A stretch of DNA of 64,000 nucleotides, taken from Afifellaceae bacterium (GTDB taxonomy: Bacteria > Pseudomonadota > Alphaproteobacteria > Rhizobiales > Afifellaceae). Numbering within the stretch: the stretch's first letter is position 1; the number at the start of each line of letters is the position of its first letter. A program made the translations under genes and the position numbers. The notes below the pieces were generated by a model. It searched no databases, was not told the origin of the DNA, and worked only from the letters and a program-made list of their open reading frames with translations. Where the stretch lies: assembly GCA_028281235.1 (NCBI GenBank), contig JANQKG010000027.1, forward strand, positions 1-64,000, in the 5' to 3' direction. Below are positions 1-64,000 of this stretch, piece after piece.

Positions 1-1
1 G

Positions 2-460
2 CCCTTCGCCATCCTTGACGCCGCGACCGGTAAGGCCATGGGCACGGCGAGCTACATGCGCGTCGACGCGTCGAGCGGCTCCGCCGAAGTCGGGTGCATC
101 GCCTTTGGCGCCGGCCTGAAACGGCGCCCTGCCGGGACGGAGGCGATGCTGCTCATGGCGCGGCGTGTGTTCGACGAACTGGGATACCGTCGCTACGAAT
201 GGAAGTGCGACGCTGACAACGCGCCCTCGCTGTCCGCCGCTGGGCGGTTCGGCTTCACCTATGAGGGCACGTTTCGGCAGCACATGGTTGTAAAGGGCCG
301 CAACCGCAACACCGCCTGGTTCTCAATCACCGATGGCGAATGGCCGCGGATTGCCACCGCGATGGAGTGTTGGCTGACCCCGGAGAATTTCGACGCGGCC
401 GGGGAGCAGGTGAAGCCGCTGCGGGCCCTGCTTGCCGGGGCAGGTGAGGCAGCCCGATGA
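2..460 (+). CDS. GNAT family N-acetyltransferase, 5' end cut by window
   Basis: The reading frame is open from base 2, so the true start lies outside the window and the internal ATG at 38 is probably not the start. The visible part resembles the RimJ/RimL-type GNAT fold: a strand with GTASYMRVD, the segment around AEVGCIAFG, and the acetyl-CoA-binding end with NAPSLSAAGRFGFTYEG followed by a C-terminal Trp-rich strand. Members acetylate protein N-termini or small amines using acetyl-CoA; the substrate cannot be told from this fragment. A 99-bp gap separates it from the SDR gene downstream on the same strand. Family call good, function open. Confidence 0.8.
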   Translation, partial: PFAILDAATGKAMGTASYMRVDASSGSAEVGCIAFGAGLKRRPAGTEAMLLMARRVFDELGYRRYEWKCDADNAPSLSAAGRFGFTYEGTFRQHMVVKGRNRNTAWFSITDGEWPRIATAMECWLTPENFDAAGEQVKPLRALLAGAGEAAR

Positions 461-559
461 GTAGGCCGCGCCGGCAATGACTCTGGCCGCCGGCCACCTG
501 AACGCGGTAAGTCAGCCGTTGCCGAGGCATGAGCGCAAAGAACGCACCGCAAAGGAGGC

Positions 560-1330
560 ATGATGGGACGGCTTGAAGGCAGGCGCGCGGTCTTGACCGC
601 GGCGGGAGCGGGGATTGGCCGCGCGACCGCCGAGGCATTCGCGCGCGAGGGTGCGGAGGTGATCGCCACCGACGTCGATCGCGCCAAGCTCGACGGTCTG
701 GAAAGCGCGGGCGTGGCTGAGCGTCTGGCACTCGATGTCCGCGACACCGCGGCCGTCAACGCGCTCGCTGCCTCGCTCGGCCCGATCGACCTGCTCTTCA
801 ACTGCGCCGGCTTCGTGCATCACGGCACGGTGCTGGAATGCAGCGAGGACGACTGGGACTTCTCCTTCGACCTCAATGTGAAATCCATGCATCGCATGAT
901 CGCCGCCTTCCTGCCCGGCATGTTGGAGCGCGCCGAGGCGCGCGGGGGCGCGAGCGCGATCGTGAATGTCGCCTCCGGCGCATCGTCGATCCGCGGCATT
1001 CCGAACCGCTACGTCTACGGCGCCACCAAGGCAGCCGTGATCGGCCTGACCAAGGCCGTGGCAGCCGACTTCATCAGGCGCGGAGTCCGCTGCAACGCGA
1101 TCGCCCCGGGGACCGTGCAGTCGCCATCGCTGCAAGACCGCGTGGCGGCGCTTGCCGCCTCGACCGGGGCGAGCGAGGACAAGGTCTGGGCGGATTTCGT
1201 CGCCCGTCAGCCCATGGGCCGGCTCGGCACGGCTGAGGAGATGGCTGCGGTCGCCGTCTATCTGGCGAGCGACGAGAGCGCCTTTACGACGGGCATCGTC
1301 GTCTCCTCCGATGGCGGCTTCAGCCTTTAG
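560..1330 (+). CDS. SDR family NAD(P)-dependent oxidoreductase
   Basis: Classical short-chain dehydrogenase of about 256 residues. It has the N-terminal cofactor loop in a variant form (TAAGAGIG near residues 13-20), the NCAG strand motif, a Ser before the catalytic YGATK (about residue 154) and the C-terminal GIVVSSDGG. It oxidises or reduces a small alcohol/ketone; the closest look is to 3-hydroxybutyrate or 2-keto-3-deoxy-sugar-acid dehydrogenases, but substrate is inference. Two in-frame ATGs (560 and 563) follow AAGGAGG at 552-558; the second has the better spacing. It precedes a sugar-acid region and may belong to it functionally, though it is followed by a repeat and converges with the next gene. 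Confidence 0.85.
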   Translation: MMGRLEGRRAVLTAAGAGIGRATAEAFAREGAEVIATDVDRAKLDGLESAGVAERLALDVRDTAAVNALAASLGPIDLLFNCAGFVHHGTVLECSEDDWDFSFDLNVKSMHRMIAAFLPGMLERAEARGGASAIVNVASGASSIRGIPNRYVYGATKAAVIGLTKAVAADFIRRGVRCNAIAPGTVQSPSLQDRVAALAASTGASEDKVWADFVARQPMGRLGTAEEMAAVAVYLASDESAFTTGIVVSSDGGFSL

Positions 1331-1505
1331 AACATGATACCGAAAAGCATGCCGCCTGACTCGGACAAGGCCCCGATCCGGGTTGGACACCGGTTTCCCG
1401 CATTCGCGAAGCCCGCTTCGGCGGGCGAAGCAAGGTCGGACAAGATCATGCTCCAACAAAGAGATAGAGCCTCCATTCTGATTCAATCAGAATGGAAAGG
1501 CTCTA
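1331..1505 (+). repeat. Dispersed palindromic intergenic repeat, copy 1, with terminal hairpin
   Basis: Starts right after the SDR stop with ATGATACCGAAAAGCAT and ends with CAACAAAGAGATAGAGC. The same blocks recur inverted at 8774-8936 and directly at 20825-20947. The end carries a long hairpin: 1465-1472 and 1473-1483 pair with 1498-1505 and 1485-1495 (19 pairs, 2-nt bulge). It can form a stem in RNA and may act as terminator for the SDR. The short open frame inside it is not a gene. Confidence 0.8.
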
Positions 1506-1607
1506 GTCTCCCGAAACTGACGTTCGCATCATTGTTCAGCCCGCTCCGAACGAACTTCAGATTCGATAGGGACACCAGGCAAAATATTAAGTCGAGTGCG
1601 GTTTTTG

Positions 1608-1662
1608 GGGTTTGAAGTTCCACTGATGAGCCCGCCGGAGCAATGGAAGGAACTTCAAACCC
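1608..1662. repeat. 14-bp perfect inverted repeat between convergent genes
   Basis: GGGTTTGAAGTTCC at 1608-1621 is the exact reverse complement of 1649-1662, with a 27-nt spacer. It lies between the 3' ends of the SDR (+) and the VOC gene (-), so a bidirectional terminator or an mRNA-end stabilising stem is plausible. The stretch 1506-1607 shows nothing else recognisable. Confidence 0.6.
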
Positions 1663-1754
1663 ACCACACTGGCATAGCTGCGCCCGCTAGGGTTCCGCCG
1701 GGCGAGAGCGCGCCGCAACCATAGCGGCGGCGTCCGACGGACGGAAGCACGGAA

Positions 1755-2273
1755 TCAGGCGTTGAGAAGATCGTCCAAATCGAGGCGCTGGGTGACGATG
1801 GCGAGCGTGCCGTCGGCGTTGCGCGGCCAGGCCTCGCGCGGGCGATCGCAGTAGAGCTCCACGCCGTTCTGGTCGGGATCACGCAGATAAAGCGCCTCAG
1901 AAACGCCGTGGTCGCTGGCGCCATCCAACTCGATGCCGGCCTTGATGAGCCGGCGAAGCGCGTCGGCCAGATCCGCACGCGTGGGGTAGAGGATGGCGAG
2001 ATGATAGAGCCCGGTCGTGCCCGGCGCGGGCGGCCGGCCGCCGGCGCTTTCCCATGTGTTGAGCGCAATGTGGTGGTGGTATCCGCCGGCGGAGATGAAC
2101 GCCGCCTGCGACCTGCGATGCATCAATTGAAAGCCGAGCACGCCGCAATAGAACCGAAGCGCGCGCTCAATATCGGCAACCTTCAGATGAACGTGGCCGA
2201 TACGCGCGTCCGGGGAAATCGGCGCAGCAGGGTCGGTGGTCGCCATCTCCGGCGCGTCGGGCTTGTCCAGCAT
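1755..2273 (-). CDS. VOC (glyoxalase/dioxygenase-fold) family protein
   Basis: 172-residue vicinal-oxygen-chelate protein resembling one half of CatE-type catechol 2,3-dioxygenases. Candidate metal ligands are the His in IGHVHLKV (about residue 28), the His in LYHLAIL (about 90) and the Glu in NGVELYCD (about 137); GGYHHHIALNTW is the typical first-module end. VOC enzymes bind a divalent metal and act as dioxygenases, lyases or isomerases; no substrate can be assigned. It converges on the SDR gene and sits 57 bp downstream of the MFS gene on the same strand, so they may be co-transcribed. Confidence 0.8.
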   Translation of the reverse strand: MLDKPDAPEMATTDPAAPISPDARIGHVHLKVADIERALRFYCGVLGFQLMHRRSQAAFISAGGYHHHIALNTWESAGGRPPAPGTTGLYHLAILYPTRADLADALRRLIKAGIELDGASDHGVSEALYLRDPDQNGVELYCDRPREAWPRNADGTLAIVTQRLDLDDLLNA

Positions 2274-2330
2274 CGGCTTTACCTATGCACCGGCTCTCGT
2301 TGCGGCAAGGCCGCACGGTGCGACGTCGCT

Positions 2331-3533
2331 TCACTCCGCGCGCGCCGCGACAGGCTCGCTCGCCGGACCGCGCGTCAGGATGAAGAAACCGATTGCGCTG
2401 CCGAAGACGACCGACCCGAGCAGCGCCGTGACGCCAAGCACGAGCGGAAAGCCGCTGATCCCATGCAGGAGCGCGATCATCGGAACAGCCAGACCGCTTA
2501 CGCCGAAACCGAGAAAATAGCGCAGCCCAAATGCCTTGGCTCTCAGATGCGGAGCGACGTAGCGCGCGATCATCGCGTCGTTGATCACCACCTGGCCATA
2601 GATCGACGCCATGGCGAGCACCATGCCGATGACCATCGGAATACCAAGTGCGAAGGCGGCAATGGCCAGGCCGGCCGGCTGCAACAGCGAAAGCCCGACG
2701 AACAATTTCGGCAGCTCGATACGGTCGACGAGGCGGCCCATCGTGAGCTGCGTCAGCGCGCCGAGGATGAAGACCGACGTGGCGAGCATGCCAATTGTGG
2801 ATAGCGGCAGATCGAAGCCGAGGCGCTCGTCGAACACCTTTGGCAGCGCGATCGTCACGACATTGAAGGTGATGCCGCCAGCGACCACCGCCACCAGATA
2901 AAGCGTTGCGATGGCGGCGGGATGGGCGATCGGCAGGGTTTTGGCGGTCTCGCCGGGCGGCTTATGCGCGGCGCCGCGTTCGCTCGGAACCTGCGTAATG
3001 AACAAAAGCCCGACGGCTATGGAAAGAGCGCCGGGTAGGGCGAAGGCAGCGCGCCATCCAAGCTCTGCGGCGATAAACGCCGTCACGCCGGAGGCGAGCG
3101 CTGCGCCAACATTGCCCCACACGCCGTTCTTGCCGAGCTCGCGCCCGAGCCTGGTGGCATTGCTGACGAGCATCGCCGAGCCGACCGGGTGATAGATCGC
3201 CGCGAAGCAGCCGAGGATCAGAAGCAACAGCGCAAAGACGAGCGGCGTCGTCGCGAATGCCAGGCCGACACACGACACGCCCGAGCCGAGGAAGAAGGCG
3301 GCAAGCAGATTGCGCCGCCCGACCCGGTCGGCGACCCAACCGATCGGCAAAGACAGAAGACCGAAAGCGAGGAAGGTGCCGGTCGCCAGCCCGATCAACT
3401 CGCCATAGGCGAGACCGCGCTCTGCTGCGATCGCGATCACGGCGGTCGGATAGATCAGGACGACAAAGTGCACAAAGGCATGCGCGACATTGACGAAGCG
3501 GATCGTGCGGGTGGCGATGATGTCAGGATTCAT
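2331..3533 (-). CDS. MFS transporter
   Basis: Hydrophobic protein of about 400 residues with roughly twelve membrane segments and the MFS loop motif GWVADRVGRRN between segments 2 and 3. I place the start at 3533 (MNPDIIATRT) because the open frame upstream runs through an inverted repeat (3561-3588) and into the 3' end of the neighbouring epimerase gene. The family moves small organic solutes in inner membrane exchange or proton symport. Its position beside aldose epimerase and sugar-acid genes suggests a sugar or sugar-acid substrate, which is inference only. Confidence 0.85.
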   Translation of the reverse strand: MNPDIIATRTIRFVNVAHAFVHFVVLIYPTAVIAIAAERGLAYGELIGLATGTFLAFGLLSLPIGWVADRVGRRNLLAAFFLGSGVSCVGLAFATTPLVFALLLLILGCFAAIYHPVGSAMLVSNATRLGRELGKNGVWGNVGAALASGVTAFIAAELGWRAAFALPGALSIAVGLLFITQVPSERGAAHKPPGETAKTLPIAHPAAIATLYLVAVVAGGITFNVVTIALPKVFDERLGFDLPLSTIGMLATSVFILGALTQLTMGRLVDRIELPKLFVGLSLLQPAGLAIAAFALGIPMVIGMVLAMASIYGQVVINDAMIARYVAPHLRAKAFGLRYFLGFGVSGLAVPMIALLHGISGFPLVLGVTALLGSVVFGSAIGFFILTRGPASEPVAARAE

Positions 3534-3560
3534 GGCGATCCGGTCCGTCAGGGGCGGGGT

Positions 3561-3588
3561 TTCGCTATTCCCACACGGGAATAGCGAA
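3561..3588. terminator. Perfect 12-bp hairpin between epimerase and MFS genes
   Basis: TTCGCTATTCCC (3561-3572) and its exact complement (3577-3588) with a 4-nt loop. It lies just past the epimerase stop and 28 bp before the MFS start. There is no T-run on either side, so it may be a stem that uncouples the two genes or an operator rather than a classic terminator. Confidence 0.5.
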
Positions 3589-3597
3589 CGTACGCCG

Positions 3598-4488
3598 TCA
3601 AAGCAACGCGGCAACAAGCGTGACGTGCATCTTGGTTGTCTCTCCAGGTTGAAGCACGCGCAGATCGTTGGCTTCGGCGCTACCCGGCTTAGCGAAGGCG
3701 TTGACCGCGTGTGTCACCGGCTCAAAGCAGAAGAAGTCACAATCCTTGTCGGGCGAGAAGACGTGGTAATAATGCGTCGTCGTATCCGCCTCTAAGTCGA
3801 GGGCCACGCCGCGATCGGTCCATTCGATGCGGGCGCTTCCGTCCCATCCGGCGAATCCGTTGTCGATGAGATCGTCCGGCAGGCCGCGTGCTTTAGAAAA
3901 GTCCCATCGCTCGGGGACCGGCTCCGGCTGGCGCGTCTCAGGCGCGTCGGGCGGCTGCTCAAGCCAGGCGCCTTTGGCTTTGGCCCGCAGCGTGACGCCG
4001 GGCGAGCGCACGAACCATGGATGCAGGCCGAGACCGTAGGGGAGCGGTTCTGCGCCGTGATGCGTCACCGAAAGCGTGATGTGGAACGCTGCGTCGGTAA
4101 GGCGAAGCACCTGCACCGCCTCGTAGTCGAAGGGCGGGATGGTGCGGCTCCTCAGCGTCAGCACGACGCGGTCGCTTGCGTGCTCCGCCACCTGCCATGG
4201 CGCCTGCCAGCCATCGCCGTGCAGCGGAAAAGGCTCAAGCGGATCGTTGGGCGCGATCGGATGGAAACGACCGCCGAACGAGATGCCGCCGCCCGACAAG
4301 CGGCCGAACCACGGCACCATCGGGCTGCATGCCATGGCTCGCGGGTTCTCCGTCTTGCCGTCCCAGGGCCGCAGGATCGGCACGAACCTCTCGTCCGTCT
4401 TCAAGTGGAAGGCGGCTATGGCGCCGCCGATGGCGGGCAAGAGGTCCGCCCGCACGGCATCCGATTCCATTGTGATGCGGCCGTCCAT
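3598..4488 (-). CDS. Aldose 1-epimerase family protein (galactose mutarotase-like)
   Basis: 296 residues with the galactose-mutarotase beta-sandwich pattern: the segment MVPWFGRLSGG, FPLHGDGW (first catalytic-type His), and GLHPWF (second His), with a late Glu in FCFEPVTHAVN. Members interconvert alpha and beta anomers of sugars before oxidation. The start at 4488 is set by GGGAGG at 4493-4498; the open frame further upstream reads through a 12-bp tandem repeat. It is divergent from the sugar-acid operon starting at 4667, sharing its control region, which fits a role in presenting the correct anomer to a sugar 1-dehydrogenase. Confidence 0.85.
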   Translation of the reverse strand: MDGRITMESDAVRADLLPAIGGAIAAFHLKTDERFVPILRPWDGKTENPRAMACSPMVPWFGRLSGGGISFGGRFHPIAPNDPLEPFPLHGDGWQAPWQVAEHASDRVVLTLRSRTIPPFDYEAVQVLRLTDAAFHITLSVTHHGAEPLPYGLGLHPWFVRSPGVTLRAKAKGAWLEQPPDAPETRQPEPVPERWDFSKARGLPDDLIDNGFAGWDGSARIEWTDRGVALDLEADTTTHYYHVFSPDKDCDFFCFEPVTHAVNAFAKPGSAEANDLRVLQPGETTKMHVTLVAALL

Positions 4489-4497
4489 CTCGCCTCC

Positions 4498-4521
4498 CAC
4501 GAAACGCCCCACGAAACGCCC
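4498..4521. repeat. Tandem 12-bp direct repeat
   Basis: CACGAAACGCCC occurs twice back to back (4498-4509, 4510-4521) immediately upstream of the epimerase ribosome-binding site, inside the divergent control region. Confidence 0.7.
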
Positions 4522-4543
4522 TTGACGAAGGATTAGCCCGCCG

Positions 4544-4562
4544 CGATAGATCATACAAATAG
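4544..4562. promoter_or_regulatory. Candidate degenerate GntR/FadR operator
   Basis: The right half ATACAAATAG (4553-4562) is identical over 10 bases to the right half of the perfect palindrome at 18302-18320; the left half matches poorly (about 4 of 9). It lies between the divergent epimerase gene and the araD1 operon. Shared control by the regulator encoded at 18362-19087 is inference. Confidence 0.4.
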
Positions 4563-4666
4563 CGGGCCGTTTGAGCGTGGCCGGTGATCGCTTCAACGGT
4601 CACGCAGGCTCTCCACGGGCTGCCGGATCGAGAGGCCGAGGCCGGCAGGGTCTCCGGGGAGTTGGG

Positions 4667-5656
4667 ATGCGTCTCATCCAGTTTGTCGAACGCGACGGCG
4701 AGCGCGCCGTGGGTGCCATCGTGGATGGCGCTCCGCCACGGCGTGTGGAGAGTGCAGAAAGCGTGCGCGATCTCGCTCTTGAGGCGCATCGCAACGGCCG
4801 CACGCTGGCTGCGACCGTGGAAGCGCATGGGCTGGGCGAAGCGGTGGATTACGACGCCATCATGGCGGAGAAGCGCATATGCCTGCCGCTTGACCATCCC
4901 GAACCATCGCACTGCGTGGTGGCGCTGACTGGCCTGACGCATCTCGGCAGCGCGCAATCGCGCGACGACATGCACGCCAAGCTGCAGTCGGACGACCTCA
5001 CCGATTCCATGAAGATGTTCAAGCTCGGTCTGGAGGGTGGCAGGCCCGCCGCCGGCGCAATCGGCGTGCAGCCGGAATGGGCCTACAAGGGCGACGGCTC
5101 GTGGCTTGTCGCCCCCGAAGAGCCGCTGGAGCTTCCGGGCCATGCCGATGACGGCGGCGAGGAAGGCGAGATTGCCGGCCTTTATGTGATCGGCGATGAC
5201 GGCGCGGTGCTGCGTGTCGGCTTCGCGCTCGGCAACGAATATTCCGACCATGTCATGGAGCGGAAGAATTACCTCTATCTCGCCCATTCCAAGCTCCGGC
5301 AATCGTCCTTCGGCCCGGAGCTTCTTATCGGCGACCTGCCGGAGGCTGTGTCAGGCACCATCCGCATCATCCGCGACGGGGCGAATGTGTGGCAGGGCGA
5401 ACTCATCTCCGGCGAGGCCAATATGTGCCACTCCATCGCCAACCTTGAGCAGCATCACTTCAAATATGCCGGCTTCCGTCGTCCCGGCGACGTGCATATC
5501 TATTTCTATGGCGCCAGCGGGTTGAGCTGCTCCGATGGCGTCGCGGCCAGGCCCGGCGACGTGTTCGAGGTGGCCTGCCCGGACTTCGGCCGGCCGCTGC
5601 GCAACCCACTGGTCGCCGGCCCGCCCGACGTGGCGCTGTCGGTGACGAAACTCTGA
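4667..5656 (+). CDS. AraD1/GguC-type FAH-fold protein, likely 2-keto-3-deoxy-pentonate dehydratase
   Basis: 329 residues resembling the GguC/AraD1 group of the fumarylacetoacetate-hydrolase superfamily. Typical segments are VVALTGLTHLGSA, GDDGAVLRVGFALGNEYSDH (acidic metal-site region) and HIYFYGASGLSCSDG near the C-terminus. Members are reported to dehydrate 2-keto-3-deoxypentonates to 2-oxoglutarate semialdehyde, which fits the next gene exactly. Start chosen at 4667 because GGGAG lies about 8 bases before and the family begins with MRLIQF; the longer frame upstream is GC-rich noise. First gene of a four-gene operon, 23 bp before the dehydrogenase. Confidence 0.8.
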   Translation: MRLIQFVERDGERAVGAIVDGAPPRRVESAESVRDLALEAHRNGRTLAATVEAHGLGEAVDYDAIMAEKRICLPLDHPEPSHCVVALTGLTHLGSAQSRDDMHAKLQSDDLTDSMKMFKLGLEGGRPAAGAIGVQPEWAYKGDGSWLVAPEEPLELPGHADDGGEEGEIAGLYVIGDDGAVLRVGFALGNEYSDHVMERKNYLYLAHSKLRQSSFGPELLIGDLPEAVSGTIRIIRDGANVWQGELISGEANMCHSIANLEQHHFKYAGFRRPGDVHIYFYGASGLSCSDGVAARPGDVFEVACPDFGRPLRNPLVAGPPDVALSVTKL

Positions 5657-5679
5657 TTGGTACTGATACGAGGACATAA

Positions 5680-7122
5680 ATGAGCGAGCTGCACTGCAAT
5701 CTCGTCGACGGCGAATGGGTCGAAGGCGACGAGGTCTCTGAGAACATCAACCCGTCCAACACCGACGAGGTGGTCGGCCGCTATGCGCGTGCCTCCAAGG
5801 CCGATGCCGAGCGCGCCATCGCCGCCGCCAAGGCCGCGCGTCCCGCCTGGTCGCGCTCCGGTATTCAGCAGCGCCACGATATCCTCAAAGCCGCGTCCGA
5901 TGAGATTCTCGCCCGCAAGGAGGAGCTTGGCCGGCTCTTGTCGCAAGAGGAGGGCAAGACTCTCGCCGAAGGCATCGGCGAGACCGTCCGCGCCGGGCAG
6001 ATTTTTGCGTTCTTCGCCGGCGAGGCACTGCGCGTGGCCGGCGAGCTTATCCCCAGCGTTCGCCCCGGCGTGGAGGTAGCGATGCAGCGCGAGCCCGTCG
6101 GGGTCGTTGGAATCATCACGCCATGGAACTTCCCCATCGCCATCCCCGCCTGGAAGATCGCGCCGGCCTTGGCTTACGGCAACACGATCGTCTTCAAGCC
6201 GGCCGATCTGGTGCCGGGCTGCGGCTGGGCGCTGGCCGATATCCTAATACGCGCCGGTCTGCCGGAGGGTGTTCTGAACCTCGTCATGGGGCGCGGCTCC
6301 GTGGTCGGCCAGACGATCCTCGACAGTGCCGACGTGGACGCCATCTCCTTCACCGGCTCCGTGGAGACCGGCAAGCGCGTCGCGGCGGCTTCGGCTGAGA
6401 ACATGCGCCGCTTCCAGCTGGAGATGGGCGGCAAGAACCCGCTGGTCGTGGTCGACGACGCCGATCTGGCCAATGCGGTGGAATGCGCCGCCAATGGCGC
6501 ATTCTTCTCTACCGGCCAGCGCTGCACGGCGTCGTCGCGGCTGGTCGTGACGGAGGGCATCCATGACCGCTTCGTCGATGCCTTGGTTGAACGGATGCAG
6601 GCGCTCAACGTCGACGATGCGCTGAAGGACGGCACGCATATCGGGCCCGTGGTCGACGCAACGCAGCTCAAACAGGACGAGGATTACATCGATATCGGCC
6701 GCAGGGAGGGCGCCAAGCTCGCCTGGGGCGGCGAGCGGCTGAACCGCTCCACGCCCGGTTTCTACCTGCAGCCGGCGCTCTTCACCGAGACGACCAACGC
6801 CATGCGCATCAACCGCGAAGAGATTTTCGGGCCGGTGGCGACGGTGATCCGGGTGAAGGATTATGACGAGGCGCTGGCCGTCGCCAACGATACACCCTTC
6901 GGGCTGTCGTCGGGCATCTGCACCACGAACCTGAAGATCGCCACGCACTTCCGCGACAATTCGCAGGCCGGCATGGTAATGGTGAACCTGCCGACCGCCG
7001 GTGTCGACTATCACGTGCCCTTCGGAGGCCGCAAAGGCTCCTCTTACGGCCCGCGCGAACAGGGTCGTTACGCAGTGGAGTTCTACACCGCGGTGAAGAC
7101 CAGCTACACGCTGCCGGTTTAG
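5680..7122 (+). CDS. Aldehyde dehydrogenase, likely 2-oxoglutarate semialdehyde dehydrogenase
   Basis: 480-residue aldehyde dehydrogenase. NAD(P)-binding segment TPWNFPIAIPAWK (about 147-159), cofactor loop FTGSVETG (about 224-231), catalytic Glu in LEMGGKNP (about 248) and catalytic Cys in STGQRCTASS (about 281). The whole resembles alpha-ketoglutaric semialdehyde dehydrogenases of pentose and hexarate pathways. Directly downstream of a 2-keto-3-deoxypentonate dehydratase-like gene, it would oxidise the product to 2-oxoglutarate for the TCA cycle. Substrate rests on family resemblance plus operon context. Confidence 0.85.
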   Translation: MSELHCNLVDGEWVEGDEVSENINPSNTDEVVGRYARASKADAERAIAAAKAARPAWSRSGIQQRHDILKAASDEILARKEELGRLLSQEEGKTLAEGIGETVRAGQIFAFFAGEALRVAGELIPSVRPGVEVAMQREPVGVVGIITPWNFPIAIPAWKIAPALAYGNTIVFKPADLVPGCGWALADILIRAGLPEGVLNLVMGRGSVVGQTILDSADVDAISFTGSVETGKRVAAASAENMRRFQLEMGGKNPLVVVDDADLANAVECAANGAFFSTGQRCTASSRLVVTEGIHDRFVDALVERMQALNVDDALKDGTHIGPVVDATQLKQDEDYIDIGRREGAKLAWGGERLNRSTPGFYLQPALFTETTNAMRINREEIFGPVATVIRVKDYDEALAVANDTPFGLSSGICTTNLKIATHFRDNSQAGMVMVNLPTAGVDYHVPFGGRKGSSYGPREQGRYAVEFYTAVKTSYTLPV

Positions 7123-7132
7123 CAAGAAGGCA

Positions 7133-8038
7133 ATGGCGGCGGGCGCGCTTATCGGGATCGATTGGGGTACGACGAGCCTGCGCGCCTTCCTGCTCGATGG
7201 CGCGGGCGCCATTCTTGATCGCCGCGACGGGCCGCACGGCATCATGAGCGTCAAGGACGGCGACTTCGCCGGCGTGCTCTCTAAGACGATCGGCCCATGG
7301 ATCAGTGGCGGCCCACCGCCCGTGCTCCTGTCGGGGATGATCGGCAGCCGCCAGGGCTGGGTCGAGGCGCCCTATGTCGACGTGCCGGCAGGGATTGCCG
7401 ATCTTGCCGAAGCGCTGGTCTCTGTGCCCTTCGATGCTGCCGATGTCCGGCTTGTCGCCGGCCTGAAGGACGCGTCTGGGACGATGGACGACGTGGTGCG
7501 CGCAGAGGAAGTGCAGGTGCTCGGCGCCATGACGAGGCTTGGCATCGACCAAGGCCGCTTCCTGCTGCCCGGCACGCATTCTAAGTGGATTCACGCCGAA
7601 GACGGTCGCATCACGCGCTTTGCGACCTACATGACCGGTGAGGTCTACGATGCGCTGCGCAACCACACAATCCTCGGCCGGCTGATGCAGGATGGCGAGA
7701 TGGACGTCGCCGCGTTCAACGATGGGGTGGACAAGGGCGCGGCGGCCGGCGCGCCCGGCGCACTGCTCCATCGCCTTTTCGGCGTGCGCACGGCCGGGCT
7801 GTTTGGCCATTGCGCGCCGCCCGGTCTCGCCGATCTCTTGAGTGGGCTCCTCATCGGTGCGGAGATTGCCGATCAGTTCGGCGTTGACGGCAGCGGAGTC
7901 CAAATCGTTGCATCGGCATCCCTTGCTGAGCGCTACGCGCTCGCCGCCTCGCATCTGGGGCTGAAGGCGAACATAGTGTCCGCCGATTGCGTCGCCGATG
8001 GGCACGTCGCCATCGCCAAGCTGGCCGGCATGATCTGA
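7133..8038 (+). CDS. dgoK: 2-dehydro-3-deoxygalactonokinase
   Basis: 301 residues with the ASKHA-type phosphate loop IGIDWGTTSLRAFLLD at the N-terminus, MIGSRQGW (about residue 66) and LPGTHSKW (about 143), all hallmarks of KDGal kinases. It phosphorylates 2-dehydro-3-deoxy-D-galactonate with ATP in the De Ley-Doudoroff galactose route. It begins 10 bp after the dehydrogenase stop, preceded by AAGAAGG, and is followed 12 bp later by the matching aldolase, so the assignment is strongly supported by context. Confidence 0.9.
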   Translation: MAAGALIGIDWGTTSLRAFLLDGAGAILDRRDGPHGIMSVKDGDFAGVLSKTIGPWISGGPPPVLLSGMIGSRQGWVEAPYVDVPAGIADLAEALVSVPFDAADVRLVAGLKDASGTMDDVVRAEEVQVLGAMTRLGIDQGRFLLPGTHSKWIHAEDGRITRFATYMTGEVYDALRNHTILGRLMQDGEMDVAAFNDGVDKGAAAGAPGALLHRLFGVRTAGLFGHCAPPGLADLLSGLLIGAEIADQFGVDGSGVQIVASASLAERYALAASHLGLKANIVSADCVADGHVAIAKLAGMI

Positions 8039-8050
8039 GGGTCGCAAGCG

Positions 8051-8680
8051 ATGAAAGACTTCTCCGAAGCCATGGCCGAACTGCCGCTCGTCGCCATCCT
8101 GCGCGGCCTCAGCCCGCATGAGGCGGAAGATGTCGGCGATGCGCTGGTGGAGGCTGGGTTTCGGCTGATTGAGGTGCCGCTCAATTCCCCCGATCCGCTT
8201 CGCTCCATTGAAATCCTGGCCAGGCGTTTCGGCGACGATGCGCTGATCGGCGCCGGCACTGTGATGTCGCCGCAGGAGGCGCGGGCGACCCTAGCGGCGG
8301 GAGGGCGGCTCGTGGTGACGCCGCATGTCGATCCGGAGGTGATCGGCGCGGCCAAGGCGTCCGGCGCGTGGTGCGTGCCGGGCATCGCCACGCCGAGCGA
8401 GGCCTTTGCCGCGCTGAGATCACGAGCCGATGCGCTGAAACTCTTTCCAGCCGAAGTGCTGCCGCCATCCTTCGTGAAGGCGGTGAAGGCCGTGATTCCC
8501 GCCGACGTGCCGCTCCTGCCGGTCGGCGGCATCAATCCGCAAACCATGAGCGATTATGTGGCGGCCGGCGCCGCCGGTTTCGGCATCGGCTCAGCGCTTT
8601 ATGCGCCGGGCGTCACCGCCGACGAGATCGGCCGCCGCGCGCGGGCTTTCGTCGTTGCGTGGCACGCCATCGGCCGATGA
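8051..8680 (+). CDS. dgoA: 2-dehydro-3-deoxy-6-phosphogalactonate aldolase
   Basis: 209-residue class I KDPG/KDPGal aldolase. LVAILRGLSP, the catalytic-type Glu in LIEVPLNSP (about residue 41), and the Schiff-base Lys in ALKLFPAE (about residue 130) are present, followed by the phosphate-binding VGGINP and GIGSALY. It splits 2-dehydro-3-deoxy-6-phosphogalactonate to pyruvate and glyceraldehyde 3-phosphate. Pairing with the preceding dgoK favours KDPGal over KDPG as substrate. Last gene of the operon. Confidence 0.9.
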   Translation: MKDFSEAMAELPLVAILRGLSPHEAEDVGDALVEAGFRLIEVPLNSPDPLRSIEILARRFGDDALIGAGTVMSPQEARATLAAGGRLVVTPHVDPEVIGAAKASGAWCVPGIATPSEAFAALRSRADALKLFPAEVLPPSFVKAVKAVIPADVPLLPVGGINPQTMSDYVAAGAAGFGIGSALYAPGVTADEIGRRARAFVVAWHAIGR

Positions 8681-8731
8681 CGTTAACGATGTCCGGCGCG
8701 GTGCCACCATCATAGACCGGACACGATAGAG

Positions 8732-8757
8732 TGCTTAGACTTTCAACAAACTAAGCA
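8732..8757 (+). terminator. Hairpin downstream of dgoA
   Basis: TGCTTAG (8732-8738) pairs with CTAAGCA (8751-8757), 12-nt loop, 52 bp past the dgoA stop. No T-run, so only a weak terminator candidate. Confidence 0.35.
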
Positions 8758-8773
8758 AGCAATGTAGTCGCCC

Positions 8774-8936
8774 GATAGAGCGTCACTGACGTTTGTTGAA
8801 TCGCCCGACGCTCTATCTCTTTGTTGAAGCATGATCTTTTCCGGCCTTGCTTCGCCCGCCAAAGCGGGCTTCGCGAAGGCGGGAAACCGGTTCCATCCCG
8901 GATCATGGTCCGGGACATGCTTTTCGGGATCATGCT
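8774..8936 (-). repeat. Dispersed palindromic intergenic repeat, copy 2 (inverted)
   Basis: Reverse-orientation copy of the element at 1331: read on the minus strand it runs from GCATGATCCCGAAAAGCATG, through GAACCGGTTTCCCGC, to CAACAAAGAGATAGAGC. Its outer end holds an 11-bp inverted repeat (8774-8784 with 8807-8817). It forms the 5' leader of the glutamate dehydrogenase gene and keeps an accidental open frame in phase with it. Confidence 0.8.
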
Positions 8937-8958
8937 TGAGCAGAGCCGGAGGTGGAAG

Positions 8959-11900
8959 GTGCCCAGCAGGTTCGACGAAGAGAAAGCTCGCCGCATTGCC
9001 GATGCGGCCAAGATCGTCGCCGCCGATCCCGCCGGCGAGATGCTGTCGCGCTTCACCGAGCTTCTGTTTGAACACGCCGCCGGCGAGGACATCGTCGAGT
9101 ATGAGCCCGAATCGCTCGCTGCCATCAGCCGCGACGCCTTCGCCTTCTTCCGCAGGCGACCTGATCCGAGCGCTGTGCGCGTCGCCGATATCGCGGGAAC
9201 CGACGTCAAGGGCCGTGCGCACACCGCCATTGAGCTGAGCACGGCCAACCGCCCCTTTATCTTCGATTCCGTCCTGGGCGAGCTGCAAGCACTCGGTCAC
9301 ATGGCACATCTGGTTGTGCACCCCATCATCGAGGTGGAGCGCAACGAGGCGGGCGAGGCCGTGGCCATCGGCCCGTCGTCATCCGGCGAGCGCCCGCGCG
9401 AAAGCTTCGTGCACGTGCATGTGGCGCTTATCCGCGACGAGGCCACCAAGGCGGAGCTAGTCAACCAGCTCACCGGATTGCTCCGCGAGGTGAAGCTCGC
9501 CACCGACGATTGGCGCGCCATGCGCGTGAAGCTGCACAGCGCGATCAACGATTTCAGCATCGACCATCCGACGCTGGACGACGCTGTCACCGACGAGACG
9601 ATCGCTTTTTTGCAATGGCTGGAGGAGGACAATTTCGTCTTCCTCGGCATGCGGGAATTCGCCTATGGCGGCGGCCCGGACGATCTGGTTGAAACGCCGA
9701 AGCAGGGCCTTGGCCTGTTGCGCGACCCCGACGTGACGGTGCTGAGGCGCGGCACCGAGGCGGTGACCATGACGCAGGAGATCCGCGCCTTCCTCGTCGC
9801 CAACGACCCGATCATCGTCACCAAGGCCAATGTCAAGTCGCGCGTCCACCGTCGTGACTACATGGACTATATCGGCATCAAGATCTTCCAGGACGGCAAG
9901 GTTACCGGCGAGCTGCGCATCGTCGGCCTCTTCACCTCCACCGCCTTTACGCGCTCCGTGCAGCGCATTCCGCTGATCCGTCGCCAGGTGGACGAGATTG
10001 TGCGTTGCGCCGGCCTCGATCCGGTCAGCCATTCCGGCAAGGCGCTGCTCAACGCGCTGGAGCATTATCCGCGCACGGAGCTTTTCCAGGCCGACATTCA
10101 GTACCTCTACGAATCAGCGATGGCCATCCTGCGGCTGGAGGAACGGCCGCGCGTGCGGGCGCTGCCGCGACGCGACCGCTTCGACCGCTTCGTCTCCGTC
10201 CTCGTCTTCGTGCCGCGCGACCGTTACTCCTCAGACCTCCGTGAGCGGATCGGCATGGCGCTTTCGGAGATGTATGACGGCCGGCTGTCGGCCTTCTTTC
10301 CCGACTTCTCCCTGACGCATCTGACGCGCGTCCAGTTCATCATCGGCCGCAATCCGGGCGAGGGGCCGGACCCGGCGCAGGACGTACTGGAGCAGCGCAT
10401 CCGCGCATTGGTGCGCAATTTCGATGATGATCTCGCCGAAGCGCTTTCCGCGGCTTTCCCGCCGGAACACGCAGGCCAGTTGCAGACGACCTATGCCGGC
10501 GCCTTCACGACCGACTATCGCGCTGCCTTTACGGCCGGAGACGCATTGCGCGACATGGAGATCGCAGAGCAGCTGAGCGCCGACGACATTGAGGTTCGCT
10601 TCTTCCGGCGCCCCGGCATGCTCGAAGCCCGGGCCATTATGAGCTTCCATCATCTGGGTGATCCGATCCCCCTGTCGCGGCGCGTGCCGCTGCTGGAGTT
10701 CCTCGGCTTCTCCGTGATTGATGAGCGCACGTACCGCATCCGGCGCGCCGGTGCGGAGCACCTCTATCTGCATGACATGACACTGGAGCGCGCCGACAAG
10801 GCGCCATTCGACGTCGAGGCGGCCGAGCGTCTGCACGATACCGTGCTTGCGGTGTGGGGCGGCAAGGCGGAAAGCGACGGCTTCAACATGCTGGTGTTGA
10901 CCGCTGGTCTGACCTGGCGTCGCGCGGCCTTGCTGCGCGTCGTCGCGCGTTACCTCCGGCAGACCGATCTGCGCTATTCCATCGACTATCTGGCCGGCGC
11001 GCTGCAACGTTATCCAGCCATTGCCCAGCTTCTCGTGGAGCGGTTCTTCGCGCGCTTCGATCCTGTGACCAAGCAGCACAACAAGACCGAGCAGCGCCTG
11101 AAGAAGACGTTTGAGGCAGCGCTGGAGGAGGTGGTGAGCCTCGACGATGACACCATTCTGCGCGCCTATGACAGCGTGATCGAAGCCACGCAGCGCACCG
11201 ATTTCTTCGCAGCGCCTGAGGCTGACGAGCCGGCGGCTGTGACGCTGAAGATCGATCCGCAGGACCTCTCCTTCGTGCCGTTGCCCCGCCCGTTCCGCGA
11301 AATCTTCGTGCATTCGCCGGAGGTGGAGGGCGTGCATCTGCGCTTCGGTCCGGTCGCGCGCGGAGGCTTGCGCTGGTCCGACCGGCCGCAGGACTTCCGC
11401 ACCGAGGTGCTCGGGCTCGTCAAGGCGCAGCAGGTGAAGAACGCCGTCATCGTGCCGGTCGGCGCCAAGGGCGGCTTCGTGCCGCAACGGCTTCCCATCG
11501 GCAGCCGCGATGTCGTGTTCGAAGCCGGGCGCCAAGCTTACATGGCGTTCATCGACCGGCTGCTTTCCGTCACCGACGACATTGAAGGCGACGACATCGT
11601 GTCGCCGAAAGACGTGGTGGTGCATGACGGCATCGACGCTTATCTCGTCGTCGCCGCCGACAAGGGCACCGCGACCTTCTCCGACACGGCAAACGGCATC
11701 GCCCTTGAGCGCGGCTTCTGGCTGGGCGACGCATTCGCCTCCGGCGGCTCTGCCGGCTACGACCACAAGGAGATGGGCATCACCGCGCGCGGCGCTTGGG
11801 AGGCCGTGAAGCGCCATTTCCGCGAGATGGATGTCGACATCCAGAGCGAGCCTTTCACCGCCGTCGGCGTCGGCGACATGTCGGGCGACGTCTTCGGCAA

Positions 11901-13737
11901 CGGCATGCTGCTCTCGCCCGCGACCAAGCTGGTGGCCGCCTTCGATCACCGCGATATCTTCCTCGATCCGAGCCCTGACCCTGAGGCTTCATTCGCCGAG
12001 CGCAAGCGGCTTTTTGAGAAGCCGCGTTCAAGTTGGCAGGACTACGATCGCTCATTGATATCGACCGGCGGCGGCGTGTTCTCGCGCGCGGAGAAGGAGA
12101 TCACGCTGACGCCGGAGGTACGCAAAGCGCTGAAGGCCGGCAAGACGCGCATGCGCCCCAACGAGTTGATCACGACGATCCTGAAAGCGCCGGTCGATCT
12201 TCTGTGGTTCGGCGGCATCGGCACCTATGTGCGCGGGCCGGCGGAAAGCAATTCAGACGTGGGTGACAAGGCCAATGACGCGATCCGCATCACGGCCTTG
12301 GAGGTCGGTGCAAAGGTGGTGGGCGAGGGCGCCAATCTCGGCATGACGCAGAAGGCGCGGATCGCCTACGGCCTTGCCGGCGGGCGCTGCAATTCCGATG
12401 CCATCGACAATTCCGCCGGCGTGAACACCTCCGACGTGGAGGTCAACATCAAGATCGCGCTGACGCCGGCATTGAAGGCCGGCAAGCTGTCGGAGGATGC
12501 GCGCCTTGAGCTGCTCGGCGAGATGACGGGCGACGTGGCGTCGCTGGTGCTCCGCAACAATTACCAGCAGACCCTCGCCATTTCGCTTGAGGAGCTGCGC
12601 GGCCACGACAATCTCGGCAATCAGATGCGGCTGATGGACGAGCTTGAGGAGCGCGGGCTGCTGGACCGCGATGTGGAGGATCTGCCGTCCAACGCGGTGC
12701 TGGAAGAGCGCGCCGATGCCGGAAAGGGGCTGACGCGCGCGGAGATCGGCACGCTGCTCGCCTTCGCCAAGATCGCGCTCTTCAATGATCTCGTCGACAG
12801 CCCTGTGCCGGATAATCCTTATCTTGCGCGCGAGCTTCACCGCTACTTCCCGCCGCAAATGCGCGAGCGCTTCGCCGACGAGATCGAAGCGCATCGCCTG
12901 CGCCGCGAGATCATCGCCACGCAGCTTTCAAATTCCGTGATCAATCGCGGCGGGCCGACGCTGCTTGTGGCGGCGCGCGATCGTACTGGCGATTCCGTCG
13001 CCGACCTGACGCATGCCTACGCGGCGGTGCGCGACAGCTTTGCGCTGCAGGAGCTGCATGCGGAGATTGACGCACTCGACACGAAGATCGGCGGCCGTCT
13101 GCAGCTTGAACTCTATGCCATCGCGCAGGATCTGCTTGTCGATCGCATCGCCTGGTTCACCAGCAATCTCGATCCGACTGACGGCCTCAGCGATATCGTC
13201 GCGCATTACCGCGCTGCTTTGAAGGAGTTTGCCGGAGCGCTGCCGTCGCTGGTATCGAAAGATAAAGCCAAGGCCATGCGCGAGACGGAGCGGCGCTTGA
13301 AGAGCGGCGGCGTCCCGGAGGACCTCGCGGCGCGACTGACGCTCCTGCCGATTCTGGCGCGTTCCAGTGATGTTGTGCTGATCGCCGACCGCACCGAGCA
13401 CAGCCTGCAGGAGGCCGCGCAGTCTTTCTTCGCCATCTCCAACCGCTTCGGCTTCGGCCGCATCGACGCCATGACCGAAGAGGTCGAGACGAGCGGCTAT
13501 TACGAAGGGCTGGCGCTTCAGAAGGCGCGCGACAGCCTGGAGACCGCGCATCGCGATCTCGCCCGCAGCCTGATCTCCAATGGCGGCGCCATCGACGTGG
13601 CGGCCTGGGAGGCGGCGTCCGGCGAGCGTATCACGGCAACTGCCCGGCAAGTGGACAAGATCCTCTCCGACCGCCGGCCGTCGATGGCCAAGGTCAGCGT
13701 GGCAGCGAGCCTCCTGTCAGAGCTGGCAAGGGGGTAG
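8959..13737 (+). CDS. NAD-specific glutamate dehydrogenase, large (about 180 kDa) type
   Basis: About 1592 residues, the size of the large NAD-dependent glutamate dehydrogenases, which deaminate glutamate to 2-oxoglutarate and ammonium. The long N-terminal half carries the ACT-like regulatory region; the catalytic core shows GPVARGGLRWSDR and VGAKGGFV (about residues 795-840) and the Rossmann part ends with EGANLGMTQKARI and GVNTSDVEVNIK (about 1120-1165). The open frame continues upstream to 8821, but that part is a dispersed repeat. I choose the GTG at 8959 because GGAGG (8948-8952) lies 6 bases before it; ATG 8932 is an alternative at the repeat edge. Stands alone, likely catabolic. Confidence 0.92.
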   Translation: MPSRFDEEKARRIADAAKIVAADPAGEMLSRFTELLFEHAAGEDIVEYEPESLAAISRDAFAFFRRRPDPSAVRVADIAGTDVKGRAHTAIELSTANRPFIFDSVLGELQALGHMAHLVVHPIIEVERNEAGEAVAIGPSSSGERPRESFVHVHVALIRDEATKAELVNQLTGLLREVKLATDDWRAMRVKLHSAINDFSIDHPTLDDAVTDETIAFLQWLEEDNFVFLGMREFAYGGGPDDLVETPKQGLGLLRDPDVTVLRRGTEAVTMTQEIRAFLVANDPIIVTKANVKSRVHRRDYMDYIGIKIFQDGKVTGELRIVGLFTSTAFTRSVQRIPLIRRQVDEIVRCAGLDPVSHSGKALLNALEHYPRTELFQADIQYLYESAMAILRLEERPRVRALPRRDRFDRFVSVLVFVPRDRYSSDLRERIGMALSEMYDGRLSAFFPDFSLTHLTRVQFIIGRNPGEGPDPAQDVLEQRIRALVRNFDDDLAEALSAAFPPEHAGQLQTTYAGAFTTDYRAAFTAGDALRDMEIAEQLSADDIEVRFFRRPGMLEARAIMSFHHLGDPIPLSRRVPLLEFLGFSVIDERTYRIRRAGAEHLYLHDMTLERADKAPFDVEAAERLHDTVLAVWGGKAESDGFNMLVLTAGLTWRRAALLRVVARYLRQTDLRYSIDYLAGALQRYPAIAQLLVERFFARFDPVTKQHNKTEQRLKKTFEAALEEVVSLDDDTILRAYDSVIEATQRTDFFAAPEADEPAAVTLKIDPQDLSFVPLPRPFREIFVHSPEVEGVHLRFGPVARGGLRWSDRPQDFRTEVLGLVKAQQVKNAVIVPVGAKGGFVPQRLPIGSRDVVFEAGRQAYMAFIDRLLSVTDDIEGDDIVSPKDVVVHDGIDAYLVVAADKGTATFSDTANGIALERGFWLGDAFASGGSAGYDHKEMGITARGAWEAVKRHFREMDVDIQSEPFTAVGVGDMSGDVFGNGMLLSPATKLVAAFDHRDIFLDPSPDPEASFAERKRLFEKPRSSWQDYDRSLISTGGGVFSRAEKEITLTPEVRKALKAGKTRMRPNELITTILKAPVDLLWFGGIGTYVRGPAESNSDVGDKANDAIRITALEVGAKVVGEGANLGMTQKARIAYGLAGGRCNSDAIDNSAGVNTSDVEVNIKIALTPALKAGKLSEDARLELLGEMTGDVASLVLRNNYQQTLAISLEELRGHDNLGNQMRLMDELEERGLLDRDVEDLPSNAVLEERADAGKGLTRAEIGTLLAFAKIALFNDLVDSPVPDNPYLARELHRYFPPQMRERFADEIEAHRLRREIIATQLSNSVINRGGPTLLVAARDRTGDSVADLTHAYAAVRDSFALQELHAEIDALDTKIGGRLQLELYAIAQDLLVDRIAWFTSNLDPTDGLSDIVAHYRAALKEFAGALPSLVSKDKAKAMRETERRLKSGGVPEDLAARLTLLPILARSSDVVLIADRTEHSLQEAAQSFFAISNRFGFGRIDAMTEEVETSGYYEGLALQKARDSLETAHRDLARSLISNGGAIDVAAWEAASGERITATARQVDKILSDRRPSMAKVSVAASLLSELARG

Positions 13738-13842
13738 GGCCCGAATAGGTATCTGTAGACTGTGGAGCCTCGAGCGATCGTTGTTTGGGCAGAGAGCTGA
13801 AAACACCAATCGCGAGCCTGAGCGAAGGCTCAATGACAAAAC

Positions 13843-14361
13843 CTAACCTCGGTGGGCTTCGTGGCCATTGTCATCTTCGGATAGTGGCGATGATCGGAGC
13901 TTCTTGGAGTCCTTCTTCCTGAACTCCGGCGGAATTGCGAACACCAACTGAGTGAGCGAGATGAGAATAAGAACGTGCCAGAGCACAATAAGCATCGCGG
14001 CCATGTTGGCGATGCCCTCAGCGGTCGGGCCGCCATCTAGGAGTGGCTTCACTGTCACAACAACGACGCCAAGAAGAAATAATCCAATGAGCCAATAAGC
14101 GCTCTTTTTCAGATTCAATCTGGATTGAGTGAGTCCGTGCTTTCCGTATCTTTCTTCAATTTTGTTAAATTCTAGATGGATATTAGCAACTGATGCAAGA
14201 GTAATAGCCAATATTACACCAAGTAAACTTAAAAGTTCATGATCAACAAAGTCGGCCAGGAAAGTGTTTTGATCACTCACCCATTCAGGACGAGCGGCGA
14301 CCAAAACAAGAGATGCCGCCGCGAACACACATATAATACCGTATGCTAGTGGTCTGGACAT
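13843..14361 (-). CDS. Hypothetical four-segment membrane protein
   Basis: 172 residues with hydrophobic stretches near 6-24, 44-60, 88-108 and 120-146 and a charged C-terminal tail; no family recognised. Its ATG overlaps the TAA of the frame ending at 14361 (TAATG), so it is translationally coupled to the gene upstream, which appears frameshifted. Base composition is clearly more AT-rich than the neighbouring genes, as is the upstream gene, suggesting the pair came in together by horizontal transfer. Function unknown. Confidence 0.65.
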   Translation of the reverse strand: MSRPLAYGIICVFAAASLVLVAARPEWVSDQNTFLADFVDHELLSLLGVILAITLASVANIHLEFNKIEERYGKHGLTQSRLNLKKSAYWLIGLFLLGVVVVTVKPLLDGGPTAEGIANMAAMLIVLWHVLILISLTQLVFAIPPEFRKKDSKKLRSSPLSEDDNGHEAHRG

Positions 14362-15199
14362 TAGAGTATCCTGTCCAAAAAATACAGAATATCACGAAGA
14401 AATCTCACGGGGCTTGTACGATGAGACTCGATTTCTACGGGAACACGCACCTCATGTGAAGATGAGTGGTACTCAGCTCCGTCAGAGGCTTTGGCCGACA
14501 ATTCGCCCGCCCCCCTTTCTACATAACTGACGATCTCTATAAAGCGCTCAGTCCTATGTGTAAGAACGGTACACTTTCGAGTTGCGATTTAAGAGTTGCA
14601 ACATTTTCTTCGTCTCGAAGTGATTTCAGCTCATCTTCAAAGTCACTTGCGCTATTGAACATGTTGGGGACAGCGACATCGAATGTAATCGATGTAATTT
14701 GGTCGTTGTGCGCTTCTGAGAAATCCCAGAATGTCCCCTCGGAGACTAGGGGAAAGGCGTGGATATAGTACGGTGCGGCGGGGTCATGCTGAAACTGACG
14801 GACGAGTGAGTTCAGTATTGCTTTCGGTGTTCCAATTTCTCGATTGTCTTCAATCGCGATTTTCTGCCCATCATCATGCTCTGTCGGGTCGATGATCGCG
14901 AACGCGCCTTCCCAGCCAAGATGCTCTGTCGGCTCAAATCCTTCCTCAGGCGGCGTCCGCTCTGGTCGCCGCTTCTCGCGAGCGACCCAGCCAAAAATGA
15001 GGTGAGGAGGCGCTTGAGTTACGTCTGGCTCAGGTCGAAAGACAAAGGGCGTGTTGTAGTGCTTGAAGTTGACTTGACTGCCGAAGATAAAGCGAAGCCA
15101 CGCCTCGCGGCTTACGTCGCCGCCATTGATCCCCAGCGTACCAAACAGGTCAGGCGACTCCTTTGCCTTAAGGGAGATACGAAAAAGGCAGAAGTCCAT
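14361..15199 (-). pseudogene. Unknown gene interrupted by a -1 frameshift
   Basis: The first frame (15199 to 14537) gives 220 residues ending abruptly in VPFLHIGLSAL. In the -1 frame the sequence stays open from at least 14552 to a TAA at 14361-14363, adding about 62 residues that start ERFIEIVSYVERG, and ends exactly on the ATG of the next gene. One lost base near 14550-14585 would restore a protein of about 279 residues. I do not recognise the family; the fold looks mixed alpha/beta and there is no signal peptide. It could be a decayed gene, a sequencing error or, less likely, programmed frameshifting, as no slippery heptamer is evident. AT-rich relative to flanks. Confidence 0.65.
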
Positions 15200-15311
15200 G
15201 CCGCCCCCCGACGCACAACTCTAAGTCATAAGATCACAATTGGGGGCGGTTGTGTATCCCCGCCAAAGAGCAGAGTACGCCTACTTGTGCCTCATGTTCC
15301 CACAGGAATCA

Positions 15312-15333
15312 GCGCGCCGGCGGGCCGGCGCGC
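15312..15333 (-). terminator. GC-rich hairpin after the sugar ABC operon
   Basis: GCGCGCCGG (15312-15320) pairs perfectly with 15325-15333 around a CGGG loop, 32 bp beyond the stop of the substrate-binding protein gene on the minus strand. The T-content after it is weak, so termination is likely but not certain. Confidence 0.5.
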
Positions 15334-15364
15334 TTCGTCTTCGGCAATGCTGGCGCGCTGACGT

Positions 15365-16351
15365 CTAGCGAATGCCCTCGTCGATCAGCTCAACGAGCCC
15401 GTCGATCGTCTCCGGCGTCACCGTACCCGCGCCGGTGTTGAGCGCCAGGCCCGGCATCTTGTATTTCGCCGTCATGACGCATTGGACGACCGGCATGAAT
15501 CCCTGCAGGTAAAGGAGCTGGTCGAGCGTCGCTGAAACATAGCCGGATTTCAAACCGTCGATTGTCGCCGGTCCTAGGTCGATGCCGCCGACCACAATGT
15601 CTCCTGGCTGCTTGCCGGCTTTTTGCAGCACTTCCGCCAGCACACCGGTCACGCCGCCGTGCTGCGTGCCGATGGCCTTCAGGTCGGGGTGACTCTGGAT
15701 GTAGGCGACGAGCACCGGCACGCCGAGCGAGACGTCGGAGTTCACCTCCTGCGTGATCTCAAGCCGATCCACAGTGAGTCCGGCCGCCTCCAATGTGTCC
15801 GCCAAGCCTTTCTCCGAAAGGCCGCGCTCCGCCTGGCTGAACACGCCGTAGACCATGGCCTCGTCGCCGGCTTTCAGGCCCTGTGCCAGCATATGCTCCG
15901 CCGTCAGCTTACCACCCTCGTAAAGATCGACACCGGCATAGCCCATGCCCTGCGCGCCGAAATCTGCCTGCAGGTCCGTCATCGGCGAATTACCGACCGT
16001 CACCACAATGCCCTGGCTCACGGCATCAGCCACGATGTCGCGGAAGGCGGCGCTTCCCGGGTGCCCCATGATGCCGATACAGCTCGGCTGCGCGGCGACG
16101 GCTTCCTTGAACTGGTTGATCATGGTCTCCGGCGCCCAGGCCGAGAACTGTTCGTTCAGCTGCACGCCAAGCGCAGCCGCGGCCTGCGCCGCGCCGGTCT
16201 GGCGCGCGAGCGTCGCGCCGTCGCCGGGATTGCCGCCCATCTGCATATACATCACAAGGCCGTCGCCCGGCGCCATGTCTTGCGCCGCAGCCATGCCGCA
16301 GCCGGCGATTGCGGTCGCGGCGACAGCGGTAAGGATTGATCCTGTCTTCAT
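15365..16351 (-). CDS. Sugar ABC transporter substrate-binding protein
   Basis: 328 residues with a signal peptide (basic MKTG, hydrophobic core, AAAQD cleavage region near residue 23) and the periplasmic-binding-protein type 1 fold of ribose/xylose/galactose importers: GIMGHPGS, VVTVGNSP and IVVGGIDLGP. It delivers a sugar to the permease encoded upstream. A strong GGGAGG precedes the ATG. Last gene of an ATPase-permease-binding protein operon. The ligand cannot be read from sequence; nearby pentose/hexose catabolic genes suggest a monosaccharide. Confidence 0.9.
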   Translation of the reverse strand: MKTGSILTAVAATAIAGCGMAAAQDMAPGDGLVMYMQMGGNPGDGATLARQTGAAQAAAALGVQLNEQFSAWAPETMINQFKEAVAAQPSCIGIMGHPGSAAFRDIVADAVSQGIVVTVGNSPMTDLQADFGAQGMGYAGVDLYEGGKLTAEHMLAQGLKAGDEAMVYGVFSQAERGLSEKGLADTLEAAGLTVDRLEITQEVNSDVSLGVPVLVAYIQSHPDLKAIGTQHGGVTGVLAEVLQKAGKQPGDIVVGGIDLGPATIDGLKSGYVSATLDQLLYLQGFMPVVQCVMTAKYKMPGLALNTGAGTVTPETIDGLVELIDEGIR

Positions 16352-16375
16352 GTTTTCCTCCCTGGCTTTTGTCCG

Positions 16376-17461
16376 TCATGTTTGCCTGTCTGCGACAGGC
16401 GGCTTTTCGGCCGAGCCAGTGCGGCCGAATTCGCGTTTGAGTCCGAAGCGCGCCGCCATCTCGGCGCGCTTCTGCGGCTCTTCAAGATAGAGGTAGGAGA
16501 TGATGGCGATCAGGAAGACGAGCCCCTGAATGGTCCGCACCCAAGCGCCGGTGAGGCCACTCGCCACCAGCCCCGCTTCGATCATTCCAATGATGAGGCA
16601 ACCGAACACCGTGCCGATGATTGTCGCGCGCCCTCCGAAGATTGACGTGCCGCCGATCAGCACAGACGCAATCGCGGTAAGCAGATAGCCCTGGCCTTGA
16701 TTGCCGAAATAGTTCTTGTTCTCCAGCGTCAGCATGATCGCAGCGATGCCGGCCAAGAAGCCCATAAGCGTGAAGATCTTGATCTTCTCGCGGTCGACAT
16801 CGATGCCCAGCACGCGCGACACATCGTTGGAATCACCGATGAACAGAACATGCTCGCCGAAGCGGTGACGGTTCATGATGAACCACAAGAAGATGACGAT
16901 GATCAGCGTCCAAAACGCCTGCATCGGCACTTGGCCAAGCCAGATTGGTCCATCGAAGCCGGCAAACGGCCGCCCGACAATGCCTTGCCAGACTGAGGTC
17001 TCGTTGGCGCCGCGGAGCGCGTAGGACTTTCCGCCCGAAAGCACTGTCGCCATGCCGAACCAGAAGAACTGCGTGCCCAGCGTCGTTATGAAGGAGGGGA
17101 TTCCGACCTTGGCGATCAGCACTCCGTTGACGAAACCGACCAGAATGCCGGAGCCAAGACCCGCTGCGACGGCCAGCCAGCCGAGCTCGTATTCCTTGAA
17201 GAGCACCGCGAACACAAAGCCGGAGAACCCGATGATGGCCGGGAAGGAGAGGTCGATCTCGCCGGAGCCAATGACGAAGGTGAGGCCGATGGCCAGAAGG
17301 ATGAGCGGCGGCAGTGTCGACAGAAAGGTTGTGTAGATGAATGGCGCCAGAAACACCTGCGGCGCCGTGTACATGAACAGGCCGAGCAGCACAAAGAACA
17401 CCACGATGATCGGCAGTCCCTCAAACCGCCTCGTGATCGGAATGGAGTAGCGGTCGGCCAT
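16376..17461 (-). CDS. Sugar ABC transporter permease
   Basis: 361 residues, about ten membrane segments, of the BPD_transp_2 (RbsC/XylH-like) class: IGSGEIDLSFPAIIGFSG early, PSFITTLGTQFF in the middle and SVLIGGTSIFGGRATIIGT late. It forms the membrane channel with the binding protein and ATPase genes on either side (24 bp and 12 bp spacing). Only one permease gene is present, as is usual when the channel is a homodimer. Confidence 0.92.
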   Translation of the reverse strand: MADRYSIPITRRFEGLPIIVVFFVLLGLFMYTAPQVFLAPFIYTTFLSTLPPLILLAIGLTFVIGSGEIDLSFPAIIGFSGFVFAVLFKEYELGWLAVAAGLGSGILVGFVNGVLIAKVGIPSFITTLGTQFFWFGMATVLSGGKSYALRGANETSVWQGIVGRPFAGFDGPIWLGQVPMQAFWTLIIVIFLWFIMNRHRFGEHVLFIGDSNDVSRVLGIDVDREKIKIFTLMGFLAGIAAIMLTLENKNYFGNQGQGYLLTAIASVLIGGTSIFGGRATIIGTVFGCLIIGMIEAGLVASGLTGAWVRTIQGLVFLIAIISYLYLEEPQKRAEMAARFGLKREFGRTGSAEKPPVADRQT

Positions 17462-17473
17462 CGCGTTCCACGC

Positions 17474-18268
17474 TCAACCGTGCTGCTGAAGTGAGATGAG
17501 ATAGTCGGTGAGTTCCGCAACCGACATCTCCTGCGGTGTCACTTCCGACACCACGCGCCCGCGGTCGAGAATGACCAGCCGGTCGGCGATCTCGTGCACA
17601 TGGGCGAGATTGTGCTCGATATAGACGCAGGCGCGGCCGGATTCCTTGATCTTGCGAACGAAGTCGAGAACCTTGCGCACTTCCTTGACGGCGAGCGCCG
17701 CCGTCGGCTCGTCAAGCACGATGAGGTCGGCGTTGTAGTACATGGCCCTGCCGATGGCGATGCCCTGCCGCTCGCCGCCGGAGAGCTGCGCAACGGTGGA
17801 ATCCACCGTGATACCCACGCCGCGAAACCCGATCGCGTTCAGCAAGATGTCCTCGGCGATCTCCTTCTCGCGCCTGATGTCGATGAAGCCGAACCGGTTG
17901 GTGATCTGGCGGCCGACGAAGAAGTTGCGCCACAACGGCTGTTTGTCGGCGAGAGAGCGGTCCTGGTAAACCGTCTCAATCGACAGATCGTGTGCCTTCC
18001 GTACCGAATAGCCGGTGGGATCGATCTCCTTGTCGCGGACAAAGATGCGACCCGACGTTGGCGACAGGACACCGGTCATGACTTTGATCAGGGTCGATTT
18101 GCCGGCGCCGTTGTCGCCGATCAGCCCGACGATCTCGTTGCGTCCGATGGAGAGCGTGATGTCGCTCAACGCCTGAACCGCGCCGAAGAATTTTTGGACG
18201 TTCTCCAGCCGCACGATGTTTGCGTAGGTCTGGGCAGCCGGAGCGTTTGCGTCGTTCGTAAGCTCCAC
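17474..18268 (-). CDS. Sugar ABC transporter ATP-binding protein, single-domain
   Basis: 264 residues with Walker A GDNGAGKST, signature LSGGERQG, Walker B LIVLDEPTAAL and H-loop IEHN. It resembles the single-domain FrcA type rather than the two-domain RbsA/XylG type of about 500 residues. First gene of the importer operon, 94 bp downstream of the GntR-type regulator gene on the same strand, with a perfect palindromic operator candidate at 18302-18320 in that gap. Confidence 0.9.
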   Translation of the reverse strand: MELTNDANAPAAQTYANIVRLENVQKFFGAVQALSDITLSIGRNEIVGLIGDNGAGKSTLIKVMTGVLSPTSGRIFVRDKEIDPTGYSVRKAHDLSIETVYQDRSLADKQPLWRNFFVGRQITNRFGFIDIRREKEIAEDILLNAIGFRGVGITVDSTVAQLSGGERQGIAIGRAMYYNADLIVLDEPTAALAVKEVRKVLDFVRKIKESGRACVYIEHNLAHVHEIADRLVILDRGRVVSEVTPQEMSVAELTDYLISLQQHG

Positions 18269-18301
18269 TGCGTCCTCCCTACGGCGCGATGCGACCCGCG
18301 T

Positions 18302-18320
18302 CTATTTGTAATACAAATAG
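18302..18320. promoter_or_regulatory. Perfect 19-bp palindrome, candidate FadR/GntR operator
   Basis: CTATTTGTA-A-TACAAATAG is a perfect inverted repeat whose centre TTGTAATACAA fits the TNGTNNNACNA pattern typical of FadR-subfamily GntR regulators. It lies 34 bp upstream of the first ABC transporter gene and 41 bp after the regulator gene, so autogenous/local control by that regulator is likely (inference). Confidence 0.7.
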
Positions 18321-18361
18321 GCTCTTTTTTGTGTGCCCGGTCAAGTGATGGTTGTGCGCCC

Positions 18362-19087
18362 TCATTGGAGACCCTCGCCGTATCGCGCGCGTCGCAGGGA
18401 CTCCTCCGTGATGTCGAGGACGGTGTGCATCGCCTTGCGTGCAGCTGTTGGATTACGGTCGCGGACCGCCCTGAACACGGCCAGGTGCTTGTCCAGCGCA
18501 AACGGACTGCCCACCTCAGGATGCGAGCTGACATTGATGGAGGCCCGCAGCGCCTCCTCGATGCACGCGCCGAGGCCGGAGAGAAGCGTGTTGCCGCTCG
18601 CTGCAAGCAGCAGGCGATGGAAGGTCACGTCGGCCTCGATCGTGGCGAGCGTATGCATGCCGTTTCCTTCCGCCATTGCCGTGACCGCCGCCTCCAGCCG
18701 GTCGATCATCGCCGGCGACGCATTGACGGCAGCAAGCGCGGCTGTCTCCGGTTCCACGATGCGGCGCACGGCGAAGAGCTCGCGCAGGAAGGCCGGTCGC
18801 GAGACCACCTGCTGGCGCAGGCGCAGAATATCGGCGTCAAGGAAGTTCCAGTCATGCTCCTCGCGCACGAACGTGCCGAGCTTGGGCCGCGAGCGCACAA
18901 GCCCGCGTGCCCCCAGCATCTGCAATGCCTCACGCAGGCAGGTGCGGCTGACGCCGAATTCCTGAAGCAGGGTCGCTTCGTTGGGCAGCGGCGTTGCCGG
19001 CGCATATTCGCCGCTCAGGATGCGCAGCGTCAGCGTTTCCGCCACCATCGTCTTACCGCGCGCGACCGACTTGACCGCTGTTGGCAT
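18362..19087 (-). CDS. GntR-family (FadR subfamily) transcriptional regulator
   Basis: About 241 residues: N-terminal winged helix with NEATLLQEFGVSRTCLREALQMLGARGLV (residues about 36-64) and a C-terminal FCD ligand domain with the metal-ligand pattern EADVTFH (about 151-157), and further His in SHPEVG and DKHLAVF. FCD members bind sugar acids or similar metabolites and repress catabolic genes. Start taken at 19087 (MPTAVKSVARG); a longer frame to 19141 exists. It is divergent from the XylB-like dehydrogenase and upstream of the ABC importer, so it probably controls both directions. Confidence 0.88.
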   Translation of the reverse strand: MPTAVKSVARGKTMVAETLTLRILSGEYAPATPLPNEATLLQEFGVSRTCLREALQMLGARGLVRSRPKLGTFVREEHDWNFLDADILRLRQQVVSRPAFLRELFAVRRIVEPETAALAAVNASPAMIDRLEAAVTAMAEGNGMHTLATIEADVTFHRLLLAASGNTLLSGLGACIEEALRASINVSSHPEVGSPFALDKHLAVFRAVRDRNPTAARKAMHTVLDITEESLRRARYGEGLQ

Positions 19088-19226
19088 TATGCCCTGGCTC
19101 CGCAAAACTGGAGATATCATTCTGCAATTGGTGCAAGTCATACGAGGATGCTGTCCCGTTCACAACGGCGAGGAGGTCGATAGCCAGATCGCAGTTGCCA
19201 CGACAAATCCGGCTTTCTAGAACCGA

Positions 19227-19245
19227 GAGGCCGGCGTGCGGCCTC
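19227..19245 (+). promoter_or_regulatory. Hairpin in leader of the XylB-like gene
   Basis: GAGGCCG (19227-19233) pairs with CGGCCTC (19239-19245) in the 182-bp divergent region, 24 bp before the dehydrogenase start. Could be an operator or mRNA stem; no further evidence. Confidence 0.35.
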
Positions 19246-19269
19246 TGATGTCCAAAGGCGCATTCATCG

Positions 19270-20040
19270 ATGAGTGAACCGAACGACGCCATCTATCCGA
19301 GCCTTAAAGGGCGCACGATCCTCGTGTCGGGCGGGGCGAGCGGCATCGGCGAAGCGATGGTACGTGCGTTTTCTGCTCAGGGGGCGAAGGTCGGATTCGT
19401 CGATATCCTCCAACAGGAGGGAACGGCGCTTGCTGAGGAACTGACCGAGTCCGGCGCGGAAGTGCGTTTCCTCGTCGAGGACATTACCGACATCTCCGCC
19501 CTGCAAGATGCGATCTTGGGTGTCGGCGAGGTCTTCGGCACCATCACCGTGCTGGTCAACAACGCCGCCAACGACACGCGCCACGATTGGCAGAGCGAAA
19601 CCCCGCGAAGCTGGGACGACCGCGTCGCGGTGAACCTGAAGCACCAGTTCTTCGCCATCCAGGCCGTCGCGCCCGGCATGATCGAGGCGGGCGGCGGCTC
19701 CATCATCAATTTCGGATCGATCTCATGGCGACTGGGCATGGGCGGCATGCCCGCCTACACGGCCTCAAAGGCCGGCATTGAGGCCCTGACGCGCTCCTAT
19801 GCGCGCGACCTTGGCAAGCACCGCATTCGCGTCAACGCGGTTCTGCCGGGCTGGGTGATGACACAGCGGCAGCTCGATCTTTGGGTGGACGAGAGCACTG
19901 AGCGCGTGCTTGCCGAACGTCAGTGCCTGCCCGATAAGCTCAAGCCGGACGATGTCGCGCGTCTGGTCCTGTTCCTTGCTTCCGACGAGAGCGCCATGTG
20001 CACGTCGCAGAACTTCATTATCGACGGCGGGTGGGTGTAG
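19270..20040 (+). CDS. SDR sugar 1-dehydrogenase, XylB-like
   Basis: 256-residue SDR: cofactor loop SGGASGIG, NNAANDTRHDW, INFGSISWRLGMGG, catalytic YTASK (about residue 162) and C-terminal IIDGGWV. The start IYPSLKGR, the NDTRH segment and the NFGSISW block closely resemble Caulobacter XylB, the NAD D-xylose 1-dehydrogenase of the Weimberg route; relatives also oxidise L-arabinose, D-galactose or D-fucose. It would make a sugar lactone for the sugar-acid genes in this window. Followed after 2 bp by an ABC ATPase gene, and divergent from the GntR regulator. Confidence 0.85.
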   Translation: MSEPNDAIYPSLKGRTILVSGGASGIGEAMVRAFSAQGAKVGFVDILQQEGTALAEELTESGAEVRFLVEDITDISALQDAILGVGEVFGTITVLVNNAANDTRHDWQSETPRSWDDRVAVNLKHQFFAIQAVAPGMIEAGGGSIINFGSISWRLGMGGMPAYTASKAGIEALTRSYARDLGKHRIRVNAVLPGWVMTQRQLDLWVDESTERVLAERQCLPDKLKPDDVARLVLFLASDESAMCTSQNFIIDGGWV

Positions 20041-20042
20041 AG

Positions 20043-20824
<782 letters not shown>

Positions 20825-20825
<1 letters not shown>

Positions 20826-20947
20826 GCATGATCCCGAAAAGCATGCCCCGGACGCCGGTCCGGGGTGGTCACCATTTTTCGGATAAGATCATCCTCAAAC
20901 AAAGAGATAGAGCGTTAGAGCGATGTGGGCGTAGCGCGAAAACGCTC
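20825..20947 (+). repeat. Dispersed palindromic intergenic repeat, copy 3
   Basis: Begins three bases after the ATPase gene with GCATGATCCCGAAAAGCATG and contains the same AACAAAGAGATAGAGCG end block as the copies at 1331 and 8774, with a terminal inverted repeat GAGCGTT/AACGCTC (20910-20916, 20941-20947). The middle is shorter than in the other two copies. Confidence 0.8.
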
Positions 20948-20958
20948 CGGCGCGGCGC

Positions 20959-21858
20959 TCAGTCCTCGATGGAATAGCCCGCCTCGCCAAGCGCTTCCGC
21001 CAGCGCGTCATGACCGATCTTGGCGTATTCCAGCGGATTGGCCTTGGCCGGATCCTGCTCCGCCTCCACGACGAACCACCCCTCATAGCCGATCTCTGCG
21101 CAAAGCACCGCCACCGCCTTGAAGTCGATCATGCCGTCGCCGGGCACCGTGAACACGCCGGCAAGCACCGCATCGAGGAACGATTGCCGCTCGCGGTCGA
21201 TGCCCTTCAGAACATTCTCGCGAACGTCCTTGGTATGCACGTGGTTGACCCGCGCGCCGTAGCGCTTCGCCATCCTGAGGCCGTCGCCGCCGGCAAAGGC
21301 GATATGGCCGGTATCGAACAACAGCCCGACCGCTTCGCCTGAAAAATTCATAAGCCGGTCGACGTCGTCCTCCGTCTCCACCGCCGTTCCCATGTGATGA
21401 TGGAAGGAAAGCGGCACGCCCTCATCGTGGCAGTGCTCGGCAAAGGCGGTGAGCCTGCGGCCGTAATCGCGCATCTGGGCGTCGTCGAGGCGCGGCCGGC
21501 GGGCAAGCGGCACCTCGCGCCGGTTCTGGATCGTGCCGGTCGTCTCGCCGTAGACGAAGACGGCCGCTTCGTTCTCGCGGAACAATTCAAGCTGTGCCGC
21601 AGCGCGGTCCTTCTCCTCGGCGAGGTCGTTCTCCAGCACGCGGCCGGAATACCAGCCGGAGACGAGCTTGATGTCATGCTCGGCGAGCACGGCTTTCAGC
21701 TCCGCCGGCTTGGTTGGGAACTTGCCGCCGGTCTCCGTGCCTGAGAATCCCGCCTCGCGGCTTTCCTTCAGGCAGGTCTCCAGCGGCGTGTCGCCGCCAA
21801 GCTCCGGCAGGTCGTCGTTCGACCAGGCAATGGGCGCCACGCCCAGACGTGCTTTCAT
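20959..21858 (-). CDS. iolE: Myo-inosose-2 dehydratase
   Basis: 299-residue sugar-isomerase-type TIM barrel. GVAPIAWSNDDLPELGG at the N-terminus, GTETGGKFP (about 40-48), SFHHHMGT, LLFDTGHIAFAGGD and the late VVEAEQDP carry the usual metal-binding Glu, Asp, His pattern of IolE. It dehydrates 2-keto-myo-inositol to the trione that IolD hydrolyses. iolD lies on the same strand about 730 bp upstream of it, separated by a vapBC pair on the other strand, so the usual iolD-iolE adjacency is broken. Confidence 0.9.
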   Translation of the reverse strand: MKARLGVAPIAWSNDDLPELGGDTPLETCLKESREAGFSGTETGGKFPTKPAELKAVLAEHDIKLVSGWYSGRVLENDLAEEKDRAAAQLELFRENEAAVFVYGETTGTIQNRREVPLARRPRLDDAQMRDYGRRLTAFAEHCHDEGVPLSFHHHMGTAVETEDDVDRLMNFSGEAVGLLFDTGHIAFAGGDGLRMAKRYGARVNHVHTKDVRENVLKGIDRERQSFLDAVLAGVFTVPGDGMIDFKAVAVLCAEIGYEGWFVVEAEQDPAKANPLEYAKIGHDALAEALGEAGYSIED

Positions 21859-21887
21859 GTCTCTGTTCCCATAGCCTCAAACGCACG

Positions 21888-21916
21888 AACCCAGCTCCGT
21901 CACGCCTGGGTTTTTT
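21888..21916 (+). terminator. Rho-independent terminator on + strand
   Basis: AACCCAG (21888-21894) pairs with CTGGGTT (21906-21912) and is followed by a T6 run (21911-21916). No + strand gene ends just before it; it sits between the iolE start and vapB, so it would stop antisense read-through across iolE, or insulate the toxin-antitoxin pair. Confidence 0.6.
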
Positions 21917-21968
21917 AGCGAACCGTATCTGCTATTCTAGTGTGAAGATGTTGAGCCGTTGAACAGCC

Positions 21969-22196
21969 ATGCTGAACCTCTCTCCGGAAACCGAGGCGCT
22001 GATTCGCGCAAGGGCGCGCGCCAGCGGCAAGTCGCCAGAGCAATACCTTTCCGATCTTGTCAACGGTGCCACGCCGACGAAATCGCGAGCACCGGATGTC
22101 GCACGAATGCGCGAGATCGCCAATCGCGCGGCGGCAAGGCCGATCCACGACAGGCGTAGTGAGAAGGAGATCACAGACGAAGGCTGGGGCTTTTGA
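21969..22196 (+). CDS. VapB-like antitoxin
   Basis: 75 residues; N-terminal part LNLSPETEALIRARARASGKSPEQYLSDLV looks like a ribbon-helix-helix DNA-binding domain, and the C-terminal half, ending in KEITDEGWGF, would be the toxin-binding tail. The stop overlaps the start of the PIN toxin gene by four bases, the normal layout of type II toxin-antitoxin operons in which the antitoxin binds and neutralises the toxin and represses its own promoter. Confidence 0.8.
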   Translation: MLNLSPETEALIRARARASGKSPEQYLSDLVNGATPTKSRAPDVARMREIANRAAARPIHDRRSEKEITDEGWGF

Positions 22197-22588
22197 TCGT
22201 TGTCGACAGCTCTGCCGTTGTCGCCGCTTTACAGGACGAGCCCGAAGCCGCGCGTATCATCGAGATCATCGGTGCTGAAGATCGTAGTCTGATGTCCGCC
22301 GTGTCCGTTTATGAGACGGCCATCGTTATGAACAGTCGCAGTGGCGAGGAGGGAGTCGCCGATGTATTCGACTTCATCGAATCGAGCCGTATCGAGATAC
22401 ATCCGTTCTCCCCTGAGATGATCAGCATTGCGGTGGCTGCCTACCGGCGCTTCGGGAGGGGTTCCGGCTCGAAGGCGAAGCTGAACTTTGGCGACTGCGT
22501 TTCATACGCCTTTGCCAGATCGCTCGACGTGCCGCTTCTGTTCAAGGGCGATGACTTCGCTGCGACGGACCTACGCGGCTGCCTTTGA
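22193..22588 (+). CDS. VapC-like PIN-domain ribonuclease toxin
   Basis: 131 residues with the PIN acidic residues: Asp in MIVVDSSAVVA (residue 5), Glu in VSVYETAIV (about 42), Asp in NFGDCVSYAFA (about 102) and Asp in FKGDDF (about 120). Such toxins cut RNA, often tRNA, using a divalent metal. The start is a TTG that overlaps the antitoxin stop (TTGA). The gene ends three bases before the convergent iolD stop. Confidence 0.85.
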   Translation: MIVVDSSAVVAALQDEPEAARIIEIIGAEDRSLMSAVSVYETAIVMNSRSGEEGVADVFDFIESSRIEIHPFSPEMISIAVAAYRRFGRGSGSKAKLNFGDCVSYAFARSLDVPLLFKGDDFAATDLRGCL

Positions 22589-22591
22589 GGG

Positions 22592-24433
22592 CTAAACGCC
22601 GACGCGCTGCTTCTTGCGGCCGTCGGAATGATCCGCCCGCGCCTTGTTGACGGCATCGCGCTCGCTCACCTCCGGAACGCCGACATCCCACCACGCATCG
22701 CCCGGCGTCCAGGTATAGGCGTCCGACTTCACGACAAGGACGGTCGTGCGGTCATTGCCCTTGGCCCAGCGGAACGCGTCTTCCAGATCGGTGAGGCTTT
22801 CAACCTTGCGCGAATAGGCGCCCATGGACGCCGCATGCGCAGCGAAATCCACGTCGACCTTGTTGACGATCCTGCAATCCTCGATCTGGTTGTTGAATGA
22901 CGGCACGCCTTTGAAATTCTGCAGCCGGTTGATGACCGCGAACCCGCCATTGTCGCAGACGACGACGATGAGCTTGTGGCCCGTCAGAACGGTCGAATAG
23001 ATGTCGGAGTTCATCATCAGGTAGGAGCCGTCGCCGACGAAAACGATCACGTCGCGGCCTTCATCTGCCATCTTGGCGCCCCAGCCGCCGGCGATCTCGT
23101 AGCCCATGCAGGAGAAGCCGAACTCGCAGTCAAACGTGCCCGGCGTCTTGACCTGCCAGTTCTTGCATAGCTCGCCGGGAAAGCCACCGGCCGCCGTCAA
23201 AGCAAGATCCGTGGCGTCGGCAGCGCGGTTCACCGCACCCACGACCTGCGCGTAGCTCGGCACGTCCGTGTTGGTCGGCTTGGTCGCTGCCGCAACCATC
23301 TCGTTCCAATGCGCGTATTCAGCCTGCGCGCGCAGCATCCACGATTCCTCCGCCGACCAGTCGCCGAGCGCGGCAGAAAGCTCTGAAAGCCCTTCGCGTG
23401 CATCGGCGACTACGGAAAGCGAGCGATGCTTGGTCGCATCGAAGCGCGCTGCGTTGATGGCGACGAAACGCGCCTCCGGCGAGAACACCGACCACGAGCC
23501 GGTGGTGAAATCCTGCAGCCGCGTGCCGATTGCGACAACGACATCCGCCTCGCCGGCGAGCACGTTGGCTGAGGCGGCACCGATCACGCCGATCGGCCCG
23601 GCATTCTGCGGATGGTCGTGCACGATCGCGCCGCGCCCGGCGATGGTCTCCGTGACCGGTATGCCGTGTGTCCTGGCGAAATCCGTCAGCGCCTCTTCGG
23701 CGGCCGAATAGCGCACGCCGCCGCCCGCAATCAGGACCGGCTTCTTCGCCGATTTCAGCAGCTCCGCCGCGCGCGCGATCTCGCCGCTATCGGGCCGTGG
23801 CCGGCGGATATGATGGACGCGCGGCTCGAAGAACGCTTCCGGATAGTCAAAGGCGATTTCCTGTGTGTCCTGGCAAAGGCCGATAAAGGCCGGACCGCAA
23901 TCTGCCGGGTCGAGCATGCACGCAATTGCCTGCGGCAGCGAGGGGATGATCTGCTCCGGATGCGTGATGCGGTCCCAATAGCGCGTCACCGCGCGAAAGG
24001 CGTCGTTCACGGTCGTCGTTGGATTGTTGTAGTGCTCCACCTGCTGCAGCACTGGGTCGGGCCGGCGATTGGCGAAGACGTCGCCGGAGATGATCAGGAT
24101 CGGCAGGCGGTTGGCCATGGCCACACCCGCTGCCGTCACCATGTTGGCGGCACCCGGGCCGATGGAGCTGGTCGCCACCATGATCTGCCGCCGGCGCTTG
24201 GCTTTGGCGAAACCGATGGCCGCAAGCGCCATGGATTGCTCGTTCTGGCCGCGCCATGTGGGCAGATCGTCCTGAACCGCCTCAAGCGCTTCCGACAGAC
24301 AGGTGACGTTGCCGTGGCCGAAAATGGCGAAGACGCCCGGAAAGAGCGGCACAATCTCGCCGTCGATCTCGGTCTTCTGGTTGACGAGGTAGCGCACCAG
24401 GGCCTGCGCCATTGTCAGCCGGACGGTCGTCAT
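22592..24433 (-). CDS. iolD: 3D-(3,5/4)-trihydroxycyclohexane-1,2-dione hydrolase
   Basis: 613-residue thiamine-diphosphate enzyme. GVFAIFGHGNV and the catalytic-type Glu in RGQNEQSMALAAIGFAKA are N-terminal; the diphosphate/Mg site VFVGDGSYLMMNSDIYS is C-terminal. It opens the ring of the trione made by IolE, yielding 5-deoxy-glucuronate in the myo-inositol pathway. A strong GGAGGAGG precedes the ATG. Divergent from a Gfo/Idh oxidoreductase that may be an inositol dehydrogenase, so the inositol genes meet head to head. Confidence 0.93.
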   Translation of the reverse strand: MTTVRLTMAQALVRYLVNQKTEIDGEIVPLFPGVFAIFGHGNVTCLSEALEAVQDDLPTWRGQNEQSMALAAIGFAKAKRRRQIMVATSSIGPGAANMVTAAGVAMANRLPILIISGDVFANRRPDPVLQQVEHYNNPTTTVNDAFRAVTRYWDRITHPEQIIPSLPQAIACMLDPADCGPAFIGLCQDTQEIAFDYPEAFFEPRVHHIRRPRPDSGEIARAAELLKSAKKPVLIAGGGVRYSAAEEALTDFARTHGIPVTETIAGRGAIVHDHPQNAGPIGVIGAASANVLAGEADVVVAIGTRLQDFTTGSWSVFSPEARFVAINAARFDATKHRSLSVVADAREGLSELSAALGDWSAEESWMLRAQAEYAHWNEMVAAATKPTNTDVPSYAQVVGAVNRAADATDLALTAAGGFPGELCKNWQVKTPGTFDCEFGFSCMGYEIAGGWGAKMADEGRDVIVFVGDGSYLMMNSDIYSTVLTGHKLIVVVCDNGGFAVINRLQNFKGVPSFNNQIEDCRIVNKVDVDFAAHAASMGAYSRKVESLTDLEDAFRWAKGNDRTTVLVVKSDAYTWTPGDAWWDVGVPEVSERDAVNKARADHSDGRKKQRVGV

Positions 24434-24547
24434 GGGGTCCTCCTCCCGCGATCCGATTTTCCCCTTTACTAGCTAAACCCGCAGCGTTTCGCGAGATGGT
24501 TCGCAGCCGAACTTCTGCTATGGCGTGCGACGACGGGAGAGGGGCGC

Positions 24548-25669
24548 ATGGGCACGAAACGGCTCGGCATCGGTCTGGTGGGAAGCGGCTTCATGGGCCG
24601 TTCGCACGCTTTCGCTTTCAACGCGGTAGGCCAGGTCTTCGACCCGCCGCTCCGGCCGGCGCTCGCAATGCTCGCCGACCGAGACACGGAGATTGCGGCC
24701 GCGGCCGCCGGCGCGCTCGGTTTTGAGCGCGCTGTTGGCGATTGGCGGCAGCTGGTCGACGACCCCAGCGTCGACCTCGTGGCGATCGCCGCGCCCAACA
24801 GATTCCACAAGCCGATCGCGCTGGCGGCTTTTGAAGCGGGTAAGCACGTCTATTGCGAGAAGCCGCTCGCCACGTCGCTCGCCGATGCGCGCGCCATGGT
24901 CGAAGCTGCCGAGCGTTTCGGCCGCATTGGTTTGGTCGGCTTCAACTACTTGAAAAACCCGATCATCACGCTCGCCCGCGAGGTGGTGGCGGCCGGCGAG
25001 ATCGGCGCGCTCGTCGCCTTTCGCGGCATCCATGCGGAAGACTACATGATGGACCCCGACGCGCCGCACAGCTTCCGTACCGAGCCGGAGGGCGGCGGCG
25101 TGCTTATGGATCTCGGCAGCCACATCGTATCGCTGGCCCGCCACCTTGTCGGCCCGATCGAAGAGGTCTCGGCGATGGCGGCGACCGTGCACGAAAGCCG
25201 TCCGGCCGACGGCATGCGCCGGCCGGTGCCGGTTGAGGATCACGGGCATCTCGTCGCGCGCTTCAAGAACGGCGCGCTCGGTGCGCTGAGCGCCAACTGG
25301 CTGGCGCCGGGCCGCACCATGCAGCTTGAATTCGAGCTGACCGGCACGCGCGGCACCATCGCGTTCAACCAGGAGCGCTTCAACGAATTGCAGGTCTACG
25401 CCGCCGGAGACCTGCCCGGCCGCGGCGGCTTCAAGACGATCGTAGCCGGCCCGGACACGCCGCCCTACGGGAACTTCTGTCCGGCGCCGGGCCACCAGCT
25501 CGGCTTCAACGATTTGAAGACCATCGAGGTCGCGCATCTCTTGGCCGCCATTGCCGGCGACGTGGCACCGAGCCCGGATTTCTCGGAGGCATACGAAATT
25601 CAGCGCACAATCGCCGCCGCGCTCCGCTCCGCCACGGAGAGAACGTGGGTGACGGTCGCGGATTGCTGA
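24548..25669 (+). CDS. Gfo/Idh/MocA oxidoreductase, possible inositol-type dehydrogenase
   Basis: 373 residues. N-terminal Rossmann fold with IGLVGSGFMGRSHAFAF, then the family motif HVYCEKPLAT (Lys of the EKP triad about residue 102), and a C-terminal substrate domain with GGGVLMDLGSHIVSLAR carrying the catalytic-type Asp and His. Members oxidise inositols and other sugars with NAD(P). Divergent from iolD (114 bp), which makes myo- or scyllo-inositol plausible, but I cannot separate that from other sugars by sequence alone. Confidence 0.85.
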   Translation: MGTKRLGIGLVGSGFMGRSHAFAFNAVGQVFDPPLRPALAMLADRDTEIAAAAAGALGFERAVGDWRQLVDDPSVDLVAIAAPNRFHKPIALAAFEAGKHVYCEKPLATSLADARAMVEAAERFGRIGLVGFNYLKNPIITLAREVVAAGEIGALVAFRGIHAEDYMMDPDAPHSFRTEPEGGGVLMDLGSHIVSLARHLVGPIEEVSAMAATVHESRPADGMRRPVPVEDHGHLVARFKNGALGALSANWLAPGRTMQLEFELTGTRGTIAFNQERFNELQVYAAGDLPGRGGFKTIVAGPDTPPYGNFCPAPGHQLGFNDLKTIEVAHLLAAIAGDVAPSPDFSEAYEIQRTIAAALRSATERTWVTVADC

Positions 25670-25750
25670 GGCTGGCCGGATCGTGGCGTTGCTGAAACGT
25701 CCACCGGAGGGGAGGTCGGAAGCCGAGTGGCGATGCGACTTGCCAGTCGG

Positions 25751-26461
25751 TCACGCGGCGCGTCGCGCGCGCAGCTCCTGCACGATAAGCACCAGCAGGC
25801 ATACAATTGCGATCACGCGTGCGGGCCGAGCGACCTGTGATGCGCTGTAAACGATAGGTGGCATGTGGGGCAGGCGGTAACCGAGATCGATGGCAAGACG
25901 AAACATGCCGACCCAAACCATCCAGAAAAGCGCGACTGTGCAAACAACGGCAATGGCGATCTGCGCGGCTTGCCCCGGAACTCCGAACCGTTGCCGCAGC
26001 GATTGCGGCGCTCCGTCCTCGCCTGGCTTGGCGAGCGCGAGAAGCGCGATCAGGAGGATCAATATCCAAAGGGCGCTCGGCGAGAGCAGGCTCCGGCCGA
26101 ACAATTGCATTGCCATGCCGCTGTCGTCCCAAAAACGGACGAAATTCAGAAGCAAGTCCAGGTTCGCGATGGCCAGGATAGGAACCGCAATACCGTAGGC
26201 CACCGGCAATCCGAGCGTCCGCAATCGGCGATGCATCGGCCAGTAGAGCGAGATCAGAGGCACGTAGAGGATCGTCGGCCAAATAAAGGCCTCTCGGGCA
26301 TGGACCGCGATGAAGATTGCGCCCCATCCGCCGATCACAGGCCAGAACAGGTAGACCATGCCCTTCAGGCCGACGGTGAGCGCCAGTACAATGGCGATGC
26401 GCCACGCGCACGCCCGGACAAACGCAACGCCGCCGATCGGTTTTTGGCTGACCAGGCGCAC
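25751..26461 (-). CDS. Hypothetical multi-pass membrane protein
   Basis: 236 residues, about six hydrophobic segments (roughly 18-40, 47-75, 82-105, 130-147, 166-188, 216-230) with polar loops; no known family recognised. The start is a GTG preceded by AAGGAGG nine bases before. A small one-or-two-span protein gene lies 129 bp upstream on the same strand. Function unknown. Confidence 0.65.
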   Translation of the reverse strand: MRLVSQKPIGGVAFVRACAWRIAIVLALTVGLKGMVYLFWPVIGGWGAIFIAVHAREAFIWPTILYVPLISLYWPMHRRLRTLGLPVAYGIAVPILAIANLDLLLNFVRFWDDSGMAMQLFGRSLLSPSALWILILLIALLALAKPGEDGAPQSLRQRFGVPGQAAQIAIAVVCTVALFWMVWVGMFRLAIDLGYRLPHMPPIVYSASQVARPARVIAIVCLLVLIVQELRARRAA

Positions 26462-26590
26462 GTTGTGCGGCCTCCTTGGATGCTCGGCGCGACCGTGGCA
26501 TGGAGTCCGTTACGGAATCCTTTGGGTGGCCGGCCGCGGGAAGGCGGGCCGGTTTAGCGAGCGCAAATGATAGAGCCCGAGCGTTGCGCC

Positions 26591-26788
26591 CTAATTGGCC
26601 GCGGGCGTTTCCATAACCGGGTCGGGCAGTGCGGCGAGATCGGCGCCGATGAAATAGGGCCATACGACGATCGCCAGCACGCCGCGCCAGAACGACAGCT
26701 CAAGATAGCCGATGGTGAAGAGCCAGCCGGCGAACCATACGATCCCAAGTCCGCTGTGTTGCTCGATGCGGATTCTTTGCCTGTCCAT
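26591..26788 (-). CDS. Small membrane protein, 65 residues
   Basis: Short polar N-terminus (MDRQRIRIEQHS) followed by two close hydrophobic stretches (about 14-32 and 35-50), ending LPDPVMETPAAN. GGAG lies seven bases before the ATG and the composition is protein-like, so I take it as a real gene. Such small inner-membrane proteins are common and of unknown role. It follows the HisN-like gene by 45 bp and could be its distal operon partner. Confidence 0.6.
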   Translation of the reverse strand: MDRQRIRIEQHSGLGIVWFAGWLFTIGYLELSFWRGVLAIVVWPYFIGADLAALPDPVMETPAAN

Positions 26789-26833
26789 GTCGCGTCTCCA
26801 AAGGGCGGCAACGCCCGCGTTGCTTGTCCCCCA

Positions 26834-27610
26834 TTAGCGAAGTAGCGTCAGCAGCTCTTGATGGAGCTCAACCGTCGCCGCAGCGATGATCGTGCCGTCT
26901 GAGTGGAGCCCCAGCCGCTCGCCCTGCCAGTCGGTGACGATTCCGCCGGCCGCCTCAATCACCGGCGCGACCGGCAGGTAATCGTAAGGCTGCAGGCCCA
27001 TCTCCACCACCGCATCGATCTTGCCGGCGGCGAGAAGCGCGTACGAGTAGCAATCAGTGAAGAAACGGAAGATGTGGCCCATACCCATCAGCCGCGCCAG
27101 CCGCTGCGGCTCCTCGGTGACGAGCTGATTGGCCTCGTTGACGAAGATGCGGGCGTCGTCCGCTTTGGCAACCGGCCGGCAGCGGATCGCCGTGCCGTTG
27201 ACATTGGCGCCGCCGCCGCGGCAGCCGGCATAGCTTTCGCCAAGCGCCGGCATGCGGATCACGCCGGCGACCGGCTCACCCGCCTCCAGAACACCGATGA
27301 GCATGCCGAAGAGCGGCACTCCACAGATGAAGGATTTTGTGCCGTCGATCGGGTCGATGATCCAGGTAAACTCCGAATCCGTCTCCTGCCGCCCGAACTC
27401 TTCGCCGAAGACACCGTGGTCGGGAAAGCGCTCTGCAAGCTCCTCGCGGATGCGCGTCTCCGTCTCACGGTCGGCGATCGTGACTGGGCTCTCGTCCGGC
27501 TTGTCCTCCACGTCGAGGTCCGAGCGGAAGTGCTTCAGCACGGTCGGTTGCGCCGCGGCACCGATATCCAGCGCAGCGTTCATGAGGTCGTTTGGGAGGA
27601 GGTGCGGCAT
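26834..27610 (-). CDS. Inositol-monophosphatase-fold phosphatase, HisN-like histidinol phosphatase
   Basis: 258 residues. Metal-site motifs of the IMPase family: the Glu in VFGEEFG (about residue 67), WIIDPIDGTKSFICGVP (about 80-97) and YDYLPVAPVIEAAGG (about 211) where the usual WD is YD. The VFGEEFG and GVPLFG pattern matches histidinol-phosphatases of this family (HisN); fructose-bisphosphate or inositol phosphate are alternatives. Start set at 27610; 27646 is an in-frame alternative. It follows the phosphotransferase gene closely on the same strand. Confidence 0.8.
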   Translation of the reverse strand: MPHLLPNDLMNAALDIGAAAQPTVLKHFRSDLDVEDKPDESPVTIADRETETRIREELAERFPDHGVFGEEFGRQETDSEFTWIIDPIDGTKSFICGVPLFGMLIGVLEAGEPVAGVIRMPALGESYAGCRGGGANVNGTAIRCRPVAKADDARIFVNEANQLVTEEPQRLARLMGMGHIFRFFTDCYSYALLAAGKIDAVVEMGLQPYDYLPVAPVIEAAGGIVTDWQGERLGLHSDGTIIAAATVELHQELLTLLR

Positions 27611-27663
27611 TGCAAGGTCCGGTCTGGTTTGCGCCCTCGCTACCATGCCGGGCCGCCTTTGTC

Positions 27664-28584
27664 TCAACCGTCGCGAACCGTCTCCAGCGCAGCGCTGAAG
27701 GCCGGGCTCGCCATCCGCGCACTGGCGCGTGCAAAGCTCCGCTCCGCGTAGTCGCGAAGACCCGGCACGCGTCTGTCCTGCGCCTCCCGCACCAGCGACC
27801 ACAATCCCGCCAGGACCTCGCAGACCGCCTTGGTGAGCATCATGCGCGCCGCCTCAGCCGCATTCGGCGCCCGCTCAAAGTAAGCGGCCAGCAGATCGTT
27901 ATCGGCGGTCTCCTCCAGGCCGGATTCGATGGAAAAGTAGGCAAGGTCCCACATGGGATCGTTCGTTGCGGAATATTCCCAGTCGATCAGCCAGACGCGC
28001 GCGCCGGTATCGATCAGGTTGGGGCCGGTCGGATCGCAATGACACGGGCGAAGCGGAGTGGGGCAGGTGTCGAGCGCGGCCCGGATCCTCTGCACTTGCA
28101 ACAGCGCTCCGCGATGCTCATCCGCCAGCGGCGCGTCGCTTCGCTCAAGCTCGGCCGCATAGACCTCCATCGTCTCGAAGGCTTGAAATCGGCCGCTGAA
28201 GGCCGCTCCGCTCGCATGCAGCCGGGCAAGGGCCACCGCCACCCGCTGCAACGCGCTTGGGTCGCCTTGAAGGTGCGCCGGCTTGACGAGCGCGCCCTCC
28301 ACGAAGCGCGTCAGCATGGTGCCGTCGGCGGCGAAATGGACGATCTCCGGCGTCAAGCCGGCAGCCGCGGCAGCGCGCGCATTCGTCTCCTCCACGCCCC
28401 GGTCGACGAGGGTGTCTGAGCCTTGGCCGGGGACACGCAGGCACAGCGCCTCGCCGTCCAGCTCCACCTTGAAGACGCGATTGGTCAATCCGCCGAGCCG
28501 TGTAAGCCGCGCGCGCTCAGCGCGTCCGGCATCGAAGCCGGGCAGCGCGGCAAGCCGCAATCGTGCGTCCTGCGCGTTGCTCAC
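27664..28584 (-). CDS. Choline/ethanolamine kinase-like phosphotransferase
   Basis: 306 residues of the APH/choline-kinase fold: GGLTNRVFKVELDGEALCLRVPG at the ATP-binding N-lobe, the Brenner-type catalytic loop CHCDPTGPNLI (His-x-Asp followed by Asn, about residues 187-197) and the metal motif LIDWEYSATNDPMWDLA (about 204-220). It resembles LicA/choline kinases, which phosphorylate choline or ethanolamine for lipid or surface decoration. Divergent from putA with 118 bp between. Confidence 0.82.
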   Translation of the reverse strand: MSNAQDARLRLAALPGFDAGRAERARLTRLGGLTNRVFKVELDGEALCLRVPGQGSDTLVDRGVEETNARAAAAAGLTPEIVHFAADGTMLTRFVEGALVKPAHLQGDPSALQRVAVALARLHASGAAFSGRFQAFETMEVYAAELERSDAPLADEHRGALLQVQRIRAALDTCPTPLRPCHCDPTGPNLIDTGARVWLIDWEYSATNDPMWDLAYFSIESGLEETADNDLLAAYFERAPNAAEAARMMLTKAVCEVLAGLWSLVREAQDRRVPGLRDYAERSFARASARMASPAFSAALETVRDG

Positions 28585-28702
28585 TGCGTGGTTCTTAAGC
28601 GTGCTTCAAGCATGGGCCGACGCCCCGATAACGGACAATGTGATTGTGCCCTAGCACGTTCCCGCAACGAGGTTAGGCCCTGTTCGATACGCATGACAGA
28701 TT

Positions 28703-31700
28703 ATGCCGCGTCCGGCAGCACCGCCTATCCGTCTCCTCTCGCGCCGCGTCGCGCTTCAGGGTAATCTCGCTCGCGCCATGACCATCGCCGCGGAACACAA
28801 AGCCTCCGCCGAAAAGCACAAGAACGGCGTCGCCCTTCGTCCGTTCGCCGCCGATTACGCCCCACCCGACGAAACGCTGATCCCGGAGCTGATCGCTGAG
28901 ACGGCACACGACCAGGCGGTCGGGGCGCGCATCGCCGCGCGTGCCCGCCGCTACATCCAGGCCATCCGCGATGCACGCGGCGGCATCGGCGGGCTTGAAG
29001 ACTTCATGCACGAATACACGCTCTCCACCCGCGAGGGCTTGGCGCTGATGTCGCTCGCTGAGGCCCTTCTCAGGGTGCCGGACGCGGCGACGCAGGATCG
29101 GTTGATTGAGGACAAGCTCGGCGCCGGCGACTGGGAGCACGCCGATGCGCGCGACAGCGAAAGCTGGCTCGTCTCCGCCACGACCTGGGCGCTCGGCCTG
29201 ACGGTGCGGCTCGTCCATCCGAGCGAGACGCCGGAGGGCATCATCGCCCGCATCACGCAGCGGCTGGGCACGCCGACCGTGCGCACGGCGGCGCGCCAGG
29301 CCATGCGCCTGCTGGGGCACCAATTCGTGCTCGGCGAGACGATCGAGGACGCGCTGAAGCGCGCCGCCGACGCGCGCCGCAAGACCTATCGCCATTCCTT
29401 CGACATGCTGGGGGAGGGCGCCCGCACCGGGCCCGACGCGGAGCGCTACTTCAACGCCTATGCCGATGCGATCGAGGTGATCGGCCAAAGCGCATCGGGT
29501 GCTCTTCCGGCGCGCTCCGGCATTTCCGTGAAGCTCTCCGCGCTTCATCCGCGCTATCAGGCGCGGCAGCGCGACCGCGTGCTGAAGGAGCTGACGCCGC
29601 GCCTCATCGCGCTCTGCCAGGCCGCCAAGGAACACAACCTCAATCTGACCGTGGATGCCGAAGAAGCCGACCGACTTGAGCTGTCGTTGGATGTCTTCGC
29701 CAAACTCGTGACCGAGCCGAGCCTTGCCGGCTGGGATGGCCTGGGCCTGGCCGTGCAATCCTATCTGAAGCGCGCCCCGCAGGTGATCGATTGGCTCGCC
29801 GAAGCGTCGGCGGCCGCCAATCGGCGGCTGATGGTGCGCCTCGTCAAGGGCGCCTATTGGGACACGGAGATCAAGCAGGCGCAGGAGAGCGGCGTAGACG
29901 ATTTCCCCGTGTTCACGCGCAAGCCCGCCACCGATCTCTGCTATCTCGCCTGCGCCAAGCGCCTCATCGCAGCGCGCCCGCTTCTCTATCCGCAATTCGC
30001 TACGCACAATGCGCTGACTGCCTCCGCCATCATCGAGATGGCCGGTGACACGGATTTCGAGTTTCAACGCCTGCACGGCATGAGCGAGGCGCTTTATGCC
30101 GAGGTGCATGAGCGTGAGAACTTCGACTGCCGCATCTACGCGCCGGTCGGCAGCCACAAGGAGCTTCTTGCCTATCTGGTGCGGCGCTTGTTGGAGAACG
30201 GCGCCAATTCCTCCTTCGTCAACGCCGTCAACGATCCCGACGAGCCGATAGCGCATCTTCTGGAGCCGCCCGAAGCGGGCTTCGCCGGCGGCGGCGCGGC
30301 GCGCCATCCCAAAATCGCGATGCCGTCGCAGCTTTTCGGCACGCGCCGCAATTCGCGCGGCATCGAGTTCGGCAGCCGCGCGGACTTGGACACGCTGGAG
30401 ACGGGCATGGCGGAATTCGCCTTGCCGATGGCCGATGCCGCCCCGCTGATCGACGGCCGGCCGCGCGAGGGATGGCGGCATGCAAAGCACGCGCCCGCCG
30501 ATCCGAATGTGGTGGTGGGCACTGTCGCGGAAGCCGACGTTGCGATGGTCGAGCAGGCAGTGGGCGCCGCCTGCAGCGGCTTCTGGTCCTGGAGCGAGAC
30601 GCCGGCGGCAGACCGCGCCGCAGCGCTTGAGCAAGCCGCCGACCTGTTGGAGGCGCGCCGCGACCGTTACATGGCGCTGCTGGCCCATGAGGCCGGCAAG
30701 ACGGTGGATGACGGGATCGCGGAGATCCGCGAAGCGGTTGATTTCCTCCGCTACTACGCCGCGGAATCTAGGCATCTTTTCGGAACCGAAACGATCCTGC
30801 CAGGGCCGACCGGCGAAGAGAATCGCTACCGCCTGCGCGGCCGCGGCGCGTTCGTCTGCATCTCCCCGTGGAACTTTCCCCTGGCCATCTTCACCGGCCA
30901 GATCGCCGCCGCGTTGGCCGCCGGCAACAGCGTGATCGCCAAGCCGGCCGAGCAGACGCCGCTGATCGCCCACGAGATGGTGCGGCTTCTGCATGAGGCC
31001 GGCGTGCCCACGACCGCACTCCACCTGATGACCGGCGACGGCGCAGTTGGCGCGGCCCTTGTGGCCGACCCGCGCATCGCCGGCGTCGCGTTCACCGGCT
31101 CCACCGAGGTCGGCCGTCTCATCAACCGCGCGCTCGCGGCTAAGGATGGGCCGATCGTGCCGCTGATTGCGGAGACCGGCGGCATCAACGCCATGATCGC
31201 CGACGCCACGGCGCTGCCGGAGCAGGTCACCGACGATGTGATCACCTCCGCCTTCCGTTCCGCCGGTCAGCGTTGCTCGGCCGCGCGCATCCTGTTCGTG
31301 CAGGATGACGTCGCCGACGCAATGATCGCCATGATTGCCGGCGCCGCCGCCGAGCTTCGCCTTGGCGACCCGGCCGATCCCGCCACCGATGTCGGGCCGG
31401 TCATCGACGCTGCTGCCAAAGCGGACCTTGAGGCGCATATTGAGACCATGCGGCGCGATCAGACCATACGCTTTGCAGGTGAGGCACCGAAGCACGGCTC
31501 CTTCGTCGCGCCGCATATCGTCGAATTGGACAGCGCCGACGCCTTGGACCGCGAGGTGTTCGGCCCGATCCTGCACATCGTGCGCTGGCCGGCTGGCCAC
31601 ATCGACGACGTGATCGACTGGATCAGAAGGAGCGGTTTCGGCCTGACCTTCGGCATTCACACCCGCGTCGGCGGCCGGGCGGAGCGCGTAGCGCGCGCCT

Positions 31701-31921
31701 TGCAGGTCGGCAATGTCTACGTGAACCGCAACACCATCGGCGCCATCGTCGGCTCGCAGCCATTTGGCGGCATGGGGCTCTCCGGCACCGGCCCAAAAGC
31801 GGGCGGGCCCAACTATCTCCAGCGCTTTGCGCTTGAGCAGGTGGTCTCCACAGACACGACTGCAGCCGGCGGCAATGCCAGCCTGGTGACGATGGAGGAT
31901 GAAGGAGATGTGGCCGGATAA
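28703..31921 (+). CDS. putA: Bifunctional proline dehydrogenase / glutamate-semialdehyde dehydrogenase
   Basis: 1072 residues from ATG 28703; ATG 28778 (MTIAAEHK) would give 1047. FAD proline dehydrogenase barrel about residues 160-480 (SGISVKLSALHPRY, RLVKGAYWDTEIK, FATHNA). Aldehyde dehydrogenase about 560-1040: CISPWNFPLAIFTG, FTGSTEVG, catalytic Cys in SAGQRCSAARI (about 858). It converts proline to glutamate, channelling the intermediate. It lacks an obvious ribbon-helix-helix N-terminal domain, so it is not a self-repressing PutA. Glutamate can pass to the dehydrogenase at 8959. Confidence 0.93.
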   Translation: MPRPAAPPIRLLSRRVALQGNLARAMTIAAEHKASAEKHKNGVALRPFAADYAPPDETLIPELIAETAHDQAVGARIAARARRYIQAIRDARGGIGGLEDFMHEYTLSTREGLALMSLAEALLRVPDAATQDRLIEDKLGAGDWEHADARDSESWLVSATTWALGLTVRLVHPSETPEGIIARITQRLGTPTVRTAARQAMRLLGHQFVLGETIEDALKRAADARRKTYRHSFDMLGEGARTGPDAERYFNAYADAIEVIGQSASGALPARSGISVKLSALHPRYQARQRDRVLKELTPRLIALCQAAKEHNLNLTVDAEEADRLELSLDVFAKLVTEPSLAGWDGLGLAVQSYLKRAPQVIDWLAEASAAANRRLMVRLVKGAYWDTEIKQAQESGVDDFPVFTRKPATDLCYLACAKRLIAARPLLYPQFATHNALTASAIIEMAGDTDFEFQRLHGMSEALYAEVHERENFDCRIYAPVGSHKELLAYLVRRLLENGANSSFVNAVNDPDEPIAHLLEPPEAGFAGGGAARHPKIAMPSQLFGTRRNSRGIEFGSRADLDTLETGMAEFALPMADAAPLIDGRPREGWRHAKHAPADPNVVVGTVAEADVAMVEQAVGAACSGFWSWSETPAADRAAALEQAADLLEARRDRYMALLAHEAGKTVDDGIAEIREAVDFLRYYAAESRHLFGTETILPGPTGEENRYRLRGRGAFVCISPWNFPLAIFTGQIAAALAAGNSVIAKPAEQTPLIAHEMVRLLHEAGVPTTALHLMTGDGAVGAALVADPRIAGVAFTGSTEVGRLINRALAAKDGPIVPLIAETGGINAMIADATALPEQVTDDVITSAFRSAGQRCSAARILFVQDDVADAMIAMIAGAAAELRLGDPADPATDVGPVIDAAAKADLEAHIETMRRDQTIRFAGEAPKHGSFVAPHIVELDSADALDREVFGPILHIVRWPAGHIDDVIDWIRRSGFGLTFGIHTRVGGRAERVARALQVGNVYVNRNTIGAIVGSQPFGGMGLSGTGPKAGGPNYLQRFALEQVVSTDTTAAGGNASLVTMEDEGDVAG

Positions 31922-31988
31922 GGGTTCCGCCGCACGGCCTGCTCAACACCGGCCGGCGCGTCATGATGGAGTCCACGCAACCGGCGTC

Positions 31989-32951
31989 TTAGGACAAGAA
32001 GACATCCTTGAACTTCTGCATCACGCGGCCCGGCGCATATTGCTCCGTCACTACATCCCATGACGCGAACGGGTCGGGCTTGAATTCGCTCAATATGCGG
32101 ACAAGCTCACGCCGGCTCGAATAGGGGATCGCCGATCGCCCCAAAATATCCAGATGGGCAAGGTCCCGTCCGGACGAGGCGGTGATCACCGGCTTGCCGT
32201 GTGCGCTGAACTCCGCGCAAGCGAGTCCGAACGTTTCGCCGACGCGCCGTGCATGAATCATCGCGTCGCAACTGTTTATGAAGCGCGACCGCAGCGCTGG
32301 GTCGGTCGTTACGGGAACGAAATGGATGTTGTGTGGCATGGCACGAAAGCGCGGGGGGCGAAACTCCGTGTTCAAGAAGATGAAATGTGTGTCGGGGCGG
32401 CGCCGTGCGACCTGCAGCACAGCCTTGCGTGCCCAGTCGATATCGAATGTGGTGTATCCGCCGTGACGGCCGAAGACGATTGCATCGTCGGGTATGCCGA
32501 GTGTGTGGCGAAGGGACCCCTCATCGGCCGGCGGATGCACGATATAGGGAACCCACTGACCGGCACCGCCGGCCATCTTCCGCGCGAGCCACTCGCTGAT
32601 ATAGGCGTAGACATGGCCGTGCGGATCGTTATGCCCGAACACCACATGTACCCCGCAGCGGATGTCGCGCGTCAGCACGCCGTCATTCCGGCCGGATTTC
32701 GGTACGTAGCAAACGTCAACCCCTAGCGGGGCCAGCACGTCTTCTTCAAGACGGTCTGACGGTTTGTAGTGCACCACCTCGAACCGGTCGCGGAACCTCT
32801 TGAGTGCATTGGGCTCGCAGTCCTCCGGCGCCGTTGGCGTCACTACCAGCGACTGGTTGCCGAGCATCGTTTCGTTGTAATGAGCGTAGTCGTAGAGGGC
32901 GACTTCGGTGCCGCGCTCACTCACTTTGTCGGATCGAAACGCAACCTTCAT
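31989..32951 (-). CDS. Glycosyltransferase, GT-B (GT4-like)
   Basis: 320 residues. The C-terminal half shows a GT-B nucleotide-sugar domain: IVFGRHGGYTTFDI, the FIFLNTEF strand and RRVGETFGLACAEFSAHGKP, in which two Glu are seven residues apart (E-x7-E), typical of retaining GT4-type enzymes. The N-terminal half (MKVAFRSDKVSERGTEVALYDYAHY) is the acceptor domain. No signal peptide. Donor and acceptor unknown; polysaccharide genes occur 14 kb away. Single gene, start supported by the family-like N-terminus. Confidence 0.75.
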   Translation of the reverse strand: MKVAFRSDKVSERGTEVALYDYAHYNETMLGNQSLVVTPTAPEDCEPNALKRFRDRFEVVHYKPSDRLEEDVLAPLGVDVCYVPKSGRNDGVLTRDIRCGVHVVFGHNDPHGHVYAYISEWLARKMAGGAGQWVPYIVHPPADEGSLRHTLGIPDDAIVFGRHGGYTTFDIDWARKAVLQVARRRPDTHFIFLNTEFRPPRFRAMPHNIHFVPVTTDPALRSRFINSCDAMIHARRVGETFGLACAEFSAHGKPVITASSGRDLAHLDILGRSAIPYSSRRELVRILSEFKPDPFASWDVVTEQYAPGRVMQKFKDVFLS

Positions 32952-33051
32952 AAAAACCGTCCGCCGGCAAGACGTCGCTCGTCAGGGTGCGCCAACCGCC
33001 GGTAATCGGCGCCGCCTGCGGGGATCAATAGACAGCAGCGCGATGGCGGCG

Positions 33052-33510
33052 TCATCCCAAACCCAGGAACACGGCCGCTCCGCCGACGATGGCTACGGCC
33101 ACCTGCGCCACCGCCGCAACACCCTGCCAGATGAGCAACCGCCGCGTGCCGGCGAAGCGCCGGGCGATCGGTTGGCCGGCGCCGCCGGAGGGGGTGAGAC
33201 GCAGCGCCAGCAGCGCCGAATCGAAGGCCGCCACGTCGAGGCGGTCGGCTGTCGCATCGTCGGCCAGGCGCCTGAGAAGCGTCGCGTTGAGATTGACGCG
33301 CGACGCCAGATAGATCTCCACTAATCCGATCAGCGCGACCACGATGGCCGTCGGTACGGTCGCCTGCGAAGCCGGGAACACCGGGAGAAGCAGGACCGCG
33401 ATGGCAATGGCCGTCACCGCCAGCGACAGGCGGTTGACGATCTGCCCCTGATCGAGGAGATCGGCAGCCGCCGCCAGCATATAGGCGGCTCTTTGGTGTG
33501 CATTCGTCAT
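33052..33510 (-). CDS. Hypothetical membrane protein
   Basis: 152 residues from ATG 33510 (MTNAHQRAAYMLAAAADLL). Three hydrophobic segments near 26-43, 48-66 and 129-150 surround a polar, Ala/Leu/Arg-rich middle. The longer frame to 33669 overlaps the divergent FAH gene and is not credible. The arrangement, with an N-terminal helix and a membrane anchor pair, does not match a family I know. Divergent from the XylX-like gene. Confidence 0.6.
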   Translation of the reverse strand: MTNAHQRAAYMLAAAADLLDQGQIVNRLSLAVTAIAIAVLLLPVFPASQATVPTAIVVALIGLVEIYLASRVNLNATLLRRLADDATADRLDVAAFDSALLALRLTPSGGAGQPIARRFAGTRRLLIWQGVAAVAQVAVAIVGGAAVFLGLG

Positions 33511-33647
33511 GGTCCGCGAACAAGCCTCGCCTTGCGCCGCCCCGTCAAGCCCGGCCGCCACAGGCCGCGGCGACCTGGGCGTGCTTACCGACCGTGACAA
33601 GGTCTGATAGGTGAACGGACAAACGCAATTGTAAGAAGGAGGGGCAG

Positions 33648-34823
33648 ATGCGGCTTGCGGACAGGACATCCGACCCGCTGCCGAGCGACGCGGCCGCCGC
33701 GACCCTGGTCGGGCGCGTCTGGGACCCGCATGTCGACGGCCCCTGCGTGGTCTCCATACGCGGCGGTCGGCTTATCGACATATCGTCGGCCGCGCCGACC
33801 ATGCGTGACCTCTGCGAGGCCGACGATCCCGCAGCTTTTGCCCGCACGGGCGATGGCCGCGACATCGGGCCGCTCACCGATATTCTCGCCAACACGCCAC
33901 ACGAAAGCCGTGACCTCACCAGGCCGTGGCTGCTTGCGCCGATCGACCTGCAGGCCATCAAGGCGGCCGGCGTCACCTTCGTCGTCTCCATGCTTGAGCG
34001 CGTGATTGAGGAACAGGCGCGGGGCGACCCCAGCCGGGCCGAGGCCATCCGCACCGAGATCCGCGCCACGATCGGCGACGATTTTCGCGGCTTGCGGCCG
34101 GGCTCGGAGCAGGCGATGGCGCTCAAGGCGCTGCTCATTGAGAAGGGCATGTGGTCGCAATATCTGGAGGTCGGCATCGGCCCCGACGCGGAGGTCTTCA
34201 CCAAGGCGCAGCCCATGTCGGCGGTGGGCCACCTCGCTGAGGCCGGCGTGCACCCCAGATCGAGCTGGAGCAACCCGGAGCCGGAAGTGGCGGTCGTGGT
34301 GTCGAGCGCCGGCACGATCGTCGGGGCAACGCTCGGCAACGACGTGAACCTGCGCGATTTCGAAGGCCGCTCCGCGCTGCTTCTCTCCAAGGCCAAGGAC
34401 AACAATGCCAGCGCCGCGATCGGGCCCTTCATCCGCTTGTTCGATGCCGGCTTCACGCTTGACGATGTGCGGCGCGGCCAGCTCGCCCTGACGGTTGAGG
34501 GCGATGACGGCTTCCGCCTTGAAGGCGCCAGCGACATCGGGCAGATCAGCCGCGACCCGGAAGACCTGGTCGGCCAGACGATCGGGCCGAACCATCAATA
34601 TCCCGACGGGTTCGTGCTTTACCTCGGCACGATGTTTGCGCCGACGGACGATCGCGATCGCCCGGGCGAGGGCTTTACCCATAAGGTCGGCGACGTGGTG
34701 ACGATCGAATCGCCCAGGCTCGGACGGCTGGTGAACGTCGTGGTGGAATCCCCCGACGCGGAGCCCTGGACCTTCGGCACCGCGGCGCTCATGCGCAATC
34801 TGGCAAGGCGTGGACTGCTTTGA
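33648..34823 (+). CDS. FAH-family protein, XylX-like 2-keto-3-deoxyxylonate dehydratase
   Basis: 391 residues, the length of Caulobacter XylX-type members of the fumarylacetoacetate-hydrolase superfamily. Acidic metal-site region NPEPEVAVVVSSAGTIVGATLGNDVNLRDFEG (Glu-x-Glu followed by Asp, about residues 207-238) and the late GTMFAPTDDRD. XylX dehydrates 2-keto-3-deoxy-xylonate to 2-oxoglutarate semialdehyde. Together with the AraD1-like gene at 4667 this gives two FAH-fold candidates for the two pentonate stereoisomers. AAGGAGGGG precedes the ATG. Substrate not proven. Confidence 0.75.
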   Translation: MRLADRTSDPLPSDAAAATLVGRVWDPHVDGPCVVSIRGGRLIDISSAAPTMRDLCEADDPAAFARTGDGRDIGPLTDILANTPHESRDLTRPWLLAPIDLQAIKAAGVTFVVSMLERVIEEQARGDPSRAEAIRTEIRATIGDDFRGLRPGSEQAMALKALLIEKGMWSQYLEVGIGPDAEVFTKAQPMSAVGHLAEAGVHPRSSWSNPEPEVAVVVSSAGTIVGATLGNDVNLRDFEGRSALLLSKAKDNNASAAIGPFIRLFDAGFTLDDVRRGQLALTVEGDDGFRLEGASDIGQISRDPEDLVGQTIGPNHQYPDGFVLYLGTMFAPTDDRDRPGEGFTHKVGDVVTIESPRLGRLVNVVVESPDAEPWTFGTAALMRNLARRGLL

Positions 34824-34867
34824 GGGATGCTGGAGGTCGCAGTCAGCTCAGCGCGGCACGGCTTTTT

Positions 34868-35021
34868 ACCTCCCCCTTGCGGGGAGGTCGGATTTTCGGC
34901 GAACGACGTGAGCGACGAAAATCCGGGTGGGGGTATTGAGCCGCTGGCGACATACGCTCACCCCCACCCGAACCCAACGGCGCTGCGCTTGTCGGCCTCG
35001 ACCTCCCCGCAAGGGGGAGGT
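34868..35021. repeat. Composite palindromic intergenic repeat
   Basis: A 23-bp arm at 34868-34890 (itself a CCTCCCC/GGGGAGG hairpin) is the exact reverse complement of 34999-35021. Nested inside are GATTTTCG/CGAAAATC and CGGGTGGGGGT/ACCCCCACCCG inverted repeats. It fills the gap between the XylX-like gene and psuG; this kind of element is scattered through Hyphomicrobiales genomes. Confidence 0.8.
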
Positions 35022-35100
35022 GGGGGTCAGAGTTATCCGCCCACGCTGACACACGCCTCCAGAGCTTGACCCCGCGCCGCGCGCGGTCGAAAGCAGCACC

Positions 35101-36027
<927 letters not shown>

Positions 36028-36044
36028 AGCGGCCGGCGCAAGGC

Positions 36045-36932
36045 ATGCCTCGCATTCTGGTGATCGGCGACGTGACGACCGACATCGTCGTCAAGCCCGT
36101 GGGACCGATCGCCGTAGGCGCCGACACGCCCGCCACGATCCGTGCGCTGCCCGGCGGCTCCGGTGCCAATCAGGCGGCGTGGCTGGCCGAAGCCGGGATT
36201 GATGTGCGCTTCGCCGGGCGTGTTGGAGCAGCGGATCACACGGCGCAGATGGCGGTTTTTGCCGATCATGGGATCGATGCGCGCCTTGCCTCCGATGCGA
36301 CGCTGCCCACCGGTCAATTGGCGACGCTCGTCGCCGCCGACGGCGAGCGGAGTTTTCTCACCGATCGCGGCGCCAACGAAACCCTCTGCCGCGCCGACCT
36401 GCCCGACGCGCTGCTTGATGGCGTCGACCTTCTCAGCGTGTCCGGATACGCACTCTTCAAGGACCGACCCCGGGCGGCTGTGCTGTCGCTGATGGAGAAC
36501 GCCAAAGATCGGGGCATCGCTGTCGCGGTCGATCCCGCGTCGCACTCCTTCTTGCGCGATGCGGAGCCTGAGGCCTTCATCGAATGGACCGCCGGTGTGG
36601 ACTTCTGCTTTCCCAATGATGAGGAAGCCGCCGTGCTGACGGGCACGGAGTCGCCCGAGGCGCAGCTCGGTATCCTGGCGCGGTATTACGGAATGGTCGT
36701 CATCAAGCGCGGCGCCGCCGGCGCAATGGCGCTTGATACGAAGAGCGGCGATCGTGCAGAAGCCGCGGCGCTTGCTGCCGACGTGGTCGATACGACCGGC
36801 GCCGGCGATGCCTTCGTCGCTGGCTTTCTCGCCGCTCACCTGGCGGGGGAGGGGCTGCAGGCAGCCATCGACGCAGGAATCGCCTTTGGCGCGCGCGCCG
36901 TCACACGACTGGGCGGACGGCCGGGCCGCTAG
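36045..36932 (+). CDS. psuK: PfkB-family kinase, pseudouridine kinase
   Basis: 295 residues of the ribokinase/PfkB fold: PGGSGANQAAWLAEAG near residues 34-49 and the C-terminal anion hole DTTGAGDAFVAGFLA with the catalytic Asp (about residue 250). By position after psuG it should phosphorylate pseudouridine; family alone would allow ribose or another nucleoside. Start fixed at ATG 36045, since the earlier frame overlaps psuG. Its end overlaps the convergent oxidoreductase gene by 32 bp. Confidence 0.88.
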   Translation: MPRILVIGDVTTDIVVKPVGPIAVGADTPATIRALPGGSGANQAAWLAEAGIDVRFAGRVGAADHTAQMAVFADHGIDARLASDATLPTGQLATLVAADGERSFLTDRGANETLCRADLPDALLDGVDLLSVSGYALFKDRPRAAVLSLMENAKDRGIAVAVDPASHSFLRDAEPEAFIEWTAGVDFCFPNDEEAAVLTGTESPEAQLGILARYYGMVVIKRGAAGAMALDTKSGDRAEAAALAADVVDTTGAGDAFVAGFLAAHLAGEGLQAAIDAGIAFGARAVTRLGGRPGR

Positions 36933-37935
36933 CCGCGGCTTCATAAGCCGCCTCGCACACCGCATAGGTCTTCAGATTATCGCGGCCCGATGTGGCGGCT
37001 TCGCGTCCCTCCTGTGCGCAAGCGAGCATGTGCGCGCAGGTCTGGAAGACGCTCTCCTCCACCATGTGCCAGGGCGGCTCGGCCCAGGCGAGCATCGGAA
37101 TGTCGAACTCGCTGGCAACCACTTTTTCGCCTTGCGTCAGCTCCATCCGATAGCCCGGCTTGGTGACGAGGGCGCCGCGCGGCCCTTCGATTTCCAGGAG
37201 CGTTTCGGGGAAGGGATCGGGCAGCGTCTTCGACTCGTAGGTCGCTTCGACCAATGACACGGCGCCGGAGGTGTGGCGGAGCATCATGGTGGCGGTGTCT
37301 TCCGCCTTGACCTTGGGATTGCGTCTTTGCGTCTCGCACGAGACATGTGCGACCTCGCCGAGCAGGAACCGCGCGACATCGACCACGTGAACCCCAAGGT
37401 CGAGAATGACGAAGCGCTCCTCGTCGTAGAAATAGGGCTGGCCGGAATAGACGTCGTAATGCGTGCGAAAGCTGATGCGCGCCCAGGACGGCGTGCCGAT
37501 CGCATCGGAATCCAACAGCGCCTTCACGCGCCTGAGAGGCGCCTGGAAACGGAAATTCTCATGGACGGCGAGAAAGAGCCCGGCCTCGTCGGCAGCAGCC
37601 ACCATGGCGGCGCAATCGGCAAATGTCGGCGCGAAAGGTTTTTGCACGATCACCGGCACGTCGTGGCGGAACGCCAGTTCCGCCAGCGCGCGATGCGTGT
37701 CCATCCGCGTCACGATATCGACGAGGCCGAGCGCCTGCTCACGGAACATCGTTTCCGCATCGGTGTAGGTATGCGGCACGCCGAAGGTCTCCGCCGCGGC
37801 CTGCGCCTTGGCGGGGTCGCTATCGCACACCGCGATCAGGTCCGCACCCTGGGGCGCCAGGTCTCGCCAGGAATTGAGATGGTTGCCGGAGAAGAAGCCG
37901 CAACCGATCACACCAATCGCAACGCGCTCCGCCAT
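36901..37935 (-). CDS. Gfo/Idh/MocA oxidoreductase
   Basis: 344 residues from ATG 37935, preceded by GAGGGG. Rossmann motif IGVIGCGFFSGNHL, the modified Lys-Pro motif VIVQKPFAPT (QKP instead of EKP) and the C-terminal ILDLGVHVVDVARFLLG with Asp and His. An NAD(P)-dependent sugar or inositol-type oxidoreductase; substrate unknown. Convergent with psuK and divergent from a HAD hydrolase. Confidence 0.82.
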   Translation of the reverse strand: MAERVAIGVIGCGFFSGNHLNSWRDLAPQGADLIAVCDSDPAKAQAAAETFGVPHTYTDAETMFREQALGLVDIVTRMDTHRALAELAFRHDVPVIVQKPFAPTFADCAAMVAAADEAGLFLAVHENFRFQAPLRRVKALLDSDAIGTPSWARISFRTHYDVYSGQPYFYDEERFVILDLGVHVVDVARFLLGEVAHVSCETQRRNPKVKAEDTATMMLRHTSGAVSLVEATYESKTLPDPFPETLLEIEGPRGALVTKPGYRMELTQGEKVVASEFDIPMLAWAEPPWHMVEESVFQTCAHMLACAQEGREAATSGRDNLKTYAVCEAAYEAAASGPAVRPVV

Positions 37936-38069
37936 GCGTTCGCCCCTCACGGTACAGCCTTGTCGTATCATAAGGGCCGGCGGCTTTGCGCGCTCCTGCG
38001 ATCACCGCTTTTCAGCACCGTGCCGCTGGTTTATGTGGCGGTCGACGGCAATTGCCGAAATGGCCGGAC

Positions 38070-38765
38070 ATGTCCCTCAAGCTCGTAGGCCTCGATGCCG
38101 ACGACACGCTTTGGCACACTGAATCCGTCTTTCGTCTGACCCATGAGCGGTTCAACGAATTGCTGGCGCCGTTTGCCGATGCGGCGACGCTTGAAGCGAA
38201 GCTGGCGGAGACGGAGCGCCGCAACATTCAGATCTTCGGATACGGTGCCAAGGGCTTCACGCTTTCCATGATGGAGACGGCGCTGGAGGTCAGTGACAGA
38301 AACGTGAGCGCCGACGTGCTCGGCGAGATTCTCGCCGCCGGCCGGGAGATGATGACGCATCCGGTCGAGCCGCTGCCGGGTGTGCATGAGGCGCTGACCG
38401 CCCTTGCCGCCGACCATCGGCTGATCCTCATCACCAAGGGTGACCTTTTCCATCAGGAGAGCAAGCTGGCGGCCTCCGGTCTGGGTGCGTTTTTCTCCGG
38501 CGTGGAGATCGTCAGCGAGAAGAGCGCAGATACCTACCGCGATGTGTTCAAGCGACATGGCGAGCGCGCGGAGGGCGCCGTCATGGCGGGAAACTCCGTG
38601 CGCTCCGATATTCTGCCGGCTCTGGAGGCGGGATGCTACGCAGCGCTGATTCCCTATCCATTGGTGTGGGAGAACGAGGCGGCCGACCCGCCGGACAATC
38701 ATCCGCGCTTCAGGGAGCTGGCATCGCTCCGCGAGCTGCCCGGGTGGCTTTCGGAGATTGTCTGA
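38070..38765 (+). CDS. HAD-superfamily hydrolase
   Basis: 231 residues. Motif I VGLDADDTLWHT with the nucleophilic and acid Asp (residues about 9 and 11), motif II LILITKGD, the Lys of motif III near EIVSEKS, and motif IV-like GNSVRSDI. A phosphatase of the HAD-IA type; substrate unknown, small phospho-sugar likely. Start taken at 38070 since the protein then begins at the first beta strand; no strong ribosome-binding site is visible. Confidence 0.82.
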   Translation: MSLKLVGLDADDTLWHTESVFRLTHERFNELLAPFADAATLEAKLAETERRNIQIFGYGAKGFTLSMMETALEVSDRNVSADVLGEILAAGREMMTHPVEPLPGVHEALTALAADHRLILITKGDLFHQESKLAASGLGAFFSGVEIVSEKSADTYRDVFKRHGERAEGAVMAGNSVRSDILPALEAGCYAALIPYPLVWENEAADPPDNHPRFRELASLRELPGWLSEIV

Positions 38766-38786
38766 CAATTGGCCTATGCGGCTTGT

Positions 38787-38824
38787 GCACGATAGGCATC
38801 ATCATTAGATGTCGATAATCGTGC
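38787..38824. promoter_or_regulatory. Inverted repeat upstream of second vapBC
   Basis: GCACGAT (38787-38793) and ATCGTGC (38818-38824) flank an AT-rich centre containing CATTAGAT, 15 bp before the antitoxin start. Suits an autoregulated toxin-antitoxin promoter; inference. Confidence 0.45.
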
Positions 38825-38839
38825 CACCTGGAGATTGAT

Positions 38840-39037
38840 ATGCGTACGACTTTAGCGCTTGATGACGAGCTCATCGCCAAGGCGACGAGCCTCACTGGCG
38901 TGAAGGAAAAGTCCGCCTTGGTTCGCGAGGCGCTGAAAGCGCTGATTGAGCGCGAAAGCGCTCGGCGGCTCGCCCGGCTTGGCGGCAGCGAGCCTAAGCT
39001 GCGTACCGCACCAAGGCGGCGGTCTCCGGCAGCGTGA
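38840..39037 (+). CDS. VapB-family antitoxin
   Basis: 65 residues: MRTTLALDDELIAKATSLTGVKEKSALVREALKALI is the classic VapB ribbon-helix-helix pattern, followed by an Arg-rich toxin-binding tail. The stop overlaps the toxin start by four bases. CTGGAG lies before the ATG. Confidence 0.88.
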   Translation: MRTTLALDDELIAKATSLTGVKEKSALVREALKALIERESARRLARLGGSEPKLRTAPRRRSPAA

Positions 39038-39405
39038 TCCTTGTCGACACGTCGGTCTGGGTCGATCACCTCAGGCATAACGACGAGACGCTGGCGTCAC
39101 TCCTTCATGATGGTCGGGTGATGATCCACCCGTTCGTCATCGGCGAGCTTGCCCTGGGCAATCTGCGCCAGCGTGAAGCCGTGCTCGGCGCCATGCAGGA
39201 TCTGCCGGCCGCAAACGTGGCGAGCGACGCGGAGGTGCTGGCGTTCATCGCCGCGGAGGTGCTTCACGGTCTGGGCATCGGTTATGTCGATGCGCATTTG
39301 CTTGCCGCGGTTCGGCTGACGCCGGATGCCCGGCTCTGGTCTCGCGACATGCGGCTTGCAGGTGTCGCGGAACAACTCTCTCTTGCCGCCGACATGATGC
39401 GCTGA
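39034..39405 (+). CDS. VapC-family PIN-domain toxin
   Basis: 123 residues starting at GTG 39034. Acidic PIN residues: Asp in ILVDTSVWVDHL (residue 5), Glu in FVIGELALGN (about 39), Asp in IGYVDAHLLAA (about 90) and Asp in WSRDMRL (about 108). Metal-dependent RNase toxin held in check by the preceding antitoxin. This is the second VapBC pair in the window; the two pairs are not close in sequence. Confidence 0.9.
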   Translation: MILVDTSVWVDHLRHNDETLASLLHDGRVMIHPFVIGELALGNLRQREAVLGAMQDLPAANVASDAEVLAFIAAEVLHGLGIGYVDAHLLAAVRLTPDARLWSRDMRLAGVAEQLSLAADMMR

Positions 39406-39447
39406 ACGCCGAGGAGTGCGCCAGTACTATGCGCTCCCGCTTTTGTT

Positions 39448-39930
39448 TCAGTGCGAAGCGAGGAACGAGTCGAGGCGATCGTAGCTCTGCGACCAGCCCT
39501 CTGTCATGCCGGTCTTCAACGCATCGTCGCGCGTTTTTTGCGAAGAATAGCGGACCGTAGTCGTGACGGTCGTGACGCCGTCATGCTCTTCAAACAACGT
39601 CGTCACAAGCGTCTCTCCGCCGGTCCAGTCCTCATCAAAAAGCTCCGTGTGGACGAGGCGCTCCGGCGGCGACACTTCGCGGTAGACACCGCGTAAGACG
39701 ATGTCACCGTCTTTTGCGTGCCGCCAGACATAGCGAAACGAGCCGCCGACCCTTAGGTCGATCTCGCATTCGGCCATGCGCCATTCGTCCGGGCCAAACA
39801 GCCATTGCATCACGAGCTCCGGCTTCGTGAACGCGTCGAAGACCAATGCCCGCGGCGCATCGAATTTGCGCGTCACAACGACCTCGTTGTCCGACGGCAT
39901 GTCCACCTTGGTCTTGTCTGCCTCGGTCAT
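39448..39930 (-). CDS. AHSA1/SRPBCC-domain protein
   Basis: 160 residues: VVVTRKFDAPRALVFDAFTKPELVMQWLFGP begins the helix-grip fold, followed by GGSFRYVWRH and the C-terminal helix with GMTEGWSQSYDRLDSFL. These domains bind hydrophobic ligands. It lies 37 bp downstream of an ArsR-type regulator, the common ArsR-AHSA1 pairing where the pair is autoregulated. Biological role not known. Confidence 0.88.
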   Translation of the reverse strand: MTEADKTKVDMPSDNEVVVTRKFDAPRALVFDAFTKPELVMQWLFGPDEWRMAECEIDLRVGGSFRYVWRHAKDGDIVLRGVYREVSPPERLVHTELFDEDWTGGETLVTTLFEEHDGVTTVTTTVRYSSQKTRDDALKTGMTEGWSQSYDRLDSFLASH

Positions 39931-39967
39931 TTGGCAGCGCCTCCCTGCGCGCGGTTTGTGCCGGTCC

Positions 39968-40324
39968 TCATGATCTGACGCCTCGGGCTTTCGCGTCCTC
40001 AGCCTTCAAATTCTCCAGGAGCGCATCGAGACGTTCGTAGCGGCCCTCCCACAGACGCCGATACGCCTCCAGCCAGTTCGTGGCGTCGTAGAGCGGCTTG
40101 CTCTCAAGCCGGCAGGGTCGGCGCTGCGCATCGCGCCGCCGCGAGATCAGCCCGGCGTGCTCCAGAACCTTCAAGTGCTTGGAGATGGCCGGCTGGCTCA
40201 TGGCGAACGGCTTGGCCAGCTCCGTAACCGACGCTTCGCCGCGCGCCAGCCTTTGCAGAATCGCGCGCCGCGTTGGGTCGGCGAGCGCGGCAAACGTGGC
40301 GTCGAGCGACTCGGGCGTGTTCAT
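39968..40324 (-). CDS. ArsR-family transcriptional regulator
   Basis: 118 residues with the winged helix: ALADPTRRAILQRLARGEASVTELAKPFAMSQPAISKHLKVLEHAGLISRRRD, typical of the SdpR-like ArsR branch without obvious metal-binding Cys. It probably represses itself and the AHSA1 gene downstream. The start at 40324 sits directly beside an inverted repeat and lacks a clear ribosome-binding site, so the mRNA may have a very short leader. Confidence 0.88.
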   Translation of the reverse strand: MNTPESLDATFAALADPTRRAILQRLARGEASVTELAKPFAMSQPAISKHLKVLEHAGLISRRRDAQRRPCRLESKPLYDATNWLEAYRRLWEGRYERLDALLENLKAEDAKARGVRS

Positions 40325-40328
40325 ATAA

Positions 40329-40360
40329 ATAACCAAGTAGTTTTGAAACGATTTGGTTAT
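40329..40360. promoter_or_regulatory. ArsR candidate operator
   Basis: ATAACCAA (40329-40336) and its complement TTGGTTAT (40353-40360) are separated by 16 bases and end five bases before the ArsR start codon. Position and symmetry fit a self-repressed promoter. Confidence 0.55.
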
Positions 40361-40542
40361 AGAAGACGCGCGCGAGCAGATCAAGCCTGCGCGCTGAGGC
40401 GACTTCAGCGGCCGCCGTCGCGCGGCCCGGCTTGCATCGGAGCCGCCGATGCGTGCATGGAGGGCGCGCGTCCGTCCGGGCGCACCCTCCGGCGGAACAG
40501 TGCGGCGATCGCCAAAGGCGCAGCCGCCTCATAATCATCGAT

Positions 40543-41610
40543 ATGAGCGACGCACCAAGCATCCCCCGCGCCCGCATCCTGCTCACCCATCCGCGTGTAG
40601 CGCGCGAGACCTGGTACGGCGAACGCGCGCTTGCAGCGCTCCGCGAGGTCGGCGAGGTCACGCTCAACCCGCATGAGCGTGTGATGACGGTGTCGGAGCT
40701 GATTGAGGCGGCCGCCGACTGCCCCATTATCGTGGCTGACCGTGAGACGCCGGGCGAGGTGGAGCTGTTTCAAGGTCTGCCCCGCCTCGTCGCTTATGTG
40801 CGCGGGCAGGTCGATATCCGCAGCGTCGATGTGGCGGCGGCAAGCCGGGCCGGTATCCTCGTTACGCGCGCCAGCCGAGGCTTTATGGCTGCGGTCGCGG
40901 AATGGATTATCGGCGCGATGATCGCAGCGGCGCGGCACACCTGCACCTATGTCGACGCCTATCGCAGAGGCGAAGAAGAAGCCGGCCCGATCGTCGGCGG
41001 AGAGCTTCGCGGCGCAACGATCGGCGTGATCGGCTTTGGCGCGATCGCTGAGCATCTGTGCGCCATCGCACAGGCGTTCGGCATGCAAGTACTGGTGAGC
41101 GATCCCTACCGGTCGGCGCCCGCGCCGTATGAAGGGGTCGACATGCCGACGCTCATGGCGCGCGCCGATTTCGTCGTGCCGCTTGCCGTTGCGACCGAGG
41201 AGACGGAGAACCTCATCGATGAATCGGCGTTCGCGGCGATGAAGCCGAACGCCTGGCTGATCAACGCGTCGCGCGGCAACCTGATCGACGAGGCAGCGCT
41301 GGAGAGGGCGCTCGACGCGCGCCAGATTGCCGGCGCTGCACTCGATGTCGGCCGCGCGCCCGATCAAAAACCGTCGCCGCATTTGGCGGCGCGGCCGGAT
41401 GTCATCGCCACGCCCCACATTGCCGGACTGACGTCGCAGGCGCTGGAGCACCAGGCGATGGAGACGGTGCGCCAGGTCGCGACGATTCTCAGCGGCGACG
41501 TGCCGGAAGGCGCAGTCAATCTCGAAGACGCAACGCGCTTCGAAGCGTTCCGCCGCACGCCTCGCCCTGAATTGCTTGCCACAAGGAGACCCATGAATGC
41601 CCGGCGCTGA
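40543..41610 (+). CDS. D-isomer-specific 2-hydroxyacid dehydrogenase family protein
   Basis: 355 residues. NAD-binding GATIGVIGFGAIAEHL (about 160-175), the INASRGNLIDEAAL block (about 242-255), and the catalytic-type ATPHIAGLT His (about 290). It reduces a 2-oxoacid or oxidises a D-2-hydroxyacid; the substrate is not evident. Start at ATG 40543; the longer upstream frame is noise. The last bases overlap the amidohydrolase gene by 14 bp, so both are translated together with the oxidoreductase that follows. Confidence 0.85.
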   Translation: MSDAPSIPRARILLTHPRVARETWYGERALAALREVGEVTLNPHERVMTVSELIEAAADCPIIVADRETPGEVELFQGLPRLVAYVRGQVDIRSVDVAAASRAGILVTRASRGFMAAVAEWIIGAMIAAARHTCTYVDAYRRGEEEAGPIVGGELRGATIGVIGFGAIAEHLCAIAQAFGMQVLVSDPYRSAPAPYEGVDMPTLMARADFVVPLAVATEETENLIDESAFAAMKPNAWLINASRGNLIDEAALERALDARQIAGAALDVGRAPDQKPSPHLAARPDVIATPHIAGLTSQALEHQAMETVRQVATILSGDVPEGAVNLEDATRFEAFRRTPRPELLATRRPMNARR

Positions 41611-42448
41611 GGAGCCACGGCCGCGCCTGTCCGCGCCGCCCGGAACCATCGATACCCATATGCACGTCTTTGAGGCGCGCTTTCCGCTCGCGCCGACCGC
41701 TACGGTCACGCCACCGGAAGCGCCGCTTTCCGATTATCAAGCTGTTTGCGCTCGGCTTGGCATCGAACGCTGCATAATCGTGCAGCCCTCCGGCTACGGC
41801 ACCGACAATTCCTGCACGCTTGAAGCGATCGCGGCCTTTGGCCCTGGCGCGCGAGGTATTGCCGTCGTGGATGAGAACGTGACCGATGATGAGCTCGGGC
41901 GCCTGCATCGCGCCGGCATTCGCGGCCTGCGCTTTCACATGCTGCCCGGCGGCGTAGTTCCCTGGGAGAGCCTTCCGAGACTGGCGGCGCGGATTGTGGA
42001 GCTTGGCTGGCACGCGCAGGTGCAGCTCGACGGCCGGGAGCTGCCGGAGCGCGAAGCCATGCTGAATGACCTGCCCGGCACGCTCGTCATCGACCATACC
42101 GGCAAGTTCCTCGAACCCGTGACGCCCGACGACCCGGCCTTCCGCGTGCTTCTCGATCTGGTGGAGGAGGGGAGCACCTATGTGAAGCTCTCCGCGCCCT
42201 ACGAGACCTCCAAGGTCGGCCCGCCGCTCTTCGATGATGTCGGCGCGCTCGCCAAGGTGTTGGCGGAAGAGGCGCCGGAGCGCATGTTGTGGGCCACAAA
42301 CTGGCCGCATCTCGGCCAGTCGCCCGAGCGGGTCGGCGACGAGGCGGGTCTGTTGGACCTGCTCTTGGATTGGGCGCCGGACGAGACGACGCGCCAGCGC
42401 ATTCTCGTCGACAATCCGGCGCAGCTTTATGGTTTTCTGGACGGATGA
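41597..42448 (+). CDS. Amidohydrolase-2 family protein (lactonase-like)
   Basis: 283 residues of the TIM-barrel amidohydrolase family. GTIDTHMHVFEARFP carries the HxH strand-1 motif (about residues 21-23), VIDHTGKF a later His, and MLWATNWPH the C-terminal region where the usual catalytic Asp position reads TNWPH. It resembles 2-pyrone-4,6-dicarboxylate lactonase and sugar-lactone isomerases/hydrolases such as D-galactarolactone isomerase. In this operon a sugar-acid lactone is a reasonable substrate (inference). Confidence 0.78.
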   Translation: MPGAEEPRPRLSAPPGTIDTHMHVFEARFPLAPTATVTPPEAPLSDYQAVCARLGIERCIIVQPSGYGTDNSCTLEAIAAFGPGARGIAVVDENVTDDELGRLHRAGIRGLRFHMLPGGVVPWESLPRLAARIVELGWHAQVQLDGRELPEREAMLNDLPGTLVIDHTGKFLEPVTPDDPAFRVLLDLVEEGSTYVKLSAPYETSKVGPPLFDDVGALAKVLAEEAPERMLWATNWPHLGQSPERVGDEAGLLDLLLDWAPDETTRQRILVDNPAQLYGFLDG

Positions 42449-43479
42449 TGAGCAAGGTGAAACGCGTGGCGCTGATCGGCCTCGGCATGGCGGTGAAGCC
42501 GCATGCGGAGAGCCTTATCGCGCTGAAGGATCAGGTGGAGGTCGTCCACGCCTTCAGTCCGACCGAGGCGCGGCGGCGGGCATTCGCGGAACGCTTCGAC
42601 TTTCCGCTGGCGGACAATCTCGACGCCGTGCTTGACGATGAGTCCGTCGACGCCGTCCTTATCATCACACCGCCCAACACGCATCTAGAGCTTGTCGAGC
42701 GCGCAGTCGCCGCGGGCAAGCACGTGCTTCTTGAAAAGCCGCTTGAGATCAGCACGGAGCGGTCAGAGGCGCTGGTCAAAGCGGCGCGCAACGCCGGCCG
42801 CAGGCTCGCCATCATGCTGCAGCATCGGTTCCGGCCGGCCGGCATGCGGCTGCGCGAGCTCATCGCTGCCGGCGAGATCGGCACGATCGTCGGCGCCTCC
42901 GCCGGAATAAGGCTGTGGCGGCCGCAGAGCTATTACGATGTGGCGGGCCGCGGCACGCTGGCGCGTGACGGCGGCGGCGTGCTTCTGACGCAGGGGATTC
43001 ACACGCTCGACCTCTTGATCAGCATTGCCGGTGAGGCAGCCGAGGTCGCCGCCTATGCGATCACGACGCCCGTCCATCACATGGAGACGGAGGACCTGGT
43101 GGCCGCGGCGGTGAAATATCGGAGCGGCGCGCTCGGCACGATCGAGGCGACGACCTGCGCCTATCCGGGCTTTCCGGAGCGCATCGAAATCACCGGCGAG
43201 AAGGCGACCGCAACGGTGCTTGGCACGGCGCTTCACATTGCATGGCAGGACGGCCGCCACGAGGAGATTGATGCCGACACCACGCCCGGCGGCACTGGCG
43301 CTGATCCCATGGCCATGCCGTCCGATTACCATTGCGCGCTCATTGCCGATTTCCTCAAGGCGATCGACGCCGACCGCGAACCGGCGGTCAACGGCGAGGA
43401 GGCGCTGAAGGTGCACCGGCTGATCGACGCGCTCCTAGAAAGCGGCGCCACCGGCAAACCCACTACGATCGTCCGCTGA
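42445..43479 (+). CDS. Gfo/Idh/MocA oxidoreductase
   Basis: 344 residues. VALIGLGMAVKPHAES replaces the usual GxGxxG with GLGMA, the motif HVLLEKPLEI is intact (Lys about residue 98), and the C-terminal domain has GGGVLLTQGIHTLDLLI with catalytic-type His. Overlaps the amidohydrolase stop (ATGA/ATGATG), so it is the third gene of a translationally coupled operon of dehydrogenase, lactonase-like protein and oxidoreductase. Likely acts on a sugar or sugar acid. Confidence 0.82.
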   Translation: MMSKVKRVALIGLGMAVKPHAESLIALKDQVEVVHAFSPTEARRRAFAERFDFPLADNLDAVLDDESVDAVLIITPPNTHLELVERAVAAGKHVLLEKPLEISTERSEALVKAARNAGRRLAIMLQHRFRPAGMRLRELIAAGEIGTIVGASAGIRLWRPQSYYDVAGRGTLARDGGGVLLTQGIHTLDLLISIAGEAAEVAAYAITTPVHHMETEDLVAAAVKYRSGALGTIEATTCAYPGFPERIEITGEKATATVLGTALHIAWQDGRHEEIDADTTPGGTGADPMAMPSDYHCALIADFLKAIDADREPAVNGEEALKVHRLIDALLESGATGKPTTIVR

Positions 43480-43510
43480 GGTCCGGACCCGCCTGCCGGC
43501 GCGCACGCCG

Positions 43511-44176
43511 CTAGCCTCCGTCGTCCAATCCGTAGCCTTCGCTCTTCATGGCAAGACGCACATTCTCGATCTCAGAATCCGGCAGCACCGCCGGCCCGCC
43601 GATCAGCAGCGCGTGATAGTACTGCTTGGCGATGGTCTCCAGCTCCACCGCCAGCCACATTGCTTTGTCCAGATCGGCACCGGCGGCGATCATGCCGTGA
43701 TTGGCGAGCAGGCATCCGTTGCGGCCTTCCATGGCGCGGAGCACGTTCTCCGACAGCGCCTTGGTCCCGAAGGTCGCGTATTCCGCGCAGCGAATGTCGT
43801 TTCCGCCGAACGCCGCGATCATGTAATGGCACGCGGGGATCGACCGCCGCGCCATCGACAGCACCGTGGCGAACGTCGCGTGCGTATGCACGATCCCGTT
43901 CACATCCGGCCGCGTGCGCATGATGTCGAGGTGGAAGCGCCACTCCGTGGAGGGGGGCAGCTCGCCCTCCCAGGACCCGTAATCCCGGTCGATCGGCAGC
44001 GACGCGATCATGGAGGGCTGCATGTCGTCATAGGGAATTGCGGTGGGGGTGACCAGCATGCGGTCGCCGCAGCGCGCGGAGATGTTGCCTGACGTTCCCT
44101 GATTCAGGCCGGAGGCGTTCATCCAGCGTGCCTTCTCGATGATGACGAGCCGCAGCGCGGTTTCTGCCTCACTCAA
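43511..44176 (-). CDS. Class II aldolase/adducin family protein
   Basis: 221 residues. NQGTSGNISAR (about 25-35), the zinc ligands HTHATFATVLS (about 98-108) and NHGMIAAG (about 158-165) match the L-fuculose-phosphate aldolase family, which cleaves or epimerises sugar phosphates. The start is TTG at 44176, preceded at good spacing by AGGAG. Convergent with the preceding operon and divergent from the UMF1-type transporter. Confidence 0.87.
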   Translation of the reverse strand: MSEAETALRLVIIEKARWMNASGLNQGTSGNISARCGDRMLVTPTAIPYDDMQPSMIASLPIDRDYGSWEGELPPSTEWRFHLDIMRTRPDVNGIVHTHATFATVLSMARRSIPACHYMIAAFGGNDIRCAEYATFGTKALSENVLRAMEGRNGCLLANHGMIAAGADLDKAMWLAVELETIAKQYYHALLIGGPAVLPDSEIENVRLAMKSEGYGLDDGG

Positions 44177-44260
44177 TTCGCTCTCCTGTGACGATGGGGT
44201 TCTTGCGGGGACGCCGCGATGCGCGCGACATTGCCCGCCGCGGCTGAGAGGTCAAGGCGG

Positions 44261-45550
44261 ATGAACGACTGGCAGGCGAGGCGCGGGCGTTGGTCGTGGG
44301 CGCTCTACGATTGGGCGAACTCGCCCTTCACCACACTCGTCATCACTTTCGTCTTCCCGGCCTACTTCCAGCAGGCCATCGTCAAGGACGCCGTCCAGGG
44401 TCAGGCGCTCTGGGGCTATGCAGTCGCAGCCAGCGGGCTGACGATCGCCATCCTCGCCCCGATCCTCGGCGCGATCGCCGACGCACGCGGCGGTCGCAAG
44501 CCATGGATCTTCGTCTTCACCTGGATATGCGTGCTCGGCTCCACGCTTCTGTGGTTTGCCGAACCGTCACCCGCCTGGATCACCTTCAGCCTGGTCTGCG
44601 TCGCATTCTCTATCATCGGCTATGAATTCGGCATCGTCTTCAACAACGCCATGCTGCCCGACATCGTGTCGGACGACCGGCTCGGCCGCCTGTCGGGCAC
44701 CGCTTGGGGGCTTGGCTATGCCGGCGGACTGGCGGCGCTCGCTCTTGCGCTGGTGGTTTTCATCTGGCCGGAGACGGCACCCTTTGGGCTTGACAAGGAG
44801 GCGGCGGAGCATGTCCGCGCGACCGGTCCGCTTGTCGCGCTATGGCTCGCACTCTTCTCCGTGCCGCTGTTTTTCTTCACACCCGATCGGCCGTCGCGCG
44901 GCGTGGCCATCGGCGACGCAATGCGCACGGGCCTCAGCGATCTCCGCGCCACTTTGGCGACGCTGCCGAAGAACCGCACCGTGGCCATCTATCTCATCGC
45001 ACATATGATCTATGCCGATGGGCTGATCACGCTGTTTGCCTTCGGCGGGGTCTATGCTGCCGGCCAGTTCGGGCTCAGTCTGACGGAGGTCATCACCTTC
45101 GGCATCGTCCTCAACGTGGCAGCCGGGCTCGGCGCGCTCGTCTTCGGCTGGCTCGATGACCGGATCGGCTCCAAGCGCGTGATCGTGCTGGCTCTGATCG
45201 GGCTGATCGCCGCCTCGTTTCTTGCCGTTGCTGCAACGACGCTGACCGGGCTCTGGGCCGCCGGCATTGCGCTCGGCATTTTCGTCGGGCCGGCGCAGGC
45301 GGCGAGCCGCTCGCTAATGGCGCGGCTGACCGAGCCTGAGCACCGCGCCGCCTATTTCGGCCTCTACGCGCTCTCCGGCAAGGCGACCGCCTTCCTCGGG
45401 CCGGCGCTGGTGGCCACCGTCACGGCCGCCGCCGACAGCCAGCGGGCCGGCATCGCTACGATCATCGCCTTCTTCATCGTCGGACTGGCACTGATGGCGT
45501 TCGTGCCCGAGCCGCAACGGCGCGACGGGTCGCCGAATCCTAGGCCTTGA
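44261..45550 (+). CDS. UMF1/Atg22-like MFS transporter
   Basis: 429 residues with about twelve membrane segments. WALYDWANSPFTTLVITFVFPAYF at the N-terminus and FGIVFNNAMLPDIV are characteristic of the UMF1 (Atg22-like) branch of MFS permeases, whose substrates in bacteria are mostly unknown. Start taken at ATG 44261, since homologues begin just before the WALYDWANS block. Its end overlaps the convergent nucleotide-sugar dehydrogenase gene by 11 bp. Confidence 0.85.
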   Translation: MNDWQARRGRWSWALYDWANSPFTTLVITFVFPAYFQQAIVKDAVQGQALWGYAVAASGLTIAILAPILGAIADARGGRKPWIFVFTWICVLGSTLLWFAEPSPAWITFSLVCVAFSIIGYEFGIVFNNAMLPDIVSDDRLGRLSGTAWGLGYAGGLAALALALVVFIWPETAPFGLDKEAAEHVRATGPLVALWLALFSVPLFFFTPDRPSRGVAIGDAMRTGLSDLRATLATLPKNRTVAIYLIAHMIYADGLITLFAFGGVYAAGQFGLSLTEVITFGIVLNVAAGLGALVFGWLDDRIGSKRVIVLALIGLIAASFLAVAATTLTGLWAAGIALGIFVGPAQAASRSLMARLTEPEHRAAYFGLYALSGKATAFLGPALVATVTAAADSQRAGIATIIAFFIVGLALMAFVPEPQRRDGSPNPRP

Positions 45551-46886
45551 CGATGCGCTCGCGGTTGGTCGTCACATCCTTGGTGGCGTTTCGCGTGTCG
45601 ACCACGAGCTTCGCCGCGCCCACCAGCGCGGTCCAATCTATGCCGTCATGGTCGGTCACGATGAGCACGACGTCATAATCCGCGATCGAAGCCGGCTCCA
45701 ACGGTACGGATCGGCGTCCGGCAAGTGCGGCGTGTTGGCGCGACGGGCCGATCATCGGAATGAAGGGATCGTGGTAGTCGATGGCTGCGCCGCGCGCCTC
45801 CAACAGCGCCATGATCCTCAGCGCCGGGCTTTCGCGCACGTCGTCGACGTTCCTCTTGTAGGCGATGCCGACGATCAGGACGCGCGCGCCGCTCAGCCCC
45901 TTGCCGCTCTGCCGGTCAAGCGCCGCCGCAAGCCGATCCACGACGATCCGCGGCATGGCCGTATTGATCTCGCCGGCAAGTTCCACGAACCGCACCGGCA
46001 CGTCGAAGGCGCGCGCCCGCCAGGTGAGGTAGAAGGGATCGATGGGAATGCAATGGCCGCCAAGCCCCGGGCCCGGATAGAACGGCATGAAGCCGAACGG
46101 CTTGGTGCGCGCCGCCTCGATCACCTCCCAGATGTCGATGCCCATTGCCTCGTAGACGAGCTTCAACTCGTTCACGAGTGCGATGTTGACGGCGCGGAAG
46201 ACGTTCTCCGTGATCTTCACCGCTTCCGCCGTCTCCGTTGAGGAGACCGGCACGACGCGCTCCACGAAGGGGCTGTAGAGCGCCGTCGCGGCCTCAAGCG
46301 CCTTCGGTCCATCGCCGCCGATCACCTTGGGAATGCGGGCGGCGGTGAATTCGGAGCCGGGGTCCTCGCGCTCCGGCGAATAAGCGAGGAAGAGCGTCTC
46401 CTCCGAGACCAGGCCGCCAGCCTCCAATACCGGCTTCAGGACATCATTTGTGGTGCCGGGATAGGTGGTGGATTCAAGCACGACGAGCTGTCCTGCGCGC
46501 AGATGCGGCGCAAGCGATTGCGCAGTGGAGACGACAAAGCTCAGATCGGGCTCGCGGTTGCGATTGAGCGGCGTCGGCACACAGATCAGAATCGCGTCGG
46601 CCGCATTGAGGCGCGCGATGTCGGCTGTCGCCTCAAAGCCATTGGCCAACGCCTCACCGATGCTCTCATCGCCGATATGCCCGATATAGGAGCGGCCGTC
46701 GTTCAGCGCCGCCGCCTTGTCCGGGTCGATATCGAAGCCGATGACCGTATTGCCGGCCTTGGCGAGCGCCAGCGCCAGCGGCAGCCCGACATAGCCAAGG
46801 CCGATAACGCCGACTTTTGCCTCTCGCGCGCCGATCCGCTGCATCAGCGCGTCAAAACAGGCCTCGTTTCTGGGGCCCTCCGACAT
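45540..46886 (-). CDS. Nucleotide-sugar dehydrogenase, WbpA/TviB-like
   Basis: 448 residues. Rossmann start VGVIGLGYVGLPLALALAKAG, ESTTYPGTT, and catalytic Cys in GPGLGGHCIPIDPFYL (about residue 265), then VLIVGIAYKRNVDDVRESPA. Length and motifs match UDP-N-acetylglucosamine/mannosamine 6-dehydrogenases that make uronic-acid donors for polysaccharides. Same strand as a Wza-type export gene 117 bp upstream, so together they point to a capsule or exopolysaccharide. Confidence 0.88.
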   Translation of the reverse strand: MSEGPRNEACFDALMQRIGAREAKVGVIGLGYVGLPLALALAKAGNTVIGFDIDPDKAAALNDGRSYIGHIGDESIGEALANGFEATADIARLNAADAILICVPTPLNRNREPDLSFVVSTAQSLAPHLRAGQLVVLESTTYPGTTNDVLKPVLEAGGLVSEETLFLAYSPEREDPGSEFTAARIPKVIGGDGPKALEAATALYSPFVERVVPVSSTETAEAVKITENVFRAVNIALVNELKLVYEAMGIDIWEVIEAARTKPFGFMPFYPGPGLGGHCIPIDPFYLTWRARAFDVPVRFVELAGEINTAMPRIVVDRLAAALDRQSGKGLSGARVLIVGIAYKRNVDDVRESPALRIMALLEARGAAIDYHDPFIPMIGPSRQHAALAGRRSVPLEPASIADYDVVLIVTDHDGIDWTALVGAAKLVVDTRNATKDVTTNRERIVKA

Positions 46887-47003
46887 GAGGCCTCCGGCGT
46901 TTGTTGGAACTGTGAAAGTGAGGTTGGACTACGCCCTAGAGGGCCGGCGCGAGTCAATGGAACGGATGCCGGTGCGCACCGGCGGCTTTCCGGCAATCGG
47001 GCG

Positions 47004-48161
47004 CTAGTCGGAGAGCCTGTCCTGGATCGCGGTCGCCGTGTTGGCCGGGCCGAGGCTGCCAGCCACGATGCCGAGCGCCTTCCGGAGGCTGACGGCCGAG
47101 GCATTGGATACGTAGATGATGTCGTTGTCGCGCATGAGGAAACGCTGTGCGGAGAAGAGGCCCACTGGGTCCTTGAGATTGAGCTTGTAAACGACCGGAA
47201 TGCCGGCGGCCTCAGGCGCCGGAGCCCGGTTGCCGCCACCGATCTGCGCCGCATGGATCAGCTGGTACATCTTTGGGTCTTCGTAGCGGAACACGAACAC
47301 GCTGCTGGGATCAGCGCGGATATCGAGGAGGCCGCCGGCCCGTCCGACGGCTTGCACTAAGGTCAGGCGGTCAGTCTGGAAGGGGAAGGTGGCGTTGCGC
47401 GCCGTTGCGCCGAACGCCGTGAAGGTCTGCGGTTCGATGAAGACATAGATCAGGTCGCCGGGCCGCACATAGATATTTTGCCCGGGGTCGCGCACGATCC
47501 GCGCCAGGCTCACCGTGGCGCTTCTTCCGTCGCGCGTCAGGCGAACGAAGCTGTCGTAATCGGGGGCACGAGAACCGCCCAGCGTCGCGATGACGTCCAG
47601 CAACCGATCGCCCCCAAGTGACAGCGGCACGCGGGAAGGCTTCACGACGTCGCCGGCGACAGTAACGAAGGTCGACACCGGCCTTGCCACGGTCACCACG
47701 ACCTGCGGTTCGATCGCTTTGTCTTTCAGCGCAGCGACGATCGCTTCGCTGACCTGCTCTGGCGCGCGCCCGGCCACCGACACGCGGCCAACATAGGGTA
47801 TGGACAGCGTACCGTCGCGTGCCACAGGTTGCGGCGGAAGGCTGACGCTCTTCGATCCGCCGACGGAACCGGGACCGCCGGAGAAGAGGCCGCCAGCAGC
47901 GGCCTCAAAGATCGTTACGACGACCTCGTCGCCAACACCGATGGTCAGGTTCGGTGAGCCTCCGCCTATTCCGAATGTCGCCGCGAGACTGTCGGCCGGC
48001 TGCGACGCCAGGACTTCCGAGATGGTCTGATTGAGCGCAATGACGGTGAATTGCGGGGCGGCGCTTTCGTTCTCGGAGAGAATGGCCGAGCGGTTGGGGC
48101 CGGAGGATGGCAGGCAGCCCGCCAGCACCGGAACCAACGCCAGTAAGACCAGAAAACGCAT
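47004..48161 (-). CDS. Polysaccharide export lipoprotein (Wza/SLBB family)
   Basis: 385 residues from ATG 48161. The start is a lipoprotein signal: hydrophobic MRFLVLLALVPVLAGC with a lipobox LAGC. A Poly_export domain follows (IGVGDEVVVTIFEA, DGTLSIPYVGRVSVAGR, VARPVSTFVTVAGDVVKPS), then SLBB-type repeats (YVRPGDLIYVF, FMRDNDIIYVS). It forms the outer-membrane channel for capsule/EPS. No synthase or copolymerase genes lie beside it in the window. A longer frame to 48284 lacks the signal logic. Confidence 0.88.
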   Translation of the reverse strand: MRFLVLLALVPVLAGCLPSSGPNRSAILSENESAAPQFTVIALNQTISEVLASQPADSLAATFGIGGGSPNLTIGVGDEVVVTIFEAAAGGLFSGGPGSVGGSKSVSLPPQPVARDGTLSIPYVGRVSVAGRAPEQVSEAIVAALKDKAIEPQVVVTVARPVSTFVTVAGDVVKPSRVPLSLGGDRLLDVIATLGGSRAPDYDSFVRLTRDGRSATVSLARIVRDPGQNIYVRPGDLIYVFIEPQTFTAFGATARNATFPFQTDRLTLVQAVGRAGGLLDIRADPSSVFVFRYEDPKMYQLIHAAQIGGGNRAPAPEAAGIPVVYKLNLKDPVGLFSAQRFLMRDNDIIYVSNASAVSLRKALGIVAGSLGPANTATAIQDRLSD

Positions 48162-48312
48162 AGGTCGAGCCACCGTCCTGCCAGCGTGACCTGATATCAC
48201 CAACGCGCCGCGGCGGAAAGTCGACGCTGCATGTCCCCGCACCGAGACGCACCCAAGGCGCGCTTTGTGCCTATCCCGCAACACCGGTGGTCCCGGAGTG
48301 AATTGTGGGTGA

Positions 48313-49302
48313 CTAAGCAGCCCTTGAAAGCAGTGCGGAAAGCGCCTCGCGGCTCATCGGCGGCGTGGGCGTCACGGCCGAGAGGCCTGGCCGCTCAGCG
48401 TCCGGCGGACGCTGATAAAGCACGCCAAGCGCCGTCGGCTCGTCATCGCCGCCAAGCCCCGCCAGGGCCATGGCGCGTGTCAGGTTCGTCTCGTCGTGAA
48501 CGGCAAGCAATTCGACCGGATGATCAGTCCCGACCGTCACGACACGGAAGGCGCCTTCCGATTCCTCGAAGATAAGGCCTTTGTCCTTTTCTTTGCCGAA
48601 CAGCATCGGCTCCCCATGAACCAGGCGGATGCCGGCATCTGCTGCCGTCGCCTTCTCGCCGAGCGGGCCGAAGGCGCCGTCAAAGTAAATGATGCAGTTC
48701 TGCAGAATCTCCACCAGCGAGGTGCCCTGATGCGCATGCGCACGCACCAGCATGCCAGGCAGGTGGTCCTGCATGGAATCGACGCTGCGCGCCACGAACG
48801 AGGCGCCCGCGCCGAGCGCCAGCCGTGCCGCATTGACCGGCTGCTCGACCGAGCCGCCCGGGGTCGACGGCGAACGCGTGCCGATCGGCGATGTCGGCGA
48901 GTACTGGCCCTTGGTCAGCCCGTAGATTTCGTTGTTGAGCAGGAGCAGATTGAGGTCGACGTCACGGCGGAACGTATGGATGAGATGATTGCCGCCGATG
49001 GACAGAAAATCGCCATCGCCGCCGACGACCCACACATCGAGCTCCGGATTGGCAAGCTTCACGCCCGTGGCCACGGCCGGCGCGCGGCCGTGGATGGTAT
49101 GGAAGCCATAGCTTGCCACGTAATAGGGAAAGCGGGCCGCGCACCCGATGCCGGAGATGAAGACCACCTCATCCGGCACGCGCCCGATCTCCGCAAGGGC
49201 GGAGCGCACGCCCTTCAAGATGGCATAGTCGCCGCAGCCGGGGCACCAGCGTACCTCTTGATCGGTGGTGAAGTCCTTAGGCGAAAGCGGGATGGCGTTC
49301 AT
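48313..49302 (-). CDS. korB: 2-oxoacid:ferredoxin oxidoreductase, beta subunit (2-oxoglutarate type)
   Basis: 329 residues. VRWCPGCGDYAILKGV (iron-sulphur/ThDP region), GIGCAARFPYY and the diphosphate/Mg motif VVGGDGDFLSIGGNH are intact. With KorA it oxidatively decarboxylates a 2-oxoacid, probably 2-oxoglutarate, to the CoA ester while reducing ferredoxin. Start overlaps the korA stop by four bases. Assignment to 2-oxoglutarate rests on the KorAB-type domain arrangement. Confidence 0.87.
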   Translation of the reverse strand: MNAIPLSPKDFTTDQEVRWCPGCGDYAILKGVRSALAEIGRVPDEVVFISGIGCAARFPYYVASYGFHTIHGRAPAVATGVKLANPELDVWVVGGDGDFLSIGGNHLIHTFRRDVDLNLLLLNNEIYGLTKGQYSPTSPIGTRSPSTPGGSVEQPVNAARLALGAGASFVARSVDSMQDHLPGMLVRAHAHQGTSLVEILQNCIIYFDGAFGPLGEKATAADAGIRLVHGEPMLFGKEKDKGLIFEESEGAFRVVTVGTDHPVELLAVHDETNLTRAMALAGLGGDDEPTALGVLYQRPPDAERPGLSAVTPTPPMSREALSALLSRAA

Positions 49303-51188
49303 CGGCTGGCGTCCGGGAGATATGCGGAGAATCGGGTCTCCAGATCAGAGACCGTGAAGGGGCGGCCATTGATCTGCGTGACGGCCTCCACCGGCAGCAG
49401 ATAGGTCGATCGCAAGATGCCGGTGAGCTGGCCGGTGTTCATCTCCGCGCAGACCACAGCCTTGAAGCGGCGAAGAATGGCCTCCAGGCCGGAAGGCAGC
49501 GGCCAAAGCTGGCGCAGATGCAGATGCGTGACCTTGTGCCCGGCGACGCTCAGATTGCGCCGCGCCTGCAGGATCGACCCATAGGTCGAGCCCCAGCCGA
49601 TCACCAGAAGGTCGCCCTCGTCGGGACCTTCTTGCATCGTTGCATGCTCCGCCCGGTCGGCGATGCGCACGATCTTCTCCGCCCTGAGCCGCACCATGTG
49701 CTCATGGTTGTCCGGATCGTAGGAGATGTTGCCGGTGACGGAATCCTTCTCCAGCCCGCCGACGCGATGAGCGAGACCGGGCGTGCCGGGCGCGATCCAT
49801 TTGCGCGCCAGCGTCTCCTTGTCCCGGGAATAGGCTGTGATGGCATCGTCGGAGGCATCATCGGCGCGCGGCCTGAGATCGGGCAGCGCCTCCGGATGGG
49901 GAACGGGCCAGTCGCTGACCGCATTGGCCAGAAACGCGTCCGACAGGACGATCACCGGCGTCGTCGCTTCAATCGCGATGCGTGCCGCATCGAGCATGAT
50001 GGCGAAGCAATCAGCCGGCGTCGCCGGCGCCAGCACCGCCAACGGCGCCTCGCCGTGGCGGCCGAAAATCGCCATGTCCAGATCGCTTTGCTCCGGCTTG
50101 GTCGGCATCCCGGTCGAGGGACCGGCGCGCTGCACATCGATGACGATGAGCGGCAGCTCTGCGGTGACCGCAAGTCCCAGCGCTTCCGTCTTCAGCGCCA
50201 GGCCCGGTCCGGAGCTTGCCGAGACGCCGAGCTGACCAGCATAGGAGGCGCCGATCGCAGCACAGATCGCAGCGATCTCGTCTTCCGCCTGATAGGTGCG
50301 CACGCCCGATTTGATCTTGGCGAGCGCATGCAGCATCGCCGAGGCCGGGGTGATGGGATAGGAGCAGTAGAAGACGCTCTTCCCGCTAAGCGCCCCGGCG
50401 GCCGCGACGCCCATGGCCATGGCGTCGGTGCCTGAGGTCATGCGCGCCAAGCCGGTGCGCCTTGGTGCGCGGGTGATCTCCACCACCTCCGGCAGCGCCA
50501 GCTCCATGGTCTCGCCGTAGGCGTAGCCGGCCTTCAGCGCCGCCGCGTTCGCTCCGGCAAGGGCCTCATTCGCCTTGAAGCGCTCCGCGACCCAGGCAAG
50601 CGTCTGATCCGGCAGCTGGCCGCAGAGCCAGAGCGTCAGGCCAAGCGCCCAGAAATTCTTGGCGCGCCCACCGTCCTTGCGGCCAAGGCCGAACTCGGCA
50701 ACCGCTTCAAGCGTGCGCTTGGTGATCTCCGCGGTGATGATGCGGTAGGGAGCCTGCTCGCTGTGGTCCACCGGATCGCCGGCAAGGCCCGCTTTTTGAT
50801 AGGCGCGCTCGTTGAACGCGCCTTCATCGATGAGCACGGTTCCCCCGCGCTTCAGGAATTCGATGTTGGTGGCGAAGGCAGCCGGGTTGAAGGCCACCAG
50901 CATGTCGGCCTCATCGCCGGGCGTGAGCACTTCGCCGGAGCCGAACTGCACCTGATAGGCTGAGACGCCGAAGGTCGTGCCGGTGGGCGCACGGATCTCC
51001 GCCGGAAATTCCGGCAATGTCATCAGGTCGGCGCCCTTGGCCGCGGCAGCCACCGCGAACTGCCCGCCAAGCAGCTGAACGCCATCGCCGGAATCGCCGG
51101 CGAACCGGACAACTTGGCTGCGTGCAGCGGTCTCCGCAGCGGACTGGGACTGAACCGAAGGTCGTTCGGCTGTCTCACCAAGGCTCAT
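49299..51188 (-). CDS. korA: 2-oxoacid:acceptor oxidoreductase, alpha subunit with fused gamma domain
   Basis: 629 residues. An N-terminal gamma domain (RFAGDSGDGVQLLGGQFAVAAA, residues about 28-200) is fused to the alpha pyrimidine-binding domain (YPITPASAMLHALA, EDEIAAICAAIGASYAG, SSGPGLALKTEALG) and a C-terminal transketolase-like part. This fusion is typical of KorA. It replaces or backs up 2-oxoglutarate dehydrogenase. Head-to-head with the citrate synthase gene across about 480 bp. Confidence 0.9.
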   Translation of the reverse strand: MSLGETAERPSVQSQSAAETAARSQVVRFAGDSGDGVQLLGGQFAVAAAAKGADLMTLPEFPAEIRAPTGTTFGVSAYQVQFGSGEVLTPGDEADMLVAFNPAAFATNIEFLKRGGTVLIDEGAFNERAYQKAGLAGDPVDHSEQAPYRIITAEITKRTLEAVAEFGLGRKDGGRAKNFWALGLTLWLCGQLPDQTLAWVAERFKANEALAGANAAALKAGYAYGETMELALPEVVEITRAPRRTGLARMTSGTDAMAMGVAAAGALSGKSVFYCSYPITPASAMLHALAKIKSGVRTYQAEDEIAAICAAIGASYAGQLGVSASSGPGLALKTEALGLAVTAELPLIVIDVQRAGPSTGMPTKPEQSDLDMAIFGRHGEAPLAVLAPATPADCFAIMLDAARIAIEATTPVIVLSDAFLANAVSDWPVPHPEALPDLRPRADDASDDAITAYSRDKETLARKWIAPGTPGLAHRVGGLEKDSVTGNISYDPDNHEHMVRLRAEKIVRIADRAEHATMQEGPDEGDLLVIGWGSTYGSILQARRNLSVAGHKVTHLHLRQLWPLPSGLEAILRRFKAVVCAEMNTGQLTGILRSTYLLPVEAVTQINGRPFTVSDLETRFSAYLPDASR

Positions 51189-51668
51189 GAGGTACGCTCA
51201 GCCCCCGGGCTTTCGTTGTATCTATGCATGGAAGGTCAGCAATGCGCCCGATCCAGGCCACCGGGCCGATATCACGCCACGCGAATGTTTGACCAGATGG
51301 TCGCATCCTGCATTGTAATCAAGCCACAGCGCAAGCATGCGGCATTCTCACCACAGGCCCTGGTTTGGCATATCCTTTCACGCACGTCGCGGCCGGCTGG
51401 CCGATCATGCTCCGCTTAAGACGGCGGCTGGCCTCCAACCCGGCATGCGCCTACAATAAGCCCCTCTAGCGGCCGATGTTGCGGCGCAATATCTTTTTCG
51501 CAGGACGTGGTAAGATCACCTTTCGGTTCCTTCTCGGTGGACAGCTCCGAGAAGGAAAAGAGGGTTAAAAAACAATACGTTCAGCAGTGCGGCTCTCGCT
51601 TGAGTTGAGGTGGCTGAGAGCGGCCCTCCGCACTGGATGAGGCGTTGGGGCACGATTTCGAGGTGAAC
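51189..51668. promoter_or_regulatory. Divergent korA/gltA control region with structured gltA leader
   Basis: 480 bp without a credible gene. Two stems precede gltA: TTCCTTCTCGG (51527-51537) pairs perfectly with 51547-51557; and 51585-51592 with 51593-51597 pair with 51628-51635 and 51616-51620, ending 33 bases before the start codon. The purine/T mix after the first stem (GGGTTAAAAAAC) is not a T-run. The rest (51189-51520) shows nothing recognisable. Confidence 0.5.
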
Positions 51669-52940
51669 ATGGAAAACGGCAAGGCGACACTCACGATCGG
51701 CAACGAGAACTGGGATTTCGATATCCACGACGGCACCGTCGGGCCATCGGTCATCGACATCGGGTCGCTTTACCAAAAGACCGGCCGCTTCACCTACGAT
51801 CCCGGCTTCACGTCCACGGGCTCCTGCTCGTCCTCCATCACCTATATCGATGGCGATGAAGGCGTGCTGCTCTACCGCGGCTACCCGATCGATGAGCTCG
51901 CCGAGAACAAGGACTTCCTCGAAGTGGCGTATCTGCTTCTTTACGGCGAATTACCGACGCCGGAAGAGAAGCAGGATTTCGACTTCCGCGTGACGCATCA
52001 CACGATGGTTCACGAGCAGATGTCGCGCTTCTTCACCGGCTTTCGGCGCGACGCGCATCCCATGGCCATCATGTGCGGCGTCGTGGGTGCGATGTCGGCC
52101 TTCTATCACGACTCCACTGACATCCGTGACCCTTATCAGCGGATGGTGGCCTCCATCCGCCTGATCGCCAAGACGCCGACCATCGCCGCCATGGCGTTCA
52201 AATATTCCACCGGCCAGCCCTTCGTTTATCCGAAGAACGCCTTGGACTACGCCGCCAACTTCATGCACATGTGCTTCGCGGTGCCGTGCGAGGAATATCA
52301 GGTCAACCCGATCCTCTCGCGCGCGATGGATCGCATCTTCATCCTCCACGCCGACCATGAGCAGAACGCCTCCACGTCAACGGTCCGTCTCGCCGGTTCG
52401 TCGGGCGCCAATCCGTTCGCCTGCATCGCCGCCGGCATCGCCAGCCTGTGGGGGCCCGCCCATGGCGGCGCCAACGAGGCGGCACTCGACACGTTTGCGG
52501 AGATCGGAACGGTCGACCGCGTGCCGGAATATATCGACAAAGCCAAGGACAAGGACGATCCGTTCCGCCTCTCCGGCTTCGGCCATCGCGTCTACAAAAG
52601 CTACGACCCGCGCGCCAAGGTGATGGAGCGGACCTGCCACGAGGTGCTGGACGAGCTCGGCATCAAGGACCCGCTTCTCAAGGTCGCCATGGAGCTGGAG
52701 CGTATCGCGCTGACGGACGAATATTTCGTCGAGCGCAAGCTCTATCCCAATGTCGATTTCTATTCCGGCATCACGCTGCGCGCCCTTGGCTTTCCCAACA
52801 ACATGCTGACGGTGCTGTTTGCCGTTGCGCGAACGGTCGGCTGGGTCGCGCAATGGAAAGAAATGGTTGAGGACGAGCAGCGCATCGGCCGGCCTCGCCA
52901 GCTCTACACCGGTTCGACGCTGCGGCATATGACGACGTGA
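51669..52940 (+). CDS. gltA: Citrate synthase, type II
   Basis: 423 residues from ATG 51669, which has GAGG six bases before; a TTG eight codons upstream is a weaker alternative. Catalytic His in [10 protein letters not shown] and GFGHRVYK and Asp in YPNVDFYSG are present, with the N-terminal beta domain ([14 protein letters not shown]) typical of the Gram-negative hexameric enzyme. Condenses acetyl-CoA and oxaloacetate. Divergent from korAB, so two TCA-cycle steps share a control region. Followed 48 bp later by a thiolase. Confidence 0.95.
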
Positions 52941-52988
52941 GTGCGCCGAGCGCCCGCACTTGATCGGCATCGGCAAGGGGCGTTGCCA

Positions 52989-54194
52989 ATGACGGACGTG
53001 TTTGTCTGCGATCCCGTGCGCACGCCGATCGGCCGCTATGCCGGCGCATTGTCGGGCGTGCGCACGGACGACCTGGCGGCTGTGCCGATCCGCGCGCTTG
53101 TGGAGCGTAACCCGTCGATCCAAGAGGATGTCGACGAAGTGTTTCTTGGCTGCGCCAATCAGGCCGGCGAGGACAATCGCAACGTCGCGCGCATGGCAAC
53201 GCTCCTCGCCGGCCTGCCGGAGACCACGCCCGGCAGCACGATCAATCGGCTCTGCGCCTCCGGCCTGGATGCTTTGGGCGCCGCAGCGCGCGCCATCCGC
53301 GCCGGCGACATGGATCTGGCGATCGCCGGCGGCGTGGAATCGATGTCACGCGCGCCGCTGGTGATGGGCAAGGCCGATCAGGCCTTTCAGCGCAATGCTG
53401 CGATCCACGACACGACGATCGGCTGGCGCTTCGTCAATCCGCTGATTGAGGCGCAATATGGCGTGGAATCCATGCCGGAGACCGGCGAGAACGTCGCGGA
53501 GGATTTCCAGGTCAGCCGCGCTGACCAGGACGCGTTCGCGCTGCGCTCTCAACAGCGCACCGAAGCCGCGCACCGCGAAGGCCGTCTCGCTGAGGAGATC
53601 GTCGCCGTCGAAGCGCCGGCCGGCCGGGCGGGCACGACGCGTGTCGACGCCGACGAGCATCCGCGCCCCGACACGACGGACGAGGCGCTCGCCAAGCTCA
53701 AGCCGGTCGTCCGGACCGGCGGCACCGTCACGGCCGGCAACGCATCCGGCGTGAATGACGGCGCGGCGGCGATGATCGTCGCCTCTCCAGCGGCCGTGGA
53801 AAGACATGGGCTGAAGCCGCTGGCGCGCATTCTTGGCATGGCGTCAGCCGGCGTACCGCCGCGCATCATGGGGATCGGCCCGGTGCCGGCGGTCACCAAA
53901 CTGAATGAGCGGCTCAGTCTCAAAACAACCGATTTCGACGTCGTTGAGCTGAACGAAGCCTTTGCCAGCCAGGCGCTCGCCTGCCTGCGCCAGCTCGGCC
54001 TCGACGATGACGCTCCCCACGTCAATCCAAACGGCGGCGCCATCGCGCTTGGTCATCCGCTCGGCATGTCGGGCGCGCGCATCGCCGGCGCCGCTTTGCG
54101 CGATCTCCACCGGCGCGGCGGCCGTTATGCGCTCGCGACCATGTGCGTTGGTGTGGGGCAGGGCGTGGCGATGGCGTTTGAGCGGGTCGCCTGA
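52989..54194 (+). CDS. pcaF: Thiolase, 3-oxoadipyl-CoA thiolase-like
   Basis: 401 residues from ATG 52989. Active-site Cys in [10 protein letters not shown] (about 90), His in [14 protein letters not shown] (about 357) and Cys in [11 protein letters not shown] (about 387). The start [32 protein letters not shown], with [15 protein letters not shown], is characteristic of PcaF, which splits 3-oxoadipyl-CoA to succinyl-CoA and acetyl-CoA in aromatic or phenylacetate breakdown. No other pathway genes are next to it, so a general acetyl-CoA acetyltransferase is possible. Confidence 0.85.
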
Positions 54195-54209
54195 CGCTCG
54201 GTCTCGTAG

Positions 54210-54237
54210 CCCGCATGGAGCGCAAGCCCAATGCGGG
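54210..54237 (+). terminator. Stem-loop after pcaF
   Basis: CCCGCAT (54210-54216) pairs with ATGCGGG (54231-54237), 15 bp past the thiolase stop. Common alphaproteobacterial palindromic block; terminator role likely but without a T-run. Confidence 0.45.
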
Positions 54238-54251
54238 GCCACTTACGACCC

Positions 54252-54405
54252 CTTCTCCTTTGTCATCCCGGAAAGCGCATCAGCGCTTGTCCGGGACCTA
54301 TAACCACCGAAGCGGGAGGACGAGCAGCCGGGGTGACCCGAGCTGACAATGTTCATGGGTCCCGGCCTTGGCCTGGCAGCCAAACCGGGATGACAGACGA
54401 GAAGG
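54252..54405. repeat. Palindromic intergenic repeat (GTCATCCCGG type)
   Basis: Outer arms CCTTCTC-ctt-TGTCATCCCGG and CCGGGATGACA-gac-GAGAAGG are mirror images, with inner stems around GCGCATCAGCGC and GGTCCCGG. It lies between the convergent ends of pcaF and the VOC gene and is a repeat type common in alphaproteobacteria. Confidence 0.75.
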
Positions 54406-54433
54406 GTTGGAGCGCAGCGAAGCCGCTGCGGAA

Positions 54434-54766
54434 TCATTCCGTTCTTAACAGCAAGACCACGCCGGCCGGATCTGAGGTCCAATGTCCATTGACGCCATCG
54501 AGAGGCTCAAGCTCGTCGCGCTTTGGGCTGCCGAGCTTAACCAAGGATTGGTCGGGATTATCGGTGATCAACTCAAGCCACACATCCACCTGGCTCTGCC
54601 TTTCGACACGGTCGATCCAAAGGGTCATGTCGCCGAACGCAAAGCAGACGCTGCTGGCAAGTTCCTTTGTGACCTCAAGTCCGACGCGGTCCCGGTAAAA
54701 CGCGACGGTTTCGTCCCATCGATGAAGCGGGACCTTGATTGCGATGTTCTTCCCCGGCCGGATCAT
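54434..54766 (-). CDS. Small VOC (glyoxalase/bleomycin-resistance-fold) protein, last gene of YcaO operon
   Basis: 110 residues from ATG 54766, which overlaps the tfuA stop by four bases. IAIKVPLHRWDETVAFYRDRVGLEV is the VOC module start and DMTLWIDRVERQSQVDVWLELITD the next strands; it is one short module and lacks a clear full set of metal ligands. Single VOC modules often sequester antibiotics (bleomycin-resistance type). Coupling to tfuA and ycaO suggests either self-protection against the peptide product or a tailoring/binding role; both are inference. Confidence 0.7.
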   Translation of the reverse strand: MIRPGKNIAIKVPLHRWDETVAFYRDRVGLEVTKELASSVCFAFGDMTLWIDRVERQSQVDVWLELITDNPDQSLVKLGSPKRDELEPLDGVNGHWTSDPAGVVLLLRTE

Positions 54767-55536
54767 GAGCAGACCTCGAGCGGCACGGCATTCGCGTCTT
54801 CGTCCCGTGCGGCAAGCTTCTCTGCCCGCCGTAGCGTCAGGATCCACGTCGCGGTGGGTTCCACGCGCCAGTCCGGCGGCGGGCGCCGCGCCGGCTCCAG
54901 ATAGTCCATGTAAGCGAGCAGCGCCAAGGCGTCCTGGCGCTTCACGTCAAGCCGGCAGCTCTTGATCAGCGCCTTCAGCCGTTCGCCGCGTGCGCCCTGG
55001 TCGAGCCCGGCATGCGCCAGGATCGCCGGATAGGTGCGCTCCTTGAAGAACAGCGCGCGCGCGCTTCTATCCAGGCGCACCGCCTCGTCTGCGCTGATCG
55101 CGCCAAGTTTGGCGAAGTGTTGGATCGTCGCCTCGACATTGACCAGCGCCTCCGTCAGCGGTGCGTGATCGAGCTCCTCCGGCGCGTGGAGCTGCGCCAC
55201 GGCCGCATCGTCGACAAGCTCGCCGGAATGATAGCGCTCAAACACCGCGCCGATCCCGATCATGCCGAAGGCGGCGCATTCCGCTGCGCGGAGCGCCCCC
55301 ATGCTTGCTGCGCCATAAAACGCAACGCCCTGTTCGATCGCGAAGAGGATTTCCTTGTGCCAGACCGCGGCGACATCCTCGTAGCGGCCGTCGATCAGCC
55401 CGATCGCCGTGGCGCCTTCCACGACCGCGCGTGCAATATCGCCCTGGCCGGCCGGTGCGCAGCAACGAAGCGCATCGGAATGCTTGGCCGTCCAGTTCGT
55501 GCCATGGAGGCTCGGGCCTGCGAAGAGAACCTTCAT
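54763..55536 (-). CDS. TfuA-domain protein
   Basis: 257 residues. MKVLFAGPSLHG at the start and the conserved core GLIDGRYEDVAAVWHKEIL, GVAFYGAASMGALRAAEC and GAVFERYHSGELVDDAAVA (about residues 45-115) identify TfuA. TfuA was named from trifolitoxin loci and works with YcaO proteins; in thioamide systems the pair converts a backbone amide to a thioamide, TfuA probably helping to deliver sulphide. Overlaps the ycaO stop by four bases and the VOC gene start by four, so all three are translationally coupled. Confidence 0.9.
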   Translation of the reverse strand: MKVLFAGPSLHGTNWTAKHSDALRCCAPAGQGDIARAVVEGATAIGLIDGRYEDVAAVWHKEILFAIEQGVAFYGAASMGALRAAECAAFGMIGIGAVFERYHSGELVDDAAVAQLHAPEELDHAPLTEALVNVEATIQHFAKLGAISADEAVRLDRSARALFFKERTYPAILAHAGLDQGARGERLKALIKSCRLDVKRQDALALLAYMDYLEPARRPPPDWRVEPTATWILTLRRAEKLAARDEDANAVPLEVCS

Positions 55537-56795
55537 TGCGCCTCCATAATGGCTTTGAGCGCCCGCCTGCCATAACGCTGGCGACGATCGCCGGGCGGGT
55601 TTTCGAGCTCCGGAATGAGGGCACGTGCGGCGGCAAAGCCTCGCTCTTCGCCAGCATCCAAAGGCACAATGACGGCCGATCCGATCCCGGCATCGACGAG
55701 GTGCTGCAGGATGAATCGCAGATTATCGGCCGGGTCCGGCACGTCGGCGAGGTCGGTGGAGGGCCGCGCATGCGGCGTTGCGCTGAGATAGGTGGTCAGG
55801 TCGGCCTTGAGCGCCGTTCCATAAAGGTCCGGATCGAAATCGTCGCGCGCGCCCGTGATGCTGGTGACGCGGCTTTGTGCTGCTTCGGTGATGGCACGAA
55901 TGGCGGCGCGCGCTGGCGAGGGGTGGGCGCCCATGCCGCTCGAAAGGTCAAAGTGCTTCCACAGATCCTCGCGGCCTTTGGGAATGGGCGCGATGGTGGA
56001 GAAATAGACCGGAACACCGATGTCGCTTGTGATGTCGAAGAGCCGTAGCTGGAAGCCTGCCGCATCGATCCGCTCGGCAAGATCGGTGACCGCGTCGTCC
56101 TCAAGCGTCGCCGGGTCGACGCAGCGCTCGTGCACCTCTTGATCGGAGCGGAAACTCCAAAGCGCGCTGGCGTCGCGTTCGATGCGCTCCAGCAACCCAT
56201 GCACGATCGCCTCCAGAAGCACGTTGCCCGAGGCCAGCCCGTCGCTCGTCTGCCAGTATCGGCTCGGCGCCTCGCCCTTGCCGGCCGGGTCGAGTGTGAT
56301 CATGTCGGCGGGCACCCAAGCGGTCGTGTGCTGGAGAAGGTCGAAACCCTCCACCCAGGCCACGTTCTCCGTCTCCGAAAGCGGCTGCTCGCCGCGCTTC
56401 AGCATGTTGTTGAACGGCATGACGCGCGCGCCGTCGGTGGCCAGCGCCTGCATGGAGCCGGTGTGCACGGGAAGCGCGCAGGCCTCGGCGGTCGCCAGCT
56501 CCGCCGCCTCCATCAAAGCGGAGGCTTGCGCGGCCGGGCCGTCGAGGCCCTTGCCCTGGCTGACGGCAAGCGTCTTGGAGTTGGGCCGGACCGCCATCCA
56601 AACAGGGATGCCGATCCGGTCCAGTCCCGTCACATCGGCCAGCCGGGTGATGCCGAACCGGCCGAACATCGACCGCACGCGGTCGACGGTTTCGTTTGCG
56701 CGGTGCAGCCGGTCGGAATGATCCTCGGCAGCACCGCGCGTCCTTAACAGCGCGATCTCCGCGTCAAGGCAGTCGGGAAGTCGCGCTGCATCCAT
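55533..56795 (-). CDS. YcaO-family ATP-dependent peptide-modifying enzyme
   Basis: 420 residues. ATP/Mg-binding signatures of YcaO: ASALMEAAELATAEA (Glu about 96, 99), GNVLLEAIVHGLLERIERDA (Glu about 195-206) and AITEAAQSRVTSITGARDD (Glu 304, Gln 307, Arg 309). YcaO proteins phosphorylate backbone amides to form azolines, thioamides or amidines. The C-terminus (about 400-420) lacks the Pro-x-Pro-x-Pro ending usual in azoline-forming cyclodehydratases, and the partner is TfuA, which points to thioamidation (inference). It starts 9 bp after the repeat precursor gene. Confidence 0.92.
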   Translation of the reverse strand: MDAARLPDCLDAEIALLRTRGAAEDHSDRLHRANETVDRVRSMFGRFGITRLADVTGLDRIGIPVWMAVRPNSKTLAVSQGKGLDGPAAQASALMEAAELATAEACALPVHTGSMQALATDGARVMPFNNMLKRGEQPLSETENVAWVEGFDLLQHTTAWVPADMITLDPAGKGEAPSRYWQTSDGLASGNVLLEAIVHGLLERIERDASALWSFRSDQEVHERCVDPATLEDDAVTDLAERIDAAGFQLRLFDITSDIGVPVYFSTIAPIPKGREDLWKHFDLSSGMGAHPSPARAAIRAITEAAQSRVTSITGARDDFDPDLYGTALKADLTTYLSATPHARPSTDLADVPDPADNLRFILQHLVDAGIGSAVIVPLDAGEERGFAAARALIPELENPPGDRRQRYGRRALKAIMEAQ

Positions 56796-56804
56796 CGTCG
56801 CGGC

Positions 56805-57311
56805 TCAGCGGCTTGGGTAGTAGTAATGCGAAGCCGCGTCGGAACGAGACGTGGCCGCATGAGTCACCTCGGCTGCGTCCGCCTTCGGCCCCTTGCTCGG
56901 ATAGTAATAGTGCGACGCTGCGTCAGAGCGGGACGAAGCTGCACGGGCGAAGTCGATGCCCTCAGCCTGCTTGCTCGGGTAGTAGTAATGAGACGCCGCT
57001 TCGGAGCGTTCGGTGGCCGCGTGGGCGATTTCAACGCCTTGTGCCTGCACATCTCTACTGGGGTAATAGTAGTGAGACGCCGCCTCGGAGCGTTCGGTCG
57101 CCGTGTGGGTGACTTCAGCGCTCTCGGCCTGCACATCCCTACTCGGGTAGTAGTAATGTGACGCTGCATTCGAGCGACCGGATTTGGTGGCCACAACGTC
57201 GCCGCCAGTCTCAGTGTCGAACGCGTCGGTACGTTCGACCGTGCCGGCTTCAAGGTCTGCGACCCACATCGAGCCGTCTTCGGCCAAACGGAAAAGAACG
57301 ATATTCGTCAT
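56805..57311 (-). CDS. Five-repeat putative multi-core RiPP precursor
   Basis: 168 residues from ATG 57311, chosen because AAGGAG lies seven bases before. Residues 1-46 form a leader-like segment (MTNIVLFRLAEDGSMWVADL...). Then AASHYYYPS occurs five times, at residues 49-57, 77-85, 105-113, 131-139 and 159-167, with 28, 28, 26 and 28-residue spacing. Every unit is framed R-S-(N/E/D)-AASHYYYPS-(R/K), and the last ends the protein. No Cys is present. Spacers are acidic (for example DVQAQGVEIAHAATE). Encoded 9 bp ahead of ycaO. It is the natural substrate candidate for YcaO-TfuA; a non-RiPP repeat protein is the alternative. Confidence 0.85.
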   Translation of the reverse strand: MTNIVLFRLAEDGSMWVADLEAGTVERTDAFDTETGGDVVATKSGRSNAASHYYYPSRDVQAESAEVTHTATERSEAASHYYYPSRDVQAQGVEIAHAATERSEAASHYYYPSKQAEGIDFARAASSRSDAASHYYYPSKGPKADAAEVTHAATSRSDAASHYYYPSR

Positions 57312-57579
57312 AGCTTTCTCCTTCTCAGTTTCAAGTTGAACTCGGCGCAATACGCCGCCGTCACGCGCAGGCTCCATCGAGCCTGGTGTGCATTTGAGTA
57401 CTGCTTTCAAGAGAGGCGGCGCCGGCTTGCCGGCTGAATCAGCGCCGCCTGAAATCTATGCTTTGCTGCCCCTGTCTTTCGGGCTTTCGGAGCACATGTC
57501 AGTGCCCCGGCTACCGAGCGTCAGTGGGACAGGATTGTGTTTCCCATGGGCGCCTCGTCCTTCTTTGCTGCCTGCCGGC
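57312..57579 (-). promoter_or_regulatory. Leader/intergenic region between regulator and precursor, with stems
   Basis: 268 bp. Contains CAGGCTC/GAGCCTG (57368-57374 with 57379-57385) close to the precursor start, and AGGCGGCGC/GCGCCGCCT (57414-57422 with 57442-57450) with an inner GCCGGC pair; the latter may terminate regulator transcripts or attenuate. A short open frame here (57456-57707) overlaps the regulator gene and is not protein-like. Confidence 0.5.
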
Positions 57580-59577
57580 TTACTCAAAACCTGCTTCCCG
57601 TAGGCCCTGCTCATAATGCTCCGCGTAGCGACGGTCGCGTATGGGCACGATCGAAAGCCATGCGGAGATGGAGAAGTCCGGGTGTATTTCTTTGGTCTTC
57701 TGCACAAATAGCTGGGCCTGTTCGAACTCGCCCATCATCGCGTGCGATGCAGCCAGCAGACGGAATGCAGCGCTCTTGTCGCGCATATGCTCAACGCACC
57801 GGATTGCGTCACGGTAGCGCTGCAGGTGATAGTTCGTGCCTGCGGCGGCCCACCAATATTGATCCGGACACAATGGATTGAGTTCGATGGCCCGAGTGAT
57901 CTTCTCCAGCGCCGCCGGGAAGTCACAGGTGTGCGAATATGCATCAGCAAAGTCGTTGAGAATGTCTGCGTGCTGCGGGCAGCGCTCCTCTGCGAGCTTA
58001 AGCGCTTCGACACTCTCGTCGAACTGTCCGGCATAGAGATTGCAAACGCCCAGCTCGCGATAGCCACGTGCGTCTTCTGGGTCGATTTCACGCGAACGGA
58101 TGGCCAGCCGCTTCGCCTCGGTAAGCAGCTCACGGTCACCGCGCGCCATGAGGAGCCACTCTTGTTGATAGGTCCGCGCCAAGCCGCTTAACGCCGGAAC
58201 GAAATCGGTGCACTCGCCCACCGCTGCTTTGAAGTAGCGGCGCGCCCGGCGAACGCTAGGTAGGTCGAGTGCGTGTAGGTATTTCTGACCGGCCAGGTAG
58301 AGGTGGTAAGCGCTCGGGTGCTGTAAACGATCGTAATAAGCGAGCTCAGCCCGCTCGATCCAATCCTTGAGCGCTCCAACGATCTGGACGGACAGATCTC
58401 TGTACTGCCCGGCAACAGCATCCTTGTCGAGCCGGTAATCCTGCGTCCAAAGGATGTCGCGCGTGGTCGCGTTGTAGAGCTTGACGTAGAGCGTCGGCTC
58501 GCCGGCGCGAACTTTAAGCTGCGAATCGACGACGTAGGAGATATGCAGCTTACGCAATTGCGCACGCTTGCGGCTCTTGCTGAGTTGCGCCGCCGTGTAA
58601 GGGGCCACGATAGACATCGACTTCAGGCGGCAAAGCCCGATTGTCACATCCTCAATCAGGGCATCCGCCAATTGATGCGCAAAGTCCTGCCCACCAAGCG
58701 GCGGAGGCGGCAACACCGTGACCCGCGGTGTCTGCGCACGATCAAGAAGCGGCACGAATGAATCGTCCGGCTCAAGCCCAGACAGTGTATCGGCAGCCTC
58801 TTGCTGCGCATTTGGCTCCTCACTTGCAGGGGCGGCTGCCGCCTTCGGTGCCGCCTTCGGCAACAGGGTCCGATAAAGCTCGCGCGTCGCCTCGTCGGGC
58901 GGAACGTTCAGCTCTTCGCCAAGTCGCGCCTTCAGGCTCTCATACACGTCCCGCACACGCGCCGGCTCGCCGTCCTCCGCATGAAGGCGCATCAGTGTCC
59001 GATGGGCGATCTCGTTATAGGGGTCGACCTCGCGTAGGCGCCGCGCGGCAACCTTGATCTTCACGCGGTCGACCTTGCGGTCGAGCGGCTCCAGCCGACT
59101 GGCTACCGCCGCCACGAAGGCGTCCCGGAGAATGGTGCGCTGCTGCTGCAGCCAGGATTGGAAGTCCGAACCCTCCCAATCGATGCCCTCCAAAAGGTCT
59201 CCGCAATAAAGGTCGCAGAGCGTCTCCAGGTCAGCCAGCCCCCTGTCGGCGACGACCTTCTGGAACTGAACCAGATCGATGAAGGCGGAGCCGCTGACAA
59301 GCTCCACATGGTTTCGACCGTTGCGGATGAGCTCGAAACCGTCTTCCTCTTGGCGTGTCGTCACACGCGACAGGAATTTGCGCAGATTGGCCGCCGCCGC
59401 CTTGGGTTCGGAGCTTTCCCAGAGGAGCTGGCGCAGCGTCCCACGGCGTGCTGGGCCGGCGCGCTCCGTCAGGACAAGATAAGCGAGCAGGGCAAACATC
59501 TTGGCCGGCACGGCGATCGGTCGTTGCCGATCATCGAGCAACCGCGGCTGGCCAAAAAGCATAAGCCTGCATCTCAT
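57580..59577 (-). CDS. SARP/BTAD-type regulator with TolB-like and TPR domains
   Basis: 665 residues. N-terminal winged helix (MLFGQPRLLDDRQ, residues about 1-95) and bacterial transcriptional activation domain (about 100-245, with AHRTLMRLHAEDGEPARVRDVYESLKARL) as in SARP regulators of secondary metabolism. Then a TolB/FlgO-like segment (about 285-400: VTVLPPPPLGG, YVVDSQLKVRAGEPTLYVKLYNA) and tetratricopeptide repeats to the C-terminus. Upstream of the precursor gene on the same strand and divergent from the S8 protease gene, so it likely activates the whole locus (inference). No sensor-kinase receiver is seen. Confidence 0.85.
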   Translation of the reverse strand: MRCRLMLFGQPRLLDDRQRPIAVPAKMFALLAYLVLTERAGPARRGTLRQLLWESSEPKAAAANLRKFLSRVTTRQEEDGFELIRNGRNHVELVSGSAFIDLVQFQKVVADRGLADLETLCDLYCGDLLEGIDWEGSDFQSWLQQQRTILRDAFVAAVASRLEPLDRKVDRVKIKVAARRLREVDPYNEIAHRTLMRLHAEDGEPARVRDVYESLKARLGEELNVPPDEATRELYRTLLPKAAPKAAAAPASEEPNAQQEAADTLSGLEPDDSFVPLLDRAQTPRVTVLPPPPLGGQDFAHQLADALIEDVTIGLCRLKSMSIVAPYTAAQLSKSRKRAQLRKLHISYVVDSQLKVRAGEPTLYVKLYNATTRDILWTQDYRLDKDAVAGQYRDLSVQIVGALKDWIERAELAYYDRLQHPSAYHLYLAGQKYLHALDLPSVRRARRYFKAAVGECTDFVPALSGLARTYQQEWLLMARGDRELLTEAKRLAIRSREIDPEDARGYRELGVCNLYAGQFDESVEALKLAEERCPQHADILNDFADAYSHTCDFPAALEKITRAIELNPLCPDQYWWAAAGTNYHLQRYRDAIRCVEHMRDKSAAFRLLAASHAMMGEFEQAQLFVQKTKEIHPDFSISAWLSIVPIRDRRYAEHYEQGLREAGFE

Positions 59578-59710
59578 GAATACAGCCTTAGATTGTATCC
59601 CCTGTTTAGTCGGCAGAAAACCTTAGGTAGAATCTCCCGCTGATGCGGACAATTCCCGAAACGTTCCCGCCAACTTTGACGATAGTGATTGGTTAACGGC
59701 GTGTAAATTC

Positions 59711-61249
59711 ATGCGCCGGCGTACCGGAAACCGCTTGTCACGTTCGCGCCACGCTTTGTCGTCTGCCACGCTCTTGCCACGCGCTCTGTTGTTCAATCTT
59801 GAAAAATTTCAAACGGCGATAAATTCGATGGAGCGACATTACACCATCCTCACCGACAGGGGAGGCCGTTTCCCGGCGCGGCATCTCCTCGGGCGATCGG
59901 AGTTTGAACAGCCTCTCGAAATGGCCTCCAGGCTCATGGCAGACCCGCCGCAGCCGGCCATCCATCGCGAACGCTTGACGGCACCGGAGCTTCAAGAACT
60001 GGAGCAGGAGCCCGATTTCGTCGCCGCGGCCGAGATCATGAGGACCCGGCTCCTGGCCCCGGTGGCAGACGAGGTTGCGCAAGAGGTCGGCCCGACGGTC
60101 ACCAGACGGGCAACCAAGGGTCGGCATCGGCAGTCTTGGGGAATCGGCGCCGTTGAGGCCGACAAATCCAAGTTCACGGGCGCCGGGGTCACTGTGGCGC
60201 TGCTCGACACCGGGATCGACGCTTCGCATTTGGCATTTGACGGGGTCGAACTGGTGGAGCGGGACTTTACCGGCTTCGGAAACGGCGACCTCGACGGTCA
60301 CGGCACGCATTGCGCCGGCGTTCTGTTCGGGCGCAACGTGGAGGGGGTGCGCATCGGCGTGGCGCCTGGAATCCGCAGCGCTCTGATTGGAAAGATTGTC
60401 GGACCGGAGGGCGGTGACACCGACATGATGGTGCGTGGCGTCTGCTGGGCGCATGAAGCCGGCGCGCGTGTCATATCGATGTCGGCGGGTTTTGATTTCG
60501 ACGCCACGTTGAACGAAAGGCTCGCGCAGGGGTGGCCGAACGGCCTTGCGACCTCTGCGACGCTGGAGGCCTATCGCAGCAATCTGAAGCTGCTGGATCG
60601 CTTGCTGCAGATGTTGCGGCTGCAAGAGCCCTCAACCGGCGGCGCGATCATCGTTGCGGCGGCCGGCAATGACAGCAGCCGCGACTCCGCCGGCGAATTC
60701 GTCACCAGCGCCTGCCCGCCCGCCTCCTCCGACAAGGTCATCTCTGTCGGTTCAATTGATCCTGATTCGACCGGAACGGGCTACCGCGTGTCCAGCTTCT
60801 CAAACAGCAGCGTGGAGATCGTTGCGCCCGGACGCAACATCGTCTCAGCCGGCGTTGGAGGCGGGCTCAAGGCGATGAGCGGCACCAGTGTGGCCGCGCC
60901 GCATGTGGCCGGTGTTGCGGCGCTCTGGTGGCAGGCGGTCCGGCAGTCGGAGCTGCCCGCCAACGCGACTTTGGTGCGCGGCAAGCTGTTTGAGGGCGCG
61001 CGGAGCGTCGGTTTCGCCCCGGCCGTCCACCCGGCCGAACGCGGAGCCGGGCGGATCGTGGCGCCGCGGGACGGATTGGCAGTTTCCGCTCGCCCCGCGG
61101 CGGCGGCGGCTGAATGGCGTGACCAGCTCTGTCCGGAACACCTGGAAATCGGCGCGAAACTGGCTGCCGGCGCAATTGTGGAGCCGATTTCCGTCGGCGC
61201 CGAAGCCGCCAATACGGCGTTGTCACGTAGCCGGCGAAGCCTCAGCTAG
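59711..61249 (+). CDS. S8 (subtilisin-family) serine peptidase
   Basis: 512 residues from ATG 59711; ATG 59828 is an alternative that keeps the whole protease. Catalytic Asp166 (VALLDTGID), His197 (DGHGTHCAG), oxyanion Asn320 (AAAGND) and Ser393 (MSGTSVAAPHVAG). About 150 N-terminal residues form a propeptide-like region. There is no convincing signal peptide, so it may act inside the cell. Divergent from the BTAD regulator (133 bp), it is a good candidate to cut the multi-core precursor at the basic residues flanking each unit, as S8 proteases do in several RiPP systems. Not proven. Confidence 0.88.
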   Translation: MRRRTGNRLSRSRHALSSATLLPRALLFNLEKFQTAINSMERHYTILTDRGGRFPARHLLGRSEFEQPLEMASRLMADPPQPAIHRERLTAPELQELEQEPDFVAAAEIMRTRLLAPVADEVAQEVGPTVTRRATKGRHRQSWGIGAVEADKSKFTGAGVTVALLDTGIDASHLAFDGVELVERDFTGFGNGDLDGHGTHCAGVLFGRNVEGVRIGVAPGIRSALIGKIVGPEGGDTDMMVRGVCWAHEAGARVISMSAGFDFDATLNERLAQGWPNGLATSATLEAYRSNLKLLDRLLQMLRLQEPSTGGAIIVAAAGNDSSRDSAGEFVTSACPPASSDKVISVGSIDPDSTGTGYRVSSFSNSSVEIVAPGRNIVSAGVGGGLKAMSGTSVAAPHVAGVAALWWQAVRQSELPANATLVRGKLFEGARSVGFAPAVHPAERGAGRIVAPRDGLAVSARPAAAAAEWRDQLCPEHLEIGAKLAAGAIVEPISVGAEAANTALSRSRRSLS

Positions 61250-61290
61250 GGGGTGTGTCACGCTTCAGCCACGCTGGGGCAGATTGAATA

Positions 61291-61566
61291 ATGGCACTGG
61301 TCACCGAAAAACAAGGGATCCGGGCCATGAGTTTGAGTGAGACCAGCCATCTGGGCGACACAAAGCGTCTCGACGAGGTGAGGGCGAAGATCTTCTACTT
61401 GGCGAGCGACGTGGAGTCGGCCAGCGAGCCTGCCGCGATCATGCTTCGCGCGGTTGCGGAGTCGATTGTCGATGGGGCCGATCGCGCCGATCGGCTGAAC
61501 GGGAATGCCGCCCTTAACGGCGTCGTATCCTCCCTCCGCTACGCCGGTGCGAACGGTATGCGCTAG
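61291..61566 (+). CDS. Small unknown protein downstream of S8 peptidase
   Basis: 91 residues from ATG 61291, or 79 from ATG 61327 (MSLSETSHLGDTK). Predicted mostly helical (LDEVRAKIFYLASDVESASEPAAIMLRAVAESIVDGA), no motif recognised, no membrane segment. It starts 41 bp after the protease stop, so is probably co-transcribed and part of the locus. A regulator or adaptor cannot be told from sequence. Confidence 0.6.
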   Translation: MALVTEKQGIRAMSLSETSHLGDTKRLDEVRAKIFYLASDVESASEPAAIMLRAVAESIVDGADRADRLNGNAALNGVVSSLRYAGANGMR

Positions 61567-61608
61567 CGCGTTTGTTGAGCACTGGCGTCGGTCTCAAATA
61601 AAACCGGA

Positions 61609-61629
61609 GCCGCCACGCGACCTGGCGGC
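61609..61629 (+). terminator. Stem-loop between convergent genes
   Basis: GCCGCCA (61609-61615) pairs with TGGCGGC (61623-61629), 43 bp after the small gene; may end the protease operon. No T-run. Confidence 0.4.
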
Positions 61630-61683
61630 CTGGTCCTGATGTGACGCATTGATGTCGCGGCCGCGGGTGCCCGGTGTCGCGCG

Positions 61684-62628
61684 TCAGGGAAGTCGGCGGA
61701 GCCGCTCCGTCAGGAGGTCGTAGAAGCCCTCATCGTCCACCGAGCGGACGAAATGGGCGTTATGCGGCCGATCCGTCACCCCCCAATAATCGACGACGGT
61801 CATCCCGTAAGTGTACTTGCCGTCCAGTTCCACCGACACGTTGACAGCGCGGCCTTCAAACAGGTCCGGCTGCAGCACATAGGCAATGACGCAGGGGTCG
61901 TGCAGTGGTCCGCCCGCTGATCCGTACTTCTCAATGTCGAACTTTTCAGAAAATGACAGCATGGCGGCGACGGCCGAGCCGCAGGAATTGCCCAGCGCGC
62001 GAATGTGCGCAAGCCGCTCTGGCGTGGTCAGCACGCGATGTGTGACATCGAGCGAAAGCAACGTGATGGGAATGCCGCTGCGCAAGACGATGTCGGCCGC
62101 CTGCGGATCGACGAAGACGTTGAACTCCGCCGCCGGCGTGATGTTGCCAACCTCGAAATAGGCGCCGCCCATGATCACCAATTCCTTTATCCGCGAGGCG
62201 ATATCGGGCGCCTTGTTCAATGCGGCAGCAACATTGGTCAGCGGCCCGAGCGTGCACAGCGTAATGGAGCCCGGATCGCTGGCACCCAGACTTTCGACGA
62301 GAAAGTCCACCCCGTGCATGTCTTGAACCGCGATCTGCGGCTCCGGCAGATCCGGCCCGTCAAGGCCCGTTGGCCCATGCACATGCTCCGCCGTCACCAG
62401 TTCGCGCTGTCCAAGCGGGCGATCGCTTCCCGCATAGAGCGGAATGTCGGCACGGCCAGCGAGCTCCAGCACTTTCGCAGCGTTTGTGGTCGTCTTCGCC
62501 AGGTCGACATTGCCTGCCACGGTGACGACGGCGATCACCTCCAGCTCGTCCGGTGACGCAAGCGCCAGAAGCATGGCGACTGCGTCGTCCTGGCCGGGGT
62601 CGGTGTCGATGATGATTTTTCGGGGCAT
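61684..62628 (-). CDS. Inosine-uridine-type nucleoside hydrolase
   Basis: 314 residues from ATG 62628. IIIDTDPGQDDAVAMLLAL holds the calcium-binding Asp cluster (about residues 7-13) and the matching late HNAHFV and LHDPCVIAYVL (about 231-241) the remaining ligands and catalytic His region; ITLCTLGPLTNVA is another signature. Hydrolyses ribonucleosides to base and ribose. The longer frame to 62721 is not family-like. Nucleoside salvage fits psuG-psuK elsewhere in the window. Confidence 0.9.
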   Translation of the reverse strand: MPRKIIIDTDPGQDDAVAMLLALASPDELEVIAVVTVAGNVDLAKTTTNAAKVLELAGRADIPLYAGSDRPLGQRELVTAEHVHGPTGLDGPDLPEPQIAVQDMHGVDFLVESLGASDPGSITLCTLGPLTNVAAALNKAPDIASRIKELVIMGGAYFEVGNITPAAEFNVFVDPQAADIVLRSGIPITLLSLDVTHRVLTTPERLAHIRALGNSCGSAVAAMLSFSEKFDIEKYGSAGGPLHDPCVIAYVLQPDLFEGRAVNVSVELDGKYTYGMTVVDYWGVTDRPHNAHFVRSVDDEGFYDLLTERLRRLP

Positions 62629-62826
62629 GGTCACAGGCGCTGCATTGTTGAGGGCAGGCCCCGATAGCACGGCCATTCGCGCCGGCACAGGGGTGTGCCG
62701 AAGCCGCCGAGATGCGGCCAACAGCCGGTACGGATTGATTCAGGCCAATGCTCTGGATTAAGCCCTATGTAGGACTCCCAACGCCTCAAGACGATGCGCG
62801 TTGCGCGCAGGCAGGAAAACGCAATC

Positions 62827-63210
62827 ATGTCTTCATTCCCGAGGGGTTTTCACCAGATACGGATGGAGCTGGCGCGCGAGCCCGGCCATCCCGGAGGCAG
62901 CAACGCCACCGGATACGACCTGCTCGCGCCGCTTGATGAGGAGGCGCGGCTGTCGCCGGATGAATGGCGCGAGCACAAGGACCTTTGTCGTGTTCATCGG
63001 TTTCGCGAAGGCGAAGACGACATGGTCGGCAAGCTGGCGCGCAAGCCCGGCGGGACGTGGTTTTTCGATTATGACGAAGACACTGAGGACGACGACGAAC
63101 TGGCGCATCGCTTGGGCGAAGAGCGTTTCGTGATCGGCGAATACGTATCGGTGCGCGACGAGAACGGCGACATGCATACCTACCGCGTTGTCTCCGTGCG
63201 CGAGATGTGA
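62827..63210 (+). CDS. Conserved-looking acidic hypothetical protein
   Basis: 127 residues from ATG 62827, preceded by AGGAAA. The first part is MSSFPRGFHQIRMELAREPGHPGG, the middle contains the phrase LSPDEWREHKDLCRVHRFR, and the end is strongly acidic (DYDEDTEDDDELAHRLGEERF) then VSVRDENGDMHTYRVVSVREM. No membrane segment or catalytic motif; family not recognised by name. Convergent with exoD, six bases apart. Confidence 0.65.
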   Translation: MSSFPRGFHQIRMELAREPGHPGGSNATGYDLLAPLDEEARLSPDEWREHKDLCRVHRFREGEDDMVGKLARKPGGTWFFDYDEDTEDDDELAHRLGEERFVIGEYVSVRDENGDMHTYRVVSVREM

Positions 63211-63215
63211 TTGCG

Positions 63216-63842
63216 CTATAGCCAGCCCAGGACGTGCTGAAACACCTCTCGCCCGGCGATCCACACCGCACCCGACACCAGGATCGTCGCGCCGGCGCTG
63301 ACCAGCGCACAGGCCCAGCCAAAGGTCGCCGCAAAGCCGTCGCGCTGCAGAAGCGCCAGCGAGAACGCGGCAATCGACAGCCCCGAGAGAAAGTTGGCAA
63401 GCGGTATGGGAAGCGCGATCAGAATGGCCAGGATCAGACAGCTCAATCCGATCAGCCGCGTTCCGATGTTGCCGAACATGAAAAGCAGCCGCGGCGCAAG
63501 CAGCCGCTCAGCACGGCGGAGATAGGGCCGCGTCAGTTCTACGGTCTTGCGAAACATGCTCTGCGTCAGCGACCGCCGCCTGATTGTGTGCGGCAGCCAC
63601 ACCGTCTTGCGGCCGATGGCCAATTGCCCGGCGACCAGGATCAGCGGCAGCCCGAAGAGGGCGGAGACGCCAGGCGGCAGCAACACCAGGTTCGGCACGG
63701 CGAGGATGAAGAGCAAGGCGCCGAAGCCGCGATCGCCAAAGACCTCCAGGAGCCGCGCAACCTCGATACGCTCTTCGCTGTCCTGCACCAAGCGCTGCAG
63801 TACGGTGGAAAGGCGGAGCCGGTGCCGGGCGTTCGCGGCCAT
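63216..63842 (-). CDS. exoD: ExoD-family membrane protein
   Basis: 208 residues. LLEVFGDRGFGALLFILAVPNLVLLPPGVSALFGLPLILVAGQLAIGR matches the ExoD family, with three to four hydrophobic regions in all. ExoD affects exopolysaccharide production and nodule invasion in rhizobia; the biochemical role is unknown. Consistent with the polysaccharide genes at 45.5-48.2 kb. Lies just downstream of an acyl-CoA synthetase gene on the same strand. Confidence 0.87.
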   Translation of the reverse strand: MAANARHRLRLSTVLQRLVQDSEERIEVARLLEVFGDRGFGALLFILAVPNLVLLPPGVSALFGLPLILVAGQLAIGRKTVWLPHTIRRRSLTQSMFRKTVELTRPYLRRAERLLAPRLLFMFGNIGTRLIGLSCLILAILIALPIPLANFLSGLSIAAFSLALLQRDGFAATFGWACALVSAGATILVSGAVWIAGREVFQHVLGWL

Positions 63843-63897
63843 CGGCTGAGCCTATGCTCCACGAATCACGACAGGACGATGTCGCTTGGACGTGGCG

Positions 63898-64000
63898 CTA
63901 AAGCTCCGCTCGTGCCCGTTCCCTGAGGACCCGGCGGATCACCTTGCCGGTCGTGGTTAGAGGCAGGGCGTCGAGAAACGCCACTTCGCGCGGATATTCG
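63898..64000 (-). CDS. Acyl-CoA/acetyl-CoA synthetase, C-terminal fragment (cut by window)
   Basis: The minus strand from 64000 reads EYPREVAFLDALPLTTTGKVIRRVLRERARAEL and then TAG. The Pro-x-Thr-Thr-Thr-Gly-Lys-x-x-Arg-Arg block is the conserved C-terminal lysine motif of adenylate-forming enzymes (acyl-CoA synthetases). Only the last 33 codons are inside the window, so the substrate cannot be named. Confidence 0.8.
   Translation of the reverse strand, partial: EYPREVAFLDALPLTTTGKVIRRVLRERARAEL

Follow-up and report, generated by a model that had tools for sequence, protein, structure and literature searches.

YcaO enzymes can catalyse thioamidation (PMC5589413), and the associated TfuA proteins are described as serving a thiocarboxylated carrier of the ThiS type (PMC13063428). 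Thiovarsolin derives from a five-repeat precursor and contains a Pro-Arg thioamide; its cluster (VarA, the YcaO protein VarY, and the TfuA protein VarT) has been described in Actinobacteria (PMC6511847). Another YcaO-TfuA pair generates the thioglycine of McrA, its substrate being one folded enzyme (PMC5589413). More than 500 TfuA-related clusters have been counted in Rhizobium alone (survey PMC8120280). A characterised product of these rhizobial clusters was not found in the literature searched.

Peptide signalling systems of the RRNPP and agr types occur in Gram-positive bacteria, where the peptides are secreted and either reimported or sensed at the surface, and lack thioamides. In RRNPP systems, the peptides act on TPR receptors.

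The window analysed here comprises 64,000 nucleotides of contig JANQKG010000027.1 from an Afifellaceae bacterium (GCA_028281235.1). The TfuA-YcaO RiPP locus in it represents a genuine multi-core branch of this class, for which full-text searches revealed no earlier description. Full texts (subscription papers and supplements lying outside the scope) and searches with six motifs of the family yielded no description of the precursor family, and the accessible main text of PMC8120280, as distinct from its supplements, describes neither an AASHxxxP array nor this family. The thiovarsolin cluster resembles the locus in that a precursor with at most five repeats adjoins YcaO and TfuA genes and, going by the accessible part of PMC6511847, in that it lacks a specific protease. 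It differs in its APR/GPR core, compared to AASHYYYPS in the window, and in its partner genes, i.e. those for heme oxygenase-like, amidinotransferase and MFS proteins; a co-replaced sensor is not mentioned in that part of PMC6511847.

Organization of the locus

The multi-core precursor ORF (56805-57311, reverse strand) has an ATG start and encodes 168 aa, i.e. a leader and five AASHYYYPS modules. Between its stop (56805) and the ATG of ycaO (56795) lies a gap of 9 bp. The ycaO gene (55533-56795, reverse strand; PF02624, 1.1e-62) overlaps tfuA (54763-55536, reverse strand; PF07812, 5.3e-41) by 4 bp, and tfuA overlaps a VOC-fold gene (54434-54766, reverse strand), read from an internal ATG at 54766, by another 4 bp, so that one 9-bp gap and two 4-bp overlaps join these four genes. 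A BTAD (SARP-like) regulator (57580-59577, reverse strand), which contains BTAD and TPR domains with the TPR repeats in its C-terminal half, precedes the precursor. On the forward strand follow an S8 subtilase, a candidate maturation protease (59828-61249; PF00082), and a 79-aa ORF (61327-61566). The first-pass annotation had placed a repeat ORF 9 bp before ycaO and downstream of the BTAD regulator, and had reported the ycaO-tfuA and tfuA-VOC overlaps; recomputed coordinates confirmed both. Neither a transporter nor a sulfur carrier is among the genes of the cassette, and no RNA family reached its gathering score at the locus.

The locus thus has adjacent YcaO and TfuA genes next to a short ORF with a leader and a variable core, as in TfuA-associated YcaO RiPP clusters. 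The rhizobial TfuA-related clusters have the same gene order (BTAD-TPR, small ORF, ycaO, tfuA) and a homologous leader, but those examined mostly have a single core, with ends such as SGHFDG or SGGFMDG. As in RRNPP systems, a TPR regulator adjoins a peptide gene, and as in the RRNPP and agr types, a putative specificity block spans sensor and peptide (see below); in contrast, RRNPP receptors have other DNA-binding domains, while the Pfam domain of the window regulator is BTAD. In the reading that we favour, and for which the chances seem reasonably good, the ORF is the precursor of short thioamidated peptides made by YcaO and TfuA, which are predicted to be sensed by the adjacent BTAD-TPR regulator.

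The repeated core and its conservation

The five cores start at residues 49, 77, 105, 131, and 159 of the precursor (57141-57167, 57057-57083, 56973-56999, 56895-56921, and 56811-56837 for cores 1 to 5, all on the reverse strand), within units of 26-28 residues. They have the same protein sequence but different DNA sequences, so that neither an assembly artefact nor chance can account for them. Across the nine codons and five copies, the ten pairwise comparisons contain 49 silent and 0 replacement differences (pS 0.64, pN 0.00), indicating that the core is under selection and kept constant as a peptide. The corresponding values for the three of the four spacers that have equal lengths are pS 0.62 and pN 0.27. 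Because the core copies differ at silent sites only, they are old, and no assembly artefact.

AlphaFold predicts three beta strands for the conserved leader (57222-57311, reverse strand; 30 codons), with block pLDDT values of 83-88, and two weak strands for each repeat unit, the remaining blocks having values of 41-70. The weak strands bring up an alternative, i.e. that the ORF encodes a folded beta-repeat protein, or a repeat protein that is modified by YcaO-TfuA but stays intact like McrA and uL16. We consider this alternative improbable. The units of the relatives are between 14 and 29 residues long while the core motif is kept (one gap of 52 contains no recognised unit), unlike in regular repeat folds; in addition, confidence in the repeats is low, and relatives with a single core have no repeat at all.

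A family of single-core and multi-core precursors

Convincing matches of the precursor to curated families were not found in Pfam or NCBIfam. DUF3993 matched 2 of 24 precursor relatives (best value 1.5e-5), and nine NCBIfam models matched one family member each, far below the cut-off where one is shown. A protein search with the precursor returned five relatives, and a profile search, in which scoring covered the best 7996 candidates, at least 33 proteins, at least 29 of them new. A profile of leader plus module aligned with 11 rhizobial precursors from 10 records (hhalign probability 96.5, E 7e-10). Judging from these comparisons, the family is characterized by a predicted beta-strand leader followed by repeated modules and is related to the single-core ORFs beside rhizobial ycaO-tfuA. 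The shared leader and module can be used to identify candidate precursors in TfuA-related clusters.

The relatives range from single-core (P0033-P0035) to multi-core proteins, and at least two AASH-like modules are present in 15 of 39 proteins (59 modules). The end of the single-core proteins P0033 and P0034, KGVDLAVATDTRSDAAAQHM, resembles one module, the three-core Rhizobium relatives are of the FEPKEAAFSGHYYKTP type, and P0025 (named Pinisolibacter, partial) has units of 14 residues. AASH is followed by three residues that differ from protein to protein (YYY, HYF, YMF, LFY, FFF, YLY, ILY, IFY, VLF, ALY, and others). Within a protein they agree in 94 of 119 pairs, compared to 7 of 1592 pairs between proteins, and none of 2000 shuffles matched the agreement within proteins. 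The following residue is P, G, S or R; P0007 has Ser at this position, and P0008 and P0013 have Arg. In many single-core rhizobial precursors, the chain stops at a Gly after the variable residues, so that there is no amide beyond that Gly. The core of P0012 has the form AASLQYSP; the His of ASH is missing in this protein and in several rhizobial modules, and a literature search on a copper-binding (ATCUN) reading of ASH returned nothing relevant.

Occurrence and genomic context

A search of 397 genomes of the order with the precursor sequence was positive for five, i.e. the window genome, its sister genome G008, and three genomes of one genus in another family (2 of the 11 genomes of the window's family and 3 of the 15 of the other family). 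The precursor abuts ycaO in four of the five; in the fifth, G295, the contig ends at the precursor and ycaO is on another contig. The rhizobial three-core protein is encoded in two plasmid records and lies beside ycaO-tfuA in both. The first-pass annotation had assigned a multi-core precursor to YcaO and TfuA and had named homologues of the repeat protein that never neighbour ycaO/tfuA as evidence to the contrary. The repeat protein abuts ycaO wherever the contig allows and the rhizobial relative adjoins ycaO-tfuA in both records, so that this contrary evidence was not encountered. In the family of the window genome, the relatives with both of the two genes that flank the cluster have them on separate contigs.

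YcaO homologues (E<=1e-30) were found in 21 of 385 genomes of the class. At 24 loci besides the window's, the region upstream of ycaO was inspected by eye; five contain an ORF with repeated five-residue words (in RHAANFIG, AGRWAxxP, GGKQRFA (twice), and IAAGQ), suggesting that arrays are present in several branches of the YcaO tree. YcaO matches (E<=1e-20) were also present in 194 plasmid records, 12 of which were picked first for closer inspection. A homologue of the regulator was found at all 12 loci, in Paracoccus on the other strand, and a small ORF with the leader at 10 of the 12.

YcaO, TfuA, and the predicted modification

The ycaO gene is the single YcaO match in the window genome. In a tree of 40 sequences, the YcaO proteins of the window, G008, G144, and G251 form a clade (support 98/92), joined at 94/88 to a rhizobial sister clade (98/95). 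The best match among solved structures is MJ1094 for YcaO and 6xp8 for TfuA. The stretches LLERIERD and TEAAQSR, candidate nucleotide-binding motifs, align with MJ1094, and the first one reads MEAAEL compared to MEAIER in MJ1094. Among curated models, those for McrA-glycine thioamidation are the nearest, i.e. TIGR03266 and NF033432, and the scores are below the curated cut-offs (184 compared to 365 bits and 169 compared to 235.2 bits, respectively). The similarity of YcaO to the McrA-modifying type, including MJ1094, is a point in favour of a protein that is modified and stays intact.

Under our favoured reading, and reasoning from known chemistry, TfuA would release sulfide from the thiocarboxylate of a ThiS-type carrier; a ThiS-family (ThiS/MoaD-type) protein is encoded elsewhere in the window genome. 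In each module, YcaO would activate one backbone carbonyl at the expense of ATP and replace its oxygen by sulfur, with the leader and the repeated flank GVDxAxAAxxRSD/E probably serving as guides. As a first guess, the modification could be at the carbonyl of the Pro that comes next to the variable triplet, or of the Gly that relatives have there. The Arg or Ser at this position in some relatives, and the absence of an amide beyond the terminal Gly of many single-core precursors, speak against this. Proteolysis, in this genus possibly by the S8 protease, would then free one product per module, which would act on the TPR half of the regulator and adjust transcription.

An azoline or amidine installed by YcaO instead of a thioamide appears very improbable. 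Dehydrogenase or E1-like partners are usual for azol(in)es and are absent from the genes of the cassette, and tfuA is adjacent. Points in favour are the Ser in the cores and the fact that YcaO proteins have also been described to make azolines and amidines (PMC8442711).

Joint divergence of the regulator's sensor half and the precursor

Silent codon differences between the window genome and its sister genome G008 were scanned in the order of transcription, i.e. regulator, leader, ycaO, tfuA, and voc, with the cores left out. The best block starts at regulator codon 314 and includes the whole leader (57222-58638, reverse strand; boundary approximate) and contains 145 differing codons among 260, compared to 227 among 974 outside, or a silent divergence of 0.56 versus 0.23. 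The likelihood ratio (LR) is 48.0, compared to at most 11.8 in 500 permutations (0 of 500 reached the observed value), on a permutation grid coarser than that of the observed scan. The result refers to one pair of genomes and includes 30 leader codons. Along the regulator, silent divergence is 0.30 for codons 1-200, 0.37 for codons 201-300, and 0.57-0.77 for the rest, and it is 0.60 for the leader. The means for citrate synthase, pcaF, voc, tfuA, ycaO, the S8 gene, the 79-aa ORF, and nucleoside hydrolase range from 0.24 to 0.32. Local rates vary, since the ycaO values climb from 0.13-0.15 at the start to 0.52 at the end, and codons 1-100 of pcaF have a value of 0.41. The cores also differ, with five YYYP copies in the window genome and eight HYFP copies in G008.

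The sensor half of the regulator and the precursor have therefore likely been replaced together, as far as can be judged from sequence divergence. This appears to be new, i.e. a peptide gene and the sensor half of a regulator exchanged as a unit, and such an apparent exchange points to peptide signalling. In a second genus (three genomes), no step in divergence is present within the regulator. The only full pair has higher values for the regulator as a whole (0.51) and the leader (0.60) than for ycaO (0.38) and tfuA (0.43). At the protein level, codons 526-600 of the regulator show unusually strong divergence (identity 0.36-0.49 and pN 0.30-0.43 in three pairs). The proposal of the first-pass annotation that the BTAD regulator belongs to the pathway gains from both lines of evidence, the homologues at 12 of 12 plasmid loci and the divergence of its C-terminal half together with the precursor.

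A different function, which we regard as rather unlikely, is that a thioamidated multi-core peptide is exported as a toxin, antibiotic or metal binder, with the regulator controlling the cluster without sensing the product. BTAD/SARP proteins are commonly ordinary pathway activators, and the core differs between the sister genomes, as toxins often do. Thioamidated RiPPs have also been described as bioactive (PMC8120280). However, export alone predicts neither the shared divergence block nor the covariation of sensor and core (see below), and the window cassette contains no transporter, though transporter genes are present in the neighbourhoods of some relatives (L022 and L054).

Covariation of core and sensor in rhizobial loci

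For 13 rhizobial loci (78 pairs), identity of the core was correlated with that of the sensor half (0.73), YcaO (0.72), and the DNA-binding half of the regulator (0.58). The partial correlations, calculated without control for the leaders, were 0.49, 0.44, and -0.47; when labels were permuted 2000 times, 0, 1, and 2000 permutations, respectively, gave values at least as high. The core thus covaries with YcaO about as well as with the sensor half. In this analysis, the halves were separated at regulator codon 310, moved from codon 240 after the result on the divergence block. The earlier run with the cut at 240 and 15 loci had yielded weaker values of 0.31, 0.30, and -0.25 (5, 40, and 1958 of 2000 permutations were at least as high). 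Four of the 19 initial loci had been dropped, L040 and L057 for a length above 80 residues, L103 because its frame continues, and L106 for lack of a recognised precursor. To arrive at 13, L105 was removed for its short regulator and L104 because it nearly duplicates L101. The loci are related, L038 and L101 being nearly alike, and thus not independent, so the covariation is support for a link between core and sensor, not proof. An example is the pair L038 and L039, the core ends of which are nearly the same (GSVSGGFMDG and DSVSGGFMDG): identity between their regulators is 88-100% in the five stretches beyond codon 300 and 73-89% in the four preceding ones, and YcaO is 78% identical.

For clades in which ycaO has no close BTAD homologue next to it, genes in L042, L043, L046, and L047 were chosen by eye and scanned. 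Three of three large neighbours contain cyclase and AAA domains, one of them also TPR, and four of four genes near tfuA are of the CRP type with cyclic-nucleotide and HTH domains, suggesting that a sensor with transcriptional output recurs beside ycaO-tfuA.

These results can be combined into a more specific and tentative proposal, to which we would give slightly less than even chances, i.e. that the locus encodes an alphaproteobacterial thioamide peptide pheromone. The product would be a linear peptide protected by sulfur, tandem copies would raise its dose, the TPR half would be the receptor, and sender and receptor would be exchanged as one recombination cassette, so that lineages could switch to a new three-residue code. 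Clades without BTAD would work in an analogous way, with cyclase and CRP proteins providing the output. If true, the peptide would act as a private chemical signal, open to re-coding by lineages, with specificity groups like those of agr and another chemistry. That sensor half and precursor diverge together suggests a testable role, self-recognition by a modified peptide.

Additional genes at the locus

The S8 frame is real (PF00082), and its likely start is the Met at 59828, as in the ORF of the sister genome, not 59711. The regions of the D/H/S motifs align with an intracellular subtilisin, no signal peptide was seen by eye, and the score with the PatA/PatG cyanobactin protease model is below the curated cut-off (51.2 compared to 421.05 bits). 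Homologues (E<=1e-25) were found in 11 of 397 genomes; in the window's family, they are present in both genomes with the cluster and in none of the nine without. The nine other genomes with S8 have no ycaO/tfuA within 1.5 kb of it, and a complete-frame S8 homologue was not found at the other cluster loci, one of which, L040, carries a gene annotated as S8 at a distance of 3.6 kb downstream of tfuA. The inclusion of S8 in the pathway by the first-pass annotation therefore has weak support, from co-occurrence within one genus, and a general pathway role is unsupported for the relatives.

For the VOC frame, no Pfam match was obtained at E<=0.001. Read from the internal ATG, its AlphaFold model has a mean pLDDT of 90 and matches VOC/glyoxalase folds, so that the fold and the adjacency suggested earlier stand. 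Homologues are present in 21 of 297 genomes, including 19 of 295 outside the genus, and in eight of the latter that were inspected, ycaO/tfuA were not found within 1.5 kb of the homologue. The gene is thus probably not specific for the pathway, and its assignment as a pathway gene is unsupported.

Homology of the 79-aa ORF with the helical protein encoded after rhizobial tfuA received no support (E 0.41). Among 297 genomes of the order, the ORF occurs in two, which both belong to this genus.

Diversity of precursors and neighbouring genes at ycaO-tfuA loci

In two plasmids of R. rhizogenes (loci L052, 6772-12374, and L097), a single-core and a triple-core ycaO cassette are arranged in tandem. 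Open reading frames with several cores are also present 5′ of alphaproteobacterial ycaO-tfuA pairs at five loci (L035, L042, L043, L044, and L045). The repeats in this set are RHAANFIG, with five copies, AGRWA(V/I)(T/S)P, with about 20 copies, and GGKQRFA, with two to three copies, and an IAAGQ-rich ORF likewise precedes ycaO-tfuA. The C-terminal residues of P0023, a protein related to the window precursor, resemble the signature of sequencing-adapter read-through, so the tail of this protein probably does not represent a module.

At L043, L046, and L047, the BTAD regulator is replaced by cyclase-AAA proteins and CRP-type regulators adjoining ycaO-tfuA; a CRP gene is also found at L042. The deposited annotation of the regulator gene in L055 and L056 reads “peptide antibiotic resistance protein”, a label that perhaps derives from work on trifolitoxin.

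On the Rhizobium sp. TH2 plasmid pTH2a (L040), a gene annotated as an S8 peptidase (12529-15155) starts 3.6 kb past tfuA; its frame extends beyond the stretch compared, so that it falls outside the comparison of complete-frame homologues with the window S8 subtilase. After tfuA, 11 rhizobial loci (L038-L041, L052-L057, and L059) encode a conserved small protein of helical appearance, and these 11 sequences constitute alignment A3.
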